NCBI RefSeq assembly: GCF_021991835.1
Contig: NZ_JAHDAU010000003.1
Coordinates: 1-64,000 of the forward strand
Direction of reading: 5' to 3'
Origin: Polaribacter sargassicola
Lineage (GTDB): Bacteria; Bacteroidota; Bacteroidia; Flavobacteriales; Flavobacteriaceae
Length of the DNA stretch: 64,000 bases
Positions 1 to 64,000 of the stretch are shown in pieces; position 1 is the stretch's first letter, and each line of letters opens with the position of its first letter. The notes under the pieces were generated by a model, which did no database searches, was not told the origin of the DNA, and saw only the letters and a list, made by a program, of their open reading frames with translations. A program made the translations under genes and the position numbers.

Positions 1-81
1 TAATTAATTTTTACTTCTTTCTAAAATCAAACAAACTCTCAATGAACGATACTAACCTACTCGTATTTCCGTTAGCGGGTG

Positions 82-89
82 CAAATATA
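82..89 (-). promoter_or_regulatory. Strong promoter -7 box reading out of the left edge
   Basis: On the minus strand the sequence reads TATATTTG, a perfect match to the Bacteroidota -7 box TAnnTTTG, and is followed directly by CACCCGCT. The same 16 bases (TATATTTGCACCCGCT) stand at the tRNA-Arg promoter near 29154. The promoter therefore looks like one used for stable RNA, and a tRNA or rRNA unit probably begins left of this window. The 75 transcribed bases that can be seen contain no ORF and no tRNA. Its role is an inference from the shared motif. Confidence 0.6.
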
Positions 90-383
90 CACCTCTTTTT
101 AATAATCACAACACCTTTTTTAACTTTTTTATCCCAAAATGAAATATAAATGTATAAGGTGTTGGAATTGAAATCCTTATAGATTAAAATTTTTTATTTA
201 CTATTTACCAAAAAAAACATAAAGAGAACAAATAAAGCTTTAGCAGCTCTTTTATCCCTTTTAGATTAAATCATCTATACTTTAAAAATCTTTGATTATA
301 CTATCATATACTGACAAACTAATCAGTTAATAATGTAACTTCTTACAAGTCAAAAAAAATATAATTAATTAAACAACTATATA

Positions 384-414
384 TTGTGTGAAAAATTGTT
401 TTCTAATATCTTTG
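384..414 (+). promoter_or_regulatory. Predicted thrS operon promoter
   Basis: A -33 TTG lies at 384-386 and a -7 box TATCTTTG at 407-414, separated by 20 bases, which fits the Bacteroidota sigma-A consensus TTG-N(17-23)-TAnnTTTG. Transcription would start near 420, about 20 bases before the thrS ATG. Bases 90-380 hold no gene that I can support and are AT-rich spacer. Confidence 0.6.
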
Positions 415-438
415 CTCCCTCAAAATACAATACATTAA

Positions 439-2379
439 ATGATTAAAATTACTTTACCAGACGGAAGTATTAAGGAGCTTGCTAAATATAGCACTCCTAT
501 CGATGTTGCAAAAAGCATTAGTGAAGGATTCGCAAGAAATGTTATATCCGCAAATTTTAACGGAACAACCGTTGAAACCTCTACCCCACTAACCACCGAT
601 GGTTCTTTAATTTTATATACATTTAATGACGCCGCTGGTAAAAAAGCTTTTTGGCATTCTTCTGCTCACGTTTTAGCAGAAGCTATTTTAAGTTTTCACC
701 CGAATGCAAAGTTAACTATTGGTCCTGCTATTGATAATGGATTTTATTATGACTTAGATTTAGGTGATGAAACGCTTTCTGAAAAAGATTTTTCTGCTAT
801 AGAAAAGAAATTTTTAGAAATAGCCCGTGGCAAGCACGAATTTAAAATGCGTGAAGTTTCTAAAGCTGATGCTTTAGCTAAATATAAATCTGAAAACAAC
901 CCATATAAGGTTGAATTGATTGAAAACTTAACTGATGGAGATATCACTTTTTGTGATCATAGCAATTTTACAGATTTATGTAGAGGAGGCCACATACCAA
1001 ACACAGGTATTATAAAAGCAATAAAAATAATGAATGTTGCTGGTGCTTATTGGAGAGGTGATGAAAAGAACAATCAATTAACTCGTGTTTACGGAATTAG
1101 CTTCCCTAAACAAAAAATGTTAACTGAATATTTAGATTTACTAGAAGAAGCTAAAAAACGTGATCATAGAAAACTAGGAAAAGAGTTAGAATTATTTACT
1201 TTTTCTCAGAAAGTTGGTGCAGGTTTACCTTTATGGTTACCTAAAGGAGCCGCTTTAAGACAACGTTTAGAAGATTTTTTAAAGAAAGCTTTAAAAAAAG
1301 GAGGCTATGAAATGGTTGTAACTCCACATATTGGTCAAAAAGAGTTATATGAAACATCTGGTCACTATGAAAAATATGGAGAAGATAGTTTTCAACCTAT
1401 TAAAACTCCAAAAATGGATGAGGAGTTTTTATTAAAACCTATGAACTGTCCTCACCATTGTGAAATTTACAACTTCAAACCTTTTTCTTACAAAGATTTA
1501 CCTAAACGTTACGCTGAATTTGGAACTGTATACCGTTATGAGCAATCTGGAGAATTACATGGTATGACTCGTGTACGTTCTTTTACACAAGATGATGCAC
1601 ATATTTTTTGTACACCAGATCAATTAAAAGATGAATTTAAAGCTACTATTGATTTAGTCTTGTATGTATTTAACTCTTTAGGTTTTAATGATTTTGTTGC
1701 TCAAGTATCTTTACGTGATCCAGAAAAACCAGAGAAATATATAGGTAAAGATGAAAATTGGGTAAAAGCAGAAGCTGCTATTATTGAAGCTGCCGAAGAA
1801 AAAGGCTTATCTACAGTTGTAGAAACAGGAGAAGCTGCTTTTTACGGACCTAAATTAGACTTTATGGTTAAAGATGCTTTAGGTAGAAGTTGGCAATTAG
1901 GAACAATACAAGTAGATTATAATTTACCAGAACGTTTTGACTTAACATATAAAGGCGCTGATAACGAAAATCACAGACCAATTATGATACATAGAGCTCC
2001 TTTTGGTTCTATGGAGCGTTTTATAGCTGTGTTATTAGAACATACAGGTGGTAATTTTCCACTTTGGCTAACTCCAGATCAAGTTATCTTATTGCCAATC
2101 AGTGATAAATATCAAAAATATTCAGAAAAAGTTTTAGAATCGCTAGAAAATTCCGAAATTCGCGCCTTGGTAGATAACCGAAGTGAGAAAACTGGTCGTA
2201 AGATTCGTGATGCGGAAATTAGTAAAATTCCGTTTATGGTGATTGTAGGTGAAAAAGAAGAACAAGATGGCACAGTTTCTGTAAGAAAACATGGAGAAGG
2301 TGATATCGGTACTTTTACTATTGAAGAATTTATTTCTTTAATTAAAGAAGAAGAAAGTAAGACATTAAAGAATTTTTAA
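439..2379 (+). CDS. thrS: Threonyl-tRNA synthetase
   Basis: Charges tRNA-Thr with threonine in the cytoplasm. At 646 residues it is the usual full-length bacterial form. An N-terminal TGS domain (about 1-60) is followed by the second additional (editing) domain, whose HSSAH motif begins at H73 and whose later motif is TDLCRGGH. The class II catalytic core carries the zinc-ligand motif MNCPHH, motif 2 around [15 protein letters not shown] and motif 3 around [11 protein letters not shown]. The anticodon-binding domain occupies roughly the last 100 residues. It is the first gene of thrS-infC-rpmI-rplT, a very common bacterial order. The start fits the TGS domain beginning [10 protein letters not shown] and the promoter just upstream. 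Confidence 0.97.
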
Positions 2380-2451
2380 CTAATTTTGAAAGTTCTTAAA
2401 AAAATAAAAGGTTGGAAAACAACTATAAGTTAAATTTAAAATTTATAAGTC

Positions 2452-3012
2452 ATAGCAATACGTAGAAGCAGGTCTAGAAGACCATTAAGAGTAATCAAAG
2501 AAGATCAACATAGGATTAATGAAAAAATAAAATATGTTGATGAAGTTCGTCTTGTGGGCGAAAACATAGAAGTTGGTGTATACCCTTTAGCAAAAGCAAA
2601 GGAATTAGCCAGAGAACAAGAGTTGGATTTGGTTGAAATTTCACCAAAAGCAAAACCACCTGTTTGTAAAATTATTGATTACAAGAAATTCTTGTATGAG
2701 CAAAAGAAACGTGAAAAATCTTTAAAGTCTAAAGCATCTAAAGTGACTATTAAAGAGATTCGTTTTGGACCTCAAACTGATGAGCATGATTATGAATTTA
2801 AAAAGAAACATGCTATTAAGTTTTTACAAGAAGGAGCTAAATTAAAAGCATTTGTGTTCTTTAAGGGACGTTCTATTATTTTTAAAGAACAAGGGCAAAT
2901 TTTATTATTAAAATTAGCACAAGAACTAGAAGAATATGGTAAAGTAGAGCAATTACCTAAATTAGAAGGAAAACGAATGATTATGTTTATTGCTCCCAAA
3001 AAAGTAAAATAA
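2452..3012 (+). CDS. infC: Translation initiation factor IF-3, probable AUA start
   Basis: IF-3 binds the 30S subunit, prevents premature 50S joining and proofreads the initiator tRNA and start codon. The conserved N-terminus (read as [12 protein letters not shown], then [11 protein letters not shown]) is encoded in frame from ATA at 2452. The frame is closed by TAA at 2446, and no ATG, GTG or TTG occurs until GTG at 2554, which would delete 34 conserved residues. So translation most likely starts at ATA 2452 (186 residues). A rare infC start codon that makes IF-3 autoregulatory is established for E. coli, which uses AUU; AUA here is an inference of the same kind. The N-domain, linker and C-domain (from about residue 100) are complete. 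Confidence 0.9.
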
Positions 3013-3087
3013 GTATTAGAGTTTTTTAGATTAATATCTATAAACTTTAAAACTAAAAATATTAAGCAAGATAAAAACGAAGGAGAA

Positions 3088-3285
3088 ATGCCTAAAATGA
3101 AAACAAAATCTAGCGCCAAAAAACGATTTAAAGTTACTGGTACTGGAAAATTAAAAAGAAAGCACGCGTTTAAAAGTCACATCTTAACAAAGAAGTCTAA
3201 AAAACGTAAATTAAAGTTAACTCATGATGGTTTGGTACACAAATATGATGAAGCTAACATTAAGCAACAATTAAACTTAAAATAA
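3088..3285 (+). CDS. rpmI: 50S ribosomal protein L35
   Basis: A 65-residue, strongly basic protein of the large ribosomal subunit. It begins [20 protein letters not shown], the family signature, and continues with [20 protein letters not shown]. It sits between infC and rplT, as in most bacteria, 75 bases after infC. A purine-rich AGGAGA precedes the ATG with only a one-base gap, closer than a normal Shine-Dalgarno spacing, so it may not work as one. Confidence 0.97.
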
Positions 3286-3320
3286 GTTTAACAAGGGAAT
3301 TTAATTATTAACCATGGAGT

Positions 3321-3357
3321 TAGGCCTAAATAAAAGTATTCTTAACAGAATCGCCTA
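3321..3357 (+). promoter_or_regulatory. Possible L20-type leader hairpin before rplT
   Basis: The 92-base gap between rpmI and rplT contains a short inverted repeat, TAGGC at 3321-3325 and GCCTA at 3353-3357, enclosing an AT-rich loop. In other bacteria L20 represses its own operon by binding an mRNA element that mimics its 23S rRNA site. The position is right, but a 5-bp stem is weak evidence and no comparison was possible. Confidence 0.2.
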
Positions 3358-3377
3358 CTACAAAACACATTGAAATT

Positions 3378-3722
3378 ATGCCAAGATCAGTAAATTCAGT
3401 AGCCTCAAGAAATAGAAGAAAAAAAATCTTGAAGGCAGCAAAAGGTTACTTTGGACGTAGAAAAAACGTTTATACAGTAGCAAAAAATGCGGTTGAAAAA
3501 GGTATGCTTTATGCATATAGAGACCGTAAAAACAATAAGAGAAACTTCCGTTCTTTATGGATTACACGTATTAACGCTGCAGCTCGTTTACACGGAATGT
3601 CTTACTCTCAGTTTATGGGAAAAGTTAAAGCTAACAATATCGAATTAAACCGTAAGGTTTTAGCAGATTTAGCTGTTAACAATCCAGACGCTTTTAAGGC
3701 TGTTGTAGAGAAAATAAAATAA
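3378..3722 (+). CDS. rplT: 50S ribosomal protein L20
   Basis: A 114-residue rRNA-binding protein needed early in 50S assembly. The N-terminal tail [19 protein letters not shown], the [20 protein letters not shown] stretch and the globular core with [11 protein letters not shown] and SYSQFM are all present. It is the last gene of the thrS operon and is followed closely by a rho-independent terminator. In this family L20 is usually the autogenous regulator of rpmI-rplT. Confidence 0.97.
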
Positions 3723-3745
3723 GAATAATAATACTTGCTTATATT

Positions 3746-3777
3746 AAAAACCCAAACATTTTGTTTGGGTTTTTTTT
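3746..3777 (+). terminator. Terminator of the thrS-rplT operon
   Basis: CCCAAAC (3751-3757) pairs with GTTTGGG (3763-3769) around a 5-base loop, extended by an A-run before and an 8-base T-run after. It is a clear rho-independent terminator 28 bases after rplT. Confidence 0.9.
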
Positions 3778-3803
3778 GTAAATTTACAGCCCAAATATAA
3801 CAT

Positions 3804-4388
3804 ATGAAATTTAAAATATTATTAGCCTTTTTATTAGTAAGTACTTATTCTATATTTTCACAAGAAGTACAAGAAAAAGAAGACAATTCTATAAAAGGAC
3901 AATTTGATAAAATATATAGAACATCAACAACATACCAAGCTTATAAAGTTATTGATAAAGAAAAGTATCAACTTTTAAAATCAAATGTTCTAGACTCTTT
4001 AGATAAATCGCAGAAATTAATTTCTGAAAAAGAAAATTTATTAAAAATTGAGAAAAATAATATTGAAGAAACTAAAAATACTTTAAATAAAACTCAATTA
4101 GAATTAAACGCTGCTTTAAAACAAGTTAGTTCTATTTCTTTGTTAGGTTTTGAACTAAGTAAAACCACATACAACCTTGTTTTATGTAGTATTATTGCAT
4201 TATTAGTATTAGCTTTAACTTATTTTATATTTAAATTTTCTAAAAGTAATGTAATAACTAAAGAGTCTAAAAGTAATCTAGCTGAAATAGAACAAGAATT
4301 TGAAAACCACAGAAAAAAGTCTATTGAAAGAGAGCAAAAACTGCGTAGACAATTACAAGACGAGATAAATAAACAAAGAAATATTTAA
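3804..4388 (+). CDS. Signal peptide, coiled coil and membrane segment; unknown function
   Basis: This 194-residue protein has a signal peptide ending near FSQ (residue 20). A Lys/Glu-rich coiled coil covers about 60-110, one membrane helix about 123-142 (NLVLCSIIALLVLALTYF), and a second charged coiled coil runs to the C-terminus. From memory, flavobacterial proteins at this position after rplT are often labelled tRNA (guanine-N1)-methyltransferase. Nothing here supports that: there is no SPOUT or SAM-binding motif and the protein is membrane-anchored. A structural or envelope scaffold role is possible but unproven. Confidence 0.7.
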   Translation: MKFKILLAFLLVSTYSIFSQEVQEKEDNSIKGQFDKIYRTSTTYQAYKVIDKEKYQLLKSNVLDSLDKSQKLISEKENLLKIEKNNIEETKNTLNKTQLELNAALKQVSSISLLGFELSKTTYNLVLCSIIALLVLALTYFIFKFSKSNVITKESKSNLAEIEQEFENHRKKSIEREQKLRRQLQDEINKQRNI

Positions 4389-4527
4389 CAAGAATCTCAT
4401 TTTAAAAGTAGTTCCTATTAATTATTTAACAAAAACCATCTTTTATTAAACTTTTGTAAATAATATATTTCCTGATTAATAATAAATATAATTTTTGTAA
4501 ATTTAGCTTGAAACAAAAAATTATATT

Positions 4528-5928
4528 TTGGACATACTACATGTAAGCGCAGAGTGTTATCCTATTGCTAAAGTTGGCGGTTTAGCAGATGTTGTTGGGG
4601 CTTTACCTAAATATCAAAAAAAGCTAAATACAACTAGCAGCGTTATAATGCCATATTATAACAATCCCTTTACCCAAAAAAATAATTTTAACGTAGTTTA
4701 TGAAAATAAGCTTGAAATGGGTAAAGAGTTATTTAGTTTTAGGGTATTAAAACTTTCTAGTAACTCTCTTGAGTTTGATTTATACTGCGTAGACATACCC
4801 GAATTTTTATACACAGATTATGTATACTCTTCAAGTGACACAGAAAGATTTTTAGCTTTTCAAATAGCAACTTTAGATTGGGTTTTATCATTAGAAAGAA
4901 AACCAGATATAATTCATGTACATGATCATCACACAGGACTAATACCGTTTATGGTTTCTCAATCCTATAGATATGAAACCTTAAAAAATATACCTACAAT
5001 ATTTACAATACATAATGCCCAATATCAAGGTTGGTTTTCCCATAATAAAGTATACTTAATTCCTGAATTTAACTTTACTAATGTTGGTTTATTAGATTGG
5101 AATAGTAATATAAACCCTTTAGCTGCAGCAATAAAATGTGCTTGGAGAGTTACAACTGTTTCTCCTTCTTACATGGAAGAGTTAAAACTAAAAGCAAACG
5201 GTTTAGAAGATTTATTAATGCATGAAAGCAAAAAATGTATTGGTATTTTAAATGGTATAGATTGGAATGTTTGGAACCCCGAAACAGACAATTATTTAAT
5301 TGGTAACTACAATAGCTCTAACCCAATTGATGGAAAAAAAACCAATAAACAGTGGTTGTGTAAGGAATTTAATTTAGATGAAAACAAACCACTTTTTGCT
5401 TTTATAGGTAGACTTGTTGGTGAGAAAGGAAGTGATTTATTTCCTAAAATATTTAAAAAAGCTCTAAAAGAGAATAATATTTCTATTCTTTTATTAGGTT
5501 CTGGTAATAAAGAAATAGAATTTCAATTAAACCAATTACAAGAAGAAAAAAATTATGGTTCTTTTATAGGATACGACGAAAGATTGTCTCACATAATTTA
5601 TGCTGGTGCCGATTTTTTGTTAATGCCTTCTAGAGTAGAACCTTGTGGTTTAAATCAGATGTATTCTTTAAGATATGGTACAACTCCTATTGTAAATGCA
5701 ATTGGTGGTCTTAAAGATACAGTTGTAGACATAAATGCTAATGGTTTTGGTATTTGTCATTACGGTGTTACAATAGAAGAAGTAACAAATGCAATAACAA
5801 GAGCAAATTTATTTTATCAAAATCAAACTGAATATATACAAAATTCTAAAAAAATAATGCTCATAGATAATTCTTGGACCAATTCTGCTCAAGAATATAT
5901 AAACCTTTATAAATCTTTAAAAAAATAA
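4528..5928 (+). CDS. glgA: Glycogen synthase (GT5)
   Basis: Transfers glucose from ADP-glucose to the growing alpha-1,4-glucan chain. The 466 residues begin MDILHVSAECYPIAKVGGLA with a TTG start at 4528. The KxGGL motif (K15-L19), which binds ADP-glucose, is intact. The C-terminal GT-B half has FIGRLVGEKGSDL and the PSRVEPCGLNQMYSLRYG motif. It is the first gene of glgA-glgC-glgB; glgC starts three bases after its stop, so the two are surely co-transcribed. No ATG lies near the expected N-terminus, so the TTG start is favoured. Confidence 0.95.
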   Translation: MDILHVSAECYPIAKVGGLADVVGALPKYQKKLNTTSSVIMPYYNNPFTQKNNFNVVYENKLEMGKELFSFRVLKLSSNSLEFDLYCVDIPEFLYTDYVYSSSDTERFLAFQIATLDWVLSLERKPDIIHVHDHHTGLIPFMVSQSYRYETLKNIPTIFTIHNAQYQGWFSHNKVYLIPEFNFTNVGLLDWNSNINPLAAAIKCAWRVTTVSPSYMEELKLKANGLEDLLMHESKKCIGILNGIDWNVWNPETDNYLIGNYNSSNPIDGKKTNKQWLCKEFNLDENKPLFAFIGRLVGEKGSDLFPKIFKKALKENNISILLLGSGNKEIEFQLNQLQEEKNYGSFIGYDERLSHIIYAGADFLLMPSRVEPCGLNQMYSLRYGTTPIVNAIGGLKDTVVDINANGFGICHYGVTIEEVTNAITRANLFYQNQTEYIQNSKKIMLIDNSWTNSAQEYINLYKSLKK

Positions 5929-5931
5929 ACT

Positions 5932-7194
5932 ATGCTAAACAAAAGTGTACTATCAATCATTTTAGGAGGAGGCCAAGGTTCTAGGTTATATCCTTTAACA
6001 GCAGATAGGTCTAAACCCGCAGTACCTATTGCTGGTAAATATAGATTGGTAGATATTCCTATTTCTAATTGTATTAATTCAAATATAAAAAGAATATATG
6101 TTTTAACACAGTTTAACTCTGCTTCGTTAAATCAACATATAAAAAACACATATCACTTTAGTTTTTTTAGTCAAGCTTTTGTAGATGTTTTAGCAGCAGA
6201 ACAAACTATGCAAAGCGACAAATGGTTTCAAGGTACTGCTGATGCTGTTAGGCAAAGTATGCATCATTTTTTACAAAATGATTTTGAATATGCACTTATA
6301 CTTTCTGGAGATCAATTATACAATATGGATCTAGAAGATATGATAGAAAAACATCAAGAAAGAGGTGCAGAAATATCTATAGCAACTTATCCTGTAAACG
6401 CACAAGATGCTACCGGTTTTGGTATCTTAAAAACAGATACAGAAAATACAATTACTTCTTTTATAGAAAAACCAGCTGCAGAGTTATTACCCGACTGGAC
6501 ATCTGATGTTAGTGATGAAATGAAAAGTGAAGGTAGAAATTATTTAGCATCTATGGGAATCTATATTTTTAATAGAGATTTACTTGTTAAATTAATGGAA
6601 AACCCAGACACTATAGATTTTGGAAAAGAAATTATACCACAATCTATACATAATCATAAAACAGTTAGTTATCAATATGAAGGTTATTGGACCGATATTG
6701 GTACCATAAGATCTTTTTACGAAGCAAATTTAGGCTTAACAGACGATATTCCTAAATTTAATCTTTATGATGAAAATAGAGTTTACACTAGAGCAAGAAT
6801 TTTACCAACATCTAAAATATCTGGAACCGTTTTAAACAAAGCTGTAGTAGCAGATGGATGTATTATTCAGGCAGATAAAATAGAAAGAAGTGTTATTGGT
6901 GTAAGATCTAGAATTGGTAAAGCTTCTATTGTTACCAATACTTATATGATGGGTAACGATACTTATGAATCTTTAAAAGATATAGAAGAAAATAATATAG
7001 AAAATCTATTGGGTATAGGAGATAGATGCAACATAAATAACTGTATAATTGATAAAAACTCTAGAATTGGAGACGATGTAACAATAAATGGGGGCTCTCA
7101 TTTAGAAGATACAGAAACAGAAAATTATCTTATAAAAGATGGTATTATAGTTATAAAAAAAGGAGCTACAATTCCTAAAGGAACAAAAATTTAA
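5932..7194 (+). CDS. glgC: Glucose-1-phosphate adenylyltransferase
   Basis: Makes ADP-glucose from glucose-1-phosphate and ATP, the committed and normally allosterically controlled step of glycogen synthesis. At 420 residues it has the usual length. The nucleotidyltransferase signature LGGGQGSRLYPLT (G12-R18 core) is followed by SKPAVPIAGKYRLVDIPISN. LSGDQLYNMD and the IEKPA motif lie in the catalytic domain, and a left-handed beta-helix repeat region forms roughly the last 120 residues. It lies between glgA and glgB and supplies the substrate for glgA. Confidence 0.96.
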   Translation: MLNKSVLSIILGGGQGSRLYPLTADRSKPAVPIAGKYRLVDIPISNCINSNIKRIYVLTQFNSASLNQHIKNTYHFSFFSQAFVDVLAAEQTMQSDKWFQGTADAVRQSMHHFLQNDFEYALILSGDQLYNMDLEDMIEKHQERGAEISIATYPVNAQDATGFGILKTDTENTITSFIEKPAAELLPDWTSDVSDEMKSEGRNYLASMGIYIFNRDLLVKLMENPDTIDFGKEIIPQSIHNHKTVSYQYEGYWTDIGTIRSFYEANLGLTDDIPKFNLYDENRVYTRARILPTSKISGTVLNKAVVADGCIIQADKIERSVIGVRSRIGKASIVTNTYMMGNDTYESLKDIEENNIENLLGIGDRCNINNCIIDKNSRIGDDVTINGGSHLEDTETENYLIKDGIIVIKKGATIPKGTKI

Positions 7195-7217
7195 TAGTTA
7201 CTTTTTAAAATAAATAC

Positions 7218-9125
7218 ATGTCTAAAGTTATAGTTTATAGTTTATTTTCAGATTTTGATATTAGTCTTTTCCAAGCAGGTAAACATTACCGTCTTTACGA
7301 AAAATTTGGCTCGCATACTACAATTGTAGATGGTGTAGAAGGAACCTATTTTTCAGTTTGGGCTCCTAGTGCTAAATCCGTTTCTGTAATTGGTGATTTT
7401 AACTTTTGGCAAGAGAATGAACATCAATTATATGTACGTTGGGATGGCAGTGGTATTTGGGAAGGTTTTATACCTAACGTTAGTAAAGGTGATATTTACA
7501 AATACAAAATTAGAAGCTCTCATAATAATGTAGTAACAGAAAAAGCAGACCCTTTTGCTAGAAGATGTGAGCATCCGCCAAAAACTGCTTCTGTAGTTTG
7601 GTCTGATGATTACCAATGGAAAGATAAAAAATGGATGAAAAACAGAAAGAAAAACAATGCATTAGATGCGCCTTTTTCTGTTTATGAAGTTCATTTAGGT
7701 TCTTGGAAAAAGCAAATTGAAGAAAATAGATTCTTAAGTTATGTAGAAATGGCCGACGAGTTGGTTAACTACGTAGATGAAATGAATTTTACTCATGTAG
7801 AATTTATGCCTATTATGGAATATCCTTATGATCCTAGTTGGGGTTATCAATTAACAGGGTATTTTGCTCCAACAGCTCGTTTTGGTTATCCAGATGAATT
7901 TAAATATCTGGTTGATAAATTTCACGAAAAAGGAATTGGAGTACTTTTAGATTGGGTACCATCACACTTTCCTTCTGATGATCATGGACTAGGTTTTTTT
8001 GATGGATCTCATCTGTATGAACATCCAGATCAAAGAAAAGGTTATCATCAAGATTGGAAAAGTTTAATTTTTAATTACGGGAGAAATGAAGTAAAAGCTT
8101 TTTTAATTAGTAATGCTATTTTTTGGTTAGATCAATTTCATGCAGATGGTTTAAGAGTAGATGCTGTTGCCTCTATGTTATTTTTAGATTATTCTAGAGA
8201 AGAAGGGCAATGGGAATCTAATAAATATGGAGGAAGAGAATATTTAGAAGCTATAGATTTTATAAAAGAAATGAATATGGCCGTTTATAAATCTTTTCCT
8301 GATGTACAAACCATAGCAGAAGAATCTACTTCTTTCCCTAAAGTGTCTAAACCTATTTATGATGGCGGATTAGGTTTTGGTATGAAATGGATGATGGGTT
8401 GGATGCATGATTCTTTAGAATATTTTGCAAAAGAACCTGTTTATAGAAAATACCATCAAAACGACTTAACCTTTAGTTTAAATTATGCTTTTACAGAAAA
8501 CTTTATGCTACCTCTATCTCACGATGAAGTTGTATATGGTAAAAAATCTATAGTTAGCAAAATGCCTGGTGATGAATGGCAAAGATTTGCAAACTTAAGA
8601 TTACTTTATAGTTTTATGTTTACACATCCTGGAACAAAACTTTTATTTCAAGGAGCAGAATTTGGGCAAACAAGCGAATGGAGTTTTAAGACAAGTTTAG
8701 ATTGGCATTTATTACAATATGATATTCATAAAGGAGTACAAAATTTAGTAAAAGAGTTGAATCTACTTTATAAAAAAGAACCTGCTTTACATCAAAAGCA
8801 ATTTTCTTATGAAGGTTTTGAGTGGATTGATCATGGAGATCACCAAAACTCTGTTTTATCATTTATTAGAAAAGGAAATATTGAAAAAGACGATATTATT
8901 ATTGTTTTAAATTTAACACCTGTACCAAGAGATGGTTATAGAATTGGTTTACCTAAAGAAGGTACTTTAAAAAATATTTTTAATAGTGATGCTATAAAAT
9001 TTAACGGAACTGGTAATTATAAAAATCAAAATTTAATTTCAGATCAAAAAATATGGAATAATAGAGAGAATTCTGTTGAACTTAATTTACCTCCTTTAGC
9101 AATGATGGCTTTTAAATACAAATAA
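7218..9125 (+). CDS. glgB: 1,4-alpha-glucan branching enzyme (GH13_9)
   Basis: Introduces alpha-1,6 branches into glycogen. The 635 residues hold an N-terminal CBM48 domain (GTYFSVWAPSAKSVSVIGDF), a GH13 barrel and a C-terminal beta domain. The catalytic residues can be placed: nucleophile D315 in DGLRVDAVASM, acid/base E368 in TIAEESTSFP, and the transition-state Asp D436 in LPLSHDEV. It follows glgC by 23 bases as the last gene of the glycogen operon. An AT-rich hairpin lies downstream, separating it from the GH31 gene. Confidence 0.96.
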   Translation: MSKVIVYSLFSDFDISLFQAGKHYRLYEKFGSHTTIVDGVEGTYFSVWAPSAKSVSVIGDFNFWQENEHQLYVRWDGSGIWEGFIPNVSKGDIYKYKIRSSHNNVVTEKADPFARRCEHPPKTASVVWSDDYQWKDKKWMKNRKKNNALDAPFSVYEVHLGSWKKQIEENRFLSYVEMADELVNYVDEMNFTHVEFMPIMEYPYDPSWGYQLTGYFAPTARFGYPDEFKYLVDKFHEKGIGVLLDWVPSHFPSDDHGLGFFDGSHLYEHPDQRKGYHQDWKSLIFNYGRNEVKAFLISNAIFWLDQFHADGLRVDAVASMLFLDYSREEGQWESNKYGGREYLEAIDFIKEMNMAVYKSFPDVQTIAEESTSFPKVSKPIYDGGLGFGMKWMMGWMHDSLEYFAKEPVYRKYHQNDLTFSLNYAFTENFMLPLSHDEVVYGKKSIVSKMPGDEWQRFANLRLLYSFMFTHPGTKLLFQGAEFGQTSEWSFKTSLDWHLLQYDIHKGVQNLVKELNLLYKKEPALHQKQFSYEGFEWIDHGDHQNSVLSFIRKGNIEKDDIIIVLNLTPVPRDGYRIGLPKEGTLKNIFNSDAIKFNGTGNYKNQNLISDQKIWNNRENSVELNLPPLAMMAFKYK

Positions 9126-9229
9126 TTTTAATTAAAAAAAGAACTCAACTATTTTAAAAAATATTTTTAATAAAAAAAAGGGTTCATTTTTTTATACATC
9201 ATAATAAAATACATCAATTTTATGAGTTT

Positions 9230-9264
9230 ATAAATTCTTTTATTTTTTTTATAAAAGAATTTAT
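9230..9264. repeat. Perfect 14-bp AT-rich hairpin between glgB and the GH31 gene
   Basis: ATAAATTCTTTTAT (9230-9243) is perfectly repeated in inverted orientation at 9251-9264 around a loop of seven T. It sits in the 267-base gap after glgB. It may act as a weak terminator or as an mRNA 3'-end stabiliser for the glg operon, but it has no T-run after the stem on either strand. Confidence 0.5.
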
Positions 9265-9293
9265 ATTCAGCTAATTATTAAATAAATAAGCAA

Positions 9294-9301
9294 TATTTTT
9301 G
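9294..9301 (+). promoter_or_regulatory. Candidate -7 box for the GH31 gene
   Basis: TATTTTTG matches TAnnTTTG exactly, 92 bases before the ATG at 9393. No clear -33 TTG is visible. If used, the alpha-glucosidase can be transcribed independently of glgA-glgC-glgB. Confidence 0.4.
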
Positions 9302-9392
9302 GTTATAGCAGATATTAAAAGTTTTATAATAAGTTAATTCTTTAATATTTAATCATTTTACAAATTTTTTATAAGCTAAAAAACTAACATTT

Positions 9393-11798
9393 ATGATTGT
9401 TAATACAGAACTAGAACAAAAAGGCAATTTATTTCCTTCAGAAATAATTGATTATAAAAAGGACGTAGACACCTTATATTTTACAACTAAGAATAATGTT
9501 ATTTTACAAGTAACCGTTGTTAGAGATAGCGTTATTAGATTTAGATATACTACTACAGGTAAATTTGAAAATGATTTTTCTTACGGTGTTACAATTCATG
9601 CCTCTAGAGGTTATAACTTTTTAGAAATATCAGAAGATGAATCTCATTATATAATTACAACTTCTAAATTAATTTGTAAAGTAGAAAAAAGAAGCCTGCA
9701 AGTTAGCATATTTGACGCTCTAGATTTAAAATTAATTAATGAAGATGAAATTGGTTTTCATTGGGAAGAAAGTTATGAATACGGTGGAGACATTGTAAAA
9801 ATGAGTAAAATTTGCCAAAAAACAGAAAGCTACTATGGTTTAGGTGATAAACCTGTAGAAGTTAATATGAAAGGAAAGCGTTTTGAAAACTGGGCTACAG
9901 ATTCTTATGCGTTTGGTAAACACACAGATCCTATTTATAAAGCAATTCCTTTTTATACAGCTATACAAGACAACAAATCTTACGGTATATTTTTTGACAA
10001 TACCTTTAAAACGTTTTTTGATTTTGGACAAGAAAGAAGAAATGTAACAAGTTTTTGGGCACAAGGTGGTGAAATGAATTACTACTTTATTTACGGTCCT
10101 AAAATGGAAGATGTAGTTGCTAACTATACCGATTTAACAGGTAAACCACATGCTTTGCCTCCATTATGGGCTTTAGGATTTCATCAATGTAAATGGAGTT
10201 ATTACCCAGAAAGTAATGTTAAAGAAATAACAAAAACATTTAGAGATTTACAGATACCATGTGATGCTATTTATTTAGATATAGATTACATGGATGGTTT
10301 CCGTTGTTTTACTTGGGATAAAAATCATTTTCCAGATCCTAAAAGAATGGTTAAAGAATTAGAAAATGACGGTTTTAAAACTGTTGTTATTATAGATCCT
10401 GGTATTAAGATTGATTTAGAATATGATGTTTTTAAAGAAGCTTTAGATAAAGATTATTTTTGTAAACGTGCAGACGGCCCTTATATGAAAGGTAAAGTTT
10501 GGCCAGGAGAATGTTACTTTCCAGATTATACAAGACCAGAAGTTAGAGAGTGGTGGTCTGGTTTATTTCAAGAATTAATTGAAGATATTGGAGTAAAAGG
10601 TGTTTGGAATGATATGAATGAGCCTGCTGTAATGGATGTGCCTAACAAATCTTTCCCAAATGATGTTCGTCATGATTTTGATGGAAATCCTTGTTCACAT
10701 AGAAAAGCACATAATATTTATGGTACGCAAATGGCACGTGCAACATATCATGGTTTAAAAAAATACGCATATCCTAAAAGACCATTTGTAATAACAAGAT
10801 CTGCTTACTCTGGTGCACAAAGATATACTTCTACTTGGATGGGAGATAATGTTGCTACTTGGGAACATTTATCTATAGCTAATAACCAAGCACAAAGAAT
10901 GGCAATGTCTGGTTTTTCTTTTGCAGGAAGTGATATTGGTGGATTTGCAGAGCAACCTCAAGGTGAATTATTTGCTCGTTGGATTCAATTAGGTGTCTTT
11001 CATGCGTTTTGTAGAGTACACTCTTCTGGAGATCATGGGCACCAAGAACCTTGGGTTTTTGGAGAAGAAATTACAAACATTGTACGAAAATTTGTAGAAC
11101 TTAGATACCAACTTTTACCTTATTTATATACCGCTTTTTGGAAATATATAAACGAAGGAACACCAATATTAAAATCGTTGGTTTTATACGATCAAGAAGA
11201 TATTTCTACACATTACAGAAGTGATGAGTTTATTTATGGAGAAAATATTTTAATTTGCCCTATACTAGAACCAAACTCTAAAGGTAGAAGAATGTATATA
11301 CCAAGAGGAAAATGGTATAACTTTTGGACAGACGAACTTGTAGAAGGTGGAAAAGAAATGTGGGTAGAAGCAGATTTAGATAGTATGCCTATTTTTATTA
11401 AAGAAGGTTCTGTAATTCCTAAATATCCTGTTCAACAATATGTTGGCGAAAAAGATTTTGATGAAATTACCTTAGAAGTTTATCACAAAAAAGGAAAAGA
11501 AACATCTCAATTATTTGATGACGCCCATGACGGTTATGATTATAAAAAAGGTAGATATAGTTTGCGTTCTTTTAAACTTACAGGTAAAAAGAATGAATTT
11601 ATCTTACAACAACATAAAGAAGGTTCATTTGACGCTAAGTATAAAAAGTTTAAAGTAAACTTACATAACTTACCTTTTACAATTACATCTATACAAATAG
11701 ATAATGTAGAAGTAGAAGTTAAATTAAACGATACCAACAACATACAAACAATTACAGTAGATAAAGAATTTACTGAGTTGCATTTATTTGGAGAATAA
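9393..11798 (+). CDS. GH31 alpha-glucosidase
   Basis: Family GH31 retaining glycosidase, most likely releasing glucose from maltodextrins or glycogen ends. The 801 residues show an N-terminal beta-sandwich, a (beta/alpha)8 barrel and C-terminal beta domains. The nucleophile is D407 in GVWNDMNEP and the acid/base is D485 in TWMGDNVATW; IYLDIDYMDGFRCFTWD is the other family landmark. No signal peptide is present, so the enzyme is predicted cytoplasmic, which fits turnover of stored glucan. It follows the glycogen synthesis genes but has its own candidate promoter. Substrate specificity within GH31 cannot be read from sequence alone. Confidence 0.92.
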   Translation: MIVNTELEQKGNLFPSEIIDYKKDVDTLYFTTKNNVILQVTVVRDSVIRFRYTTTGKFENDFSYGVTIHASRGYNFLEISEDESHYIITTSKLICKVEKRSLQVSIFDALDLKLINEDEIGFHWEESYEYGGDIVKMSKICQKTESYYGLGDKPVEVNMKGKRFENWATDSYAFGKHTDPIYKAIPFYTAIQDNKSYGIFFDNTFKTFFDFGQERRNVTSFWAQGGEMNYYFIYGPKMEDVVANYTDLTGKPHALPPLWALGFHQCKWSYYPESNVKEITKTFRDLQIPCDAIYLDIDYMDGFRCFTWDKNHFPDPKRMVKELENDGFKTVVIIDPGIKIDLEYDVFKEALDKDYFCKRADGPYMKGKVWPGECYFPDYTRPEVREWWSGLFQELIEDIGVKGVWNDMNEPAVMDVPNKSFPNDVRHDFDGNPCSHRKAHNIYGTQMARATYHGLKKYAYPKRPFVITRSAYSGAQRYTSTWMGDNVATWEHLSIANNQAQRMAMSGFSFAGSDIGGFAEQPQGELFARWIQLGVFHAFCRVHSSGDHGHQEPWVFGEEITNIVRKFVELRYQLLPYLYTAFWKYINEGTPILKSLVLYDQEDISTHYRSDEFIYGENILICPILEPNSKGRRMYIPRGKWYNFWTDELVEGGKEMWVEADLDSMPIFIKEGSVIPKYPVQQYVGEKDFDEITLEVYHKKGKETSQLFDDAHDGYDYKKGRYSLRSFKLTGKKNEFILQQHKEGSFDAKYKKFKVNLHNLPFTITSIQIDNVEVEVKLNDTNNIQTITVDKEFTELHLFGE

Positions 11799-11821
11799 AA
11801 TCCTTGTTTTTAAGGAGCCTT

Positions 11822-11863
11822 ATACCCATTTATAGGTATATAAAATACCCTATAAATGGGTAT
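11822..11863. repeat. Long near-perfect inverted repeat
   Basis: ATACCCATTTATAGGTAT (11822-11839) and ATACCCTATAAATGGGTAT (11845-11863) are inverted copies differing by one inserted base, with a 5-base loop. The hairpin lies in the 265-base convergent gap between the GH31 gene and prfA. It has no T-run on either side, so it is not a standard terminator; the real terminator is at 12004. It could be a relic of a small palindromic element or an mRNA 3'-end stabiliser. Confidence 0.75.
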
Positions 11864-12003
11864 TGTGTAATATTTGATTCCTATATAAATTTGTAGCATA
11901 GAATATAAGTATACAATACCTTATTTGAATTTAAAGACAATTATTATTTCCCCCTAATTATTATAATTGTAATGTTATATTCTAATTCCATTTAATATTT
12001 AAC

Positions 12004-12046
12004 AAAAAAAACCTCAAAACTATTTATATGTTTTGAGGTTTTTTAT
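12004..12046. terminator. Bidirectional terminator between the GH31 gene and prfA
   Basis: ACCTCAAAAC (12011-12020) pairs with GTTTTGAGGT (12030-12039) around a 9-base loop, with A-run before and T-run after, so it can stop transcription from both convergent genes. Confidence 0.88.
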
Positions 12047-12063
12047 TTAGTAATTTTAGCTTA

Positions 12064-13140
12064 CTAGAATCCGTCTCCTAATTCCTTTAATTTCTCTGTA
12101 TTCTCTGCCAACATCAATTCATCAATAATTTTTTGAATATCTCCGTTTACAATATTTGGCAAATCATATAAAGACAAACCAATTCTATGATCTGTAACTC
12201 TACCCTGTGCATAATTATAAGTTCTAATCTTAGCACTTCTATCTCCAGAAGAAACCATAGAACCACGTTTTAGAGCATCTTCGGCATTTTTCTTTGCCAA
12301 CTCTAAATCATATAAACGAGATCTTAATACTTTAAAAGCTTTTTCTTTATTTTTATGTTGTGATTTTTGATCTTGACATTGCGCAACTAAACCAGTAGGT
12401 ATATGTGTTAAACGTACTGCCGAATAAGTAGTGTTTACTGATTGACCACCAGGACCTGATGAACAAAAATAATCTATTCTTACATCTTTAGGATTTATCT
12501 CTACATCAAACTCTTCTGCTTCTGGAAAAACCATACAAGTTGCTGCAGAAGTATGAACCCTACCTTGTGTTTCTGTCTGTGGTACACGCTGCACACGGTG
12601 TACACCAGCTTCAAACTTTAAAATTCCGTAAACATCTTCACCTGTAACCTCAAACTGAATTTCTTTAAATCCACCATTTGTACCTTCAGAATAATCTACA
12701 GTAGAAACTTTCCAACCTTTGCTTTCGCAATATTTAGAGTACATTCTAAACAAATCTCCAGCAAAAATACTCGCTTCATCTCCTCCTGCACCAGCACGTA
12801 ATTCTACTACCGCATTTTTAGAATCTTCTGGATCTTTTGGTATTAATAAAAATTTTATTTCTTCTTCTAATTCAGGAATTCTGGCATTTGCTTCTTCAAT
12901 TTCCATCTTAGCCATCTCTGTCATTTCTGCATCAGAACCATCAGAAATAATTTCTTTTGCTTCTTCAATATTATTTAACAAAGATTGGTATTCATCACCT
13001 TTTTTAACAACAGATCCTAAATCTTTATACTCTTTGCTCAATTGCGCATAACGCTTCTGATCCATAATGATTTCTGGTTGGATAATTAAATCCGAAACCT
13101 CATCATAACGTTGTTTAACAATTCTTAATTTATCTAACAT
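12064..13140 (-). CDS. prfA: Peptide chain release factor 1
   Basis: Recognises UAA and UAG and triggers peptide release. At 358 residues it has the normal length. The catalytic GGQ lies at residues 231-233 in [20 protein letters not shown]. The codon-recognition region and N-terminal helical domain are complete, including [12 protein letters not shown]. It stands alone on the minus strand, with the divergent lipoprotein gene 69 bases upstream. Confidence 0.97.
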
Positions 13141-13182
13141 CTTCTATCTTTTCTTGGTCTGCGAATTTACAATTTTTATAGC

Positions 13183-13190
13183 TATATTTG
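13183..13190 (+). promoter_or_regulatory. Predicted promoter of the lipoprotein/hydrolase/oxidase run
   Basis: TATATTTG is an exact -7 box, 20 bases before the ATG at 13210. A TTG at 13154-13156 is rather far (26-base spacer) for the -33 element. Confidence 0.5.
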
Positions 13191-13209
13191 AACAAAGCCT
13201 ATCTTTTTT

Positions 13210-13647
13210 ATGAAATTAGTATTATTAATCTTTTGTTCTTTTTTAATTATATCTTGTAGTAATAAAAAAGAAAATATTAAACAACCAGATTTTTTAACAG
13301 GAAATTGGATCCGTACAAATGATAAAGACAGCGTTAAAACCTACGAAATTTGGCAAAAAAACTTAACAGGTATAGGTTTTTCTTTAAAAGGAAAAGATAC
13401 TATTTTCTTCGAAAAAATGGATATTGTAAACATTAAAGACACTTTGTTTTTAAAAGTTGATGGCCCAAATGAAGAACCAACTTTTTTTAAATTTATAAAC
13501 CAAACAGATTCTTCTTTTGTATGTGTAAATACTTTAAATGAATTTCCTAAAAAAATTAAATATTATAAAGAAAACAATCAATTAAAAGCTATTATTTCTA
13601 ATGATGATTTTAAAATTGACTTTGTATTTGAGAAAATTAAACACTAA
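13210..13647 (+). CDS. Small lipoprotein, DUF6265-like
   Basis: This 145-residue protein has a lipoprotein signal peptide with lipobox IISC (Cys at 17). The mature part begins with a FLTGNWIRT segment and shows EIWQKNLTGIGFSLKGKDT and FEKMDIV, the beta-rich pattern of DUF6265-type or lipocalin-like small proteins. No catalytic motif is visible. It is followed after 18 bases by a serine hydrolase gene and is probably co-transcribed with it. The family assignment is tentative. Confidence 0.65.
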   Translation: MKLVLLIFCSFLIISCSNKKENIKQPDFLTGNWIRTNDKDSVKTYEIWQKNLTGIGFSLKGKDTIFFEKMDIVNIKDTLFLKVDGPNEEPTFFKFINQTDSSFVCVNTLNEFPKKIKYYKENNQLKAIISNDDFKIDFVFEKIKH

Positions 13648-13665
13648 ACAAATCTCCCTCTAAAA

Positions 13666-15462
13666 ATGAAAACGCAAACAAAACTACTGACATTTTTATT
13701 TTTTATTATTTCTACCTTTATTTTTAGTCAAAAAAACTTCAATGAAAAACTTTTAGATAAAAAATTAACAGCTTTACAAGAAGTTACAAAAACTGTTGGT
13801 TTTTCTGTCGCAATTGTTAAAGAAAATGAAGTTATTTATTCTAAAGGGTTTGGATATAGTAATTTAGAAAAAAAAATAAAAACAGACGAAAACACCTTAT
13901 TTGCAATAGGTTCTTCTTCTAAAGCATTTACAGTTGCCTTATTAGGAATTATGGAAGAAGAAAAAGGTTTATCTTTTAATGATAGTCCTAAAAAATACAT
14001 ACCAGAATTAAACTTTTACAATAAAGAACTTAACAATGAGGTTACCATTTTAGATATGATTAGCCATAGAACCGGTTTACCTCGTCATGATTTTTCTTGG
14101 TATCTATTTCCTATAGAAAATAAAGATAGTTTATTAGCTCGTGTAAAATATCATAAACCTTTTACAGGCATTAGAAAACAATGGTATTACAACAATTTTA
14201 TGTACTTAGCGCAAGGTATAATTACTGAAAAACTAACCAATAAAAGTTGGGAAGAAAATATTAGAGAACGTTTTTTTAAACCTCTTAATATGTCTAGATC
14301 TAACTTAAATATTAAAGAACTACAAAACACAACTAATGTTTCTAAAGGATATGTTTTAGAAAACTTCACTACCAATAAAGTAATTCCTTATTATAATATT
14401 GCGGCAATTAGTCCTGCTGGTAGTATAAACAGTAGTGCTAAAGAAATGTCTAATTGGTTAAAAGTTTGGTTAAACGACGGTAAGTTTAATGACAATCAAA
14501 TTTTACCAAAAAAATACATCCAAAAAGCGATGAATCCGTTAATGTTAGTTGGTAGCGGAATTGCTGATGAAAAATTTCCTGATCAACATTTAAACAGTTA
14601 TGGTTTTGCTTGGTTTACCTCTTCTTACAAAGGTCATTATCGATTAGAACACGGTGGAAATATTGATGGATTTTCTGCAAATGTTGCCCTATTTCCTACA
14701 GACAAAATAGGAATTGTAGTTTTAACAAACCAAGACAGCTCTGCTTTACCAACTTTAGTAAGAAATGCTATTTCTGATGAAGTTTTAGATTTAGAAAAAA
14801 CAGATTGGAAAACATACTACGAAGAAAAAATAGACAAACTAAAACAATCTCAGAAAAAAGCAAAAGAAAATGAAAAATCTAGTATCATTTTAAATACAAA
14901 ACCTTCTCATAGCTTAATTGAATACGCTGGTAAATACAATCATCCTGGTTATGGAGATTTTAAAATAAAATTACAAAACGATTCTTTATTTGCACATTTC
15001 ACTATAAAAAAAATGTATTTAAGTCATAAACATTATGATGTTTTTATACCTTATATAATTGAAGATAATAAATTAGATACTATTTCTGATTTAGGAATTT
15101 ATTTCAATTTTCAAACAAACAATTTAGGTGATATTTCTTCTACTAAGTTAAAATTAGAACCAACTTTAGATGACATTATTTTTAAAAGAACTCCAGAAGA
15201 AGTTGATATCACAAAAGAAATTCTAAATAAATATGTTGGTCTTTATTCTCTTTCTGGCACAGAGTTAAAAATCTTTTTAAAAGAAGAAAATTTAATGCTT
15301 TTTGTTCCTGGTCAACCAGAATACACTTTAACACCTATAAAAGAAAATGAATTTATGATAAAAGGTTTAACAGGGTATAAAGCAAGATTTGAAGTAAATA
15401 AAAGCACTTTAAATTTAGTATTAATTCAACCAAACGGAACGTTTACTGCCATAAAAAAATAA
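13666..15462 (+). CDS. Serine hydrolase, beta-lactamase class C / DUF3471 type
   Basis: A 598-residue exported protein with signal peptide to about residue 21 (FIFSQ). The penicillin-binding/beta-lactamase fold shows the SxxK motif S83-K86 in IGSSSKAFT, the YxN motif at Y175 in WYYNNFMY, and an HGG element in LEHGGNIDGF in place of KTG. A C-terminal beta-rich domain (about 400-598) resembles DUF3471. Such proteins are usually peptidases or esterases acting on D-amino-acid peptides or cell-wall fragments rather than antibiotic-resistance enzymes. The next gene is a D-amino-acid-oxidase-like protein 31 bases downstream, which fits release and then oxidation of D-amino acids, though that link is inference. 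Confidence 0.88.
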   Translation: MKTQTKLLTFLFFIISTFIFSQKNFNEKLLDKKLTALQEVTKTVGFSVAIVKENEVIYSKGFGYSNLEKKIKTDENTLFAIGSSSKAFTVALLGIMEEEKGLSFNDSPKKYIPELNFYNKELNNEVTILDMISHRTGLPRHDFSWYLFPIENKDSLLARVKYHKPFTGIRKQWYYNNFMYLAQGIITEKLTNKSWEENIRERFFKPLNMSRSNLNIKELQNTTNVSKGYVLENFTTNKVIPYYNIAAISPAGSINSSAKEMSNWLKVWLNDGKFNDNQILPKKYIQKAMNPLMLVGSGIADEKFPDQHLNSYGFAWFTSSYKGHYRLEHGGNIDGFSANVALFPTDKIGIVVLTNQDSSALPTLVRNAISDEVLDLEKTDWKTYYEEKIDKLKQSQKKAKENEKSSIILNTKPSHSLIEYAGKYNHPGYGDFKIKLQNDSLFAHFTIKKMYLSHKHYDVFIPYIIEDNKLDTISDLGIYFNFQTNNLGDISSTKLKLEPTLDDIIFKRTPEEVDITKEILNKYVGLYSLSGTELKIFLKEENLMLFVPGQPEYTLTPIKENEFMIKGLTGYKARFEVNKSTLNLVLIQPNGTFTAIKK

Positions 15463-15493
15463 GTCTACAAAAAAGCGGATTAGATCTATAAAC

Positions 15494-16462
15494 ATGAAAT
15501 CAGTTACAGTTGTTGGTTGTGGTATTATTGGTTTAACTACAGCAATACTTTTGCAAGAAAGTAATTTTAAAGTTACTATAGTTGCTAAAGAGCGTTTTGA
15601 TAAAACACTTTCTAATAAAGTTGGTGCTATATGGTTTCCTTTTGAAATTGAACCTAAAGAAAAAGCCAATTATTGGGCAACAATTGCTTACAAACAATAT
15701 CAGCAAGAAGTTAATAAAGAAAATGGAGTATCATTTATTCCTTTTATAACAGCATATAATGAAAAAAGTAACACGGATTGGGTTAAATTACTCCCGAAAA
15801 AAGCTGTTAGAAAAGCAAAAGGTTCAGAATTACCAACAGGAATTGATAATGCTTATATTTCTGAGGTTCCTTTAGCTGAACCTCTTGTGTATCTGCCTTA
15901 TTTATTTAATATTTTTATTAAAAATGGAGGTAATTTTATAGAGCAAGATATCCAAAATTTACAAGAGTTATCTTCTTTAGATAAATGGGTTATTAATTGT
16001 ACTGGTTTAGGTGCAAAAAAAATATGTAAAGACAAGCATTTACATCCTATGCGAGGTCAAATTTTGCGTTGTAAGAAAACAAATATTTCTTCTTTTGCCG
16101 ATTCTACTAAAAAAGGCGCTTTAAGTTATATTATCAATCGAACTACAGATTGTGTTATAGGTGGAACAGATTATGAGAATGATTGGAACCAAAATATAGA
16201 AAAATCTGACACGAATTTAATTTTAAACAGAATAAAAAAGGCAGGATTAAAAGACAAATCACCTGAAATATTAGAAGAAATTGTAGGTTTAAGACCTAAA
16301 AGAAATGCTGTTCGTTTTGAGTTTGATAAAAATTTTTCCAATGTTTTTCATAATTATGGTCATGGCGGAGCTGGTTTTACTGTAGCTTGGGGTTGTGCTA
16401 CAGAACTTAGTAAAATATTTATAAAAATTACTGACAACAAAAACAACATCTCTTCTTTATAA
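15494..16462 (+). CDS. FAD-dependent D-amino-acid-oxidase-like oxidoreductase
   Basis: This 322-residue flavoprotein has the dinucleotide-binding motif GCGIIG at residues 8-13 and the C-terminal family signature HNYGHGGAGFTVAWG starting at H286. That signature is characteristic of the D-amino-acid oxidase/D-aspartate oxidase group best known from eukaryotes, not the bacterial DadA type. The likely reaction is oxidative deamination of D-amino acids to keto acids, ammonia and H2O2. No signal peptide, so it is cytoplasmic. It probably forms a transcription unit with the preceding hydrolase. Confidence 0.85.
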   Translation: MKSVTVVGCGIIGLTTAILLQESNFKVTIVAKERFDKTLSNKVGAIWFPFEIEPKEKANYWATIAYKQYQQEVNKENGVSFIPFITAYNEKSNTDWVKLLPKKAVRKAKGSELPTGIDNAYISEVPLAEPLVYLPYLFNIFIKNGGNFIEQDIQNLQELSSLDKWVINCTGLGAKKICKDKHLHPMRGQILRCKKTNISSFADSTKKGALSYIINRTTDCVIGGTDYENDWNQNIEKSDTNLILNRIKKAGLKDKSPEILEEIVGLRPKRNAVRFEFDKNFSNVFHNYGHGGAGFTVAWGCATELSKIFIKITDNKNNISSL

Positions 16463-16499
16463 ACTAAGAGTTAATTTATACAAATTACATGTAAAACAT

Positions 16500-16507
16500 T
16501 AATTTCG
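16500..16507 (+). promoter_or_regulatory. Candidate -7 box TAATTTCG
   Basis: This box differs from TAnnTTTG at one base and lies 47 bases before the ATG at 16554. The same TAnnTTCG variant precedes several other genes in the window. Confidence 0.35.
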
Positions 16508-16553
16508 TATTTTTTAAATACTACATCAAAAATTTAATATCAATTTAAATTAC

Positions 16554-17528
16554 ATGAATAAATATTACATCTTCTTTTTAATGATTTTTACACTTTCTTG
16601 CGTTAAAGAAAAATCAACAGAAAAAATTACCTCTAAAAAACCCCAACAAAAACAAAGCATAAAAAATACTTCTCTTATTCTTTTAGGAACAATACAAGAT
16701 GCTGGTTCTCCACAAATTGGTTGCGAAAAAGATTGCTGTAAAGATCTTTTTAAAAACCCAGATTATAAAAGACAAGTTATTTCTTTAGGATTAATTGATA
16801 AGCAAAACAATAAAACTTATTTATTTGATGCTACACCAGATATTAAGACGCAAATGAAAATGCTCTCTAAATACAACAATGAAATAAACAAAGAATTAAC
16901 TGACGGAATTTTCTTAACACATGCACATATTGGCCATTATGCTGGTTTAATGTATTTAGGCAAAGAATCTATAAACTCTAAAAATGTTACTGTTTACGCA
17001 ATGCCTAAAATGAAAACATTTATTTCTAATAACGGACCTTGGAGCCAATTGGTTAAAAGTGAAAACATAAATTTGAGCGAAATTAAGAATGAAGAAACAA
17101 TTCAATTATCAAATAAAATTAACGTAACTCCTATTTTAGTACCACACAGAGATGAATATTCTGAAACTGTTGGTTACAGAATTAAAGGACCAAATAAAAG
17201 TGCTTTATTTATTCCGGATATTGATAAATGGGAAAAATGGAATAAAAATATTATTGATGAAATTAAAAAAGTAGACTATGCTTTTTTAGATGCTACTTTT
17301 TATAGTGGTAAAGAAATTGATAGTAGAGATATTAGTCAAATTCCACATCCTTTTATTATTGAGAGTTTAGAAAAGTTTAAAGATTTAAGTAAAGAGGAAA
17401 AGAGTAAAATTATTTTCATTCATTTTAACCATACAAATCCTGTTATAAACCCAAATAGTAAAGAGAGTAAAACTATAATTGAACAAGGTTACAAAATAGG
17501 TAGATTTGAAGATATTTTTGAATTGTAA
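16554..17528 (+). CDS. Metallo-beta-lactamase-fold lipoprotein, PqqB-like
   Basis: A 324-residue lipoprotein (lipobox LSC, Cys at 16). The core begins LLGTIQDAGSPQIGC, like the N-terminus of PqqB-type metallo-hydrolases, and contains a metal-binding motif THAHIGHYAG. The usual HxHxDH has Gly instead of Asp, which removes one expected metal ligand. Later landmarks are PHRDEYSETVGY, FIPDIDKW, DATFYSG and FIHFNHTNP. No other PQQ genes are present, so a role in PQQ synthesis is unlikely; a periplasmic or outer-membrane hydrolase is more plausible. A Cys-rich GCEKDCC near the N-terminus may bind metal. Confidence 0.82.
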   Translation: MNKYYIFFLMIFTLSCVKEKSTEKITSKKPQQKQSIKNTSLILLGTIQDAGSPQIGCEKDCCKDLFKNPDYKRQVISLGLIDKQNNKTYLFDATPDIKTQMKMLSKYNNEINKELTDGIFLTHAHIGHYAGLMYLGKESINSKNVTVYAMPKMKTFISNNGPWSQLVKSENINLSEIKNEETIQLSNKINVTPILVPHRDEYSETVGYRIKGPNKSALFIPDIDKWEKWNKNIIDEIKKVDYAFLDATFYSGKEIDSRDISQIPHPFIIESLEKFKDLSKEEKSKIIFIHFNHTNPVINPNSKESKTIIEQGYKIGRFEDIFEL

Positions 17529-17678
17529 AAAAAGAAAAAATTATTAATAAGAAACATTAAAATAAATTTCAACAAATTATCTCAATAAAGTTTATCTAAT
17601 TAAGAATAATTACATATTTGATTTAATTTTTAATTTAAAGTTATTATAGGATATATATTTTTATTGTTTTTAAAACAT

Positions 17679-17686
17679 TAACTTCG
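17679..17686 (+). promoter_or_regulatory. Candidate -7 box TAACTTCG
   Basis: One mismatch to TAnnTTTG, 77 bases before the ATG at 17763. The identical octamer precedes the PAS gene at 43200. Confidence 0.35.
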
Positions 17687-17762
17687 CTATTATATGATAT
17701 CATTATAACAGTTAAACACGTGTATATCATTAAAATTGCAAGTAATTTTTAAAAAAAATATT

Positions 17763-18341
17763 ATGAAAAAAATTAAAATTTTTAGTGTCTTAACACTTCT
17801 AGTAATTTCTAACACTTTTGCACAAACAGACTGTTCTGATTTGGAACTTAAAAATGAAAAACTTAACTCTGAATTAGCACAAAAAAAGCAGTTAATATCT
17901 CTACAAGTTAATGATATCAAAAAATTAAATTCAGAAATACAATATTATAAAGAGAGCTTAAATTTACTAAATACCAAAAATCAAAAAGAAAGTAATAATA
18001 TTATTTATAGAATTAATTCTGTAAAAGGAAAATATGATAATGGCACTATCATTGTTGAAGGTTCAATTGAAAACAAAGGATTTCCAACAAAATTTGTAGC
18101 ACAAAGTATTGATATTTTTGATCCAAAAGGAAACAAATATAAAGCTTCAAAATTTCAAATAGGAAATAGTAAATTATTATTTGTTGGAAAATTAGAAAGA
18201 AATTTACCTACTAAATTTATATTTGAATTTAAAGGAATTTCAGAAGAGATTCCTGTTTTAAAAGCACTTATTTTCAATCATTATGAACATACTAAAATGA
18301 GTTCTGTAACTTTTAACAACTTAAGTGTTAATTGGGAGTAG
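17763..18341 (+). CDS. Secreted coiled-coil protein, unknown function
   Basis: A 192-residue exported protein. ATG 17763 is chosen over an in-frame TTG nine codons earlier because it gives a clean signal peptide, MKKIKIFSVLTLLVISNTFA. Mature residues 20-75 form a coiled coil (LELKNEKLNSELAQKKQL and repeats). The C-terminal half is beta-rich with GTIIVEGSIENKGFPTKF, resembling small FxLYD-like or Ig-like secreted domains. No catalytic motif was seen. It is followed by a strong bidirectional terminator. Confidence 0.65.
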   Translation: MKKIKIFSVLTLLVISNTFAQTDCSDLELKNEKLNSELAQKKQLISLQVNDIKKLNSEIQYYKESLNLLNTKNQKESNNIIYRINSVKGKYDNGTIIVEGSIENKGFPTKFVAQSIDIFDPKGNKYKASKFQIGNSKLLFVGKLERNLPTKFIFEFKGISEEIPVLKALIFNHYEHTKMSSVTFNNLSVNWE

Positions 18342-18361
18342 AGTAATAAATTAAACTACTT

Positions 18362-18400
18362 AAAAACCTCTAAATACAATAAGTATTTAGAGGTTTTTTA
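18362..18400. terminator. Bidirectional terminator before nrdJ
   Basis: AAAAACCTCTAAATAC (18362-18377) pairs perfectly with GTATTTAGAGGTTTTT (18383-18398) around a 5-base loop. It serves the plus-strand gene ending at 18341 and the minus-strand nrdJ ending at 18417. Confidence 0.92.
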
Positions 18401-18416
18401 AGTATAAAATAAAAAA

Positions 18417-20966
18417 TTAACCACATTTAGAAGAGCCACATTCTTGGCAAGTTAAACACCCTTCTTGATAAATTAAATCTGTAGAATTACAATTATCACA
18501 AGTTTGTCCTTTCGCTTTTGTACCATCTTCAACATATCGTTTTAATGCTCTTTGCACTCCATTTTTCCATGTATTAATAGATTCTGAATCTAATTGTAAA
18601 CTTTGTATTAAATCGATAACCTTATTAATTGGCATTCCATGACGCATTGTTCCTGAAATTAGTTTCGCGTAATTCCAAAACTCTGGATTAAATTTATAAG
18701 ATAATCCTTCTATTGTTGTTTTATAACCACGTTTATTTTTGTACTGAAAATCATAACGTCTTTCTCCTAAATTATTTCTATTTTTTATTATTGCTCCTTT
18801 TTCTACCCAACGCGGAATTAAAATACCATCTTCATCATCTGCTAATCCTGTAAAAATTTCATATGGTTTTCCTTCAAACAAACCAACAAAAGCAATCCAT
18901 TTTTCTTTCTGATTTTGAAAACGAACTACATCTGCTTCTAATATAGATGGACGCTTTTTAGGAAAATTAAAACCTAACGTTTTTTCTTCCGCTTTATCAT
19001 CCGAAGAAATTAAAACTCCAGAACGAGATCCATCTCTGTAAACCGTTACTCCTTTACAACCAACTTGCCATGCTTTTAAATATAATTCTCCAACTAAATC
19101 TTCGGTTACATTATTCGGTAAGTTTACAGTTACGCTGATAGAGTGATCTACCCATTTTTGAATTGCACCTTGCATAGTAACTTTACTTAGCCAATCTATA
19201 TCATTAGATGTTGCTTTATAATAAGGAGACTTTTTTACCAATTCATCAATTTCTTTCTGAGAAAAATTTTTATTTGTATCAATTCCATTAACGTCCATCC
19301 ATTGTTTAAAACGATAATGAAAAACAACATATTCTTCCCAAGAATCTCCAACCTCATCTACAAAATCTACACGAACTCCTTTATCATTAGGGTTTACTTT
19401 TTTTCTACGTTTGTAAACTGGCATAAAAACAGGTTCAATTCCAGATGAAGTCTGTGTCATTAAACTTGTAGTACCCGTAGGAGCAATAGTTAATAAAGCT
19501 ATATTTCTGCGTCCATATTCTAACATCTCATAATACAACTTACTATTAGCCTCTTTTAGTCTTAATATAAACGGATTGTTCTTTTCTCTATCTGCATCAA
19601 AAATAGAAAACGCACCTCTTTCTTTTGCTAATTTTACAGAAGCTCTGTAAGTTTCCATAGCTAAAGTTTTATGCACCTCTGTAGAAAATTTATTACCATC
19701 TGCACTTCCGTAACGTATATTTAAAGCTGCTAACATATCTCCTTCTGCAGTAATACCTATTCCTGTTCTTCTACCTTCGTAAGCTTTTTGTCTAATATTT
19801 AACCATAAATTTTTCTCTGTAGATTTTACATTATCTTCTTCTGGATCTGCATCTATTTTTGCTAAAATTGTATCAATCTTCTCTAATTCTAAATCTATAA
19901 TATCATCCATCATTCTTTGAGCTATTACAATATGCTTTTTAAATAATTTAAAATTGAACACGGCTTTGTTTGTAAAAGGTTGTTCTACATAAGAGAATAA
20001 ATTTATCGCTAATAATCTACAAGAATCATATGGACATAAAGGGATTTCTCCACAAGGATTTGTGGACACTGTTTTGTAACCTAAATCTGCATAACAATCT
20101 GGTATAGATTCATTAATGATTGTATCCCAAAATAGAATTCCTGGTTCTGCAGATTTCCATGCATTATGTACTATTTTTTTCCAAATAGCGCTTGCATCTA
20201 CTTCTTTTGTATATAGCGGATTTTTACTAAATGTGGGATATTTTTGTGTGTATTTCTCATTTTTGATAACAGCTTCCATAAAAGCATCATCAATTTTAAC
20301 GGAAACATTTGCACCTGTTACTTTACCTTGTTCTAATTTTGCATCAATAAAATCTTCTGCATCAGGATGATTTACAGAAACCGACAACATTAACGCACCT
20401 CTTCTTCCATCTTGCGCAACTTCTCTTGTTGAATTTGAATAGCGTTCCATAAAAGGTACAATACCTGTTGATGTTAATGCAGAGTTTTTTACAGGGGAAC
20501 CTTTAGGGCGAATGTGCGATAAATCATGCCCAACTCCTCCTCTACGTTTCATTAATTGTACTTGTTCTTGGTCTATTTTCATAATTCCTCCATAAGAATC
20601 AGATTCTCCATTGTTACCAATTACAAAACAATTAGATAAAGAACCTACTTGATAAGGATTTCCTATACCTGCCATAGGGCTTCCTTGAGGAATAATGTAT
20701 TTAAAACCTTTAATTACATCAAAAATTTCGGTTTCAGTCAAAGGATTTTTATACCTCTTTTCTATTCTTGCAATTTCTTTTGCAATTCTTTTATGCATAT
20801 CATCTGGTGAGCTTTCATAAAAATTTCCTTCAGAATCTTTAAGTGCATATTTATTTAGCCAAACAGTAGCAGCTAATTCATCGTTTTTAAAATAGTTTAA
20901 TGAGTCTTTAAGAGCTTTTTCTCTTGTTAAGGTTACTTTTGCAGGTAGTATTTTATTAGAATTCAT
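18417..20966 (-). CDS. nrdJ: Adenosylcobalamin-dependent (class II) ribonucleotide reductase
   Basis: Reduces ribonucleotides to deoxyribonucleotides using a cobalamin-derived thiyl radical, with or without oxygen. At 849 residues it has an N-terminal ATP-cone-like region and the barrel core. The radical Cys is expected at C305 in NPCGEIPLCPYDSC, with C316 and the Cys of SLSNCFVIGNN as the redox pair by analogy with Thermotoga NrdJ. A Cys-rich tail (CDNCNST, CLTCQECG, SSKCG) binds metal or relays electrons in this family. It needs B12, yet I see no cobalamin riboswitch in the 231-base upstream gap. Confidence 0.93.
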   Translation of the reverse strand: MNSNKILPAKVTLTREKALKDSLNYFKNDELAATVWLNKYALKDSEGNFYESSPDDMHKRIAKEIARIEKRYKNPLTETEIFDVIKGFKYIIPQGSPMAGIGNPYQVGSLSNCFVIGNNGESDSYGGIMKIDQEQVQLMKRRGGVGHDLSHIRPKGSPVKNSALTSTGIVPFMERYSNSTREVAQDGRRGALMLSVSVNHPDAEDFIDAKLEQGKVTGANVSVKIDDAFMEAVIKNEKYTQKYPTFSKNPLYTKEVDASAIWKKIVHNAWKSAEPGILFWDTIINESIPDCYADLGYKTVSTNPCGEIPLCPYDSCRLLAINLFSYVEQPFTNKAVFNFKLFKKHIVIAQRMMDDIIDLELEKIDTILAKIDADPEEDNVKSTEKNLWLNIRQKAYEGRRTGIGITAEGDMLAALNIRYGSADGNKFSTEVHKTLAMETYRASVKLAKERGAFSIFDADREKNNPFILRLKEANSKLYYEMLEYGRRNIALLTIAPTGTTSLMTQTSSGIEPVFMPVYKRRKKVNPNDKGVRVDFVDEVGDSWEEYVVFHYRFKQWMDVNGIDTNKNFSQKEIDELVKKSPYYKATSNDIDWLSKVTMQGAIQKWVDHSISVTVNLPNNVTEDLVGELYLKAWQVGCKGVTVYRDGSRSGVLISSDDKAEEKTLGFNFPKKRPSILEADVVRFQNQKEKWIAFVGLFEGKPYEIFTGLADDEDGILIPRWVEKGAIIKNRNNLGERRYDFQYKNKRGYKTTIEGLSYKFNPEFWNYAKLISGTMRHGMPINKVIDLIQSLQLDSESINTWKNGVQRALKRYVEDGTKAKGQTCDNCNSTDLIYQEGCLTCQECGSSKCG

Positions 20967-21139
20967 TGTAATTTATATAGGTAATTAAATTAAATAAGGA
21001 TTCTAAAGTTCTTTAAAAATAGAAGTTTAAAAGATGATAAATGTCATTAAAATTTCACAAACCAAAACTAAAACACTAAAAAACAATTAATTATAATTTT
21101 ATCAACAAAAAAAAGTTAACAAATAATAAGATTATAAAA

Positions 21140-21182
21140 CAAAAAAAGAGACTAGTATTTACAACACTAGTCTCTTAATATT
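21140..21182 (-). terminator. Terminator of the purM/GHMP-kinase operon
   Basis: GAGACTAGT (21148-21156) pairs with ACTAGTCTC (21166-21174); on the minus strand the stem is followed by a T-run (plus-strand A-run 21140-21147). It lies just after the fused kinase gene. Confidence 0.85.
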
Positions 21183-21197
21183 TTTTAAAAAATTGAA

Positions 21198-22352
21198 TTA
21201 CAACTGAGCTTCTTTTCTTCTAATTCTAATTTTCATTGTACCTTCAATTGGCTCTTCTGAAACAAGTATTAAATAACCTGCACCACCTGCTCCTGCTAAT
21301 TTCCATGCAGATGCTTTATTACTATATTTTAAGATTTCCTTTTCAATTTTTTCATTTACCATTTTAGGAAACATCTTAATTTGAGCTTTAAAAGATTTTA
21401 AAAATCCTTTAGAAAAGCTATCAAAATCTTTCTCTTTAATGGCATCCCAAACTTCTTCTGCAGCTGTAGTTAATTCTTTAACATTTTCTGTATTAATATA
21501 AGTTTCAGTTAATAAATCTAAACCTTTTTCTCTTGGCCATAAAGTAACCATACTTATATGCTTTTCTAACCAATTAAGTGTATCTTCATCGTGTACAGAT
21601 TCAAATTTTTCTGGCCAATAAGCATTATTATAATAATGTCTAACCAAACCTGGCATACAAATACCTATTGCATCTTGTGCTCCTGAAATTATTTCGGAAC
21701 CAGGTGTATTTTCAAACTTAAATAAAATTTCGGCTAATTTTTCTGGCTTGTCTATTGGTAAATAATATGGCCAAATTTTCTTTGCGGCATTTCTTGTAGA
21801 TGTAGACATACCACATCTTTCATTATACTCAAAAATTGGTTCTAAAGATAATGTAATTGCCCAACCTGGATTAAATTTGGAAACATACGGTTGATCTATC
21901 CAAGTACCTGCCAAGTCTATTCTATAAGGTAAAGAACAATTGTCTCCAGAACGAATTGCTGTTGTAGATCTTTCTGGTAAATCTGCATCTGGTATTCTGT
22001 TTAAAACATGTAATTCTATACCTAATTCTTTACATAAAGTTTCTTTTTCTGATGTGTAACCGTCTTCATTTACAATAAAATAATCTGGTTTTAACTTTAT
22101 TAGATCTTCTTTAAAATCTAAAATTCCAGAACCTGAGTTTACAAAAGATTTTTTGACATACTTTATGGCATTAATCATATAAATTCTTTCTCTTTCAGAA
22201 TTTATAGTTTTTCTCCCTTTTAAATCATCTACTGTTGCATCAGAACCAATACCTACATATAAGTCTCCATAAGAAGCTGCTTGCTTAAAAAAAGCAACAT
22301 GACCACTATGTAACATATCAAAACATCCCGAAACAAATACTTTCTTTGCCAT
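21198..22352 (-). CDS. Nucleotidyltransferase / GHMP-kinase-like fusion protein
   Basis: A 384-residue protein with two domains. Residues 1-130 form a cytidylyltransferase-like fold with VSGCFDMLHSGH (H15, H18, the HxGH motif) and NSERERIYMINAI (ISxxxR-like). Residues from about 135 look like a GHMP sugar kinase: PYRIDLAGTWIDQP resembles the start of the fucokinase/heptose-kinase domain, GMSTSTRNAA may be the degenerate ATP loop, ISGAQDAIGI follows, and AGAGGAGYLILV is the C-terminal motif. Such a pair would phosphorylate and then nucleotide-activate a sugar. The substrate is unknown. It lies 16 bases after purM and is surely co-transcribed with it. Confidence 0.8.
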   Translation of the reverse strand: MAKKVFVSGCFDMLHSGHVAFFKQAASYGDLYVGIGSDATVDDLKGRKTINSERERIYMINAIKYVKKSFVNSGSGILDFKEDLIKLKPDYFIVNEDGYTSEKETLCKELGIELHVLNRIPDADLPERSTTAIRSGDNCSLPYRIDLAGTWIDQPYVSKFNPGWAITLSLEPIFEYNERCGMSTSTRNAAKKIWPYYLPIDKPEKLAEILFKFENTPGSEIISGAQDAIGICMPGLVRHYYNNAYWPEKFESVHDEDTLNWLEKHISMVTLWPREKGLDLLTETYINTENVKELTTAAEEVWDAIKEKDFDSFSKGFLKSFKAQIKMFPKMVNEKIEKEILKYSNKASAWKLAGAGGAGYLILVSEEPIEGTMKIRIRRKEAQL

Positions 22353-22368
22353 TTATTATTTTTTTTAG

Positions 22369-23547
22369 TTAATACTCAAATATACCAAATTCACTTTTAA
22401 TAGTTAACTTCTTTTTTTCTGATACATCTACTCTACCTATAATTTTGGCATTTACATTAAATGATTTAGAAATTTTAATAATATCTTCTGCAATATCAGA
22501 AGAAACATACATTTCCATTCTATGACCACAATTAAATACTTGATACATTTCTTTCCAATCTGTTTTAGATTGCTCTTGTATTAATTTAAATAATGGTGGA
22601 ATTGGAAACATATTGTCTTTTACAATATGTAAATTATCTATAAAATGTAAAATTTTTGTTTGTGCTCCACCAGAACAATGAATCATTCCATGTACTTTAT
22701 CTGAAGAAAATTTAGACAAGATTTCTTTTATAATTGGTGCATAAGTTCTTGTTGGCGATAAAACTAATTTTCCAGCATCAATTGGTGAATTTTCTACCTC
22801 ATCGGTTAATTTTGTATTTCCAGAATATACTAAATCACTTGGTACAGCATCATCAAAACTTTCTGGATATTTGTCTGCTAAATATTTATGAAAAACATCA
22901 TGTCTTGCAGAAGTTAATCCGTTAGATCCCATTCCTCCATTGTACTCTGTTTCATAAGTTGCTTGCCCAAAAGATTCTAAACCAACAATTACATCACCGG
23001 CTTTTATGTTTGCATTATCAATAACATCGCTTCTTTTCATTCTTGCTGTTACTGTAGAATCTACAATAATTGTACGCACTAAATCTCCAACGTCTGCTGT
23101 TTCTCCTCCTGTTGAATGAATCGTAACACCAAAACCTTTTAAATCTTCAATTAATTCTTCTGTTCCGTTAATAATTGCTGATAAAACTTCTCCTGGAATT
23201 TTACTTTTATTACGACCGATTGTAGAGGATAACATAATATTATCTGTTGCACCAACACACAATAAATCATCAATATTCATAATTAATGCGTCTTGTGCAA
23301 TACCTTTCCATACAGAAATATCTCCTGTCTCTTTCCAATACATATATGCTAAAGAAGATTTTGTTCCCGCTCCGTCTGCATGCATTATTAGGCAATAATC
23401 ATCATCATTGGTTAAATAATCTGGAACAATTTTACAAAATGCTTTTGGAAACAAACCTTTGTCTATATTTTTTATTGCATTGTGTACATCTTCTTTTGAT
23501 GCAGAAACACCTCTTTGCGCGTATCTTTTAGAAACTTCTTGACTCAT
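22369..23547 (-). CDS. purM: Phosphoribosylformylglycinamidine cyclo-ligase (AIR synthetase), Bacteroidota type
   Basis: Closes the imidazole ring in purine synthesis, converting FGAM to AIR with ATP. The 392 residues are longer than the 345 usual in Proteobacteria, as is common in Bacteroidota. The N-terminus YAQRGVSASKEDVHNAI, the HADGAGTKSSLAYMYW motif, MNIDDLLCVGA and STGGETADVGDLVRT match the PurM ATP-binding family. It is the first gene of a two-gene unit with the GHMP-kinase fusion. A -7 box TAAATTTG lies 23 bases upstream. Confidence 0.9.
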   Translation of the reverse strand: MSQEVSKRYAQRGVSASKEDVHNAIKNIDKGLFPKAFCKIVPDYLTNDDDYCLIMHADGAGTKSSLAYMYWKETGDISVWKGIAQDALIMNIDDLLCVGATDNIMLSSTIGRNKSKIPGEVLSAIINGTEELIEDLKGFGVTIHSTGGETADVGDLVRTIIVDSTVTARMKRSDVIDNANIKAGDVIVGLESFGQATYETEYNGGMGSNGLTSARHDVFHKYLADKYPESFDDAVPSDLVYSGNTKLTDEVENSPIDAGKLVLSPTRTYAPIIKEILSKFSSDKVHGMIHCSGGAQTKILHFIDNLHIVKDNMFPIPPLFKLIQEQSKTDWKEMYQVFNCGHRMEMYVSSDIAEDIIKISKSFNVNAKIIGRVDVSEKKKLTIKSEFGIFEY

Positions 23548-23569
23548 ATTCTTATTATGTTGTGTGTTG

Positions 23570-23577
23570 CAAATTTA
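23570..23577 (-). promoter_or_regulatory. Predicted purM promoter
   Basis: On the minus strand TAAATTTG matches TAnnTTTG, with a TTG about 23 bases further upstream. The predicted start of transcription is about 16 bases before the purM ATG. Confidence 0.55.
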
Positions 23578-23649
23578 ACCTTTTGATTAAAAAAACCATT
23601 CAAAAACAAAATGAATTTAGTTTAAAAAAATGCAATAAAATTTTTATTT

Positions 23650-25833
23650 CTATTTTGTAAAAAACAATTCTCTGTATTTAGTTAGTGGCCATAAATTATC
23701 ATCTACCAATGCTTCTAATTGATCGCAGTGATGCCTTATTTTAATTAAAAATGGTTTTACTTTATTACTACAGTGTTCTGCTAGTTTTAAACCAGAATAT
23801 TTTTCTGATTTTATTTTTTCTGTTTCCATCTTAACAACTAGAGCATTAATTTGTGTAATATGATTAGAAATAATCATTATCAATTCTAATTGTTCTTTAG
23901 CTATATTTTTATATTCATCACTAAAAATTTCTTTTAAATTTTTAGTGTTTTCTAATAATGTATTTTGATAAATAATAGCCGTTGGTACAACTTGATTTCT
24001 TGCAATATCTACCAAAACACCTGCTTCTATTAATACCTTTTTTGCATAAGATTCTAAATCAATTTCATAACGAGCTTCTAATTCTACTTTACTCATTACG
24101 TCCATTTTCTCAAACAAAGAAATTGCCTTATTTGAAATTTTTTCTTTTAAAGCTTCTGGTGTTGTTTTAAAGTTACTTAACCCTCTTTTTACTGCTTCTT
24201 TTTGCCAAGAATCGCAATAACTATCACCTTCAAAACGAATAGTTTTAGAGTCTTTTATATATTCTCTAAGAATATTAAAAATAGCTTCGTCTTTTTTTAG
24301 GCCCTTTTTATCTATTAACTCATCAACTTCAATTTTAAACTCTTTTAATTGTTTTGCCACAATGGTGTTTAAAACTGTCATTGGTATTGCACAATTTGTT
24401 AAAGAACCTACAGCTCTAAATTCAAATTTATTTCCCGTAAAGGCAAAAGGTGATGTTCTATTTCTATCTGTATTATCTAGTAAAATTTCTGGAATTTTAC
24501 CAATAATATTCAATTTTAAATCTGTTTTTTCTTGAGGTGATAATTTACCTTTTGTTACATTTTCTAACTCATCTAAAACTGCAGATAATTGATTTCCTAC
24601 AAATACAGACATAATTGTTGATGGAGCTTCATTTGCTCCTAACCTATACTCATTACTTGCTGTTGCAATAGAAGCACTTAAAATTTCTTCGTAATCGCAT
24701 ACTGCTTTAATGGTATTTATAAAAAAAGTAAGAAACTGCAAGTTTTTCATTGGTGTTTTACCAGGACTCAATAAGTTAACACCTTTACTTGTAGATAAAG
24801 ACCAGTTATTGTGCTTACCAGATCCATTAATACCAGAAAATGGTTTTTCATGAAGTAATACTTTAAACTTATGTCTTCTAGACACTTTTTGCATTACATC
24901 CATTAATAAAGAATTATGATCTACTGCTAAATTTGCTTCTTCAAAAATTGGAGCTACTTCAAATTGATTTGGAGCTACCTCATTATGCCTTGTTTTTACA
25001 GGAATCCCTAACAACATACATTCTTGCTCTAAATCTTGCATAAAACTCATTGCCCTTGCAGGGATTGTTCCAAAATAATGATCATCTAATTGTTGCCCCT
25101 TTGCAGGCAAACTTCCTAACAAAGTTCTTCCTGTTAGTTGTAAATCTGGTCTTGCTAAAATTAAAGCATCATCAATTAAAAAAAATTCTTGCTCCCAACC
25201 AAGCGTTGCTATTACTTTATTGGCATTTTTATCAAAATATTTACAAACAGCCGTTGCATATGTATCTATTGCTTGCAAAGCTCTTAACAAAGGAGTTTTA
25301 TTATCTAAAGCTTCACCTGTATAAGCAACAAAAATTGTTGGAATACAAAGTGTTGTTTCGTAAATAAAAGCTGGTGAAGTTGGATCCCAAGCAGTATAAC
25401 CTCTTGCTTCAAAAGTATTCCTTATTCCACCATTAGGAAAACTAGATGCATCTGGTTCTTGTTGTACCAATTGTTCTCCATCAAACTTTTCCATTGCCAA
25501 ACTACCATTTATAGACTCAAAGAAAGCATCATGTTTTTCTGCCGTTGCACCTGTTAAAGGTTGAAACCAATGTGTGTAATGTGTGGCTCCTTTAGAAATA
25601 GCCCAATCTTTCATACTTACAGCAACTTGGTCTGCAATTTTTCTATCTATTTTAGTACCTAAATCTATGGCATTCATTACACTTTCATAAGCAGAACGTG
25701 TAAGGTACTGTTGCATAGCATGTTTATTAAATACATTCTGTCCGAAAAGAGTGGATCTTTTATCCTTTTGAATCACTTTTATTGGTTTTCTATTAAGTGT
25801 TTCTTGTAGTAAACTAAATCTAATCCTTGACAT
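23650..25833 (-). CDS. glnN: Type III glutamine synthetase
   Basis: Assimilates ammonium by making glutamine from glutamate and ATP. At 727 residues it belongs to the large GSIII family of Bacteroidota and cyanobacteria. Landmarks are GWEQEFFLIDDALILARPDL, LDDHYFGTIP, RHNEVAPNQFEVAP, INGSGKHNNWSLST (ATP-binding region), SNEYRLGANEAP and NRTSPFAFTGNKFEFRA. It is transcribed divergently from a second glutamine synthetase of a different family, with 166 bases between them. Confidence 0.95.
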   Translation of the reverse strand: MSRIRFSLLQETLNRKPIKVIQKDKRSTLFGQNVFNKHAMQQYLTRSAYESVMNAIDLGTKIDRKIADQVAVSMKDWAISKGATHYTHWFQPLTGATAEKHDAFFESINGSLAMEKFDGEQLVQQEPDASSFPNGGIRNTFEARGYTAWDPTSPAFIYETTLCIPTIFVAYTGEALDNKTPLLRALQAIDTYATAVCKYFDKNANKVIATLGWEQEFFLIDDALILARPDLQLTGRTLLGSLPAKGQQLDDHYFGTIPARAMSFMQDLEQECMLLGIPVKTRHNEVAPNQFEVAPIFEEANLAVDHNSLLMDVMQKVSRRHKFKVLLHEKPFSGINGSGKHNNWSLSTSKGVNLLSPGKTPMKNLQFLTFFINTIKAVCDYEEILSASIATASNEYRLGANEAPSTIMSVFVGNQLSAVLDELENVTKGKLSPQEKTDLKLNIIGKIPEILLDNTDRNRTSPFAFTGNKFEFRAVGSLTNCAIPMTVLNTIVAKQLKEFKIEVDELIDKKGLKKDEAIFNILREYIKDSKTIRFEGDSYCDSWQKEAVKRGLSNFKTTPEALKEKISNKAISLFEKMDVMSKVELEARYEIDLESYAKKVLIEAGVLVDIARNQVVPTAIIYQNTLLENTKNLKEIFSDEYKNIAKEQLELIMIISNHITQINALVVKMETEKIKSEKYSGLKLAEHCSNKVKPFLIKIRHHCDQLEALVDDNLWPLTKYRELFFTK

Positions 25834-25868
25834 ATTAGTAATATTTTCTTTTTTTTTTTAATTTTAAA

Positions 25869-25876
25869 CAAATATA
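25869..25876 (-). promoter_or_regulatory. Predicted glnN promoter
   Basis: The minus strand reads TATATTTG, a perfect -7 box, 36 bases before the glnN ATG. No clear -33 TTG is visible. Confidence 0.5.
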
Positions 25877-25939
25877 CCCTTTCAAAATTAGGGATAAAAT
25901 TATTTTTTAAGATTTTTAAACATTTAACCCCTCAATTTT

Positions 25940-25969
25940 TTGATATCTTCATAAAAAAATCCATTTTTG
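25940..25969 (+). promoter_or_regulatory. Predicted promoter of the GSII gene
   Basis: TTG at 25940-25942 and CATTTTTG at 25962-25969 (one mismatch to TAnnTTTG) are 19 bases apart. The box lies 31 bases before the ATG at 26000, back to back with the glnN promoter. Confidence 0.4.
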
Positions 25970-25999
25970 TAAAAGAAACATCACATAAACAATAATATT

Positions 26000-27022
26000 A
26001 TGGCAAAAATTAAATTAGAATACATTTGGTTAGATGGATATTATCCTACTCAAAACTTGAGAAGTAAAACCAAAGTAGAAGAGCATGAAGACTTTAAAGG
26101 GACTATTGAAGAATTAGGAATGTGGTCTTTTGATGGTTCATCTACTAAACAAGCATCAGGAGGTTCTTCTGACTGTTTATTAAAACCTGTTGCAATCTAC
26201 CCAGACCCTGCAAGAATTAATGGTTACTTAGTAATGACAGAAGTTTTAAACGCAGATGGTACTCCTCACGTTTCTAATGGTAGAGCTACTATTGATGATG
26301 ATGATAATGATTTCTGGTTTGGTTTTGAACAAGAATACTTTATTATGGACAAAACTACTCAGTTACCTTTAGGTTTCCCTGTTGGTGGTTATCCTGCTCC
26401 ACAAGGTATGTACTACTGTTCTGTAGGTGGTAAAAATACTCATGGTAGAGCTTTAGTTGAAGAGCATGCTGACTTATGTATTGATGCTGGTTTAAACTTT
26501 GAAGGTATTAACCAAGAGGTTGCTTCTGGACAATGGGAATTTCAATTATTTGCAAAAGGAGCTAAAAAAGCCGGAGATGAAATTTGGGTTGCTCGTTACT
26601 TATTAGACAGATTAACTGAAAAATATGGTTACTACATTGATTATCACCCAAAACCATTAGGTAAAGATATGGACTGGAATGGTTCTGGTATGCATGCAAA
26701 CTTCTCTAACTCTGTTTTAAGAACTTGTGGTTCTGAAGAGACTTATGGAAAAATTTGTGAAGCTTTTAGACCTGTAGTAGATGAGCACATTGCTGTTTAT
26801 GGTGAGTTTAACGACCAACGTTTAACTGGTTTACATGAAACTGCTGCTATTACTGATTTCTCTTGGGGAGTTTCTGATAGAGGTGCATCTATCCGTATTC
26901 CTATTATTGCAGTAGAAAAAGGTTGGAAAGGTTGGTTAGAAGATAGAAGACCAGCTTCTAACGGAGATCCTTATAAAATTGCTGGTAGAATTATTAAAAC
27001 TGTTAAATCAGCAAACATATAA
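26000..27022 (+). CDS. Type II glutamine synthetase
   Basis: A 340-residue enzyme of the GSII family, the short decameric form typical of eukaryotes and found in some bacteria including flavobacteria. Landmarks are WSFDGSSTKQA (the DGSST motif), LKPVAIYPDP, WFGFEQEYFIMD, GINQEVASGQWEFQ (with the catalytic Glu region), WNGSGMHANFS and RGASIRIP. It makes glutamine like its divergent neighbour glnN but is unrelated in size and architecture. The codon choice looks optimised, suggesting high expression. It ends before a strong terminator. Confidence 0.94.
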   Translation: MAKIKLEYIWLDGYYPTQNLRSKTKVEEHEDFKGTIEELGMWSFDGSSTKQASGGSSDCLLKPVAIYPDPARINGYLVMTEVLNADGTPHVSNGRATIDDDDNDFWFGFEQEYFIMDKTTQLPLGFPVGGYPAPQGMYYCSVGGKNTHGRALVEEHADLCIDAGLNFEGINQEVASGQWEFQLFAKGAKKAGDEIWVARYLLDRLTEKYGYYIDYHPKPLGKDMDWNGSGMHANFSNSVLRTCGSEETYGKICEAFRPVVDEHIAVYGEFNDQRLTGLHETAAITDFSWGVSDRGASIRIPIIAVEKGWKGWLEDRRPASNGDPYKIAGRIIKTVKSANI

Positions 27023-27044
27023 TTTTACACAATTATTAATAAAA

Positions 27045-27081
27045 TTAAAAAACACTTACATTATTGTAAGTGTTTTTTTTG
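27045..27081 (+). terminator. Terminator of the GSII gene
   Basis: AACACTTACA (27051-27060) pairs with TGTAAGTGTT (27065-27074) around TTAT, followed by a T-run. Confidence 0.92.
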
Positions 27082-27265
27082 TGAATTATTATTTTCGGAT
27101 TAGTCTTATCAGAATAGAAATTACAGAACACAACATTCTTATTATCCTATAATATTTCAACAATAAGCATTTTAATAAAATTCTAACTAAATTTTAATTA
27201 AAAATAATACTTTACAGAAAAAGGAAGTAAACTTTTAAAGAAATACATTCAGTGAAGTCAATTTG

Positions 27266-28216
27266 TTAAATGGTTGTTTTAAAAACTAAATAAATAAAAG
27301 CACCATAAGCTAAAAATAGAAACAAACCTTTTAATCTATTTAACTCATATTTTTTAGGGATGAAAACTAACGGTATTAAAATTGCCGCAAAACCAAGCAT
27401 CCAAAAAATATCTCTTGATAATATTTGAGGTTCTGTTACAGGTATTTCTTTAATTATAGCCGTAACACCTAAAACTGAAGCAATATTAAAAACATTAGAA
27501 CCTATTAAATTACCCAAAGAAATAGCTTTTTCTCCCTTTATTGCTGCAATTACAGAGGCTGCAAGTTCTGGTACACTTGTACCGATTGCAATCATAGTAA
27601 TAGATATTACACCTTCACTAACCCCCATGTTTTGGGCAATATCTTTTGCTCCATTAACCAAAAACTCTGAACCAAAATAAAGAGCAACACCCCCAATTAT
27701 TAACCAAAAAAATATTTTTGCATAACCAACTTCAGCAAGAGCATCATCTAACTCTTCTACATTAACTTCTTCTTTTTTTGCGCTTTTTATCAATACCAAT
27801 AAAAAAACAATTAAACCAATAAAAAGTATTATTCCTTCTAATTGCGTTAATAAGTTATCGTTTTTTAAAAAATAATATAATACTACAGAAAAAAGCATCA
27901 TTACAGGCCAATTTAGCTTATAAAAATCTTTACTTACAGCTATGGGACCAATTATTGCAGTAACTCCTAAAACTAAACCTATATTAGCTATATTAGAACC
28001 TATAACATTATTTATTGCTATTGCCGGCGAACCATCTATTGCTGCTTGTAAACTAACTAACAATTCTGGTGCAGAAGTAGCAAAAGATACAACTGTCATA
28101 CCAATAACCATTTTTGATATGTTAAATTTAAAAGACAGTCCTATAGAAGATCTAACTAAAAACTCTCCACCAACAACAAGCAGTGTTAAACCAATAATAA
28201 CGTAAAAAAAACTCAT
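27266..28216 (-). CDS. Calcium/sodium antiporter (CaCA family)
   Basis: An inner-membrane cation/Ca2+ exchanger of about 316 residues with ten predicted helices in two homologous halves. The alpha-repeats are VIGMTVVSFATSAPELLVSL and TMIAIGTSVPELAASVIAAI, each followed by an N-x-IGSN motif (NNVIGSNIANIG, GNLIGSNVFNIA). ATG 28216 (MSFFYVIIGLTLL) is preferred over an upstream GTG at 28252, because a candidate promoter (TATCTTCG, 28233-28240 minus) overlaps the longer reading and the first 12 residues do not fit the family. A Lys/Glu-rich loop near 150-170 separates the halves. Confidence 0.93.
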   Translation of the reverse strand: MSFFYVIIGLTLLVVGGEFLVRSSIGLSFKFNISKMVIGMTVVSFATSAPELLVSLQAAIDGSPAIAINNVIGSNIANIGLVLGVTAIIGPIAVSKDFYKLNWPVMMLFSVVLYYFLKNDNLLTQLEGIILFIGLIVFLLVLIKSAKKEEVNVEELDDALAEVGYAKIFFWLIIGGVALYFGSEFLVNGAKDIAQNMGVSEGVISITMIAIGTSVPELAASVIAAIKGEKAISLGNLIGSNVFNIASVLGVTAIIKEIPVTEPQILSRDIFWMLGFAAILIPLVFIPKKYELNRLKGLFLFLAYGAFIYLVFKTTI

Positions 28217-28252
28217 GTATTTTATTTTTTGACGAAGATACATTTTTATCAC

Positions 28253-28715
28253 ACTAAGAAAAAAATAAAAATAAAAAGGCTTTAAATATGCTTAAAAGTA
28301 ACAGAAATTCCTTTAGTTAAGAAAACTAAACAAAAACTAGTCTTAACATCCTTACATTTTTAAATAAAAAACAAGTATTTAAATTATAAAAATAAACTTA
28401 AATATAGTAAAATAGCTTACATATTAAAACTAAAAACATTTTTTATATAGTAAATTGAAAATCATTTTGATTAATAAGTTATTAAGTATTATCGGCGAGT
28501 ATTAGAAACATTATATATTGAAAAAACAATTTCGAAATTGACTAATATTTCTAACCAAAAAACTATAATTATGATTATCATTTTATTTAAAATTATCTTT
28601 TCTATCACAGAAATTATATTTCAAATTTTGTTTTAAAAATTATACGCCACACAACTCAATATTTTAAGTATAGAATTGTTTATATTAGTAAAATTGATGA
28701 TAAACACAAAAATCT
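28253..28715. other. AT-rich intergenic spacer
   Basis: This 463-base stretch between the divergent antiporter gene and the 50-codon gene holds no ORF or RNA I can support on either strand. Apart from the antiporter promoter at its left edge I see only AT-rich sequence. Confidence 0.6.
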
Positions 28716-28868
28716 ATGAAAAAACAGGTTTTTAAAATTCTTGCTAAAATTAACAAACTGGTTTTACCTTCCTTTACAAAAAAAGGATTAGATATTTCTA
28801 AAGCCTCAAAAATACAACTAGCAATTATTGGTTGGAGAGCTTTTGTAACTTTAAACTCACTTGATTAA
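28716..28868 (+). CDS. Conserved small protein (50 aa)
   Basis: A 50-codon ORF beginning MKKQVFKILAKINKLVLPSF and ending with the segment IQLAIIGWRAFVTLNSLD. The pattern of a basic amphipathic N-terminus, TKKGLDISKASK and then IGWR matches a small conserved flavobacterial protein that, as I recall, is often labelled SsrA-binding protein. It is far too short to be SmpB, so I regard that label as wrong. It is followed after 15 bases by the DUF2007 gene and probably shares its transcript. Confidence 0.7.
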   Translation: MKKQVFKILAKINKLVLPSFTKKGLDISKASKIQLAIIGWRAFVTLNSLD

Positions 28869-28883
28869 ATTAATCTTAAAAAC

Positions 28884-29114
28884 ATGAAAAAAGAACACGT
28901 TAAAATATTTTCTAACACTTTTATAATTGTAAAAGGATTACAAAATATCTTAGAAGACAACAAAATATCATCTATAATTAAAGATAGATTTGAGTCTGCA
29001 AGGCTTGCTGGTTTTGCTGAAAGCACAAGTACTGTAGAGCTCTATGTATTAAATTTAGATTTAGAAAAAGCTGTAGATTTAACAGAAAGTTATAAAAAAG
29101 AAATAAATTCTTAA
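28884..29114 (+). CDS. DUF2007 small signal-transducing-type protein
   Basis: This 76-residue cytoplasmic protein has the DUF2007 pattern: an N-terminal VKIFSNTFIIVKGLQNILED region, a middle IKDRFESARLAGF, and C-terminal VELYVLNLDLEKAVDL. The fold is ferredoxin-like, related to PII-like and other putative signalling proteins. Its biochemical role is unknown. It is followed by the tRNA-Arg promoter. Confidence 0.75.
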   Translation: MKKEHVKIFSNTFIIVKGLQNILEDNKISSIIKDRFESARLAGFAESTSTVELYVLNLDLEKAVDLTESYKKEINS

Positions 29115-29153
29115 AAAAAGTAATATAGAATTTCTGTTTTTAAAAAATTACGT

Positions 29154-29161
29154 TATATTTG
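29154..29161 (+). promoter_or_regulatory. tRNA-Arg promoter -7 box
   Basis: TATATTTG, followed by CACCCGCT, 12 bases before the tRNA. The 16-base string is identical to that at the left edge of the window on the minus strand. Confidence 0.7.
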
Positions 29162-29173
29162 CACCCGCTTAAA

Positions 29174-29247
29174 GGCCATGTGGCGCAACTGAATAGCGCA
29201 CTTGATTACGGCTCAAGAGGTTCTAGGTTTGAATCCTAGCATGGTCA
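29174..29247 (+). tRNA. tRNA-Arg (anticodon ACG)
   Basis: A 74-base cloverleaf. The acceptor stem GGCCATG pairs with CATGGTC (one G-U). The anticodon stem CTTGA/TCAAG encloses the loop TTACGGC with anticodon ACG, which reads CGU and, after A34 deamination, CGC and CGA. The T-arm contains GGTTTGAATCC. No 3' CCA is encoded. It has its own promoter and terminator. Confidence 0.95.
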
Positions 29248-29252
29248 CTACT

Positions 29253-29297
29253 AAAACCAGTACTTTCCATCAATTTTGGAAATTACTGGTTTTTTTA
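29253..29297 (+). terminator. tRNA-Arg terminator
   Basis: AAAACCAGTA (29253-29262) pairs with TACTGGTTTT (29284-29293), with an inner TTTCC/GGAAA stem and a trailing T-run. Confidence 0.85.
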
Positions 29298-29320
29298 TTT
29301 CATCAATAATTCTTCTTCAT

Positions 29321-29355
29321 AAAAAAAGAGTAACCTTTTTCTAGTTACTCTTTTA
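29321..29355 (-). terminator. Terminator of the acyltransferase gene
   Basis: AAGAGTAAC (29326-29334) pairs with GTTACTCTT (29344-29352); on the minus strand it is followed by a 7-base T-run (plus-strand A-run 29321-29327). Confidence 0.85.
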
Positions 29356-29381
29356 ATTATTTTTATAATTAATCATCAGAT

Positions 29382-30503
29382 TTAAATACTCTTTTTCACT
29401 TTTACTCTACGTTGTCTATAATCTTCAAGCTTATTTGTAACTAATTCAGTTAAAAATATTGAAAAAATTATTGAAAAAATTGATAGAAATACACTTGTAT
29501 AAGTGTTAAATAACGGAACATCTATCCATCTTATAAAATTTAAAACGAGTATATGAGACAAATAAACAGGATAAGATAATTCCCCAATATATCTATCTCT
29601 TTTCCATCTTTTTGATAAGATAAATATAAACGGAATACTTAAGAATATACAAAATATATAAAACATTGATTTTAATGGAAAATGAGGATATGTTGGAAAA
29701 CTACCTATATAAGGTATAAAAGAATAGAACAATGAAAACACAAGTATAAAACCATAAATAATTTTTAATGTTGATGTTTTTATATCCATAGTCTTTACTT
29801 TTTTGTAAATATTGTATGAAAGTGTACCTAATAGAAAGAAGAAAATTTCTGATGGAAAAAATCTAAATGCCCAAGGATCTTTTTGATAACCATTTAAGTA
29901 TAAAACAACTCTAATTGCCAAACTGATAAATAATAAAACCGCTATAAATTTTACTTTTCTTCTAACAATAAAAGGAGCCATTAAATAAAAAATCAACTCT
30001 AAGCCAACTGTCCAAGCTTGTGGTGCTAATAAAAAATTATATAATGCTGGTTCTGTTTGCCTAAAATCTTTTGTAAAGAACAGACTACCAGTTACAGTAT
30101 CTAAACCAAGAAACATTACAATGTCTTGAAAAAATATAATGATGTTTGTTAGTATTAAGAAAAGTAAAGTACCAAAATTCATAGAATCATAATAATCTAC
30201 ATAAGGTTGTAACGGACCAAAACTGTTACCTGTAATAAAATACATTATTACAGAAAATAAAATAGTACACAAAGCAACAACCCAATATATAGGGTACAAT
30301 CTTAATAATCTATTTGTAATAAACAACTTATACGAATTGTTTTGACCTATATATTTTTCATTTAATATTAAAGCCATATAAAAGCCTGATATTACGAAAA
30401 ATGAATGAAGTGCTGTTTTACCTGTTACAAGTCCAAAACCAAATATAGCACCAGAATGCGCCACTAATACACATAATGCCAATAATAATCTTAATAATCC
30501 CAT
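29382..30503 (-). CDS. Acyltransferase 3 family membrane protein (OafA/YrhL type)
   Basis: A 373-residue protein with about ten membrane helices. The N-terminus LLRLLLALCVLVAHSGAIFG carries the catalytic His of the family, and TALHSFFVISGFYMALIL matches the second signature (FFxxSGF). Members O-acetylate or otherwise acylate envelope polysaccharides, peptidoglycan or lipids; the target here is unknown. A second, different member of the family follows upstream on the same strand, separated by 155 bases. Confidence 0.88.
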   Translation of the reverse strand: MGLLRLLLALCVLVAHSGAIFGFGLVTGKTALHSFFVISGFYMALILNEKYIGQNNSYKLFITNRLLRLYPIYWVVALCTILFSVIMYFITGNSFGPLQPYVDYYDSMNFGTLLFLILTNIIIFFQDIVMFLGLDTVTGSLFFTKDFRQTEPALYNFLLAPQAWTVGLELIFYLMAPFIVRRKVKFIAVLLFISLAIRVVLYLNGYQKDPWAFRFFPSEIFFFLLGTLSYNIYKKVKTMDIKTSTLKIIYGFILVFSLFYSFIPYIGSFPTYPHFPLKSMFYIFCIFLSIPFIFILSKRWKRDRYIGELSYPVYLSHILVLNFIRWIDVPLFNTYTSVFLSIFSIIFSIFLTELVTNKLEDYRQRRVKVKKSI

Positions 30504-30658
30504 TTCTTTTTTTGCAATTTTTACTTAATCAATTTTAGAGCCAAATATAATCATATGCTTCGAAACGAAATTAAATAATAAAAATTAAAGAGTAAAAAAC
30601 TTTATTTAAAAAACTTTGGAGATAATAATACCAGTATTGATTGTCTTAAAGACAAAAA

Positions 30659-31576
30659 TTACAGTAAATATTTTATCCTCTCATTTATTTTTATCAAAAC
30701 AAAAGACAAAGCAAAAGAAATTGAAATTGTTATAATAGCTAGAAAAACACTGTTAATTTTATAATTCATATTTAAAAAATGCATCACCCAAGGGTGAAGT
30801 AAATAAATAGATGTAGAAATTAATGAAATACTTTTTGAATTAAATTTTATGTAACATTGATAATTTATTACATAAATAAAAATTAAAGGACAAAGTAAAA
30901 TCAGTGAAAATAAATTATCATTTCTATCAAATTTAAAATGATAGTGTAAATAACTTTCAATTAATAAAGTAACTGTAAAAATTAAAATAAATAGGATATT
31001 GTGTTTGCCACTTATTTTTGTTTGCCAAGATGTTTTACGAATTAAATAACCTAAAATAAAAAAAGGCAAACCTAAAAACAGAAAGTTTCTATGAGAATAA
31101 ACATCAAAATATAAAATGTGAATATTTTTTAAAAACTGAATAAGACTTCCTAAAAAGAACAGGATAAATGAAATTAAAAAAAGAAATTTTATTTTCATTT
31201 TTTTCATCACATATAAAAGCATACCACATAACAAAAGAGCTTTTATGTACCAAAGGTGATGAAAACCAACAAAAAAATTAATTAGAATAGATTTAACATC
31301 TAAATGAAACCATAAAGGCGCATAAATTAACATCCAAACAAAATATAAAATAAACACCCTTTTCATCCATTTTACAATCGTTTTTTTCTCTATTACTTGC
31401 GTAAAAAAATAACCATTAATTATAAAGAACACAGGAACAGCTGTTCTAAATAATCCGTTTGTTGTTAAATAGTAAACATCTAAGCTAATATCTTTTAAAA
31501 AAAAACAATGAATTAAAACGACAAAAACTGCCAAAATAATTTTAAATAAATCAAGAGAAATATTTCTAGATTTCAT
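30659..31576 (-). CDS. Acyltransferase 3 family membrane protein, shorter form
   Basis: This 305-residue, polytopic protein begins with LDLFKIILAVFVVLIHCFFL (family His in the first helix) and has RTAVPVFFIINGYFF, the FFxxNGY version of the signature. It resembles the WecH/YiaH group of inner-membrane O-acetyltransferases. Its substrate cannot be read from sequence. It is only distantly related to the neighbouring acyltransferase and is probably a separate activity acting on surface glycans. Confidence 0.85.
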   Translation of the reverse strand: MKSRNISLDLFKIILAVFVVLIHCFFLKDISLDVYYLTTNGLFRTAVPVFFIINGYFFTQVIEKKTIVKWMKRVFILYFVWMLIYAPLWFHLDVKSILINFFVGFHHLWYIKALLLCGMLLYVMKKMKIKFLFLISFILFFLGSLIQFLKNIHILYFDVYSHRNFLFLGLPFFILGYLIRKTSWQTKISGKHNILFILIFTVTLLIESYLHYHFKFDRNDNLFSLILLCPLIFIYVINYQCYIKFNSKSISLISTSIYLLHPWVMHFLNMNYKINSVFLAIITISISFALSFVLIKINERIKYLL

Positions 31577-31610
31577 TTCTATCCATTGTGTTTTTTTCTT
31601 TACTAATACA

Positions 31611-31886
31611 TTAACTTAAATACTGTTTTATCATAATACGATGTTCTGGGATACTCTTATCGTAGTTTTCTACCAATAATTCTAAAATTTCTGGAGGATT
31701 AACTCCAATATCTTTTTTATTCTTGTATCTAGAAACATATAGATTGTAAGAGTTAATCTCAAATTTTTCGAATATTAAAAAATGAGTTTCATTTAATTCT
31801 GTAAAACTAATCTCGTTTCCAGAAAAAGCATCAGATTTATCTACAAAAAAATTAGAAAACTCATAATACTTAAAAACGTTTTCCAT
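31611..31886 (-). CDS. Hypothetical protein downstream of clpS
   Basis: This 91-residue protein is not recognised. It has no signal peptide, membrane segment or Cys motif, and is rich in aromatic and acidic residues. It starts two bases after the clpS stop and is the last gene of prmA-clpS, so it is almost certainly translated. Tight coupling to an adaptor of the Clp protease suggests a possible link to protein turnover, but this is only context. Confidence 0.6.
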   Translation of the reverse strand: MENVFKYYEFSNFFVDKSDAFSGNEISFTELNETHFLIFEKFEINSYNLYVSRYKNKKDIGVNPPEILELLVENYDKSIPEHRIMIKQYLS

Positions 31887-31888
31887 AA

Positions 31889-32164
31889 TTAAACTAGTTC
31901 TGCAGATAAACCTAATTGCAATAATTTAGAACATCTTGGTTCTAAATCTTTATATTCTCCAGATTTAACTGTACATTTTCCTTTATAATGTACTAAAGTT
32001 GCACATTGCTCTGCTTGTACTAAAGTATGATCACATACGTCTATTAAAGATTCTATTACATGATCAAATGTATTTACATCATCATTATGTAAGATAATTT
32101 CATGCTGAAATACTTCTTGTTCTAAAACATCTACTTCTTCTTGATTTTTTTCTTTTGTACTCAT
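31889..32164 (-). CDS. clpS: ATP-dependent Clp protease adaptor ClpS
   Basis: Delivers N-degron substrates to the ClpAP/ClpCP protease. About 91 residues, with a variable acidic N-terminal tail and a core HEIILHNDDVNTFDHVIESL followed by HTLVQAEQCATLVHYKG and CTVKSG. The NDD motif that contacts the N-degron pocket is intact. ATG 32164 (MSTKEK) looks more natural than the ATG two codons before it. It lies between prmA and the 91-residue unknown gene. Confidence 0.92.
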   Translation of the reverse strand: MSTKEKNQEEVDVLEQEVFQHEIILHNDDVNTFDHVIESLIDVCDHTLVQAEQCATLVHYKGKCTVKSGEYKDLEPRCSKLLQLGLSAELV

Positions 32165-32188
32165 AATCATAAAGGTATAAAATATTTT

Positions 32189-33025
32189 TTATTTTTTACT
32201 GTATTTTACGGCAACCCAATTGTTTCTTTCTATAAAGGTTTCTAATTTTAAATTATATTTAGAAACTTCTTCATCTATAATAGAAATATCTTCTTTGTAG
32301 AAACCACTTAGCAATAGAATCCCATTTTTATTTAAACAATTTGTATAAACTTCCATATCCATTAACAAAATATTTCTGTTGATATTGGCAATAATAACAT
32401 CGTATTTTTTATTGTTTAAAAGTGATGAATCTCCTTCGTAAACTGATATATTTTTACAATTATTACGAGCTACATTTTCTAAAGAGTTTTCATAACACCA
32501 ATTATCAATATCAATTGCATCAATAGGATTTGCTCCTTTCATTTCAGCAAAAATTGCTAAAATTCCTGTTCCGCATCCCATATCTAAGGTTTTTTTATTT
32601 GCTAAATCTAAATTGATTAAATGCTGTACCATCATGTGTGTAGTTTCATGATGACCTGTACCAAAACTCATTTTTGGCTCTATAACTATATCGTATTTTA
32701 AATTAGGATTTTCATGAAAAGGAGCACGAATACTCACTAGATTATCAACCTGAATAGGTGTAAAATTCTTTTCCCATTCTTGGTTCCAGTTAGTTTGCTC
32801 AACTTCCTTTTTATTATATTCTATAGAAAACTCATTAGAATTTAAAACAAAAATATCTTTTAAAACATCTTCATTCCATTCTCCTTTTTGAATGTAAGCT
32901 GTTACTCCGCTTTCATTTTCTACAAAACTCTCAAACCCAACATTACCTAGTTCTGCAATTAAAATTTCGGTAGCAGGCTCTTTTGGTGTTACTGTAAAAT
33001 TGTATTCTATATAAATATTATCCAT
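32189..33025 (-). CDS. prmA: Ribosomal protein L11 methyltransferase
   Basis: Trimethylates ribosomal protein L11 using S-adenosylmethionine. The 278 residues hold an N-terminal L11-recognition domain (about 1-85) and a class I methyltransferase domain with SFGTGHHETT, LDMGCGTGILAIFAE (SAM loop) and DVIIANINRNIL in the NPPY-like position. First gene of prmA-clpS-unknown on the minus strand, with clpS 18 bases downstream. Confidence 0.94.
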   Translation of the reverse strand: MDNIYIEYNFTVTPKEPATEILIAELGNVGFESFVENESGVTAYIQKGEWNEDVLKDIFVLNSNEFSIEYNKKEVEQTNWNQEWEKNFTPIQVDNLVSIRAPFHENPNLKYDIVIEPKMSFGTGHHETTHMMVQHLINLDLANKKTLDMGCGTGILAIFAEMKGANPIDAIDIDNWCYENSLENVARNNCKNISVYEGDSSLLNNKKYDVIIANINRNILLMDMEVYTNCLNKNGILLLSGFYKEDISIIDEEVSKYNLKLETFIERNNWVAVKYSKK

Positions 33026-33040
33026 AAATAAATTGCGTAT

Positions 33041-33076
33041 AAAAAATGCATCAAGATTTTAAATCTCGATGCAAAT
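33041..33076 (-). terminator. tpiA terminator overlapping a prmA promoter
   Basis: On the minus strand TGCATCGAGATT pairs with AATCTTGATGCA (one G-U) and is followed by a T-run. It ends the tpiA transcript. A perfect -7 box TAAATTTG (33072-33079, minus) overlaps the first arm, so prmA transcription may start inside or just after the hairpin. Confidence 0.75.
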
Positions 33077-33105
33077 TTATTGTAAATATCTTTAAATACT
33101 ATAAT

Positions 33106-33864
33106 TTATATAGCTTTAATAATCCCTGTAAAGTCATCAACTTTTAAAGCTGCGCCACCAATTAAACCACCATCTACATCTGGTTTAGAAAAAATTTCTT
33201 CTGCATTGGTTGGTTTTACACTTCCTCCGTATAAAATAGAAACTTCTTCTGCTACTTCTTTATTATATTTTTTTTCTATAATACTTCTAATAAATGCATG
33301 CATTTCTTGTGCTTGCTCTGCTGTTGCTGTTTCTCCTGTACCAATTGCCCAAACTGGTTCATAAGCTAAAATGATACTTTTCCAAGCACTAGCATCTAAG
33401 TGAAATAATGCATTTGTAAGTTGACTTTCTACAACTGCAAAATGGTTTTCTGTTTTTCTATCTTCTAATAATTCTCCAAAACAAAAGATAGTTTCTAATT
33501 CATTTTCTAAAATAGCATCTACTTTTGCTGCTAAAGTCTCATCTGTTTCATTAAAGTAAGTTCTTCTTTCAGAATGTCCTAAAATAACCGTTTTAATTCC
33601 GATTGCTTTTAACATATCTGCAGAAATCTCACCTGTATATGCACCACTTTTAGCTTGGTGCATGTTTTGTGCAACAACTTCTATTTTAGAATCATCTGCA
33701 GCTGTTATAGAAGCAGAAAGATTTACAAATGTAGGAGCAACAATTACACGAGTATTATTTAATTCTTCTTTCTTAATTGCTTTTTTTAAATCTTTGATAA
33801 GCTTTTTACTTTGTTTCTTATCATTATTCATCTTCCAGTTACCTGCTACAATTTTTGTTCTCAT
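33106..33864 (-). CDS. tpiA: Triosephosphate isomerase
   Basis: Interconverts dihydroxyacetone phosphate and glyceraldehyde-3-phosphate in glycolysis. 252 residues, normal length. The active-site residues are in place: Lys in AGNWKMN, His in VILGHSERR, Glu in LAYEPVWAIGTG, and the phosphate loop is VSILYGGSVKPTNA. It is flanked by its own terminator. Confidence 0.97.
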   Translation of the reverse strand: MRTKIVAGNWKMNNDKKQSKKLIKDLKKAIKKEELNNTRVIVAPTFVNLSASITAADDSKIEVVAQNMHQAKSGAYTGEISADMLKAIGIKTVILGHSERRTYFNETDETLAAKVDAILENELETIFCFGELLEDRKTENHFAVVESQLTNALFHLDASAWKSIILAYEPVWAIGTGETATAEQAQEMHAFIRSIIEKKYNKEVAEEVSILYGGSVKPTNAEEIFSKPDVDGGLIGGAALKVDDFTGIIKAI

Positions 33865-33987
33865 AATTCTATTTTTTATTTTCTAAAATATTTGATGTTA
33901 TCTTACTTTAATTATGTCGTAAATTTAAGAAATGGAAAATCAAATATGGTTGAGAAAATCAAATAGTTACTAAATCGTTATATTTTT

Positions 33988-34479
33988 TTAATCTAAAGCA
34001 TCTTTAATTCTTTTATCATATGCTTTTGTTACATTAAAAAGGATGATTTTTCCGTTTTCATCAACAACCAAATATCTAGGAATCCAGCTAACATCTAAAA
34101 AATCTACCAAATCTCCTTCCTTCATCCCTTTAGGTAAATTATAATGTACTCCTTTAATATTGTAATGCTCTATTGCTTTTTTCCAATAACTTTTTCTTTC
34201 ATCAACAGATAAAAATAAAAAAACAACATCTGGGTATGTTCTTTGCAGATCTTTTATTCTTGGCATTCCTTTTAAGCAATCTCTGCACCAACCTGCCCAA
34301 ATATCAATTAAAATCTTTTTTCCTTTATGCTCTTTTAAAACATCTTTAAAGCTAGATGAAACTCCGTTTAAATTATACACTTTTTCATTGAGTGCTTTTT
34401 CTGTAAATTCTGTTGGTTTTTCTAAATTACAACTTACAAAAAGTAGTAAAACAGCTAAAATTGTTATTTTTTTGAACAT
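33988..34479 (-). CDS. Thioredoxin-like lipoprotein (TlpA type)
   Basis: A 163-residue lipoprotein (lipobox VSC, Cys at 17) with a thioredoxin fold. The redox motif is WCRDC in DIWAGWCRDCLKGMPR, and the cis-Pro segment is WIPRYLVVDENG. Members act as periplasmic or surface thiol:disulfide reductases, often in cytochrome c maturation or resistance to oxidation. It stands alone, divergent from pyrF. Confidence 0.87.
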   Translation of the reverse strand: MFKKITILAVLLLFVSCNLEKPTEFTEKALNEKVYNLNGVSSSFKDVLKEHKGKKILIDIWAGWCRDCLKGMPRIKDLQRTYPDVVFLFLSVDERKSYWKKAIEHYNIKGVHYNLPKGMKEGDLVDFLDVSWIPRYLVVDENGKIILFNVTKAYDKRIKDALD

Positions 34480-34553
34480 AATTTATTTTTAATTTGAGTC
34501 TTATAAATATTTGAATACTTACAACTACAGATGGTAATAAAAACAAAAATACC

Positions 34554-34561
34554 TACTTTTG
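34554..34561 (+). promoter_or_regulatory. Predicted pyrF promoter
   Basis: TACTTTTG is an exact -7 box, 20 bases before the pyrF ATG. Confidence 0.5.
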
Positions 34562-34580
34562 CGTAACTATTAGAAAACAA

Positions 34581-35402
34581 ATGACAACACAAGAACTTAT
34601 TGCTCAGATAAAAAAGAAAAAATCTTTTTTATGTATTGGATTAGATGTAGATTTAAATAAAATTCCACCTCATCTTTTAGACGAAGAAGACCCTATTTTT
34701 GAATTTAACAAAGCAATTATTGATGCAACTCATCATTTATGTGTAGCTTATAAACCTAATACAGCATTTTATGAAGCTTACGGTTTGAAAGGTTGGCAAT
34801 CTTTAGAAAAAACGATTAACTACCTTAATACTAGTTACCCAGAAATTTATACTATTGCAGACGCTAAACGTGGAGATATTGGTAATACATCTACAATGTA
34901 TGCAAAAGCATTTTTAGAAGATTTAGCATTTGATTCTGTTACCGTTGCACCATATATGGGTAAAGACTCTGTAGAACCTTTTTTAGCGTTTAAAGATAAA
35001 CATACTATTATGTTGGCTTTAACATCTAACCAAGGTGCTTTTGATTTTCAAACAAAAGAAGTAGACGGAAAAGAATTATACAAACAAGTTTTAGAAACTT
35101 CTAAAAACTGGAAAAACTCAGAAAACTTAATGTATGTTGTTGGAGCTACAAAGGCAGAATATTTTAAAGAAATTAGAAAAATTGTTCCTACTTCTTTTTT
35201 ATTAGTACCGGGTGTTGGTGCACAAGGTGGTAATTTACAGGATGTTTGCAAATACGGACTATCTGAAAATATTGGCTTATTAATTAATTCTTCTAGAGGA
35301 ATTATTTACGCTTCTAATAATAATGATTTTACAGAATCAGCCGCTAAAAAAGCAGAAGAACTACAAAGCCAAATGGCAGATATTTTAGATGCTAATTTTT
35401 AA
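34581..35402 (+). CDS. pyrF: Orotidine 5'-phosphate decarboxylase, type 2
   Basis: Catalyses the last step of UMP synthesis. At 273 residues it is the longer type 2 form. The catalytic DxKRxD is [11 protein letters not shown], with [12 protein letters not shown] at the N-terminus, [13 protein letters not shown], and [11 protein letters not shown] near the phosphate-binding site. It is a single gene ending at a bidirectional terminator. Confidence 0.95.
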
Positions 35403-35433
35403 AAAAGATTAAACAAATTTCTTTTTCTAACAT

Positions 35434-35464
35434 AAAAAAACCACCTCGAATGAGGTGGTTTTCT
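35434..35464. terminator. Bidirectional terminator between pyrF and the SusD gene
   Basis: AACCACCTC (35439-35447) pairs with GAGGTGGTT (35452-35460), with A-run and T-run on the two sides. Confidence 0.9.
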
Positions 35465-35486
35465 AATTATATAAGACTATATGCTT

Positions 35487-37103
35487 CTAATTCTGATCTG
35501 CTTCCGTTAAATTTGGATTTGCATCAATCTCTGCTTGTGGAATTTTCCAAATCCAATCATTATTCAAAGATGGTTTTTCTTGGATAAATCCATCTCTGTA
35601 TAAATTATCATCAGCTCCAGAGTTTGTTAAATCAATTCCTTGGTCCCAACGAATGTAATCATGGAAACTAAATCCTTCTCCATATAACTCAACAGCTCTT
35701 TGCCATTTAATATGATCCATTAATGCATCTTGAGAAGCATATACAGATGCATCATAATCTGTATCTCTTGCACTTCCAAATTCTTGAAGAACCGCTTGTG
35801 CTCCTGTAATATCAGACAACATCGCTTTAGCTTCTGCTTCAATTAAATACATTTCTGATGCTCTCATATAAATAACATCATCTGGATCAATAGAACCTGG
35901 ATTCTTTTGTAAAAACTTAACAGCCATATATGGGTGTGTGTTGTGCCCTGTTGTCATTCCGTATTTAGTAATAATAGCTTCCCATGCATTCCAAAAATCA
36001 TCTGAATTATCATAATTAGGATCTGTAGTATAACTACCACCTTGTCCGTTAGAAGCAGACGAGTTTGTGTTTGGTGCCAAAGGTAAAGCCATATTAATTC
36101 TAAAATCTGTAGACGGAATAGCATCGTACACTTCTTTATCTATTAATTTTGGATTTGTTCTGTTTTGACTACCATTAAACGTAGGACTAATAAAGTAAAA
36201 GTAAGATTGGTAATAATTAGTTTCTGCATCAATTACAGTTCCTCCCCAAATAACCTCAGATAGCTCTACTGTATTAAAACCAGATAACCAATCAGACTCA
36301 TCTAATAAAGGAAAACCTGAACGAGCTAATACAGCAGCGTCAGCAGCATCTTGCCATTTACCTTGAGTTAAATCTATTCTCGCTTTTAAACCATAAGCTG
36401 CATTTATAGATAAATGAGATTTATTATCTGGACTAGAAGCACCATCAAAAAAGCTGATAGAGTTTTCTATATCTGCATTAATTTGGTCGTAAATTACTTG
36501 TACTGTAGATCTAGGCTCACTCGTATAAGGAGCTCCAGCTTCTAATAATAATGGTACACCAGCATCTGAAGATGGATTTCCAATTAAATACCCTTTAGCA
36601 AAAGTTGATACTAATTGATGATATGCCCAAGCTCTATACGCATATGCTTGTCCTAATATATTTCTTACATCCGCATCTGCAGTTGCATAACCATTAACTT
36701 CTACTAAATTAATTAAATTATTAGATGTAGCTATAATATGGTAACGCATGTACCAAAAGTTGTTTACTGTTGTAAAATTTGCATTTGTATGTGTTAACCA
36801 TCTTAACTCACTTGTCATCCAACCATTTCCTGGTGATGAATGAATATTAGTTCCTGCCATTGCATCTAAAGCTGGTATGTAAAAACTTTGTCCACTTCTA
36901 GCAGAAGTACCTCCTGGCAATGGGTTTTGAGCATACATAACTCTATGCAATCCATTTAATACCAAAAACATATTGTTTACACTTGCAAAAGCATCTGCTT
37001 CTGCAATAGCATCTGTAGGTGTTGTTTCTAAGAAATCTTCTGAACAACTAGAAACAAGTACTACTAGTAATCCTATAATTAATAGGTTAATTTTTCGTAA
37101 CAT
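35487..37103 (-). CDS. SusD/RagB family nutrient-binding lipoprotein
   Basis: A 538-residue surface lipoprotein (lipobox SSC, Cys about 20) that caps a SusC-type TonB transporter and captures its ligand. It begins CSEDFLETTPTDAI, the typical RagB start, shows NILGQAYAYRAWAYHQLV (TPR helices), and ends with WQRAVELYGEGFSFHDYIRW and an IPQAEIDANPNL tail. It follows susC-like by 29 bases. No glycoside hydrolase, sulfatase, peptidase or regulator accompanies the pair, so the ligand cannot be inferred. Confidence 0.95.
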   Translation of the reverse strand: MLRKINLLIIGLLVVLVSSCSEDFLETTPTDAIAEADAFASVNNMFLVLNGLHRVMYAQNPLPGGTSARSGQSFYIPALDAMAGTNIHSSPGNGWMTSELRWLTHTNANFTTVNNFWYMRYHIIATSNNLINLVEVNGYATADADVRNILGQAYAYRAWAYHQLVSTFAKGYLIGNPSSDAGVPLLLEAGAPYTSEPRSTVQVIYDQINADIENSISFFDGASSPDNKSHLSINAAYGLKARIDLTQGKWQDAADAAVLARSGFPLLDESDWLSGFNTVELSEVIWGGTVIDAETNYYQSYFYFISPTFNGSQNRTNPKLIDKEVYDAIPSTDFRINMALPLAPNTNSSASNGQGGSYTTDPNYDNSDDFWNAWEAIITKYGMTTGHNTHPYMAVKFLQKNPGSIDPDDVIYMRASEMYLIEAEAKAMLSDITGAQAVLQEFGSARDTDYDASVYASQDALMDHIKWQRAVELYGEGFSFHDYIRWDQGIDLTNSGADDNLYRDGFIQEKPSLNNDWIWKIPQAEIDANPNLTEADQN

Positions 37104-37132
37104 AATATAATATTTTTAAATTTTAATAATTT

Positions 37133-40100
37133 TTAGAATGATAAGTTTAACCCTAAAGTAACTACTCTAGAAGGATTATAATCATTTCCTCCTTGTGTAC
37201 CTGCTAAATTATATTGAGGATTGATTCCTTTTCTAGCTGCTTTAATAAACATATTTTCACCAGTAAGGAAAAGGCGTAAATTACTTACCCCTAATTTTTC
37301 TGATATATTTTTATCAAAATTATAACCTAAGTTTACATTTCTTAGAGCAATATAAGAAGCATCTGTTAAGAAACGAGTAGAACTTGCTACTGTTTGGTTT
37401 GGATCTTCATTTTCTAAACGTGGTACATCTGTAATATCTCCTGGAGCTCTCCATGCTTTTTCTGCATCTACATGTATAGATCTACCAAAAGTTCCTGGGT
37501 GCATTAAGCTAGAGTAACCTCCATCTAATATTTTACCACCAATACCGTAAGTAAATAATAAATCTAAAGAAAACTGCTTATACCTAAAAGTATTAGAAAT
37601 AGATCCTATTAAATCTGGAATACTACTATCTCCTGTATAAGCTTCTCCTGCTTCTTGATAGTCATTAGTTGTAGCTTGTGTTCCATCATCATTTAAAACA
37701 GCAACTCTACCACCATCATCTGTATCTTCGAACATGTAATATAAAGCATCTCCATTATTTACATCTACACCTGCATAATGATAAATATAAAAATCATATC
37801 TAGATCTACCAACTTGCCAACGTTTTGTCCCATTATCAGCAGGACTATCAATTTTTGTGATTTCGTTCTTAAGCGTTGATGCCTGTAAAGTTATATCCCA
37901 ATTAAAGTCTTTAGTATTTATTAAATGACCTGTTAAACCTAACTCTACACCTTCATTATAAATATCTCCTAAATTTGTTGGAGCTTCGTTTAAACCTTCT
38001 GAGATTGGAATTGGTAAATTGTATAATAAATCTTGAGAAGTTTTTCTATAATACTCTAAAGAACCTTCTATTACATTATTAAATAAACCAAATTCTAAAG
38101 CAACATCCCAACTAATTTGGTTTTCCCATTCTAACTCGGTATTTCCTGTACTACTCCAAATAATACCTGGTGTTCCTGCATTTGGAATAATTTCATATAA
38201 TGCTTGAGAAGCGTAATAAGAACCTATTCTTTCATTACCAATTTCTCCGTAAGAAGCTCTTAACTTTAACCTATCTATGAAAGAAATATTTTTAATAAAC
38301 TCTTCTTGATCTAATCTCCAAGACCCACCTAAAGAATAGAATGTACCCCAACGTGCATCTTTAGAAAACCTAGAAGTACCATCTCTTCTTACAGAGGCAC
38401 TTAAATAATATTTACTATCAAAATTATAGTTTAATCTTGCAAAATAACCTTCAATTCTATGATCTGTACTATTACCATTTACGTTATCTCCTGATGCAAA
38501 ATTATCAAACTCATAAATACCTGTTACTGTTTGAGTATTTGCAATACCACCCAATATAGAATAATTTCTATCAAAACTTTCGTGACCTAAGGTAACGTCA
38601 AAATTATGAACATCTTTAATTGAATTATTATAAGTTAAGATTTGATTAAAGTTTTGGATAACTCTTCTATATCTATCCTCACTATATCTACCTGATGGAG
38701 CACCATCTCCAACTGTTTCATTTTCATAACCTTTAATAATACCATCTTGAATATCTGTACCGTAAGTTATTTTAGCTTTTAAACCTTCTATAATACCTAC
38801 CTCTACATAGTTTTTAAAACCATATAGGTTTTGTTTATTCTCATCTTCATTTAAAATTAACTCAGCAATACCATGTCTACCTGGGTTATATGGCCTTGTT
38901 TGAATATTACTATCTGGATAACCTTCCCCTAAATCATATAATGGATTACCTGATGCGTCATTAATAATATTACCATTAATATCTACTTGATAAACAGGGT
39001 AAATTGGCCCTAAATTATTTGCCCAACTAAAAGGATTTCCTGTAGAACTACTACCACCACTTGTTGGCCCATGAGATTTTGTAGTTGTTATATAAACACT
39101 ACCACCAATAGTAAGGTTTTTTATTGGAGTAAAATCTGCATTTAATCTATTTGTAATTCTTTCATAATCACTTTCAATAACATACCCTTCTTCTTTTAAA
39201 TATGATGCTGAGTAAAATACAGAATGATTTTCTCCACCAGAAGCAACATTTACAGAATGGCTTTCTCTACTACCAGTTCTTTCTAAATAATCTAACCAGT
39301 TTAAAGATTGATAAACAAGTTCTGCATCTGGATTTAATTTACCATCTGTACCAACAATTTGATCATTTGGCACATTAAAAGGGTTGTAACCTAACTGATT
39401 AAAAATTGTTGCAGAAGCTTCTGCCGCTGCGTCTGCTCCACTAATAGTGTTTTTGTAAGCTTCCCACATTAATTCATAATAAGAACCAGCGCCTACCATT
39501 TCATAATTATCTATAGCTCTTGTAATTACACTATATTGTGTTGATGCACTTACAGTAGTTTTATTCTTTTTACCTTTTTTAGTAGTAATAATTACTACAC
39601 CATTTGCTGCTCTAGAACCATATAATGAGGTTGAAGCCGCATCTTTTAAAACAGTCATAGATGCAATATCATCTTGGTTAATAGAACTTAAAGAACCATC
39701 AAACTGAATACCATCTACAATATACAATGGAGTTGTACTTCCGTTAAGAGTACCAACACCACGAATTACGATACCTGGAGAAGAACCTGGCTGACCTGAT
39801 GATGCTAAAAATTGCACACCTGTTGCTTTACCTTCAATAGCTGCAATAGGTGATGTTACAGCTCTTAAATCTAAGTCTTTTTGACCTATAACATTTGCTG
39901 CACCTGTAAAAGCTTCTTTTGTTGTTGTACCGTAAGCTACAACAATAACTTCATCTAACACACTATTATCTTCAGATAAAACTACATTTATAACATTAGA
40001 GTTTCCTATAGTTTTTTCAACCATTTGATAACCTAAGTATCTAAATACTAAAATATCTCCTTTAGTTGCTGAGATATTATAATTACCATCAAAATTAGTT

Positions 40101-40261
40101 TCTACACCTACATTTGTACCTTTAATTAACACACTTACCCCTGGTAACGGACCTGCATTATCGGATACAGAACCTGATACCGAAATTTTTTGAGCATTAA
40201 CTAGAGTTATTGCTCCTAAGAGAAAAAATAACAATAGTATTTTTTTGTGAATTTGTTTCAT
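37133..40261 (-). CDS. SusC/RagA family TonB-dependent transporter
   Basis: A 1042-residue outer-membrane transporter. It has a signal peptide (to about residue 23), a carboxypeptidase-regulatory-like domain (ISVSGSVSDNAGPLPGVSVL), a TonB-box region near DEVIVVAYGTTTKE, a plug with GKATGVQF and IRGVGTLNGSTTPLYIVDG, and a 22-stranded barrel ending in VVTLGLNLSF with terminal Phe. It is paired with the SusD gene downstream. A long A-rich tract lies upstream of its start. Confidence 0.95.
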   Translation of the reverse strand: MKQIHKKILLLFFLLGAITLVNAQKISVSGSVSDNAGPLPGVSVLIKGTNVGVETNFDGNYNISATKGDILVFRYLGYQMVEKTIGNSNVINVVLSEDNSVLDEVIVVAYGTTTKEAFTGAANVIGQKDLDLRAVTSPIAAIEGKATGVQFLASSGQPGSSPGIVIRGVGTLNGSTTPLYIVDGIQFDGSLSSINQDDIASMTVLKDAASTSLYGSRAANGVVIITTKKGKKNKTTVSASTQYSVITRAIDNYEMVGAGSYYELMWEAYKNTISGADAAAEASATIFNQLGYNPFNVPNDQIVGTDGKLNPDAELVYQSLNWLDYLERTGSRESHSVNVASGGENHSVFYSASYLKEEGYVIESDYERITNRLNADFTPIKNLTIGGSVYITTTKSHGPTSGGSSSTGNPFSWANNLGPIYPVYQVDINGNIINDASGNPLYDLGEGYPDSNIQTRPYNPGRHGIAELILNEDENKQNLYGFKNYVEVGIIEGLKAKITYGTDIQDGIIKGYENETVGDGAPSGRYSEDRYRRVIQNFNQILTYNNSIKDVHNFDVTLGHESFDRNYSILGGIANTQTVTGIYEFDNFASGDNVNGNSTDHRIEGYFARLNYNFDSKYYLSASVRRDGTSRFSKDARWGTFYSLGGSWRLDQEEFIKNISFIDRLKLRASYGEIGNERIGSYYASQALYEIIPNAGTPGIIWSSTGNTELEWENQISWDVALEFGLFNNVIEGSLEYYRKTSQDLLYNLPIPISEGLNEAPTNLGDIYNEGVELGLTGHLINTKDFNWDITLQASTLKNEITKIDSPADNGTKRWQVGRSRYDFYIYHYAGVDVNNGDALYYMFEDTDDGGRVAVLNDDGTQATTNDYQEAGEAYTGDSSIPDLIGSISNTFRYKQFSLDLLFTYGIGGKILDGGYSSLMHPGTFGRSIHVDAEKAWRAPGDITDVPRLENEDPNQTVASSTRFLTDASYIALRNVNLGYNFDKNISEKLGVSNLRLFLTGENMFIKAARKGINPQYNLAGTQGGNDYNPSRVVTLGLNLSF

Positions 40262-40377
40262 AAATATTTGTTTTGGATTTAAATTAAGAGTCTAAACTAA
40301 ATGTTTTGTTAAAACAAGAAGCAACCTATCACTCGCTTTAACACTTCTTTAACTTATAATTATTTTTAAAGTTTTAT

Positions 40378-40495
40378 TAAAAAAAACAATAAAAACAAAT
40401 AAAAAAAACAACAAAAAACATAAAAAAATAAAAAATAACTAACAAAAAAATAAAACCAAAGAACAATACACAAAAAAATAAACAAAAAAAATACT
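40378..40495. repeat. Low-complexity A-rich tract upstream of susC-like gene
   Basis: Over about 118 bases the plus strand is nearly all A, broken by C and T, with a single G. The minus strand, which is the coding direction of the SusC gene, is correspondingly T-rich. There is no gene here; the tract sits within the 340-base gap 40262-40601. It may form bent DNA or a U-rich leader. Confidence 0.7.
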
Positions 40496-40540
40496 CGATT
40501 ATGATTAAAATATATTTTTAATTTAACATCATTTTTAATA

Positions 40541-40577
40541 AAAAACAAACCCTACATTAATAATTAATGTAGGGTTT
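40541..40577 (-). terminator. Terminator of the DUF4197 gene
   Basis: AAACCCTACATTAA (40547-40560) pairs perfectly with TTAATGTAGGGTTT (40564-40577) around a 3-base loop; on the minus strand the stem runs into TTTGTTTTT. Confidence 0.85.
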
Positions 40578-40601
40578 ACAAAATATAATTTGTATCAGTT
40601 T

Positions 40602-41309
40602 CTAGTTATCTTGCAATGCAAAAACTTGTTTTAACAATGCTGTATCTCTTAAACCAACTTTTTCTCTAATTCCTTTTTCTTCAACTTCTATCATTGTAAA
40701 AACACCTATTAAAGCTTGTTCTGTTACATATTGTGTTAAATCTGGATTTACTTTCTTTACAAAAGGAATAGAATTATATTTAGTAATTAAATTAGTCCAT
40801 ATTTGATCTGCGCCTACTTTATCAAAAGAACTTTTAATTACCGGACTAAAACTTGCCGTTAAATTTTCTGTAGTTTTTACTTGTAAATATGAAGTAGCTG
40901 CATTTTGCTCTCCTAATAAAATATTTTTAGCATCTGCAAAAGTCATGTCTTTTACTGCATCAACAAAAATTGGTGTTGCTGTTTTTACAGCATCTTCTGC
41001 CGCTCTGTTTAAAGCCTTAATTCCTTCATCAGCTAAATTACCTAAACCTAATTTACGTAAACCATTATCTACAGCTTGTAACTCTTCTGGTAATACAATT
41101 TTTACTAAATCATTTTTATAAAACCCATCGGTAGCTGTTAATTTAGATACTTGGTTTTTAATACCATGATCTAAGGCTTCTCTTAAACCGTTACCTATTT
41201 GTGCATCACTTAAAACACCACTAGTAGAAACTTGATTTACCACATTTTGCAATTCTGCACAACCTACAAACTGAAGTGCAACAACTAAAACTAAAATTCT
41301 TTTTATCAT
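40602..41309 (-). CDS. DUF4197 lipoprotein
   Basis: This 235-residue protein has the lipobox VGC (Cys at 17), then the DUF4197 pattern: LSDAQIGNGLREALDHGI, DGFYKNDLVKIVLPEEL, NLADEGIKALNRAAEDAV and FADAKNILLG. The family is all-helical, periplasmic or surface-attached, and of unknown function. Its terminator lies just downstream; a small DUF5522 gene lies 56 bases upstream of its start on the same strand. Confidence 0.88.
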   Translation of the reverse strand: MIKRILVLVVALQFVGCAELQNVVNQVSTSGVLSDAQIGNGLREALDHGIKNQVSKLTATDGFYKNDLVKIVLPEELQAVDNGLRKLGLGNLADEGIKALNRAAEDAVKTATPIFVDAVKDMTFADAKNILLGEQNAATSYLQVKTTENLTASFSPVIKSSFDKVGADQIWTNLITKYNSIPFVKKVNPDLTQYVTEQALIGVFTMIEVEEKGIREKVGLRDTALLKQVFALQDN

Positions 41310-41365
41310 TTTTATTTATAATTTACCTATTTTATATGAACCTTTATCTCTTTAAAAGTCACTTT

Positions 41366-41530
41366 TTATTTAAAACTATCTGTTTTTTTATCATAACCAT
41401 AAGGACAATGTTTACAGCCACTTTTACAACAATAACCTCTTTTTAAATGAAACTTTTCTGTAAAAACCTTATAGCCTTGTTCATTTAAATAGTAATCTCC
41501 TTCTTCTAGAGGAATTCTTTGATTAAACAT
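41366..41530 (-). CDS. DUF5522 Cys-rich small protein (54 aa)
   Basis: A 54-codon ORF beginning MFNQRIPLEEGDYYLNEQGY and containing RGYCCKSGCKHCPYGY. The CC-x(3)-C-x(2)-C arrangement with HCPYGY is the signature of DUF5522, a small family in Bacteroidota expected to bind a metal, probably zinc. Function is unknown. A Cys cluster and a good reading frame support a real gene despite its size. It lies between the DUF4197 and DUF4136 lipoprotein genes. Confidence 0.82.
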   Translation of the reverse strand: MFNQRIPLEEGDYYLNEQGYKVFTEKFHLKRGYCCKSGCKHCPYGYDKKTDSFK

Positions 41531-41555
41531 GCGGCAAAAATATCAATTTAATCCA

Positions 41556-41586
41556 TAAAAAAAGCGTTCTTAAGAACGCTTTTTAG
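41556..41586 (-). terminator. Terminator of the DUF4136 gene
   Basis: A perfect palindrome AAGCGTTCTTAAGAACGCTT (41562-41581), preceded on the plus strand by an A-run, gives a hairpin plus T-run on the minus strand. Confidence 0.82.
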
Positions 41587-41589
41587 TTT

Positions 41590-42129
41590 TTATTTATTTT
41601 CTGAATTTGGAGGAAACTTAGAAATAATTTCATTTACAAACAACTTAATTCTTTCTTCTTTCTTTTCCATGCTTTCATTTCTAAGTGCACCTGTACCTAC
41701 TCCTTGCCATATCAACTCTTTCTTTTCTTTATCAATAAAATCTACAAAAAGAGTACCTTCTGTATATTGTGTTACATTTACATTGTTATTCATCCCTCTC
41801 CAATAAGGACTCCAACCCCAACCCCAACCGTAGCCAAAGTTATTCTGATTTACATTTACTTGGTTTCTAGATCTTGTAAAAATACTAACTAATAAATCCG
41901 GATTATTAGAAAGTGTTAATCCTTTAGCTTTTAACTCTGCTTCTACTGCCCTTAAAATTCTTTTTTTATCTAAATCAGAAATTTTTGCTTTATCTATTTC
42001 TGGCTTATAAAAACCAAAAGTTTTATATTTATTAAAATCTACTTTTGTATCGTAATCTGTAACAACTTTTATCGAGTTACAAGAAACTAGCAGCAGAACA
42101 CTAAATAACAACAGAATACTTTTTTTCAT
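41590..42129 (-). CDS. DUF4136 lipoprotein
   Basis: A 179-residue lipoprotein (lipobox VSC, Cys at 17). The mature protein begins KVVTDYDTKVDFNKYKTFGF, the DUF4136 start, followed by ILRAVEAELKAKGL, LLVSIFTRS and ending with EIISKFPP. A Gly/Trp-rich segment YGWGWGWSPYW sits in the middle, typical of the family. Outer-membrane or surface location; function unknown. Confidence 0.9.
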   Translation of the reverse strand: MKKSILLLFSVLLLVSCNSIKVVTDYDTKVDFNKYKTFGFYKPEIDKAKISDLDKKRILRAVEAELKAKGLTLSNNPDLLVSIFTRSRNQVNVNQNNFGYGWGWGWSPYWRGMNNNVNVTQYTEGTLFVDFIDKEKKELIWQGVGTGALRNESMEKKEERIKLFVNEIISKFPPNSENK

Positions 42130-42464
42130 AATTATTAGATTTAAGTTATTTTATAATACAGAGAAACATTTACTAAGATAAAGTAAAAATTATAAATCTT
42201 TTATTTTTAAATGTTAAACACTCACAAAAGACAAATCAAAAATTATGCCAATCAAAAACAATACTACTAAGTTTTAAAAATTGAGTGTTAAAAGTAATTT
42301 AAAAGGTTAAAATCATCATATTTTAAAAAACTTTAATTACTTTTAATGTACTCTTTATGGTAATAATAAAAAGTTTTATTGATTAAAAGTTTAAATAAAT
42401 TTTGCTTTTGTGCATCTTTTTTAAAAAACTTAAGTCTATTATATGAACTTAAAAATTAAATATC
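42130..42464. other. Intergenic spacer before the metallothionein-like gene
   Basis: 335 bases between the divergent DUF4136 and Cys-rich peptide genes. I found no ORF or convincing -7 box; a weak inverted repeat (CACTCA/TGAGTG) with a loop of about 60 bases is the only structure seen. The promoter of the peptide must lie here but could not be placed. Confidence 0.5.
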
Positions 42465-42566
42465 ATGAAAAATAATAATTGTACTTGCAACTGTAATGGT
42501 TGTAAAGCCGGAAATTGCAAAAACTGTACATGCGAAAATTGTACTTGTACTTCTTGTAATTGTTAA
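42465..42566 (+). CDS. Metallothionein-like Cys-rich peptide (33 aa)
   Basis: A 33-codon ORF beginning MKNNNCTCNCNGCKAGNCKN. Eleven of its 33 residues are Cys (positions 6, 8, 10, 13, 18, 21, 23, 26, 28, 31 and 33), arranged as CxC, CxxC and similar pairs. It has no aromatic or hydrophobic residues after Met. This is the composition of a metallothionein binding Zn, Cu or Cd in thiolate clusters. It does not match the bacterial SmtA/BmtA type as I know it, which is longer and contains His. It lies 64 bases before a sigma factor gene on the same strand and may share its transcript. Confidence 0.78.
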   Translation: MKNNNCTCNCNGCKAGNCKNCTCENCTCTSCNC

Positions 42567-42630
42567 TCTAACTATTTACTTAAGCATCGCTAAAAAAAAT
42601 ATTGGCGATAATTAAAATTCATCAAAATAT

Positions 42631-43173
42631 ATGACTACAAACCAAGTTTGGACAACATATTCTGAAGATTTAAAATACTTTATCATCAGCAAAGTAAAAG
42701 ATATTACTATTGCTGATGATATTTTACAGGACACTTTTATTAAAATTCATACAAAATTAAGCTCAGTAAAAGATGACACAAAACTAAAATCTTGGTGTTT
42801 TGCAATTGCTAGAAATTCAATTTTTGATTATTGGAAATCAACAAATAAAACTTTTGAAATTTCAAATCTAGAAACTGATACAGAAATTGTAAATAATGAG
42901 CATACAGAAAAAGATTGTTTAAGAGGCATCATAAAAAAATTGCCTAAAAAATACAGAGATCCTTTATTTTTATCAGACATAAAAGGATTAAAACAACAAG
43001 AAGTTGCAGATCAATTACACCAAAGCTTACCTACAACAAAATCGCAAATTCAACGTGCAAGAAAATTAATAGCAAAAGGCTTTGTAGACTGTTGTGGCTT
43101 TGTAATTAATAAAAAAGGAAATTTAGTTGGAGAAATAAAAGACAAAGGAGATTGTAAAATTTGTAGCTCTTAA
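42631..43173 (+). CDS. Sigma-70 family RNA polymerase sigma factor, SigZ-like
   Basis: A 180-residue ECF-type sigma factor. Region 2 spans about 10-70 (DDILQDTFIKIHTKL, SWCFAIARNSIFDYW) and region 4 about 105-150 (KYRDPLFLSDIKGLKQQEVA, TTKSQIQRARKLI). The C-terminal tail is special: DCCGFVINKKGNLVGEI and CKICSS, resembling the Cys-containing tail of SigZ-type sigma factors. No anti-sigma factor follows; the next gene encodes a PAS protein. A metal- or thiol-sensing role for the tail is an inference. Confidence 0.88.
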   Translation: MTTNQVWTTYSEDLKYFIISKVKDITIADDILQDTFIKIHTKLSSVKDDTKLKSWCFAIARNSIFDYWKSTNKTFEISNLETDTEIVNNEHTEKDCLRGIIKKLPKKYRDPLFLSDIKGLKQQEVADQLHQSLPTTKSQIQRARKLIAKGFVDCCGFVINKKGNLVGEIKDKGDCKICSS

Positions 43174-43199
43174 TTTTTAAAAAATATTCCTTTATAACT

Positions 43200-43207
43200 T
43201 AACTTCG
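43200..43207 (+). promoter_or_regulatory. Candidate -7 box TAACTTCG for the PAS gene
   Basis: One mismatch to TAnnTTTG, 19 bases before the ATG. The same octamer is found at 17679. The PAS gene may thus be transcribed on its own. Confidence 0.35.
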
Positions 43208-43225
43208 TAAATTAAAATTCTTTTC

Positions 43226-43789
43226 ATGAAAAATAATTTAGCTAATATGATTTGTTTAGATTTATTTCTAGCAAATAAAAACAAACAAGATTACGCCTTA
43301 TTAAAAGAACTGCTAACCCCTTCTAAATCTATAACAACACCTATTATTAGTTTCGATTTTTATATTGATTTTTTTACTGAAGAAATAAAAAATGCGACTA
43401 GAAAAAAAGATATTTATGCAGTAAAAGATTTTGCCACAAAATTTAAATGGACAAATAATTTTAATGAAATTTTTAAGAATCAAACTTTTGATGCTATTGT
43501 ACTTACAAATAAAAAGCAAGAAATTATTTGGGTAAATGATGGTTTTAAAAAGATGACCGGTTACTCTAAAAATTATGCAATTAATAAAACTCCTTCTTTT
43601 TTACAAGGTGAAAATACTTGCGAAAAAACAAAAACTTTAATCAGAAAAAAAATAAATACAAATAAGCCTTTTAAAGAAATCATTTTAAATTACAAAAAAG
43701 ACAAAACACCATATAAATGCGAAATAAACTTTTACCCTTTAACCTATAAAAACACAACACATTTTATGGCTTTAGAAAGGGCTTTGTAA
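43226..43789 (+). CDS. Single-domain LOV-like PAS protein without the photoactive Cys
   Basis: A 187-residue protein. The N-terminal 80 residues are helical and unrecognised; residues from about 88 form a PAS domain (FDAIVLTNKKQEIIWVNDGF, MTGYS, NKPFKEIILNYKKD). The segment TPSFLQGENT aligns with the LOV signature NCRFLQG but has Thr-Pro in place of Asn-Cys, so a flavin-Cys photocycle is not expected. No output domain is attached. It follows the SigZ-like gene by 52 bases and could be its sensor partner. Confidence 0.8.
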   Translation: MKNNLANMICLDLFLANKNKQDYALLKELLTPSKSITTPIISFDFYIDFFTEEIKNATRKKDIYAVKDFATKFKWTNNFNEIFKNQTFDAIVLTNKKQEIIWVNDGFKKMTGYSKNYAINKTPSFLQGENTCEKTKTLIRKKINTNKPFKEIILNYKKDKTPYKCEINFYPLTYKNTTHFMALERAL

Positions 43790-43904
43790 TTATTTATTTC
43801 CTAAAAAGTAAAGCTTTAATGCTTTATTCTTTATTTATTAACATAATACATCGTTTTTTTTGTTTAATTTCGAATATAACCTAGTAACTATAAATTCAAA
43901 TAAA

Positions 43905-44795
43905 ATGCAAAAACTTAAAAAAGAAGATATTAATCAAGAAGTATTTGATTTATATGATGATTATGCACACAATAAAATTGACAGAAAAGAATTTATAAAA
44001 AAGTTATCTTTATATGCTGTTGGTGCAATTACTTTACCAGCTTTATTAAGTTTTATTTTACCTAATTATGAAGATGCTATTGTTGTAAAACTTGATGACC
44101 CAAAACTTAAAAACGAAACAATTTCATACGATTCTCCCAAAGGAGGAAAAATTATAAAAGGACAACTTTCTATCTTAAAAGATACTACAGAAAAGCTACC
44201 TGGTGTTATTGTTGTTCATGAAAATAGAGGATTAAACCCTTACATTAAAGATGTTGGTAGAAGAACAGCTCTAGAAGGTTTTATAACATTGGCTCCAGAT
44301 GCTTTATCTCCTTTAGGTGGTTACCCTGGTAATGATGATAAAGGTAGAGAAATGCAAAGAAAAAGAGATCAAAAAGAAATGTTAGAAGATTTTATTGCTG
44401 GTTATAATTACTTAAAATCTCATAAAGATTGTAATGGTAAAGTAGCTGTTGTTGGTTTTTGCTTTGGCGGATGGATCTCTAACATGATGGCTGTAAAAAT
44501 ACCCGATTTAGCTGCTGCAGTACCTTACTACGGAAGACAACCTAAAAAAGAAGACGCTGCAAAAATTAAAGCTCCGTTATTATTACAATACGCTGGTTTA
44601 GATAAAAGAGTAAATGCTGGTTGGCCAGATTTTGAAACCATTTTAAAAGCTAATAATATAGAACACGAAGTTTATTTTTATCCAGAAGTAAACCATGGTT
44701 TCCATAACAATACAACACCAAGATATGATGAAGAATCTGCGGATTTATCTTGGGAAAGAACCATAGCATTTTTTAATAAACATTTAAAAGGATAA
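43905..44795 (+). CDS. Dienelactone hydrolase family protein
   Basis: An alpha/beta-hydrolase of about 296 residues. ATG 43905 ([11 protein letters not shown]) is preferred to a TTG 15 codons upstream, because a candidate promoter (TAATTTCG, 43865-43872) overlaps the longer reading. A hydrophobic segment near residues 34-54 ([16 protein letters not shown]) suggests a signal anchor preceded by a basic stretch, as in other exported DLH proteins. The nucleophile is C186 in [11 protein letters not shown]; Asp in [12 protein letters not shown] and His in EVNHGFHN complete the triad. Substrate unknown. Confidence 0.88.
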
Positions 44796-44867
44796 TTAGA
44801 CATTTCTTTGATAGGGTGATATTTTTTTCACTTTAATTTATTTACTTTTATCGTTTAAATTTTTAAA

Positions 44868-45689
44868 GTGAAAAAGAAACCTCTTATCAGTAAAGAATTA
44901 GAAAACTTTTACAATAAAGCTTCTGAAGAGACCAGACTAGAAAAAGGAATGGGAATCTTTGAGTTTGAACGTATAAAACAACTTATAGATTTACATATTA
45001 ACAAACCCAATATTACCATTGTTGATGTAGGTGGAGGAACAGGTAAATATAGTGAGTGGCTTGCTAAAAAAAATCATACAGTTCACTTAATAGAACCTGT
45101 TTTAAAACATATAAAATTAGCAGAAAAAAGGGCAAAAAAATTAAAAAAGCCTTTTTCGGTTACTATTGGTGAAGCTTCAAAATTACCTTATAAAGATAAT
45201 TCTGTAGATTTAGTTATTTTACACGGTCCGTTGTATCATTTACAAAAAAAAGAAGATAGAGTTTCTGCTATTTTAGAAGCTAAAAGAGTGCTTAAAAAAG
45301 GGGGAATTATTTTAGGTTTTGCAATAAATGCTACAGCATCTACCGTTGTTGGTTTAATGAACGGAATGATACATGCAAATTCTTTTTTTGAAATGTGTAA
45401 AGAAGAATTAACTACCGGAATTCACAACGCTCCAAAAGATTTTCCTTTTTTACTTGCTGATGCTTTTTATCACAAACCACAAGATTTAAAAACTGAATTT
45501 TTAGAGCAAAAACTAAACTTTATAAACATTTTTGCTGTTGAAGGAATGATTTGGTTAGACAACGAATATTTTGCCAACATGTTAGACAAAAAAAAATCTA
45601 AAACATTAAAAGCATTGCAAAATCTAACTCAAAACGATGAATATTTATTGCCTTTTAGCCCTCATATGATGATTGCTATTAGCAAGTAA
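44868..45689 (+). CDS. Class I SAM-dependent methyltransferase
   Basis: A 273-residue cytoplasmic methyltransferase with a GTG start. The SAM-binding loop is VDVGGGTGKYSEWLA, with HLIEPVLKHI (motif II) and DLVILHGPLYHL (motif IV), and LKKGGIILGFAINAT. The target is not evident; small-molecule (Methyltransf_11-like) methylation is most likely. It stands 72 bases after the hydrolase gene. Confidence 0.85.
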   Translation: MKKKPLISKELENFYNKASEETRLEKGMGIFEFERIKQLIDLHINKPNITIVDVGGGTGKYSEWLAKKNHTVHLIEPVLKHIKLAEKRAKKLKKPFSVTIGEASKLPYKDNSVDLVILHGPLYHLQKKEDRVSAILEAKRVLKKGGIILGFAINATASTVVGLMNGMIHANSFFEMCKEELTTGIHNAPKDFPFLLADAFYHKPQDLKTEFLEQKLNFINIFAVEGMIWLDNEYFANMLDKKKSKTLKALQNLTQNDEYLLPFSPHMMIAISK

Positions 45690-45996
45690 ATACAGTTAAA
45701 ATCTTATTTTCTAACTATCTTTTTCCTTATTTTAATTATTTTTCTAAAACCTTAAAAAGGGACTATAACCTAAAAGAAACAAAAGTTATATTCTTTATTT
45801 AAAAAAAATCTTTAAAATATTTACCATTTAAAAAGCAATTACTTTTTCTTAATTATTTCATTTTCTTAAAATTAGAGTTTTATTTTAGTAATTTTTAAAA
45901 TATTTGCATTAAAAATTATAAAATTATTTATTTCTATTGTTACTTTTTAATATTTAAAGTGTCTAATAAGTATACAATAAAAACAAAAATACAATT
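45690..45996. other. AT-rich intergenic spacer
   Basis: 307 bases with no ORF, RNA or repeat I can support on either strand. Confidence 0.6.
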
Positions 45997-46461
45997 ATGA
46001 AAAAATTACAAATTATATTATCGCTTACATTACTCTTTTTAGCATCTATTTCTTACGCTCAAGACGTAAATTATAAAAACAAAACTTATACTGTTAAAGG
46101 GAAATCTATCTATTTAGCTAAAACAGATATAACTGAGCAGTTAAGTGAAGATGATAAAAAAGAAATTTTTGCAAACAATAAAATTAATATAGAAAAGGCT
46201 AAAAAAATAGAGAAAGCTAAAAAAGAAGTTAAACTAGCAGAGAAAAAAGCACAAAAAGCAGAAAAAGCTCTTAAGGCAAAAGAAAAGGCTCAAAATAAAT
46301 TTAAAAAAGCAAAGAAGAAACTAAATAACGCTGTTAAAAAACATCAAAGCCTTAAAATTAAAGGAGATTTATCTCCTAACGATTCTAAAAAGTGGTTAAG
46401 TAAAATAGAAAAATACAAAACCGAAGTAGAAAAAGCAGAAAAACGTTTGAAAAAATCTTAA
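45997..46461 (+). CDS. Secreted Lys/Ala-rich coiled-coil protein
   Basis: A 154-residue protein with a signal peptide (cleavage near SYAQ, residue 21). The mature part is highly basic and helical, rich in Lys, Ala and Glu heptads (IEKAKKEVKLAEKKAQKAEK), predicted to form a long coiled coil. No enzyme motif. Low complexity makes homology-based function calls unsafe. It ends at a strong terminator. Confidence 0.65.
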   Translation: MKKLQIILSLTLLFLASISYAQDVNYKNKTYTVKGKSIYLAKTDITEQLSEDDKKEIFANNKINIEKAKKIEKAKKEVKLAEKKAQKAEKALKAKEKAQNKFKKAKKKLNNAVKKHQSLKIKGDLSPNDSKKWLSKIEKYKTEVEKAEKRLKKS

Positions 46462-46484
46462 TTAATTATAACATTTCAAATAAT

Positions 46485-46523
46485 AAAAAAGGTTTAGATT
46501 CTTTACGAATCTAAACCTTTTTT
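46485..46523. terminator. Bidirectional terminator before the YgiQ gene
   Basis: AAAAGGTTTAGATT (46487-46500) pairs with AATCTAAACCTTTT (46508-46521) around a 7-base loop, with flanking A and T runs. Confidence 0.92.
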
Positions 46524-46541
46524 CATTTATAAAATTACCGT

Positions 46542-48506
46542 TTATCTTCTCCTTTTTTTAGAAGAACTTCTTGTTACTTTCTTTTTTCTTCTATTAAAAG
46601 GTACTGCATCATCAAAAGTGTTTTTAGCAGCTTTTGCTTTTTTGTTCTTTTGCCAAGAATTAGTTTCTGGCAACAATACTTTTAACAAATCTTGCCTTCC
46701 TACTTTGTTAAGCGTATTACGAATCCAATCTTTGTTTTCTTTTTTATACCAAAAGAAGAATTTATGTTGATCTTCTCGCTCTTTTTTAGTTTTCGGAGTT
46801 TTAGTCGGTTTTAACGTATACGGATGATAACCAGAATAATAAATAACCGTTGCAACTGTCATTGGTGTTGGTGTAAAACCTTGTACTTGCTCTAATTGAA
46901 ACCCCATATCTTTAGTCTCTGCTGCTAAATTTGCCATATCTTCCACTTCACTTGCCGGGTGACTAGATATAAAGTAAGGTATTAACTGAAGGTTTAATCT
47001 TTTCTTTACATTTATCTTATCAAAACGCTTTTTAAATAAATGAAAATATTTAAAAGATGGTTTACGCATTAACTTTAAAACCGGATCAGATGTATGTTCT
47101 GGCGCAACTTTTAATCTACCAGAAACGTGTTTTGTCATTACCTCTTCCGTGTACGCATCCAATTCTTTTGCATCTGCATTTTTATTGAATTCTGGCACCA
47201 ACATATCATGTCTAATTCCACTTCCAATAAAAGATTTTTTAATCTTAGGATGTTTATCTACAGCTTGGTATAACTCTGTTAACGGTTTATGTGATGTATC
47301 TAAATTAGAACAAATTACTGGCGATATACAAGAAGGAGCAACACATTTGTCGCAAATTTCTTGTACTTTTCCTTTCATTTGATACATATTAGCAGATGGC
47401 CCTCCAATATCAGATAAATATCCTTTAAAATCTGGCATATTTGCCACTTTATCTACTTCTTTTAAAACAGATTCTTGACTTCTACTTGCTATAAATTTAC
47501 CTTGATGTGCAGAAATTGTACAAAAACTACATCCTCCAAAGCATCCTCTATGTATATTTATTGAGAATTTAATCATTTCAAACGCAGGTATTGGTCCACG
47601 TTTATCGTATTTAGGGTGTGGTAATCTTGTGTATGGTAAATCGAAAGAACCATCAATTTCCTTTTCGGTCATTGTAGGATAAGGCGGATTTATTACCAAT
47701 GTATTTTCTCCTATACCTTGTAAAATTCTACGTGCTTTTAATTTATTAGATTCTTGTTCTATTACTTTAAAATTAGAAGCAAATGTTTTTTTATCCTTTA
47801 AACAAGCTTCATGAGAGTTAATAGTAACATCTTGCCAATCATTTACAACCGGAATTTTTTCTTGCTTTTGATTGATTAATACAGCTGTCTGTTTAATATT
47901 TTTTAAGCTAGAAAAAGGAACTCCTTTTTGCAATAATTCTACAATTTCTCGCAAAGGTTGCTCTCCCATTCCGTACACCAACATATCTGCTTTAGATGTT
48001 TCTAAAATAGAAGGTAATAATTTATCCGACCAATAATCATAATGAGTTACACGTCTTAAAGAAGCTTCAATTCCCCCTATTAAAACAGGTACATCAGGAA
48101 ATTTTTCTTTTAATATTTTAGAATAAACAGAAGTGGCATAATCTGGTCTAAAACCTTTATCTCCATTAGGTGTATACGCATCTTTATCTCGGCGTTTTTT
48201 ACTTGCCGTATAATTAGAAACCATCGGATCCATACAACCACCTGTAGCAGCAAAAAACAAACGTGGTTTCCCTAACTTTTCAAAATCTTGTAAATTATCA
48301 TTTACATTTGGTTGTGGTACAATTGCCACACGTAAGCCATAACTTTCTAAAATTCTTCCAATTACAGCTGGTCCAAAAGAAGGATGATCTACATAAGCAT
48401 CTCCGCTAAATAAAATAACGTCCAACTCTTCCCAACCACGTATTTTAACTTCTCTGTTTGTAGTTGGTAACCAATCTGTTAGTTGATGTTTTTTTGTTTC
48501 TTGCAT
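46542..48506 (-). CDS. YgiQ family radical SAM protein
   Basis: A radical SAM protein of about 654 residues. The cluster motif CxxxCxxC is C322, C326 and C329 in GCFGGCSFC. The N-terminal domain has LFSGDAYVDHPSFGPAVIG, a B12-binding-like fold found in this family, followed by the radical SAM barrel and a basic C-terminal tail. Function of the family is unknown. ATG 48506 is chosen: an upstream TTG at 48515 lies inside a perfect -7 box (TATTTTTG, 48513-48520 minus), so transcription would begin at about the ATG. Confidence 0.92.
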   Translation of the reverse strand: MQETKKHQLTDWLPTTNREVKIRGWEELDVILFSGDAYVDHPSFGPAVIGRILESYGLRVAIVPQPNVNDNLQDFEKLGKPRLFFAATGGCMDPMVSNYTASKKRRDKDAYTPNGDKGFRPDYATSVYSKILKEKFPDVPVLIGGIEASLRRVTHYDYWSDKLLPSILETSKADMLVYGMGEQPLREIVELLQKGVPFSSLKNIKQTAVLINQKQEKIPVVNDWQDVTINSHEACLKDKKTFASNFKVIEQESNKLKARRILQGIGENTLVINPPYPTMTEKEIDGSFDLPYTRLPHPKYDKRGPIPAFEMIKFSINIHRGCFGGCSFCTISAHQGKFIASRSQESVLKEVDKVANMPDFKGYLSDIGGPSANMYQMKGKVQEICDKCVAPSCISPVICSNLDTSHKPLTELYQAVDKHPKIKKSFIGSGIRHDMLVPEFNKNADAKELDAYTEEVMTKHVSGRLKVAPEHTSDPVLKLMRKPSFKYFHLFKKRFDKINVKKRLNLQLIPYFISSHPASEVEDMANLAAETKDMGFQLEQVQGFTPTPMTVATVIYYSGYHPYTLKPTKTPKTKKEREDQHKFFFWYKKENKDWIRNTLNKVGRQDLLKVLLPETNSWQKNKKAKAAKNTFDDAVPFNRRKKKVTRSSSKKRRR

Positions 48507-48512
48507 AGTTTG

Positions 48513-48520
48513 CAAAAATA
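48513..48520 (-). promoter_or_regulatory. Predicted YgiQ-gene promoter
   Basis: TATTTTTG on the minus strand. Its spacing to ATG 48506 implies a leaderless or nearly leaderless mRNA. Confidence 0.45.
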
Positions 48521-48656
48521 CAAGAATTTTTATTGAATTAAATATTATTTTTATAAATGTATTTTAAGTCTTTAAAACCTATTTTCATTTTAACAAAAGT
48601 TTTTTCTTTAACTCTATTATGTTTTGTAGTTTTAACCAAATTAATTTAAATTTTCG

Positions 48657-50573
48657 ATGAAAAAACTATTACTATTAGCCATTTTTAGTATTACTCTTTT
48701 TAATAGTTGCCAAAAATCAGCAACAAAAAAAGAAGTAAAAGAAGACACTTTTGTTGTAGATAATTACACAAAAAAAGAAGTAGATATTACCATGAGAGAT
48801 GGTGTTAAGCTACACACAACAATATACTCGCCAAAAGATACCAGCAAAGAGTACCCAATTTTAATGCAAAGAACACCTTATAGTTCTGCACCTTATGGAG
48901 AGGGTAAAATGAAAACCAAAATTGGCCCAAATGTTCATTTAATGAAAGAAATGAATATTGTAGTTTACCAAGATGTACGTGGTAGATGGATGAGCGAAGG
49001 TGTTTACGATAACATGCGTGCTTACATACCTAATAAAAAAGAAAACGAATCTGACGAAGTTTCTGATACTTACGATACTATTGATTGGTTGGTAAAAAAC
49101 GTAGAAAACAATAACGGAAATGTAGGTACTTGGGGTATTTCTTATCCTGGGCATTACGCAACTGTTTCTACAATTGATGCGCATCCGGCTTTAAAAGCTG
49201 CTTCTCCGCAAGCTTGTATTGGAGATTTTTTCTTTGATGATTTTCATCATAACGGAGCATTTCTGCTAAGTTATTTTAGAGCAATTTCTTTATTTGGTAC
49301 TTACAAAGACACGCCAACAGATTCTGCTTGGTATTCTTTTCCAAAAATGGACTCGCAAGATCAATATCAATTTTTCTTAGATAAAGGACCTTTAAAAAAC
49401 TTAAACGAATATTTTCAGTATGATAAATTAGATGTTAATGCTACAGCATCTAAAGATAAAATTGATGACTTTTTCTGGAAAGAAATTGTAGAACATCCAA
49501 ATTATGACGAAAACTGGAAAAGCAAAGGTATTATTCAGCATTTAGACAAAGTGCCATCTACAGTAGCAACTATGATTGTTGGTGGTGAGTTTGATGCAGA
49601 AGATTTATACGGACCTTTAGAGACTTATAAAGCTATTGAAAAACATGGAAAAGATAATTACAATACTCTTGTTTTTGGACCTTGGGATCATGGAAAATGG
49701 GCAAGAAATACTGTAAAAAACACAGTTGGTAATTATTATTTTGGTGATTCTATTTCTTTAAAATTTCAATCAGAAGTAGAAACAAAATTCTTTAATCACT
49801 TCTTAAAAGGAAGTGGTGATAAAAACTCTGGATTGCCTGAAGCTTATGTGTTTGATTCTGGTAAAAAAGAATGGAAATCTTATGATACTTGGCCACCTAA
49901 AAATGTAGTAAAAGAAGATTGGTTTTTATCTGATAACCAAGAATTAACTTCTACTAAAAAATCTACATCAAAAATTAATTTTATTAGTGATGTTAAACAC
50001 CCTGTTCCTTATTCTGAAGACATAAAAACAGTCTTTACTCCAAGAAAATACATGACAGACGATCAGCGTTTTGCTGCAAGAAGACCAGATGTTTTGGTTT
50101 TTGAAACAGATGTTTTAACCGAAGATTTTACCTTGGCCGGAGATATTTTAGCAAAATTAAAGGTTGCTACCACAGGTACAGCTGCAGATTGGGTTGTTAA
50201 AGTTGTAGATGTTCATCCTACGGATACAAAAGAAAATAATGATGCTTTACAAGATCATTTAAAAATGAGCAACTATCATTTAATGGTAAGAAGTGAAGTT
50301 TTAAGAGGTCGTTTTAGAAACAGTTTTGAAAAACCAGAACCTTTTGTGCCAAACAAAAAAACGGATGTAAATATTAAATTGCAAGATGTTTTTCATACTT
50401 TTAAGAAAGGACATAAAGTACAAATTCAAGTGCAAAGCACATGGTTTCCTTTAATTGATTTAAATCCGCAAACGTATGTAGATAATATTTACAAAGCAGA
50501 TGAAAAAGATTTTAAAACACAAACTCATACAGTTTTTACAGATTCTTCAATTGAATTTTCTGTCTTAAAATAA
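48657..50573 (+). CDS. CocE/NonD (peptidase S15) family hydrolase
   Basis: A 638-residue lipoprotein (lipobox NSC, Cys at 19). The alpha/beta-hydrolase domain has the nucleophile S162 in TWGISYPGHYA, the Asp in VGGEFDAEDLYGP and His in GPWDHGKW. A C-terminal jelly-roll domain (about 440-638) contains DWVVKVVDVHP and VQIQVQSTWFPLIDLNPQTY, as in X-Pro dipeptidyl-peptidase C-terminal domains. Members hydrolyse esters or amides such as X-Pro dipeptides or acyl side chains. Location: cell envelope. Confidence 0.92.
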   Translation: MKKLLLLAIFSITLFNSCQKSATKKEVKEDTFVVDNYTKKEVDITMRDGVKLHTTIYSPKDTSKEYPILMQRTPYSSAPYGEGKMKTKIGPNVHLMKEMNIVVYQDVRGRWMSEGVYDNMRAYIPNKKENESDEVSDTYDTIDWLVKNVENNNGNVGTWGISYPGHYATVSTIDAHPALKAASPQACIGDFFFDDFHHNGAFLLSYFRAISLFGTYKDTPTDSAWYSFPKMDSQDQYQFFLDKGPLKNLNEYFQYDKLDVNATASKDKIDDFFWKEIVEHPNYDENWKSKGIIQHLDKVPSTVATMIVGGEFDAEDLYGPLETYKAIEKHGKDNYNTLVFGPWDHGKWARNTVKNTVGNYYFGDSISLKFQSEVETKFFNHFLKGSGDKNSGLPEAYVFDSGKKEWKSYDTWPPKNVVKEDWFLSDNQELTSTKKSTSKINFISDVKHPVPYSEDIKTVFTPRKYMTDDQRFAARRPDVLVFETDVLTEDFTLAGDILAKLKVATTGTAADWVVKVVDVHPTDTKENNDALQDHLKMSNYHLMVRSEVLRGRFRNSFEKPEPFVPNKKTDVNIKLQDVFHTFKKGHKVQIQVQSTWFPLIDLNPQTYVDNIYKADEKDFKTQTHTVFTDSSIEFSVLK

Positions 50574-50595
50574 GCTACTTAATACACAATAATTC

Positions 50596-50631
50596 AAAAA
50601 AAATCCATCAAGAAAACTTGATGGATTTTTT
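50596..50631. terminator. Bidirectional terminator between the S15 hydrolase and MFS genes
   Basis: AAATCCATCAAG (50601-50612) pairs with CTTGATGGATTT (50617-50628) around AAAA, with A and T runs. Confidence 0.9.
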
Positions 50632-50633
50632 AA

Positions 50634-51839
50634 TTATATAACTTCTCTTTTTAATACTTTTACTAAATAAGCTAAAATTAAAACACCTATAAAAGCGAAA
50701 ACTGTAATTGCAATCCAAGTAACATCAAATCCAAATTTGTTTACCATTTGCATACCAACATTATGACTAAAAATATGCGCTAAAGAAAATGCAATACTAT
50801 ATAAAGCCATATATTCTCCTTGGTTTCCTTTTTCTGATCTTTCTACTGCAAAAGAATTAGAAAACGGAAAGGCAATCATTTCTCCTAAAGACATTAGTAA
50901 GATTCCTATAATTAAAACACCAACCCAGCCTGTAAGATTTAAAATAATAAAACTAATTCCCACAAAAAAAAGGCCTAAAGCAATTAACTTTATTTTAGAT
51001 TTTTTTAAATCTTCTAACCATTTAATCAAAGGCATCTCTAATAAAAAAATTACCAAACCACTTAACCCCATTAACAAACCAATATTAAATTCTGATAAAA
51101 GTCGGTTCTCACTATAATACAAAGGAATCGTAGAAAAATATTGCATAAATATAAATCCGAAGATAAACATGGCTACAAAAAAGATTAAAAAAGCTTTGTC
51201 TTTATAAACAGAAACGGGGTTTAAAACCTTTGTTTTTTCTACAACTTTTACTTTTTTAGGATTTAAAACTTGCAACAACAATAAAGCTGCCAAAACACAA
51301 GTAATACCATCTGTCCAGAACAAACCAACATAACCAATTCCTGCAATTATTAAACCACCAAGCGCAGGACCTGCAGAAAAACCTAGGTTAATTGCCAAAC
51401 GAACTAATGTTACAGATCGTGTTTTATTTTCTGGTTTACTGTAAACACTTAACGCTACAAACATTGCAGGCCTAAAAGAATCTGCAACTAACATAACTAT
51501 AAAAATTCCGAAACAAAATTGATTAAATGTTGATGCAAATTGTAAGAAAACAAATAAAATACCTGTACCCAATAAACTCACTAACATTACTTTGTAATAC
51601 CCAATTATATCGGTTAATTTTCCACCAATCCAAGTTCCTACAACAGAACCTAAACCAAAACAAGACATAACCCAACCTACATCTGAAAGTGAAAAGTTTA
51701 AACTTTTTGTAAGATATAATGATAAAAATGGAATTACCATGGTACCAGATCTATTAATAAAAGTGATTAATGATAACCACCAAACTTCTGTAGAAAGCCC
51801 TCTAAAAGTGTTTATGTAATTTTTAAATAGTGTATTCAT
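50634..51839 (-). CDS. MFS transporter, MdtH-like
   Basis: A 401-residue protein with 12 predicted helices. The family loop motif GGKLTDIIGYYKVM (GxLxDxxGxxxx) follows helix 2, and FRPAMFVALSV and LAINLGFSAGPALGG are typical of drug-efflux-type MFS. The substrate is unknown; multidrug efflux is most likely. Its 5' leader contains a strong terminator hairpin 26 bases before the start codon, and the predicted promoter lies 179 bases upstream. Confidence 0.88.
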   Translation of the reverse strand: MNTLFKNYINTFRGLSTEVWWLSLITFINRSGTMVIPFLSLYLTKSLNFSLSDVGWVMSCFGLGSVVGTWIGGKLTDIIGYYKVMLVSLLGTGILFVFLQFASTFNQFCFGIFIVMLVADSFRPAMFVALSVYSKPENKTRSVTLVRLAINLGFSAGPALGGLIIAGIGYVGLFWTDGITCVLAALLLLQVLNPKKVKVVEKTKVLNPVSVYKDKAFLIFFVAMFIFGFIFMQYFSTIPLYYSENRLLSEFNIGLLMGLSGLVIFLLEMPLIKWLEDLKKSKIKLIALGLFFVGISFIILNLTGWVGVLIIGILLMSLGEMIAFPFSNSFAVERSEKGNQGEYMALYSIAFSLAHIFSHNVGMQMVNKFGFDVTWIAITVFAFIGVLILAYLVKVLKREVI

Positions 51840-51865
51840 TTGGTTTTTGTTGATATTCCGAAAAT

Positions 51866-51898
51866 AAAAAAAGTCCGACTTAACAGTCGGACTTTTTA
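51866..51898 (-). terminator. Terminator hairpin in the MFS gene leader
   Basis: AAAAAGTCCGACT and AGTCGGACTTTTT (51868-51897) form a 13-bp stem around a 4-base loop, followed on the minus strand by a 7-base T-run. The only gene it can affect on the minus strand is the MFS gene itself, since the next gene to the right is on the plus strand. It therefore looks like an attenuator or the end of a small leader RNA. Confidence 0.85.
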
Positions 51899-51923
51899 TT
51901 TATTTGATTTTATATTGATATAA

Positions 51924-51998
51924 TCAAAACATATAAACATACCGATTATTGTGGTTTATCCACGATAATTTGGTAATACATGTTAAGACTTTTTTCAT
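51924..51998 (-). CDS. Possible leader peptide (24 aa) before the MFS attenuator
   Basis: A 24-codon ORF (MKKVLTCITKLSWINHNNRY, then VYMF and stop) lies between the predicted promoter and the terminator. Its first codons, AAAAAAGTCTTAACA, are complementary, with one 4-base bulge, to the loop and 3' arm of the terminator, an arrangement that could form an antiterminator. Much of this complementarity is A/T run, so it may be chance. Translation is unproven. Confidence 0.35.
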   Translation of the reverse strand: MKKVLTCITKLSWINHNNRYVYMF

Positions 51999-52017
51999 TA
52001 TTTACTTATTAATAAAT

Positions 52018-52025
52018 CAAATCTA
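52018..52025 (-). promoter_or_regulatory. Predicted promoter of the MFS leader
   Basis: TAGATTTG on the minus strand matches TAnnTTTG exactly, giving a leader of about 170 bases. It lies back to back with the plus-strand promoter at 52047. Confidence 0.5.
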
Positions 52026-52046
52026 CATAAAATTATTTGAAAGTTG

Positions 52047-52054
52047 TACTTTTG
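52047..52054 (+). promoter_or_regulatory. Predicted promoter of the DUF1684 gene
   Basis: TACTTTTG, an exact -7 box, 27 bases before the TTG start at 52081. Confidence 0.5.
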
Positions 52055-52080
52055 ATTTGTAAATAAATCCTTATAAAATT

Positions 52081-52713
52081 TTGAAAAGAAATAATTCACT
52101 CTCTTTTTTTGTAATCATTTTCTATTTATTAATGTTTGTATCTTGCAATTCTGGTAAACGACCTTCTTTAATAGGAGAAACTGTTTATCAGCAAGAATTA
52201 AATGCAAGTTATAAAGACGCCTCTAAATCTCCTTTAAAAAAGAACGATTTAAAAGATTTTAAAGGTTTAGATTTTTTTAAAGTAGATTCTACTTTTATTG
52301 TAAATGCTAAACTTACAAGAATAGAAAATTCGCCAATTTTTGAAATGCCAACAACAACAGAAAGAAAACCTTTGTATAAAGAATATGGTTTATTAAACTT
52401 TACCTTAAAAGGAAATGATTATGAATTAACTGTTTATCAAAGTCAAGACGATTTGCGTGATGAAAAGTATAAAGATTATTTATTTGTTCCGTTTACAGAT
52501 CTTACAAGTGGAAACGAATCTTACGGAGGTGGACGTTATATGGATTTAAAAACAACAGATATTGCTTCTGATAATACTCTTTTATTAAATTTTAATAACA
52601 CTTATAATCCTTATTGTGCTTATAATGATAAATATTCTTGCCCTTTAACACCTAGAAAGAATCACTTAGATTTAGAAGTAAAAGCAGGGGTAAAAGCTTT
52701 TAAAAAGCATTAA
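52081..52713 (+). CDS. DUF1684 lipoprotein
   Basis: A 210-residue lipoprotein (lipobox VSC, Cys about 22) with a TTG start. The DUF1684 landmarks are FFKVDSTFIVNAKL, GLLNFTLKGNDYELTVYQ, the FVPFTDLTSG segment with GGRYMDL, and NNTYNPYCAYNDKYSCPLTP. The conserved YNPYCAYN...CPL motif near the C-terminus marks the family, whose function is unknown. It is divergent from the MFS gene. Confidence 0.9.
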   Translation: MKRNNSLSFFVIIFYLLMFVSCNSGKRPSLIGETVYQQELNASYKDASKSPLKKNDLKDFKGLDFFKVDSTFIVNAKLTRIENSPIFEMPTTTERKPLYKEYGLLNFTLKGNDYELTVYQSQDDLRDEKYKDYLFVPFTDLTSGNESYGGGRYMDLKTTDIASDNTLLLNFNNTYNPYCAYNDKYSCPLTPRKNHLDLEVKAGVKAFKKH

Positions 52714-52746
52714 ATATTTAAAATTTTACAAAAAATAAGCAAATAA

Positions 52747-52873
52747 GTCTAGCCCTGATTGAGCGGTTTGTTTGAGCTCTTTTTGAGATTGGGTTTCATA
52801 AAAAGATATTTTTATGAAACCCACATCTAGCGAAGCGTAAAAAAAGCGAGTAGCGAAAGCAGGAAATAGCTAC
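52747..52873 (+). repeat. Dispersed extragenic repeat, copy 1
   Basis: The ends read AGCCCTGATTGA (52751-52762) and GCAGGAAATAGC (52859-52870). Both 12-mers recur in inverted orientation at 57887-58008, in the same order and at a similar distance, while the interiors differ. Inside this copy is a perfect 15-bp hairpin, TGGGTTTCATAAAAA (52790-52804) with its complement at 52809-52823. It fills most of the 184-base gap before the CLC gene. I recall similar sequences in other flavobacterial genomes. Confidence 0.75.
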
Positions 52874-52897
52874 AAAAAAAATTAAGAGATAAAATAT

Positions 52898-54199
52898 ATG
52901 GATAAAATTAAAAAGTTTTTACGTTCTTTTGAGCAAAGTTTCTCTTTACTTTTTCTTTTAAAATGGACTTTTATCTGTTTATTAATTGGTGCTTTTACCG
53001 GAACTGCATCGGCTATTTTTTTATGGTCTTTAGAATGGGCAACCAATTTTAGAGAAGCCAATTTATGGATTATTTGGTTGTTGCCAATTGCTGGTTTTGT
53101 AATTGGTTTATCTTATCATTTATACGGTAAAAGCGTGGTAAAAGGAAATAATTTATTGTTAGAAGAATACCATTCTCCTAAAAAAATAATTCCTTTTAAA
53201 ATGGCTCCTTTGGTATTTCTAGGAACTGTACTTACGCATTTATTTGGTGGGTCTGCAGGACGAGAAGGAACTGCCGTACAGGTTGGTGGCGCAATTTCGG
53301 ATCAGTTTACCAAACTTTTTAAGCTAAATAATATTGATAGAAAAATAGTTTTAATTACGGGTATAAGTGCTGGTTTTGCTTCGGTTTTTGGTACACCTTT
53401 AGCAGGTGCAATTTTTGCTTTAGAAGTAATGATAATTGGTCGTGTTAAATTTGATGCCATTATACCAAGTTTTTTAGCGGCCGTTTTTGCTACTTATTTT
53501 TGTGATGTTTGGCAAATTTCTCATCATACACATTATACAATTTCAACCATAGCTGCAATAACACCTGTAACAATTTTATGGTCTGTTTTAGCAGGAATTA
53601 TTTTTGGTTTGGTTGGTATGTTATTTTCTAAATCTACTCATTTTTGGGGTGTTTTATTTAAAAAACATATTAATTACCCGCCATTAAGACCTGTAATTGG
53701 TGGTGTAATTTTAGCAGTTATTGTTTATTTAATGGGCACCACAAAATACATTGGTTTAGGTGTACCAACAATTGTAGATGCTTTTAATATTAATTTAAAT
53801 TCTTACGATTTTATCTTAAAACTACTTTTTACTTCTTTTACTTTAGGAGCTGGGTTTAAAGGAGGTGAAGTAACTCCGTTATTTTATATAGGCGCTACTT
53901 TAGGCAATGTTTTAATTTGGTTTATTCCTTTACCAATGCCTTTATTGGCTGGTATGGGTTTTGTTGCTGTTTTTGCGGGTGCAACCAATACACCAATTGC
54001 TTGTACAATTATGGGAATTGAATTATTTGGAATAGAGTCTGGCGTTTTTATTGCCTTAGCTTGTGTTACTGCCTATTTATTTTCTGGACATTCTGGTATT
54101 TATGCAGCTCAAATTATTGGTAGCCCAAAAGATGCTTTTTTTAATAACGAAAAAGGATTAACTCTTACTGATGTAGATAATCTACGTAATAAAAGTTAA
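52898..54199 (+). CDS. CLC-type anion channel/antiporter, probably CLC(F)
   Basis: A 433-residue membrane protein of the CLC family. It has GSAGREGTAVQVGG (the GxxGREG motif with the gating Glu) and FKGGEVTPLFYIG near the C-terminus. In place of the chloride-selectivity GSGIP there is GNNLLLEE. The GNN, GREG(T/V)AVQ and GGEVTPLF combination matches, from memory, the fluoride-exporting CLC(F) subgroup more than chloride transporters. No CBS domains. The last 45 bases of the gene form one arm of its terminator. No fluoride riboswitch was found upstream. Confidence 0.85.
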   Translation: MDKIKKFLRSFEQSFSLLFLLKWTFICLLIGAFTGTASAIFLWSLEWATNFREANLWIIWLLPIAGFVIGLSYHLYGKSVVKGNNLLLEEYHSPKKIIPFKMAPLVFLGTVLTHLFGGSAGREGTAVQVGGAISDQFTKLFKLNNIDRKIVLITGISAGFASVFGTPLAGAIFALEVMIIGRVKFDAIIPSFLAAVFATYFCDVWQISHHTHYTISTIAAITPVTILWSVLAGIIFGLVGMLFSKSTHFWGVLFKKHINYPPLRPVIGGVILAVIVYLMGTTKYIGLGVPTIVDAFNINLNSYDFILKLLFTSFTLGAGFKGGEVTPLFYIGATLGNVLIWFIPLPMPLLAGMGFVAVFAGATNTPIACTIMGIELFGIESGVFIALACVTAYLFSGHSGIYAAQIIGSPKDAFFNNEKGLTLTDVDNLRNKS

Positions 54200-54208
54200 T
54201 CCTTTTTT
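54147..54208. terminator. Terminator overlapping the end of the CLC gene
   Basis: AAAAGGATTAACT (54151-54163, inside the coding region) pairs perfectly with AGTTAATCCTTTT (54194-54206), with an inner GTAGA/TCTAC stem, followed by a T-run. On the minus strand a T-run also follows, so it may serve the convergent DoxX gene. Confidence 0.75.
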
Positions 54209-54229
54209 AAGAAATTTTAAAAGAGTAGT

Positions 54230-55192
54230 TTAAAATTCTAACTCATCTATATCTACCCAATTTTTCTTTTGAGTAACCGTACCTTTATCTAAAATCATAA
54301 TACCAGGGTTTGCTCTAATCATGGTTTTTAGTGTGGTTTCATCACAAAATAAAAACTCTAATGGTAAATTGTATTTTTCTTTTGCCAAAATTAAATCGTC
54401 TGTAAAAGAAGCCGAAACTCCGTAAACTGTATATCCTTTTTCTCTAGCTTTTAACGTAGCCTCTCTAACAGCAGGAAAACCTCTTTCATCTACTTTATCT
54501 AAATTATAGATAATTACCAACATTACTTTTTCTTTCTTTAATAATTCTGGCGCTAAATCTGCCTGCTCATCTTCTAGCATAAAATCGTGTACTGGTGGTA
54601 TTTCTCCATCATCTTTATACTCCATACCTTCAGGAATATTTTTACCAATTGCATACGCTCTAAAATCTATAATTGGTAAATGAGTTAATACATGTTGTAC
54701 AATAAACATAAAGAAACCTAACGATATTAAAGTAATTAACTTTGGTATTTTTCCTCTAAAAATAGGTTTAATAACGTCTACTTTTATCATTAAAACAATA
54801 ATTAAAGCTATTAGAATAACATTTTTATAGAAAGTTTCCCAAGTAGATAGTTTTACAGCATCACCAAAACAACCACAATCTGTAACCTTATCATAATAAG
54901 CAGAATACCAAGTTAAAAACAAAAATATTAGTGTTAGAAAAAAGAGACTCCAAACTGTAAACTTTGGTTTATAACCAATTATAACCATTACACCTAATAA
55001 GATTTCTGCAACAATTAAAACAATTGAAAAAATTAAGGCATACGGAATTAAAAATTCCATATTTAAAACAGATTCAGAAAAATATTCTTGAAATTTATAT
55101 TGAGAGCCAATTGGGTCTACTAATTTTACAAAGCCAGAAAAAATAAATAAGGCTCCTACTATAATTCTAAATAATTGTACTATTATTTTCAT
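54230..55192 (-). CDS. BT_3928-type DoxX/thioredoxin-like membrane protein
   Basis: This 320-residue protein has an N-terminal DoxX-like bundle of four helices (IIVGALFIFSGFVKLVDPIG, then VLIVAEILLGVMVIIGY) with a TDCGCFGDAVKLS motif like that of MauE/DoxX redox proteins. A fifth helix follows, then a periplasmic thioredoxin-like C-terminal domain without the CxxC. It probably acts in envelope redox or stress functions; exact role unknown. Last gene of a three-gene minus-strand unit. Confidence 0.87.
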   Translation of the reverse strand: MKIIVQLFRIIVGALFIFSGFVKLVDPIGSQYKFQEYFSESVLNMEFLIPYALIFSIVLIVAEILLGVMVIIGYKPKFTVWSLFFLTLIFLFLTWYSAYYDKVTDCGCFGDAVKLSTWETFYKNVILIALIIVLMIKVDVIKPIFRGKIPKLITLISLGFFMFIVQHVLTHLPIIDFRAYAIGKNIPEGMEYKDDGEIPPVHDFMLEDEQADLAPELLKKEKVMLVIIYNLDKVDERGFPAVREATLKAREKGYTVYGVSASFTDDLILAKEKYNLPLEFLFCDETTLKTMIRANPGIMILDKGTVTQKKNWVDIDELEF

Positions 55193-55203
55193 TTTATGGT
55201 TTT

Positions 55204-55839
55204 TTATCTTCTTGTAATGTTATTTATTTTATCATTTACTGTTAAATAATAAATAGCAAAAAATAACCTTCTTTTAATTCCTTTAAATTCTTCTTTTTTA
55301 AACTTGTAAAATGCCACAGCGTTCACACTAAAAGAAATTTCATTTGATATATAAAACAGATCATAAAAATCTCTAAATAAAACATCTTCTTCTTTTAAAC
55401 TTTCTAAAAACTGCATGTATTTACCAAATTGATCTAAATCATAATTCTCTTTTACTACCTTATTTTTCAAGTATTTATCTTTAAAATAAGTTGGATGGCG
55501 CCAAATTTCTTTTAAGAAAAGGCTATCAATCTCAGAGTACAGTTCCAGCTGTAATTTATAATCTATTTTAAGATCCAAAGTATTAGTATTATTACCATTA
55601 ATAGCATTTGTGATTGTTTCTTTATTAAAATTGAAATAACAGGCTTCTTTAGTTATATTTTTTTCTAGGCATAATTGGCTTTCAAAAAAATCTACAATAG
55701 TTGATAAATCTTCTAACTCATTATCTGTAAAAAATTCTGACATTGATTTATCAGCTTTCATTTCTTTAAACGTTGATGGTTCTTGACCAAAAGAGTTTAT
55801 AAAAAATAAAATGACTAATAAAAAAACTAACTTTTTCAT
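55204..55839 (-). CDS. Exported hypothetical protein
   Basis: A 211-residue protein with a signal peptide (MKKLVFLLVILFFINSFGQ). It is mostly helical, with no motif I recognise. It lies 6 bases after the DUF1599 gene and 11 bases before the DoxX gene, so it belongs to their operon. Two Cys residues (about 57 and 67) could form a disulfide. Confidence 0.65.
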   Translation of the reverse strand: MKKLVFLLVILFFINSFGQEPSTFKEMKADKSMSEFFTDNELEDLSTIVDFFESQLCLEKNITKEACYFNFNKETITNAINGNNTNTLDLKIDYKLQLELYSEIDSLFLKEIWRHPTYFKDKYLKNKVVKENYDLDQFGKYMQFLESLKEEDVLFRDFYDLFYISNEISFSVNAVAFYKFKKEEFKGIKRRLFFAIYYLTVNDKINNITRR

Positions 55840-55845
55840 ATAAAC

Positions 55846-56382
55846 TTATGCTGTTAAATGAATCATCGCAAAAACAGCATAATTAATCATGTCTTGGTAA
55901 TTAGCATCAATTCCTTCAGAAACCAATGTTTTTCCCTTGTTATCCTCTATTTGTTTTACACGTAATAGTTTCTGTAAAATTAAATCTGTTAAACTAGAAA
56001 TACGCATATCTCGCCAAGCTTCACCATAATCATGATTTTTATTCATCATTAATTCTTTGGTAATTTTTGCATGTTTATCATACAAAATTGTAGCTTCTTC
56101 TGTGTTTAAATCCGGATTTTCTACAACACCTTTTTCTAACTGAATTAAAGCCATTATAGAGTAATTAATAATTCCGATAAATTCAGATTTTTCTCCTTCG
56201 TCTACTTTTCTTACTTCATTTTCTTGCAATTGACGGATTCTTTGCGCTTTAATAAAAATTTGATCCGTTAAAGAAGGTAAGCGTAAAATACGCCACGCAC
56301 TTCCGTAATCACTCATTTTCTTTATAAACAAACTTCTGCATTCTTCAATTACAGCATCGTATTCTTTAGATGTCTTTTGCAT
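55846..56382 (-). CDS. DUF1599 domain protein
   Basis: A 178-residue cytoplasmic protein made of two copies of the DUF1599 repeat: KKMSDYGSAWRILRLPSLTD and NKNHDYGEAWRDMRISSLTD, each followed by a helix containing KIQRIRQLQE or LLRVKQIED. The DYGxAWRxxR motif is diagnostic. Its function is unknown; the acidic helical pattern recalls nucleotide pyrophosphatases of the MazG type. First gene of the operon with the exported protein and DoxX. Confidence 0.88.
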   Translation of the reverse strand: MQKTSKEYDAVIEECRSLFIKKMSDYGSAWRILRLPSLTDQIFIKAQRIRQLQENEVRKVDEGEKSEFIGIINYSIMALIQLEKGVVENPDLNTEEATILYDKHAKITKELMMNKNHDYGEAWRDMRISSLTDLILQKLLRVKQIEDNKGKTLVSEGIDANYQDMINYAVFAMIHLTA

Positions 56383-56406
56383 TTTATCTTATTAAAAAGT
56401 ATTGCT

Positions 56407-56414
56407 CAAAAATA
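56407..56414 (-). promoter_or_regulatory. Predicted promoter of the DUF1599 operon
   Basis: TATTTTTG on the minus strand, 24 bases before the DUF1599 ATG. It overlaps the upstream extension of the divergent LOG-family ORF, which supports a later start for that gene. Confidence 0.5.
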
Positions 56415-56470
56415 CTAAATCCTATATGCTTTTCTTTTATTTTTACCAAAGAATTTTAAAACTCATTAAA

Positions 56471-57052
56471 TTGAAAAGAATTGTTGTTTTTTGCGGATCT
56501 AGTATTGGCTTTAATCCTATTTATAAAGAAGCAGCCGTAAAATTAGGAAACTATTTTGTTAAAAATAAAATTGGCTTGGTTTATGGCGGTGGAAAAGTTG
56601 GAATGATGGGTGCAATTGCCGACACAATTCTTGAACAAAATGGAGAAGTTATTGGTGTAATTCCTAAATTATTAGAAAAAGAAGAAGTATTACATAGCGG
56701 TGTTGAAGAAATGATTGTTTGTAAAACAATGAGTGAACGTAAGGTAATTATGAGCCAATTAATTGATGGTTACATTACCCTACCTGGTGGTTTTGGTACC
56801 ATGGACGAACTTTTTGAAGCGCTTACTTTAGGACAATTGTATATTGAGCAAAAACCAATAGGAATTTTAAACATAAACGGTTTTTTTGATGCTATTTTAT
56901 TACAATTAGATAAAATGATTGAAGAAGGTTTTCTAAAACAAACCAACCGAGATATGTTAATTGTTGGTACTTCTGTGGATGAGTTAATACAAAAAATGGA
57001 CAATTATAAAGCCCCAAAAATTAGTACTATAATTAATAAAGTGGTAAGCTAA
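56471..57052 (+). CDS. LOG family protein (TIGR00730)
   Basis: A Rossmann-fold protein of the lysine-decarboxylase-like/LOG group, which includes cytokinin nucleoside-monophosphate phosphoribohydrolases and pyrimidine/purine nucleotide 5'-nucleosidases. Landmarks are VVFCGSSIGFNP, GLVYGGGKVGMMG and the signature YITLPGGFGTMDELFE (PGGxGTxxE). The TTG at 56471 (MKRIVVFCGSS) is favoured over earlier starts, giving about 193 residues. It overlaps the folP start region by one base of spacing and is co-transcribed with it. Confidence 0.87.
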   Translation: MKRIVVFCGSSIGFNPIYKEAAVKLGNYFVKNKIGLVYGGGKVGMMGAIADTILEQNGEVIGVIPKLLEKEEVLHSGVEEMIVCKTMSERKVIMSQLIDGYITLPGGFGTMDELFEALTLGQLYIEQKPIGILNINGFFDAILLQLDKMIEEGFLKQTNRDMLIVGTSVDELIQKMDNYKAPKISTIINKVVS

Positions 57053-57053
57053 A

Positions 57054-57875
57054 ATGACTATAAACTGTAAAGGAAATTTAATCGATTTATCTTCCCCAAA
57101 AGTAATGGGGATTTTAAATATTACTCCAGATTCTTTTTTTGATGGCGGTAAATATAAAAATAAAACCGACATTTTACACCAAACAGAAAAAATGATTTCT
57201 GACGGCGCAACATTTATAGATGTTGGTGCTTATTCTTCTAGACCAGGTGCAAAACATATTTCTGAAGATGAAGAACTGCAAAGAATAATTCCTGTTATTG
57301 ATTTATTAATCAAAAAATTTCCTGAAATTATAATTTCTGTAGATACTTTTAGAAGTAAAGTTGCTAAAGAAACTATAAACTTAGGCGCAGCCATTGTAAA
57401 TGATATTTCTGGTGGAAAAATAGACGAAAAAATGTTTACCACTGTTGCCAATTTACAAGTGCCATATATTTTAATGCACATGTTGGGCACACCACAAAAC
57501 ATGCAAAAAAATCCTGTTTATAATGATGTAACACAAGAAATTATTTCCTTTTTTGCAGCACAAATCCACAAATTACATCAACTAAAATTAAACGATATTA
57601 TTATTGATGTTGGCTTTGGTTTTGGTAAAACTATTGATCATAACTTTGAAATTCTTAAAAATTTATCGCTTTTTAAAAATTTAGATGCGCCAATTTTAGC
57701 TGGAATTTCACGTAAATCTATGTTGTATAAAACCCTAGATATTTCTGCGCAAGAAGCTCTAAACGCAACCACATCTGCAAACACAATTGCTCTTTTAAAT
57801 GGCGCAAATATTTTACGTGTACACGATGTAAAAGAAGCTGTAGAAGCTGTAAAAATTGTAAATCAGATTTTTTAA
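57054..57875 (+). CDS. folP: Dihydropteroate synthase
   Basis: Joins p-aminobenzoate and hydroxymethyl-dihydropterin pyrophosphate in folate synthesis, and is the sulfonamide target. The 273 residues carry MGILNITPDSFFDGG, DVGAYSSRPGA, VNDISGGKIDEKM, DVGFGFGKTIDHNFEIL and GISRKSML, all family motifs. It begins one base after the LOG gene stop. In many Bacteroidota folP is followed directly by cdaA; here a repeat and an ExbD-like gene lie between them. Confidence 0.96.
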   Translation: MTINCKGNLIDLSSPKVMGILNITPDSFFDGGKYKNKTDILHQTEKMISDGATFIDVGAYSSRPGAKHISEDEELQRIIPVIDLLIKKFPEIIISVDTFRSKVAKETINLGAAIVNDISGGKIDEKMFTTVANLQVPYILMHMLGTPQNMQKNPVYNDVTQEIISFFAAQIHKLHQLKLNDIIIDVGFGFGKTIDHNFEILKNLSLFKNLDAPILAGISRKSMLYKTLDISAQEALNATTSANTIALLNGANILRVHDVKEAVEAVKIVNQIF

Positions 57876-57886
57876 TATTTTTATTA

Positions 57887-58008
57887 GAAGCTATTTCCTG
57901 CTTTTCGCTATATCTTTTTTCTGCTATTCTCGATACAAATTTGTTCATTCTTCTCAAATTCACTCGAACTGACAGAAAAAAGGATGCCGCTTCAATCAGG
58001 GCTAAGCC
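57887..58008 (-). repeat. Dispersed extragenic repeat, copy 2 (inverted)
   Basis: The conserved ends GCTATTTCCTGC (57890-57901) and TCAATCAGGGCT (57992-58003) are the inverted copies of the ends of the element at 52747. The middle differs. It fills most of the 285-base gap between folP and the ExbD-like gene. Confidence 0.75.
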
Positions 58009-58160
58009 TACTTACCAACTTTCTGCTTTTAAAAAACTTGGCATTCTTTTTGTTAAAGAAATGTTAACAACAAAACTCCACCTAATCAAACTTTAATAAA
58101 CTTCTTGATTTTCTTATCAAGAAGAAAAATCAATTTTATTAATTTTTAAAACTAGGTATT

Positions 58161-58766
58161 ATGAGTAGAAAAGAATTACCAGAAATTAATGCAGGTTCAA
58201 TGGCAGACATTGCATTTTTATTATTAATCTTCTTTTTAGTAACCACAACTATGAATGTAGATTCTGGAATCATCAGAAAAATTCCGGAAAAAGAAAAAAT
58301 TTCAAGCAACATTCTTATCAAAGAAAAGAACATTTTAGAAGTAAACATCAACCTAAAAAACGAACTTTTTGTTGATGGAAAAATCATTCCTTTATCAAAC
58401 TTAAAACAAACTGCAATCGATTTTATAGATAACGGAGCTGGTTTAGACAGAAATAAATTGCCTTGTAATTGGTGTAACGGACAAAAAAATCCATCATCTT
58501 CAGATCATCCTTCTAAAGCATTTATATCTATAAAAGCAGATAGAAATACCAATTATGAAACATATATTGCTGTTTTAGATCAAATAAATGCTGCATATAC
58601 GGTTTTAAGAAATCAATTATCTGTAAAATTATATCAACAAAACTACATAAGTCTATTACAAGATTTAAAAAAGTCTAATAATCGTGACAAAAAAATACAA
58701 GAAAAAATAAAACTAATTCAAGAAAAATACCCACTTTTATTATCGGATGCAGAAATTAACAACTGA
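58161..58766 (+). CDS. ExbD/TolR-like biopolymer transport protein
   Basis: A 201-residue protein with one N-terminal membrane helix preceded by MSRKELPEINAGSMADIAF, the ExbD/TolR signature with the proton-carrying Asp. The periplasmic domain contains LPCNWCNGQKN, a CxxC insert found in Bacteroidota ExbD proteins. It powers TonB-dependent uptake or envelope processes when paired with ExbB/MotA-type partners. No exbB or tonB is adjacent, so its partner is elsewhere. A 140-base gap and a repeat separate it from folP. Confidence 0.87.
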   Translation: MSRKELPEINAGSMADIAFLLLIFFLVTTTMNVDSGIIRKIPEKEKISSNILIKEKNILEVNINLKNELFVDGKIIPLSNLKQTAIDFIDNGAGLDRNKLPCNWCNGQKNPSSSDHPSKAFISIKADRNTNYETYIAVLDQINAAYTVLRNQLSVKLYQQNYISLLQDLKKSNNRDKKIQEKIKLIQEKYPLLLSDAEINN

Positions 58767-58818
58767 TTGTATAATGAATAAATTTATTAGTACTTTAGCT
58801 TAAAATCTATCTATTTTC

Positions 58819-59595
58819 ATGTTCGATTTTATTGAATTTTCTTTACTTGATGTACTAGACATTTTATTAGTAGCAACATTACTTTATTATATATACAAAT
58901 TGTTAAAAGGTACTGTTGCTATTAATATTGTTATTGGTATTGCTCTTATTTTTTTAATATGGAGAGTTACACAAGCTTTACACATGGAAATGTTAAGCGG
59001 AATACTTGGGTATTTACTTTCTGGAGGAGTAATTGCCCTAATAATTGTTTTTCAGCAAGAAATTAGAAAATTCTTATTGATGATTGGTACTACAAACTTT
59101 ACCAACAAAAGAAATTTTTTAAAGCAATTAAAATTTTTACAAACAGAAATTAACACAGATGTAGATTCTGAAATTATTTTAGAAGCATGTAAAAACATGT
59201 CTAAAACAAAAACCGGTGCTTTAATTGTTATAGAAAGAACAAATAGTTTAGACTTTTTAATTAACTCTGGCGATAAAATGAATGCACTTGTAAATGAAGC
59301 TATTTTACAAAGTATTTTTTATAAAAACAGCCCTTTACATGATGGTGCTGTAATTATTAGAGACAATTTTATTGTAGCTACAAGAGTTATTTTACCAGTA
59401 TCAGATAGTACTAAAATTCCTTCTAGATTTGGCTTAAGACACAGAGCTGCAATAGGTGTTTCAGAAAAAACCGATGCTATTTGCTTATTGGTATCAGAAG
59501 AAACAGGTGAAGTTTCTTATATTAAAGATGGTGGTTTTGAGTTATATTCTGATTATGAAGACTTAAATGAAAAAATGAAAAAAGATTTAGTCTAA
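58819..59595 (+). CDS. cdaA: Diadenylate cyclase (c-di-AMP synthase)
   Basis: A membrane-bound CdaA/DacA-type enzyme of 258 residues. Three N-terminal helices (about 10-85) anchor the DAC (DisA_N) domain, with LHDGAVIIRDNFIVATRVIL (the DGA motif) and RFGLRHRAAIGVSE (the RHR motif). It makes cyclic di-AMP, which controls potassium and osmotic homeostasis and cell-wall integrity. It ends eight bases before the convergent ABC exporter gene, leaving little room for a terminator. Confidence 0.94.
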   Translation: MFDFIEFSLLDVLDILLVATLLYYIYKLLKGTVAINIVIGIALIFLIWRVTQALHMEMLSGILGYLLSGGVIALIIVFQQEIRKFLLMIGTTNFTNKRNFLKQLKFLQTEINTDVDSEIILEACKNMSKTKTGALIVIERTNSLDFLINSGDKMNALVNEAILQSIFYKNSPLHDGAVIIRDNFIVATRVILPVSDSTKIPSRFGLRHRAAIGVSEKTDAICLLVSEETGEVSYIKDGGFELYSDYEDLNEKMKKDLV

Positions 59596-59603
59596 AAACG
59601 GAC

Positions 59604-61370
59604 TTAAGATGCTTTATCTAAACCAAATTGCTTTTCATATAAATTCTTATAATATCCTTGCTCTTTATCTAATAACTCATTATGAGTTCCTTCTTCAACA
59701 ATATAACCATTATCCATTACAATAATTTTATCTGCTTGTTTTATGGTAGCTAATCTATGTGCTATTACAATAGAAGTTCTGTTTTTAGTGATAGTTTCTG
59801 TAGCATATTGAATCATTTGCTCTGAATAAGAATCTACAGAAGATGTGGCTTCATCTAAAATTAAAATACTTGGTTTGCTAACATATGCGCGTAAAAAAGC
59901 TATTAATTGTCTTTGTCCAGAAGAAAGCATTGCACCTCTTTCTTTTACATTATATTGATAACCACCTGGTAGTGTCATTATAAAATCATGAATACCAATT
60001 TGTTTAGCTGCTGCTTCTACTTCTTTAAAAGTAATATTATCGTTTTTTAAAGTAATATTATTTAAAATTGAATCTGAAAATAGAAATACATCTTGTAAAA
60101 CAATGGCTACTTGTTCTCTTAAACTTTCTATTGTGTATTTATCTACAGAAGTATCATCCACAGAAATAACACCACTATCTATTTCATAAAAACGATTTAT
60201 TAAATTTATAATTGTAGATTTTCCTGCACCAGTTGCACCAACAATTGCCACTGTTTGTCCGCTTTTTACATCTAAAGAAATTCCTTTTAAAACTTCATCT
60301 CCTTTTACATAACTAAATCTAACATCTCTAAAAGAAATATCACCTTTTAATTTTTCTGCTTTTATAGATCCATTTTTAACAATGCTACTTTGTGTATCTA
60401 ACACTTTAAAAACACGTTCTCCAGATACAATACCCATTTGTAATTGGTTAAATTTATCTGCAATTTGACGTAGTGGCCTAAACATCATTTGCGCCATTTG
60501 TACAAATGCCATTACAGTTCCTGGTCCTGGAACAGCTCCTGAAATTATTTGTTTGCTACCAAACCACACAATTAACCCAATACCAATTGAAGATAAAATT
60601 TCTGCAATTGGAAAGAAAATAGAAAAATACCAAATGGTTTTTACATGAGCATCTTTATGTTTATTATTAATATCCATAAAGTTCTTATACTCAATTTTTT
60701 CTCTATTAAAAAGTTGTACAATTTTCATTCCTGTAACACGCTCTTGTACAAAACCATTTAAGTTTGCAACTTGATTTCTTACTTCTTGAAATGTCGCTTT
60801 TATAGCTTTTTGAAAAACTCTTGTTGCATAAATTAAAATAGGTAAAACAGCTAATGCGATTAAAGCCAATTTCCAATTAAAATAAAACATTAAAGCTGCA
60901 ATGGCAAACATTTGTAAAATATCACTTACAATAGTAAAAACGCCGCTACTAAAAAAAGCCGCAATTGTTTCAATATCAGAAACTACTCTTGTTACTAATT
61001 TACCAACAGAATTTGTATCAAAATAAGACATTTTAAACTGTAAAATATGCCTAAATATTTTTGCTCTAATATCTCTTATAATATGTTGCCCAACCCAATT
61101 TGCATAATATATAAACGAAAAACGCAGTAATACTTCTAAAAACACCACACCAAACATTATTAGAATATTATTGATAAGACCTTGTGTATCTTTTTCTGTA
61201 ATGTATTTATCTACAGTTTCCTTTATTAAATAAGGGTTTATTAGCGCTACAAAAGCTAATAAAATGGTTGAAAAAACAGCTATAAAAAAATTTATTTTAT
61301 AGCGTTTTGCAAAAGACATTAGCCTTAAAAAAATCTGTAAATCAAAAGCATTTCCTGTTTTATCTGCCAA
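59604..61370 (-). CDS. ABC exporter (fused membrane and ATPase domains)
   Basis: A 588-residue half-transporter with six membrane helices (about 20-300) and an ATPase domain. Walker A is VGATGAGKST, the signature is MLSSGQRQLIAF, Walker B is PSILILDEATSSVDS and the H-loop is IVIAHRL. It resembles MsbA/LmrA-type lipid or drug exporters and works as a homo- or heterodimer. It begins two bases after truA and is co-transcribed with it. The substrate is unknown. Confidence 0.94.
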   Translation of the reverse strand: MADKTGNAFDLQIFLRLMSFAKRYKINFFIAVFSTILLAFVALINPYLIKETVDKYITEKDTQGLINNILIMFGVVFLEVLLRFSFIYYANWVGQHIIRDIRAKIFRHILQFKMSYFDTNSVGKLVTRVVSDIETIAAFFSSGVFTIVSDILQMFAIAALMFYFNWKLALIALAVLPILIYATRVFQKAIKATFQEVRNQVANLNGFVQERVTGMKIVQLFNREKIEYKNFMDINNKHKDAHVKTIWYFSIFFPIAEILSSIGIGLIVWFGSKQIISGAVPGPGTVMAFVQMAQMMFRPLRQIADKFNQLQMGIVSGERVFKVLDTQSSIVKNGSIKAEKLKGDISFRDVRFSYVKGDEVLKGISLDVKSGQTVAIVGATGAGKSTIINLINRFYEIDSGVISVDDTSVDKYTIESLREQVAIVLQDVFLFSDSILNNITLKNDNITFKEVEAAAKQIGIHDFIMTLPGGYQYNVKERGAMLSSGQRQLIAFLRAYVSKPSILILDEATSSVDSYSEQMIQYATETITKNRTSIVIAHRLATIKQADKIIVMDNGYIVEEGTHNELLDKEQGYYKNLYEKQFGLDKAS

Positions 61371-61372
61371 AC

Positions 61373-62098
61373 CTAATATTTTATTTTAGTTAAAAATAAT
61401 CCTTTTGCAGGTACAGATAGCCCTGCATTACCTCTATTTTTACTTTCTATAATTTTTTTAAAATCTTCTTTAGTAATCTTACCCAAACCAACGTCTACTA
61501 AGGTACCAACAATTGCCCTTACCATATTTCTTAAAAAACGATTTGCGGTTATATAAAAAGTAAGTTCTTGCCCATCTTGTTTCCAAACAGCTTCAGTAAT
61601 ATCACAATTATATGTATAAACATCTGTTTTTACTTTAGAAAAAGATTGAAAATCTGTGTATTCTAATAACAACTTTGCGGCTTCATTCATTAAATCAACA
61701 TCTAACGTTTGAGAGTAGATTTGCCATGAAAAATCTAATAAAAAAGGGTTTCTTCCTAACCAGATTTTATACTCATAACTTCTACTAATCGCATTAAAAC
61801 GCACATGCTTTTCTTTATCTACAGCAAATACATTATAAACCACAATATCTGATGGTAAAAGAGAATTTAACTTATGCGGAATATCTCCTTTTAGTTCTTT
61901 TTCTAAATCAAAGTGAGCAAACATTTGCGATGCGTGCACACCTGTATCTGTTCTACCAGCACCAACAACTTCTATTTTTTCTTGAAAAATAGTACTAACA
62001 GCAATGTTTAATTTTTCTTGTACTGATATTGCATCTGGTTGAATTTGCCAACCATGATAATTTTTTCCGTTATAAGAAAGCTCTATAAAATACCTCAA
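61373..62098 (-). CDS. truA: tRNA pseudouridine synthase A
   Basis: Forms pseudouridine at tRNA positions 38-40. The 241 residues carry the catalytic Asp in VGAGRTDTGVHASQ, with RYFIELSYNGKNYHGWQIQP at the start and FLRNMVRAIVGTLVDVG near the end. TTG 62098 (MRYFIEL) is chosen over TTG 62122, because the latter lies inside a perfect -7 box (TAATTTTG, 62120-62127 minus) and adds eight non-family residues. First gene of truA-ABC exporter. Confidence 0.92.
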   Translation of the reverse strand: MRYFIELSYNGKNYHGWQIQPDAISVQEKLNIAVSTIFQEKIEVVGAGRTDTGVHASQMFAHFDLEKELKGDIPHKLNSLLPSDIVVYNVFAVDKEKHVRFNAISRSYEYKIWLGRNPFLLDFSWQIYSQTLDVDLMNEAAKLLLEYTDFQSFSKVKTDVYTYNCDITEAVWKQDGQELTFYITANRFLRNMVRAIVGTLVDVGLGKITKEDFKKIIESKNRGNAGLSVPAKGLFLTKIKY

Positions 62099-62119
62099 AA
62101 AATATGTTTTTGTAGATAC

Positions 62120-62127
62120 CAAAATTA
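62120..62127 (-). promoter_or_regulatory. Predicted truA promoter
   Basis: TAATTTTG on the minus strand, an exact -7 box, 22 bases before the chosen truA start. Confidence 0.5.
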
Positions 62128-62196
62128 CGGAATTTATTTTGTTATGATTACATTTGAAATTAACATAGACGTTAATCTTTTCTTACTATTTTTTTA

Positions 62197-62694
62197 ATGA
62201 AAAAAATTTTACTTTTATCTGATACTCATAGTTTTATTGATGAACAAATTTTAAAATTTGTAAAACAAGCTGATGAAGTTTGGCACGCTGGAGATATTGG
62301 TGATTTAAAAGTTACAGATACTATAAAAAAAATAAAACCTTTACGCGCCGTTTTTGGTAATATTGATAATGCTGATGCAAGAGCTGAGTTTCCCTTAGAT
62401 GCAAAATTTTCTGTTGAAAATGTATCTGTTTGGATAACTCATATTGGTGGTTATCCTAACAAATATTATCAAAGAATTAGAGAAGAAATAAAATTAAATC
62501 CGCCAAAAATTTTTATTTCTGGCCATTCTCACATTTTAAAGGTACAGTTTGATAAGAAGCTAAACTTATTACATCTAAATCCTGGTGCTGCAGGAAATCA
62601 TGGTTTTCATAAAGTAAGAACCATGTTGCGTTTTGAACTATCTAACGGAGAAATTAAAAATTTAGAAATTATAGAATTGGCTAAAAGAGGTTAA
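62197..62694 (+). CDS. Metallophosphoesterase, YfcE/MJ0936 type
   Basis: A 165-residue phosphodiesterase of the calcineurin-like superfamily. The metal ligands lie in LLSDTHSF (Asp, His), VWHAGDIGDL (Asp), VFGNIDNAD (Asn), WITHIGGYP (His) and FISGHSHILKV (His-x-His). Members hydrolyse phosphodiesters of unknown physiological identity. Its 3' end overlaps the convergent histidine kinase gene by 14 bases. Confidence 0.93.
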   Translation: MKKILLLSDTHSFIDEQILKFVKQADEVWHAGDIGDLKVTDTIKKIKPLRAVFGNIDNADARAEFPLDAKFSVENVSVWITHIGGYPNKYYQRIREEIKLNPPKIFISGHSHILKVQFDKKLNLLHLNPGAAGNHGFHKVRTMLRFELSNGEIKNLEIIELAKRG

Positions 62695-64000
62695 CTTCTA
62701 ATTTTTCTTGAACTGGCAGTTCTATATAAATATCTGTCCCTTCATATAATTCTGAATTCACTTCTAATTTTCCTTTCATCATATGAATTCTTGCTTCTAT
62801 TTGATTAATTCCTAAACCTCCTTTTGATTTTATTTTTGTTTTATCAAAACCAACTCCATCATCAGAGATTTTTATAATCAATAAATCATTTTTTTCTTTT
62901 AGTTTAATTGAAGCATTTTTAGCACTACTATGTTTTAAAATGTTATTTACAAATTCTTGAATAATATTATGCGTTTTAATTTCAAAATTTTGATCATATC
63001 TTCTTAAATTCTTTATTTTAGTTTCAATAACTAATTCAGAATTAGAATACTTTTCAGCAATATCTCTAACCGCAAAATTTAATCCAAATTTTAATAAAAC
63101 AGAAGAAACCAACGTGTGAGATAAATCTCTAATTTTTTGAGAGGCTTCTGTTATTATTTCTTTTGTTTTAATTATTTCTAGAGGCTCTTTACCGTTAAAT
63201 TGTTTTTTTGTGGCTTGTAAATGTAAATTTGCTGATGATAAAAGTGCGCTTACATTATCATGCAAAGTTTCTGCAATTTCTTTTCTTTCAGATTCTCTAC
63301 CATTTAAAGTTGCATCTAAAACCCTTGCTTGGGTTTCAGATTTTAATTTATCTAACTTTTGATTTTGTAATAACTCAGACTGAGTTAATTCTAATAGTAA
63401 ATTTTTTCGTCTATAACTAGAATAACCAATTACAACTAATAACAAAATTAACAGAAATCCACCTACAACAGCACTTGTTATTGTTCTTTCTCTCTCTTTT
63501 AAAATCTGCACTTCCTTTTCCCTATCAAACAAGGCTTTTTTTGAATCAAAATTATGTTTAAAACCTAGTTCTTCTATAATTTTTCTTACTTCTAAATCTC
63601 TTAAAGAGTCTTTAATGTTATAAGATTGTTCTTGAACAGTATATGCTTCATAATCTTTTAATTTATATAAATTATATGCTAAATTATAATATAAATCTTC
63701 CTTTACTCTTAAAGCTCTTTCAGTATTTTCATTTTTAATTAAATCAAGAGCTTCTTTATAAGTAGATTTAGCAGTTTTATAATCATTCAATTCTAAATAA
63801 ATACTAGCTAAATTTCCAAGAGCTGAGGCTTGAGAAGTATTGTTATTTCTTCTTTTATGAATTTCAACAGCACTCATCGCATATTCTTTTGCTAAACCAT
63901 ATAAAGAATCCTGCAAATAAATTCCAGATAAATTTGATGATGCACTTGCTTGATAAGACAGTGACTTTTCATCTAAAAAACCATCCAATAATACCTTATT
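62681..64000 (-). CDS. TPR-containing sensor histidine kinase, 5' end outside the window
   Basis: The reading frame is open to the right edge, so the N-terminus is missing; at least 439 residues are visible. TPR-like repeats (ASALGNLASIYLELNDYKTA and neighbours) come first, then one membrane helix (AVVGGFLLILLLVVIGY), a coiled coil, a HisKA_3 dimerisation box with the phospho-acceptor His in ERKEIAETLHDNVSALLS, and a HATPase_c domain (NIIQEFVNNILKHSS, ISDDGVGFDKT). It matches NarL/LuxR-type two-component kinases of Bacteroidota; the response regulator is presumably outside the window. Confidence 0.9.
   Translation of the reverse strand, partial: NKVLLDGFLDEKSLSYQASASSNLSGIYLQDSLYGLAKEYAMSAVEIHKRRNNNTSQASALGNLASIYLELNDYKTAKSTYKEALDLIKNENTERALRVKEDLYYNLAYNLYKLKDYEAYTVQEQSYNIKDSLRDLEVRKIIEELGFKHNFDSKKALFDREKEVQILKERERTITSAVVGGFLLILLLVVIGYSSYRRKNLLLELTQSELLQNQKLDKLKSETQARVLDATLNGRESERKEIAETLHDNVSALLSSANLHLQATKKQFNGKEPLEIIKTKEIITEASQKIRDLSHTLVSSVLLKFGLNFAVRDIAEKYSNSELVIETKIKNLRRYDQNFEIKTHNIIQEFVNNILKHSSAKNASIKLKEKNDLLIIKISDDGVGFDKTKIKSKGGLGINQIEARIHMMKGKLEVNSELYEGTDIYIELPVQEKLEVNLF

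Follow-up and report, generated by a model that had tools for sequence, protein, structure and literature searches.

The DNA analysed here, hereafter the window, is a stretch of 64,000 nucleotides from Polaribacter sargassicola with a GC content of 28.5%. It carries a short Cys-rich ORF with the conceptual translation MKNNNCTCNCNGCKAGNCKNCTCENCTCTSCNC, ending at a stop codon, which lies 64 nt upstream of a gene for a SigZ-like ECF sigma factor on the same strand. A putative ECF-type promoter precedes the ORF, and genes for a PAS-domain protein and a dienelactone-hydrolase-family protein follow the sigma factor gene (Table 1).

Table 1. Features of the peptide-sigZ locus, in window coordinates
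Feature	Position	Strand	Remarks
Predicted ECF-type promoter, TGCATCTTTTTTAAAAAACTTAAGTCTATTA	42411..42441	+	-35-like TGCATCTTTTTT, -10-like GTCTATTA
Cys-rich peptide gene	42465..42566 (stop included)	+	33 residues, 11 Cys, metallothionein-like
SigZ-like ECF sigma factor gene	42631..43173	+	180 aa; Pfam regions 2 and 4; C96, C154, C155, C175 and C178 conserved
PAS-domain protein	43226..43789	+	Downstream of sigZ; Pfam; 3/64 loci
Dienelactone-hydrolase-family protein	43905..44795	+	YghX-like, below the model's cut-off; 12/64 loci

The earlier note on this DNA had described the ORF as encoding a 33-residue peptide with 11 cysteines, and this is confirmed by the translation and by a Cys content of 33%, far above that of the runner-up (15%, or 4 Cys) among the window's 161 ORFs that start with ATG and span 25-100 codons. 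The composition is that expected of a metallothionein, namely a small protein with a high content of Cys in CxC and CxxC patterns, and the spacing of the Cys is invariant here. The genome holds a single copy of the peptide, the only other match having an E value of 2.4 and 52% identity over 21 residues.

To collect related loci, the sigma protein rather than the peptide was used as query, yielding 78 loci from named genomes. An ORF with the same Cys pattern is found just upstream of sigZ in 63 of the 63 named flavobacterial loci, from genera that include Polaribacter, Tenacibaculum, Lutibacter, Lacinutrix, Winogradskyella, Bizionia, Gaetbulibacter and others, and was not found at the 15 distant sigma loci (three from Paenibacillus and 12 others, mostly from Clostridia and candidate phyla). 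The first Met and all 11 Cys are invariant in an alignment of 43 of the 64 peptides. Codons were compared in 63 sequences that span the whole 28-residue core, the truncated L054 peptide with 9 Cys being excluded. All 693 Cys positions keep this residue, TGT (494 times) and TGC (199 times) interchanging freely. Over the core pN/pS is 0.24, with a value of 0 at Cys and of 0.50 at the other positions, pS being close to saturation. The constancy of Cys, the exchange of its codons and the low pN/pS indicate, therefore, that the peptide evolves as a protein. The earlier note had staked its reading on conserved homologues in the Flavobacteriaceae with preserved Cys spacing and synonymous-dominated substitution, all of which are borne out. 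On this comparative evidence the ORF is almost certainly a real gene, its translation remaining an inference. That so short an ORF, unmatched by the profile libraries, arose by chance and is no gene can be given virtually no weight, being refuted by its conservation in every flavobacterial locus recovered, by the invariant Cys and by a promoter of its own.

The association with sigZ was also assessed in 397 sampled genomes from the window's family, the Flavobacteriaceae; 108 of them yield a sigma match at E <= 1e-20. The peptide is present in all 52 genomes with a close SigZ (at least 137 bits), on the same contig and strand and 6-252 nt away. Weaker sigma matches (below 127 bits) occur in 56 genomes, and among these only G494 has a peptide match, which is weak and unlinked. 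The limit of 137 bits was chosen after a gap in the scores, from 137.5 to 126.7, had been seen, and absence of SigZ denotes no match at E <= 1e-20 among the at most eight candidates scored per genome. In a sample of the phylum, peptide matches were found in five of 395 genomes, all five from the window's family. Both members of the pair can be seen to degenerate in one genome (G465:C3:142045-142798, L160), where the peptide frame is disrupted and sigZ contains two in-frame stops, with the promoter intact; judged from the sequence, this is joint decay of the pair.

Besides the peptide, no gene is present in more than 26 of the 64 sigZ loci. The PAS, hydrolase and methyltransferase neighbours were considered as core parts of the unit and rejected, the first two on the counts in Table 1 and the third with 9 of 64 loci. 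Such counts are lower bounds, because the stretches covered at most about 3 kb on each side, and the search for an anti-sigma factor was limited to the window's own neighbours.

Upstream of the peptide, the sigZ-linked loci share the consensus TGCATCTTTTT-N12-GTCTA(T/C)TA. With gaps of 15-19 nt allowed, the best match to TGCATC/GTCTA has a gap of exactly 17 nt in 64 of 64 sigZ-linked loci, with 11 of the 11 bases matched in 55 loci, 10 in eight (a count of 10 is also that of the sigZ-bearing L161), and nine in one, and the promoter starts 50-59 nt before the ATG used in 62 of the 64. The promoter is present in none of 15 homologues without sigZ, where only 7-9 of the 11 bases are matched and at scattered positions. 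The exact longer pattern occurs in 29 of the 397 family genomes, with 28 sites just before a peptide match, and the backward control occurs once. The one remaining exact site (G562:C3:319138-319168, L288) belongs to a genome that lacks a peptide match and whose sigma match is merely weak. The simplest inference from this co-occurrence is that the promoter is read by the SigZ-like factor, which would thereby activate its own operon.

Not all copies of the peptide are linked to the sigma factor. In the 397-genome sample, 18 genomes, G494 included, have a peptide match without a close SigZ. Fifteen of these matches retain a Cys pattern that is looser but recognisable, including the G600 copy, which contains an in-frame TGA; the matches in G389 and G494 are weak and possibly not homologues. 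The assemblies behind 11 of the 15 patterned copies measure 1.3-2.1 Mb and are in many cases incomplete. Completeness is 66-90% in several of the genomes without sigZ, and a direct reading of the stretches examined revealed no sigZ near the peptide. In two genomes of one genus (G421 and G597), the peptide gene lies behind a CDF gene and a metallo-beta-lactamase-fold gene of the same strand, the CDF protein there having 46% identity to that of the window's genome, and in G606 the metallo-beta-lactamase-fold gene precedes the peptide without that CDF. For most sigZ-free copies no metal gene is evident among the scanned neighbours, which include RuvC, HemN-like, carbonic anhydrase, SulP, MutS and prolyl peptidase genes, among others. 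In the three sigZ-free genomes with a metallo-beta-lactamase-fold gene (loci L142, L148 and L144), this gene lies directly 5' of the peptide, with a CDF exporter before it in two. In another copy without a close SigZ (G378:C40:8408-8506, L154), some Cys are lost and the upstream box has drifted, as if the peptide were decaying there.

The persistence of the peptide without an adjacent SigZ argues against an exclusive role as a partner of SigZ, and also against a leader peptide. The position of a short Cys-rich ORF immediately 5' of a regulator gene is what would be expected of a leader whose Cys codons attenuate sigZ according to the supply of cysteine. Such a mechanism is nevertheless very improbable, as in addition to the homologues that have no sigZ downstream, no terminator-like hairpin is found in 42130-43300, the gap between the genes is 2 nt in five loci and the genes overlap in L058, leaving no room for a terminator, and the non-Cys residues are constrained too. 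A known RNA in 42130-43300 was likewise rejected, the three Rfam matches (E 0.49-0.71) being far under their gathering scores and deemed chance.

The reach of the promoter beyond the peptide is best seen in relatives. Of 97 genomes of the same genus, 68 contain promoter sites with at most one mismatch, 102 in all; the backward control gives 13. When the first downstream ORF is classed by short text rules, 67 sites precede the peptide, 13 a DUF3703 gene, 12 a CDF gene and six other ORFs, with four having none; the six are two TonB-receptor-like genes, a P-type ATPase, a CzcA/CusA pump, a flavin-monooxygenase-like gene and an apparently spurious ORF. One protein each of the CDF, ATPase, pump, TonB-receptor-like, monooxygenase-like and DUF3703 kinds was scanned against NCBIfam. 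The ATPase passes the cut-off of the Cd family (501.9 vs 313.5) and fails that of the Cu family (378.4 vs 397), the pump passes the CusA/CzcA cut-off, and the CDF protein passes the general CDF cut-off, its best equivalog being the zinc exporter family ZitB, under ZitB's own cut-off. The TonB-receptor-like and monooxygenase-like examples reach no NCBIfam cut-off. The sites of the TonB-receptor-like genes, which fall in two genomes, and that of the CzcA/CusA pump, from a third (L183, L200 and L221), hint, on sequence grounds, at outer-membrane parts of the regulon.

DUF3703 was assigned through Pfam on three relatives from other loci, and no paper on it was found in the open-licence literature. 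A DUF3703 gene often lies directly before the peptide (L171, L174, L182, L192, L194, L196, L216, L231 and L232). The copy in the window's own genome (G000:C184:384608-384931, L292) was rejected as a regulon member, there being no TGCATC box upstream; the ORF that precedes it looks like a Fur-type regulator.

Within the window's own genome, the shorter pattern with one mismatch allowed gives six sites, of which that of the peptide is exact, one precedes the CDF gene (G000:C217:296771-297661, 16 nt downstream of the site) and four lie inside other genes. A relaxed search with at most three mismatches was uninformative (71 sites vs 51 for the backward control). The CDF site has one mismatch to the short pattern and three to the longer one, which is near noise, and it therefore rests on its position and on orthologous sites in relatives. 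From these comparisons, the peptide appears to share its promoter with exporters of Zn- or Cd-like metals in relatives. The link to metal, which the earlier note had drawn from composition alone, is supported by this common promoter and by the CDF gene that precedes the peptide in two genomes without sigZ. A link to metal in regulation or gene neighbourhood, as expected of a metallothionein, is thus present by sequence only, metal binding and expression being inferred.

The regulon also bears on a reading in which the main task of the peptide is to buffer redox stress, or reactive species of sulphur or nitrogen, or to partner SigZ directly, with metal being secondary. The constant pairing with SigZ fits such a role, as do the flavin-monooxygenase-like and the two TonB-receptor-like genes that carry the promoter; however, at the sites that do not belong to the peptide, genes for metal export are far more numerous than any redox gene and, given the peptide genes without an adjacent SigZ described above, we lend this reading little credence.

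As to what the peptide is, the earlier note had suggested a new or little-described small metal-binding peptide, and its novelty is supported, as no real relative was found among Pfam, NCBIfam and PDB sequences. The window peptide has no match in Pfam, the profile PF02069 of the SmtA and Pseudomonas metallothionein kind included. One of 43 members has a chance Pfam match to another family (E 0.21), NCBIfam contains no family matching the peptide, and sequences of solved structures in the PDB yield no relative at E <= 10. A metallothionein-like family, as judged from its sequence, is thereby absent from the libraries searched. In the open-licence literature, as far as titles and the beginnings of abstracts go, there is no paper describing the peptide or a SigZ-metallothionein pair, and none joining SigZ and zinc in flavobacteria; on metallothionein in Polaribacter there is only an unrelated review.

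Like SmtA and the Pseudomonas metallothioneins, the peptide is very short and has its Cys in CxC and CxxC pairs. Unlike them, it has 33 residues with 11 Cys, no Pfam match and an ECF sigma factor as its partner. The SmtA kind has Cys9His clusters, and a His ligand is not found here, the peptide being without a conserved His (His occurs in three of the 63 core sequences, at one position). SmtA and Pseudomonas metallothioneins are reported to handle Zn and Cd, SmtA being paired with the repressor SmtB and the Pseudomonas proteins lacking linked metal regulators (PMC7387436). MymT of Mycobacterium tuberculosis resembles the present case in being a metallothionein within a metal regulon alongside a regulator gene, the metal there being copper and the regulator RicR, a CsoR homologue (PMC10141476). 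According to these sources, few bacterial metallothioneins have been functionally studied, and their regulators, where any is known, are repressors of the SmtB or CsoR type (PMC10141476, PMC7387436). The peptide would represent a further metallothionein family, spread across many genera of one marine bacterial family and placed under a metal-type ECF sigma factor; this sigma factor, the promoter and the regulon are additions beyond the earlier note.

For the sigma protein, SigZ is the best NCBIfam name, with scores below the curated cut-offs (155.1 vs 168.65 for TIGR02959 and 166.8 vs 212 for NF007215). The equivalog criterion for SigZ is not met, and hence the protein is called SigZ-like. In 33 aligned SigZ-like proteins, including three from Paenibacillus, C96, C154 and C155 are invariant and C175 and C178 are conserved in at least 90%. 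C96 lies at the start of sigma region 4, for which the Pfam match spans residues 95-146, and C154-C155 at the end of the region's last helix, whereas a short tail carries C175 and C178. In the AlphaFold model (mean pLDDT 81.7, pTM 0.46), the protein ends in that last helix, a short hairpin and a lower-confidence tail. The three Paenibacillus homologues, which also keep C96 and C154-C155, come from loci that lack the peptide.

A Cys-bearing C-terminal extension beyond sigma4 is a mark of CorE-like factors, and it is present here. The SigZ-like factor resembles CorE and CorE2 of Myxococcus xanthus in being an ECF sigma factor with Cys in a C-terminal extension and before sigma4, and with metal efflux targets, which are inferred in its own case. 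It differs from CorE in that its tail carries CC and CxxC, and in having only C96, where region 4 begins, instead of a CXC linker motif; moreover, the targets reported for CorE-like factors in the sources cited here include no metallothionein. The Cys of the tail and linker are described as essential in CorE and CorE2 (review PMC8999054; PMC3107203), and CorE2 is said to respond to Cd and Zn (PMC8999054). The motifs of CorE differ from those of the SigZ-like proteins, and direct metal sensing is therefore a proposal only: the SigZ-like factor may, by inference from this comparison, sense metal directly through its conserved Cys.

The identity of the metal is likewise inferred. A peptide with 11 Cys and no conserved His would suit Cu(I) too, and the same kind of peptide might then be a Cu(I) ligand in a SigZ regulon responsive to copper in the manner of CorE. 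The CusA/CzcA pump family also covers copper, and CorE itself is reported to be copper-dependent (PMC3107203). We consider copper unlikely, given that the scanned ATPase fails the Cu cut-off while passing that for Cd, and that 12 sites stand before genes for CDF exporters, for which the top equivalog model, if sub-cut-off, is one for zinc.

The reading we favour, and regard as likely, is that the peptide is a metallothionein-like metal buffer within an autoregulated SigZ metal-stress regulon, with Zn or Cd the probable metal and with expression and metal binding inferred. The peptide is small and presumably cytosolic, and with the sigma factor gene would form a two-gene unit transcribed from the ECF-type promoter, most likely through recognition by the SigZ-like factor itself. 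Were the cytosolic level of a thiophilic divalent metal to rise, Zn and Cd being the likeliest candidates, SigZ would become active, probably through metal bound at its own Cys. SigZ would then transcribe the peptide, whose Cys-thiolate clusters would hold the ions while exporters remove the metal, and by stripping metal from SigZ the peptide would also damp the response.

A bolder version, for which the case is tentative and somewhat short of even, is a self-contained flavobacterial switch in which a one-component ECF sigma factor without an anti-sigma factor would directly sense Zn or Cd via its own Cys, and a new family of 33-residue metallothioneins, encoded alongside it, would both detoxify the metal and switch the sigma factor off by removing it, the regulon consisting of the peptide, CDF, P-type ATPase, CzcA and DUF3703. 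The peptide family and its setting, taken as a whole, predict in directly testable form what the SigZ-like clade does, which exact promoter it reads and which regulon it serves, and they give a first lead for DUF3703, which would gain its first role were the bolder version true.

Two further features of the window may be mentioned. The PAS-domain protein contains an FLQG stretch like that of LOV photoreceptors, with the usual preceding Cys missing. At 35487-40261, sequence features suggest a SusD-like and SusC-like outer-membrane pair, ordinary for Bacteroidota.
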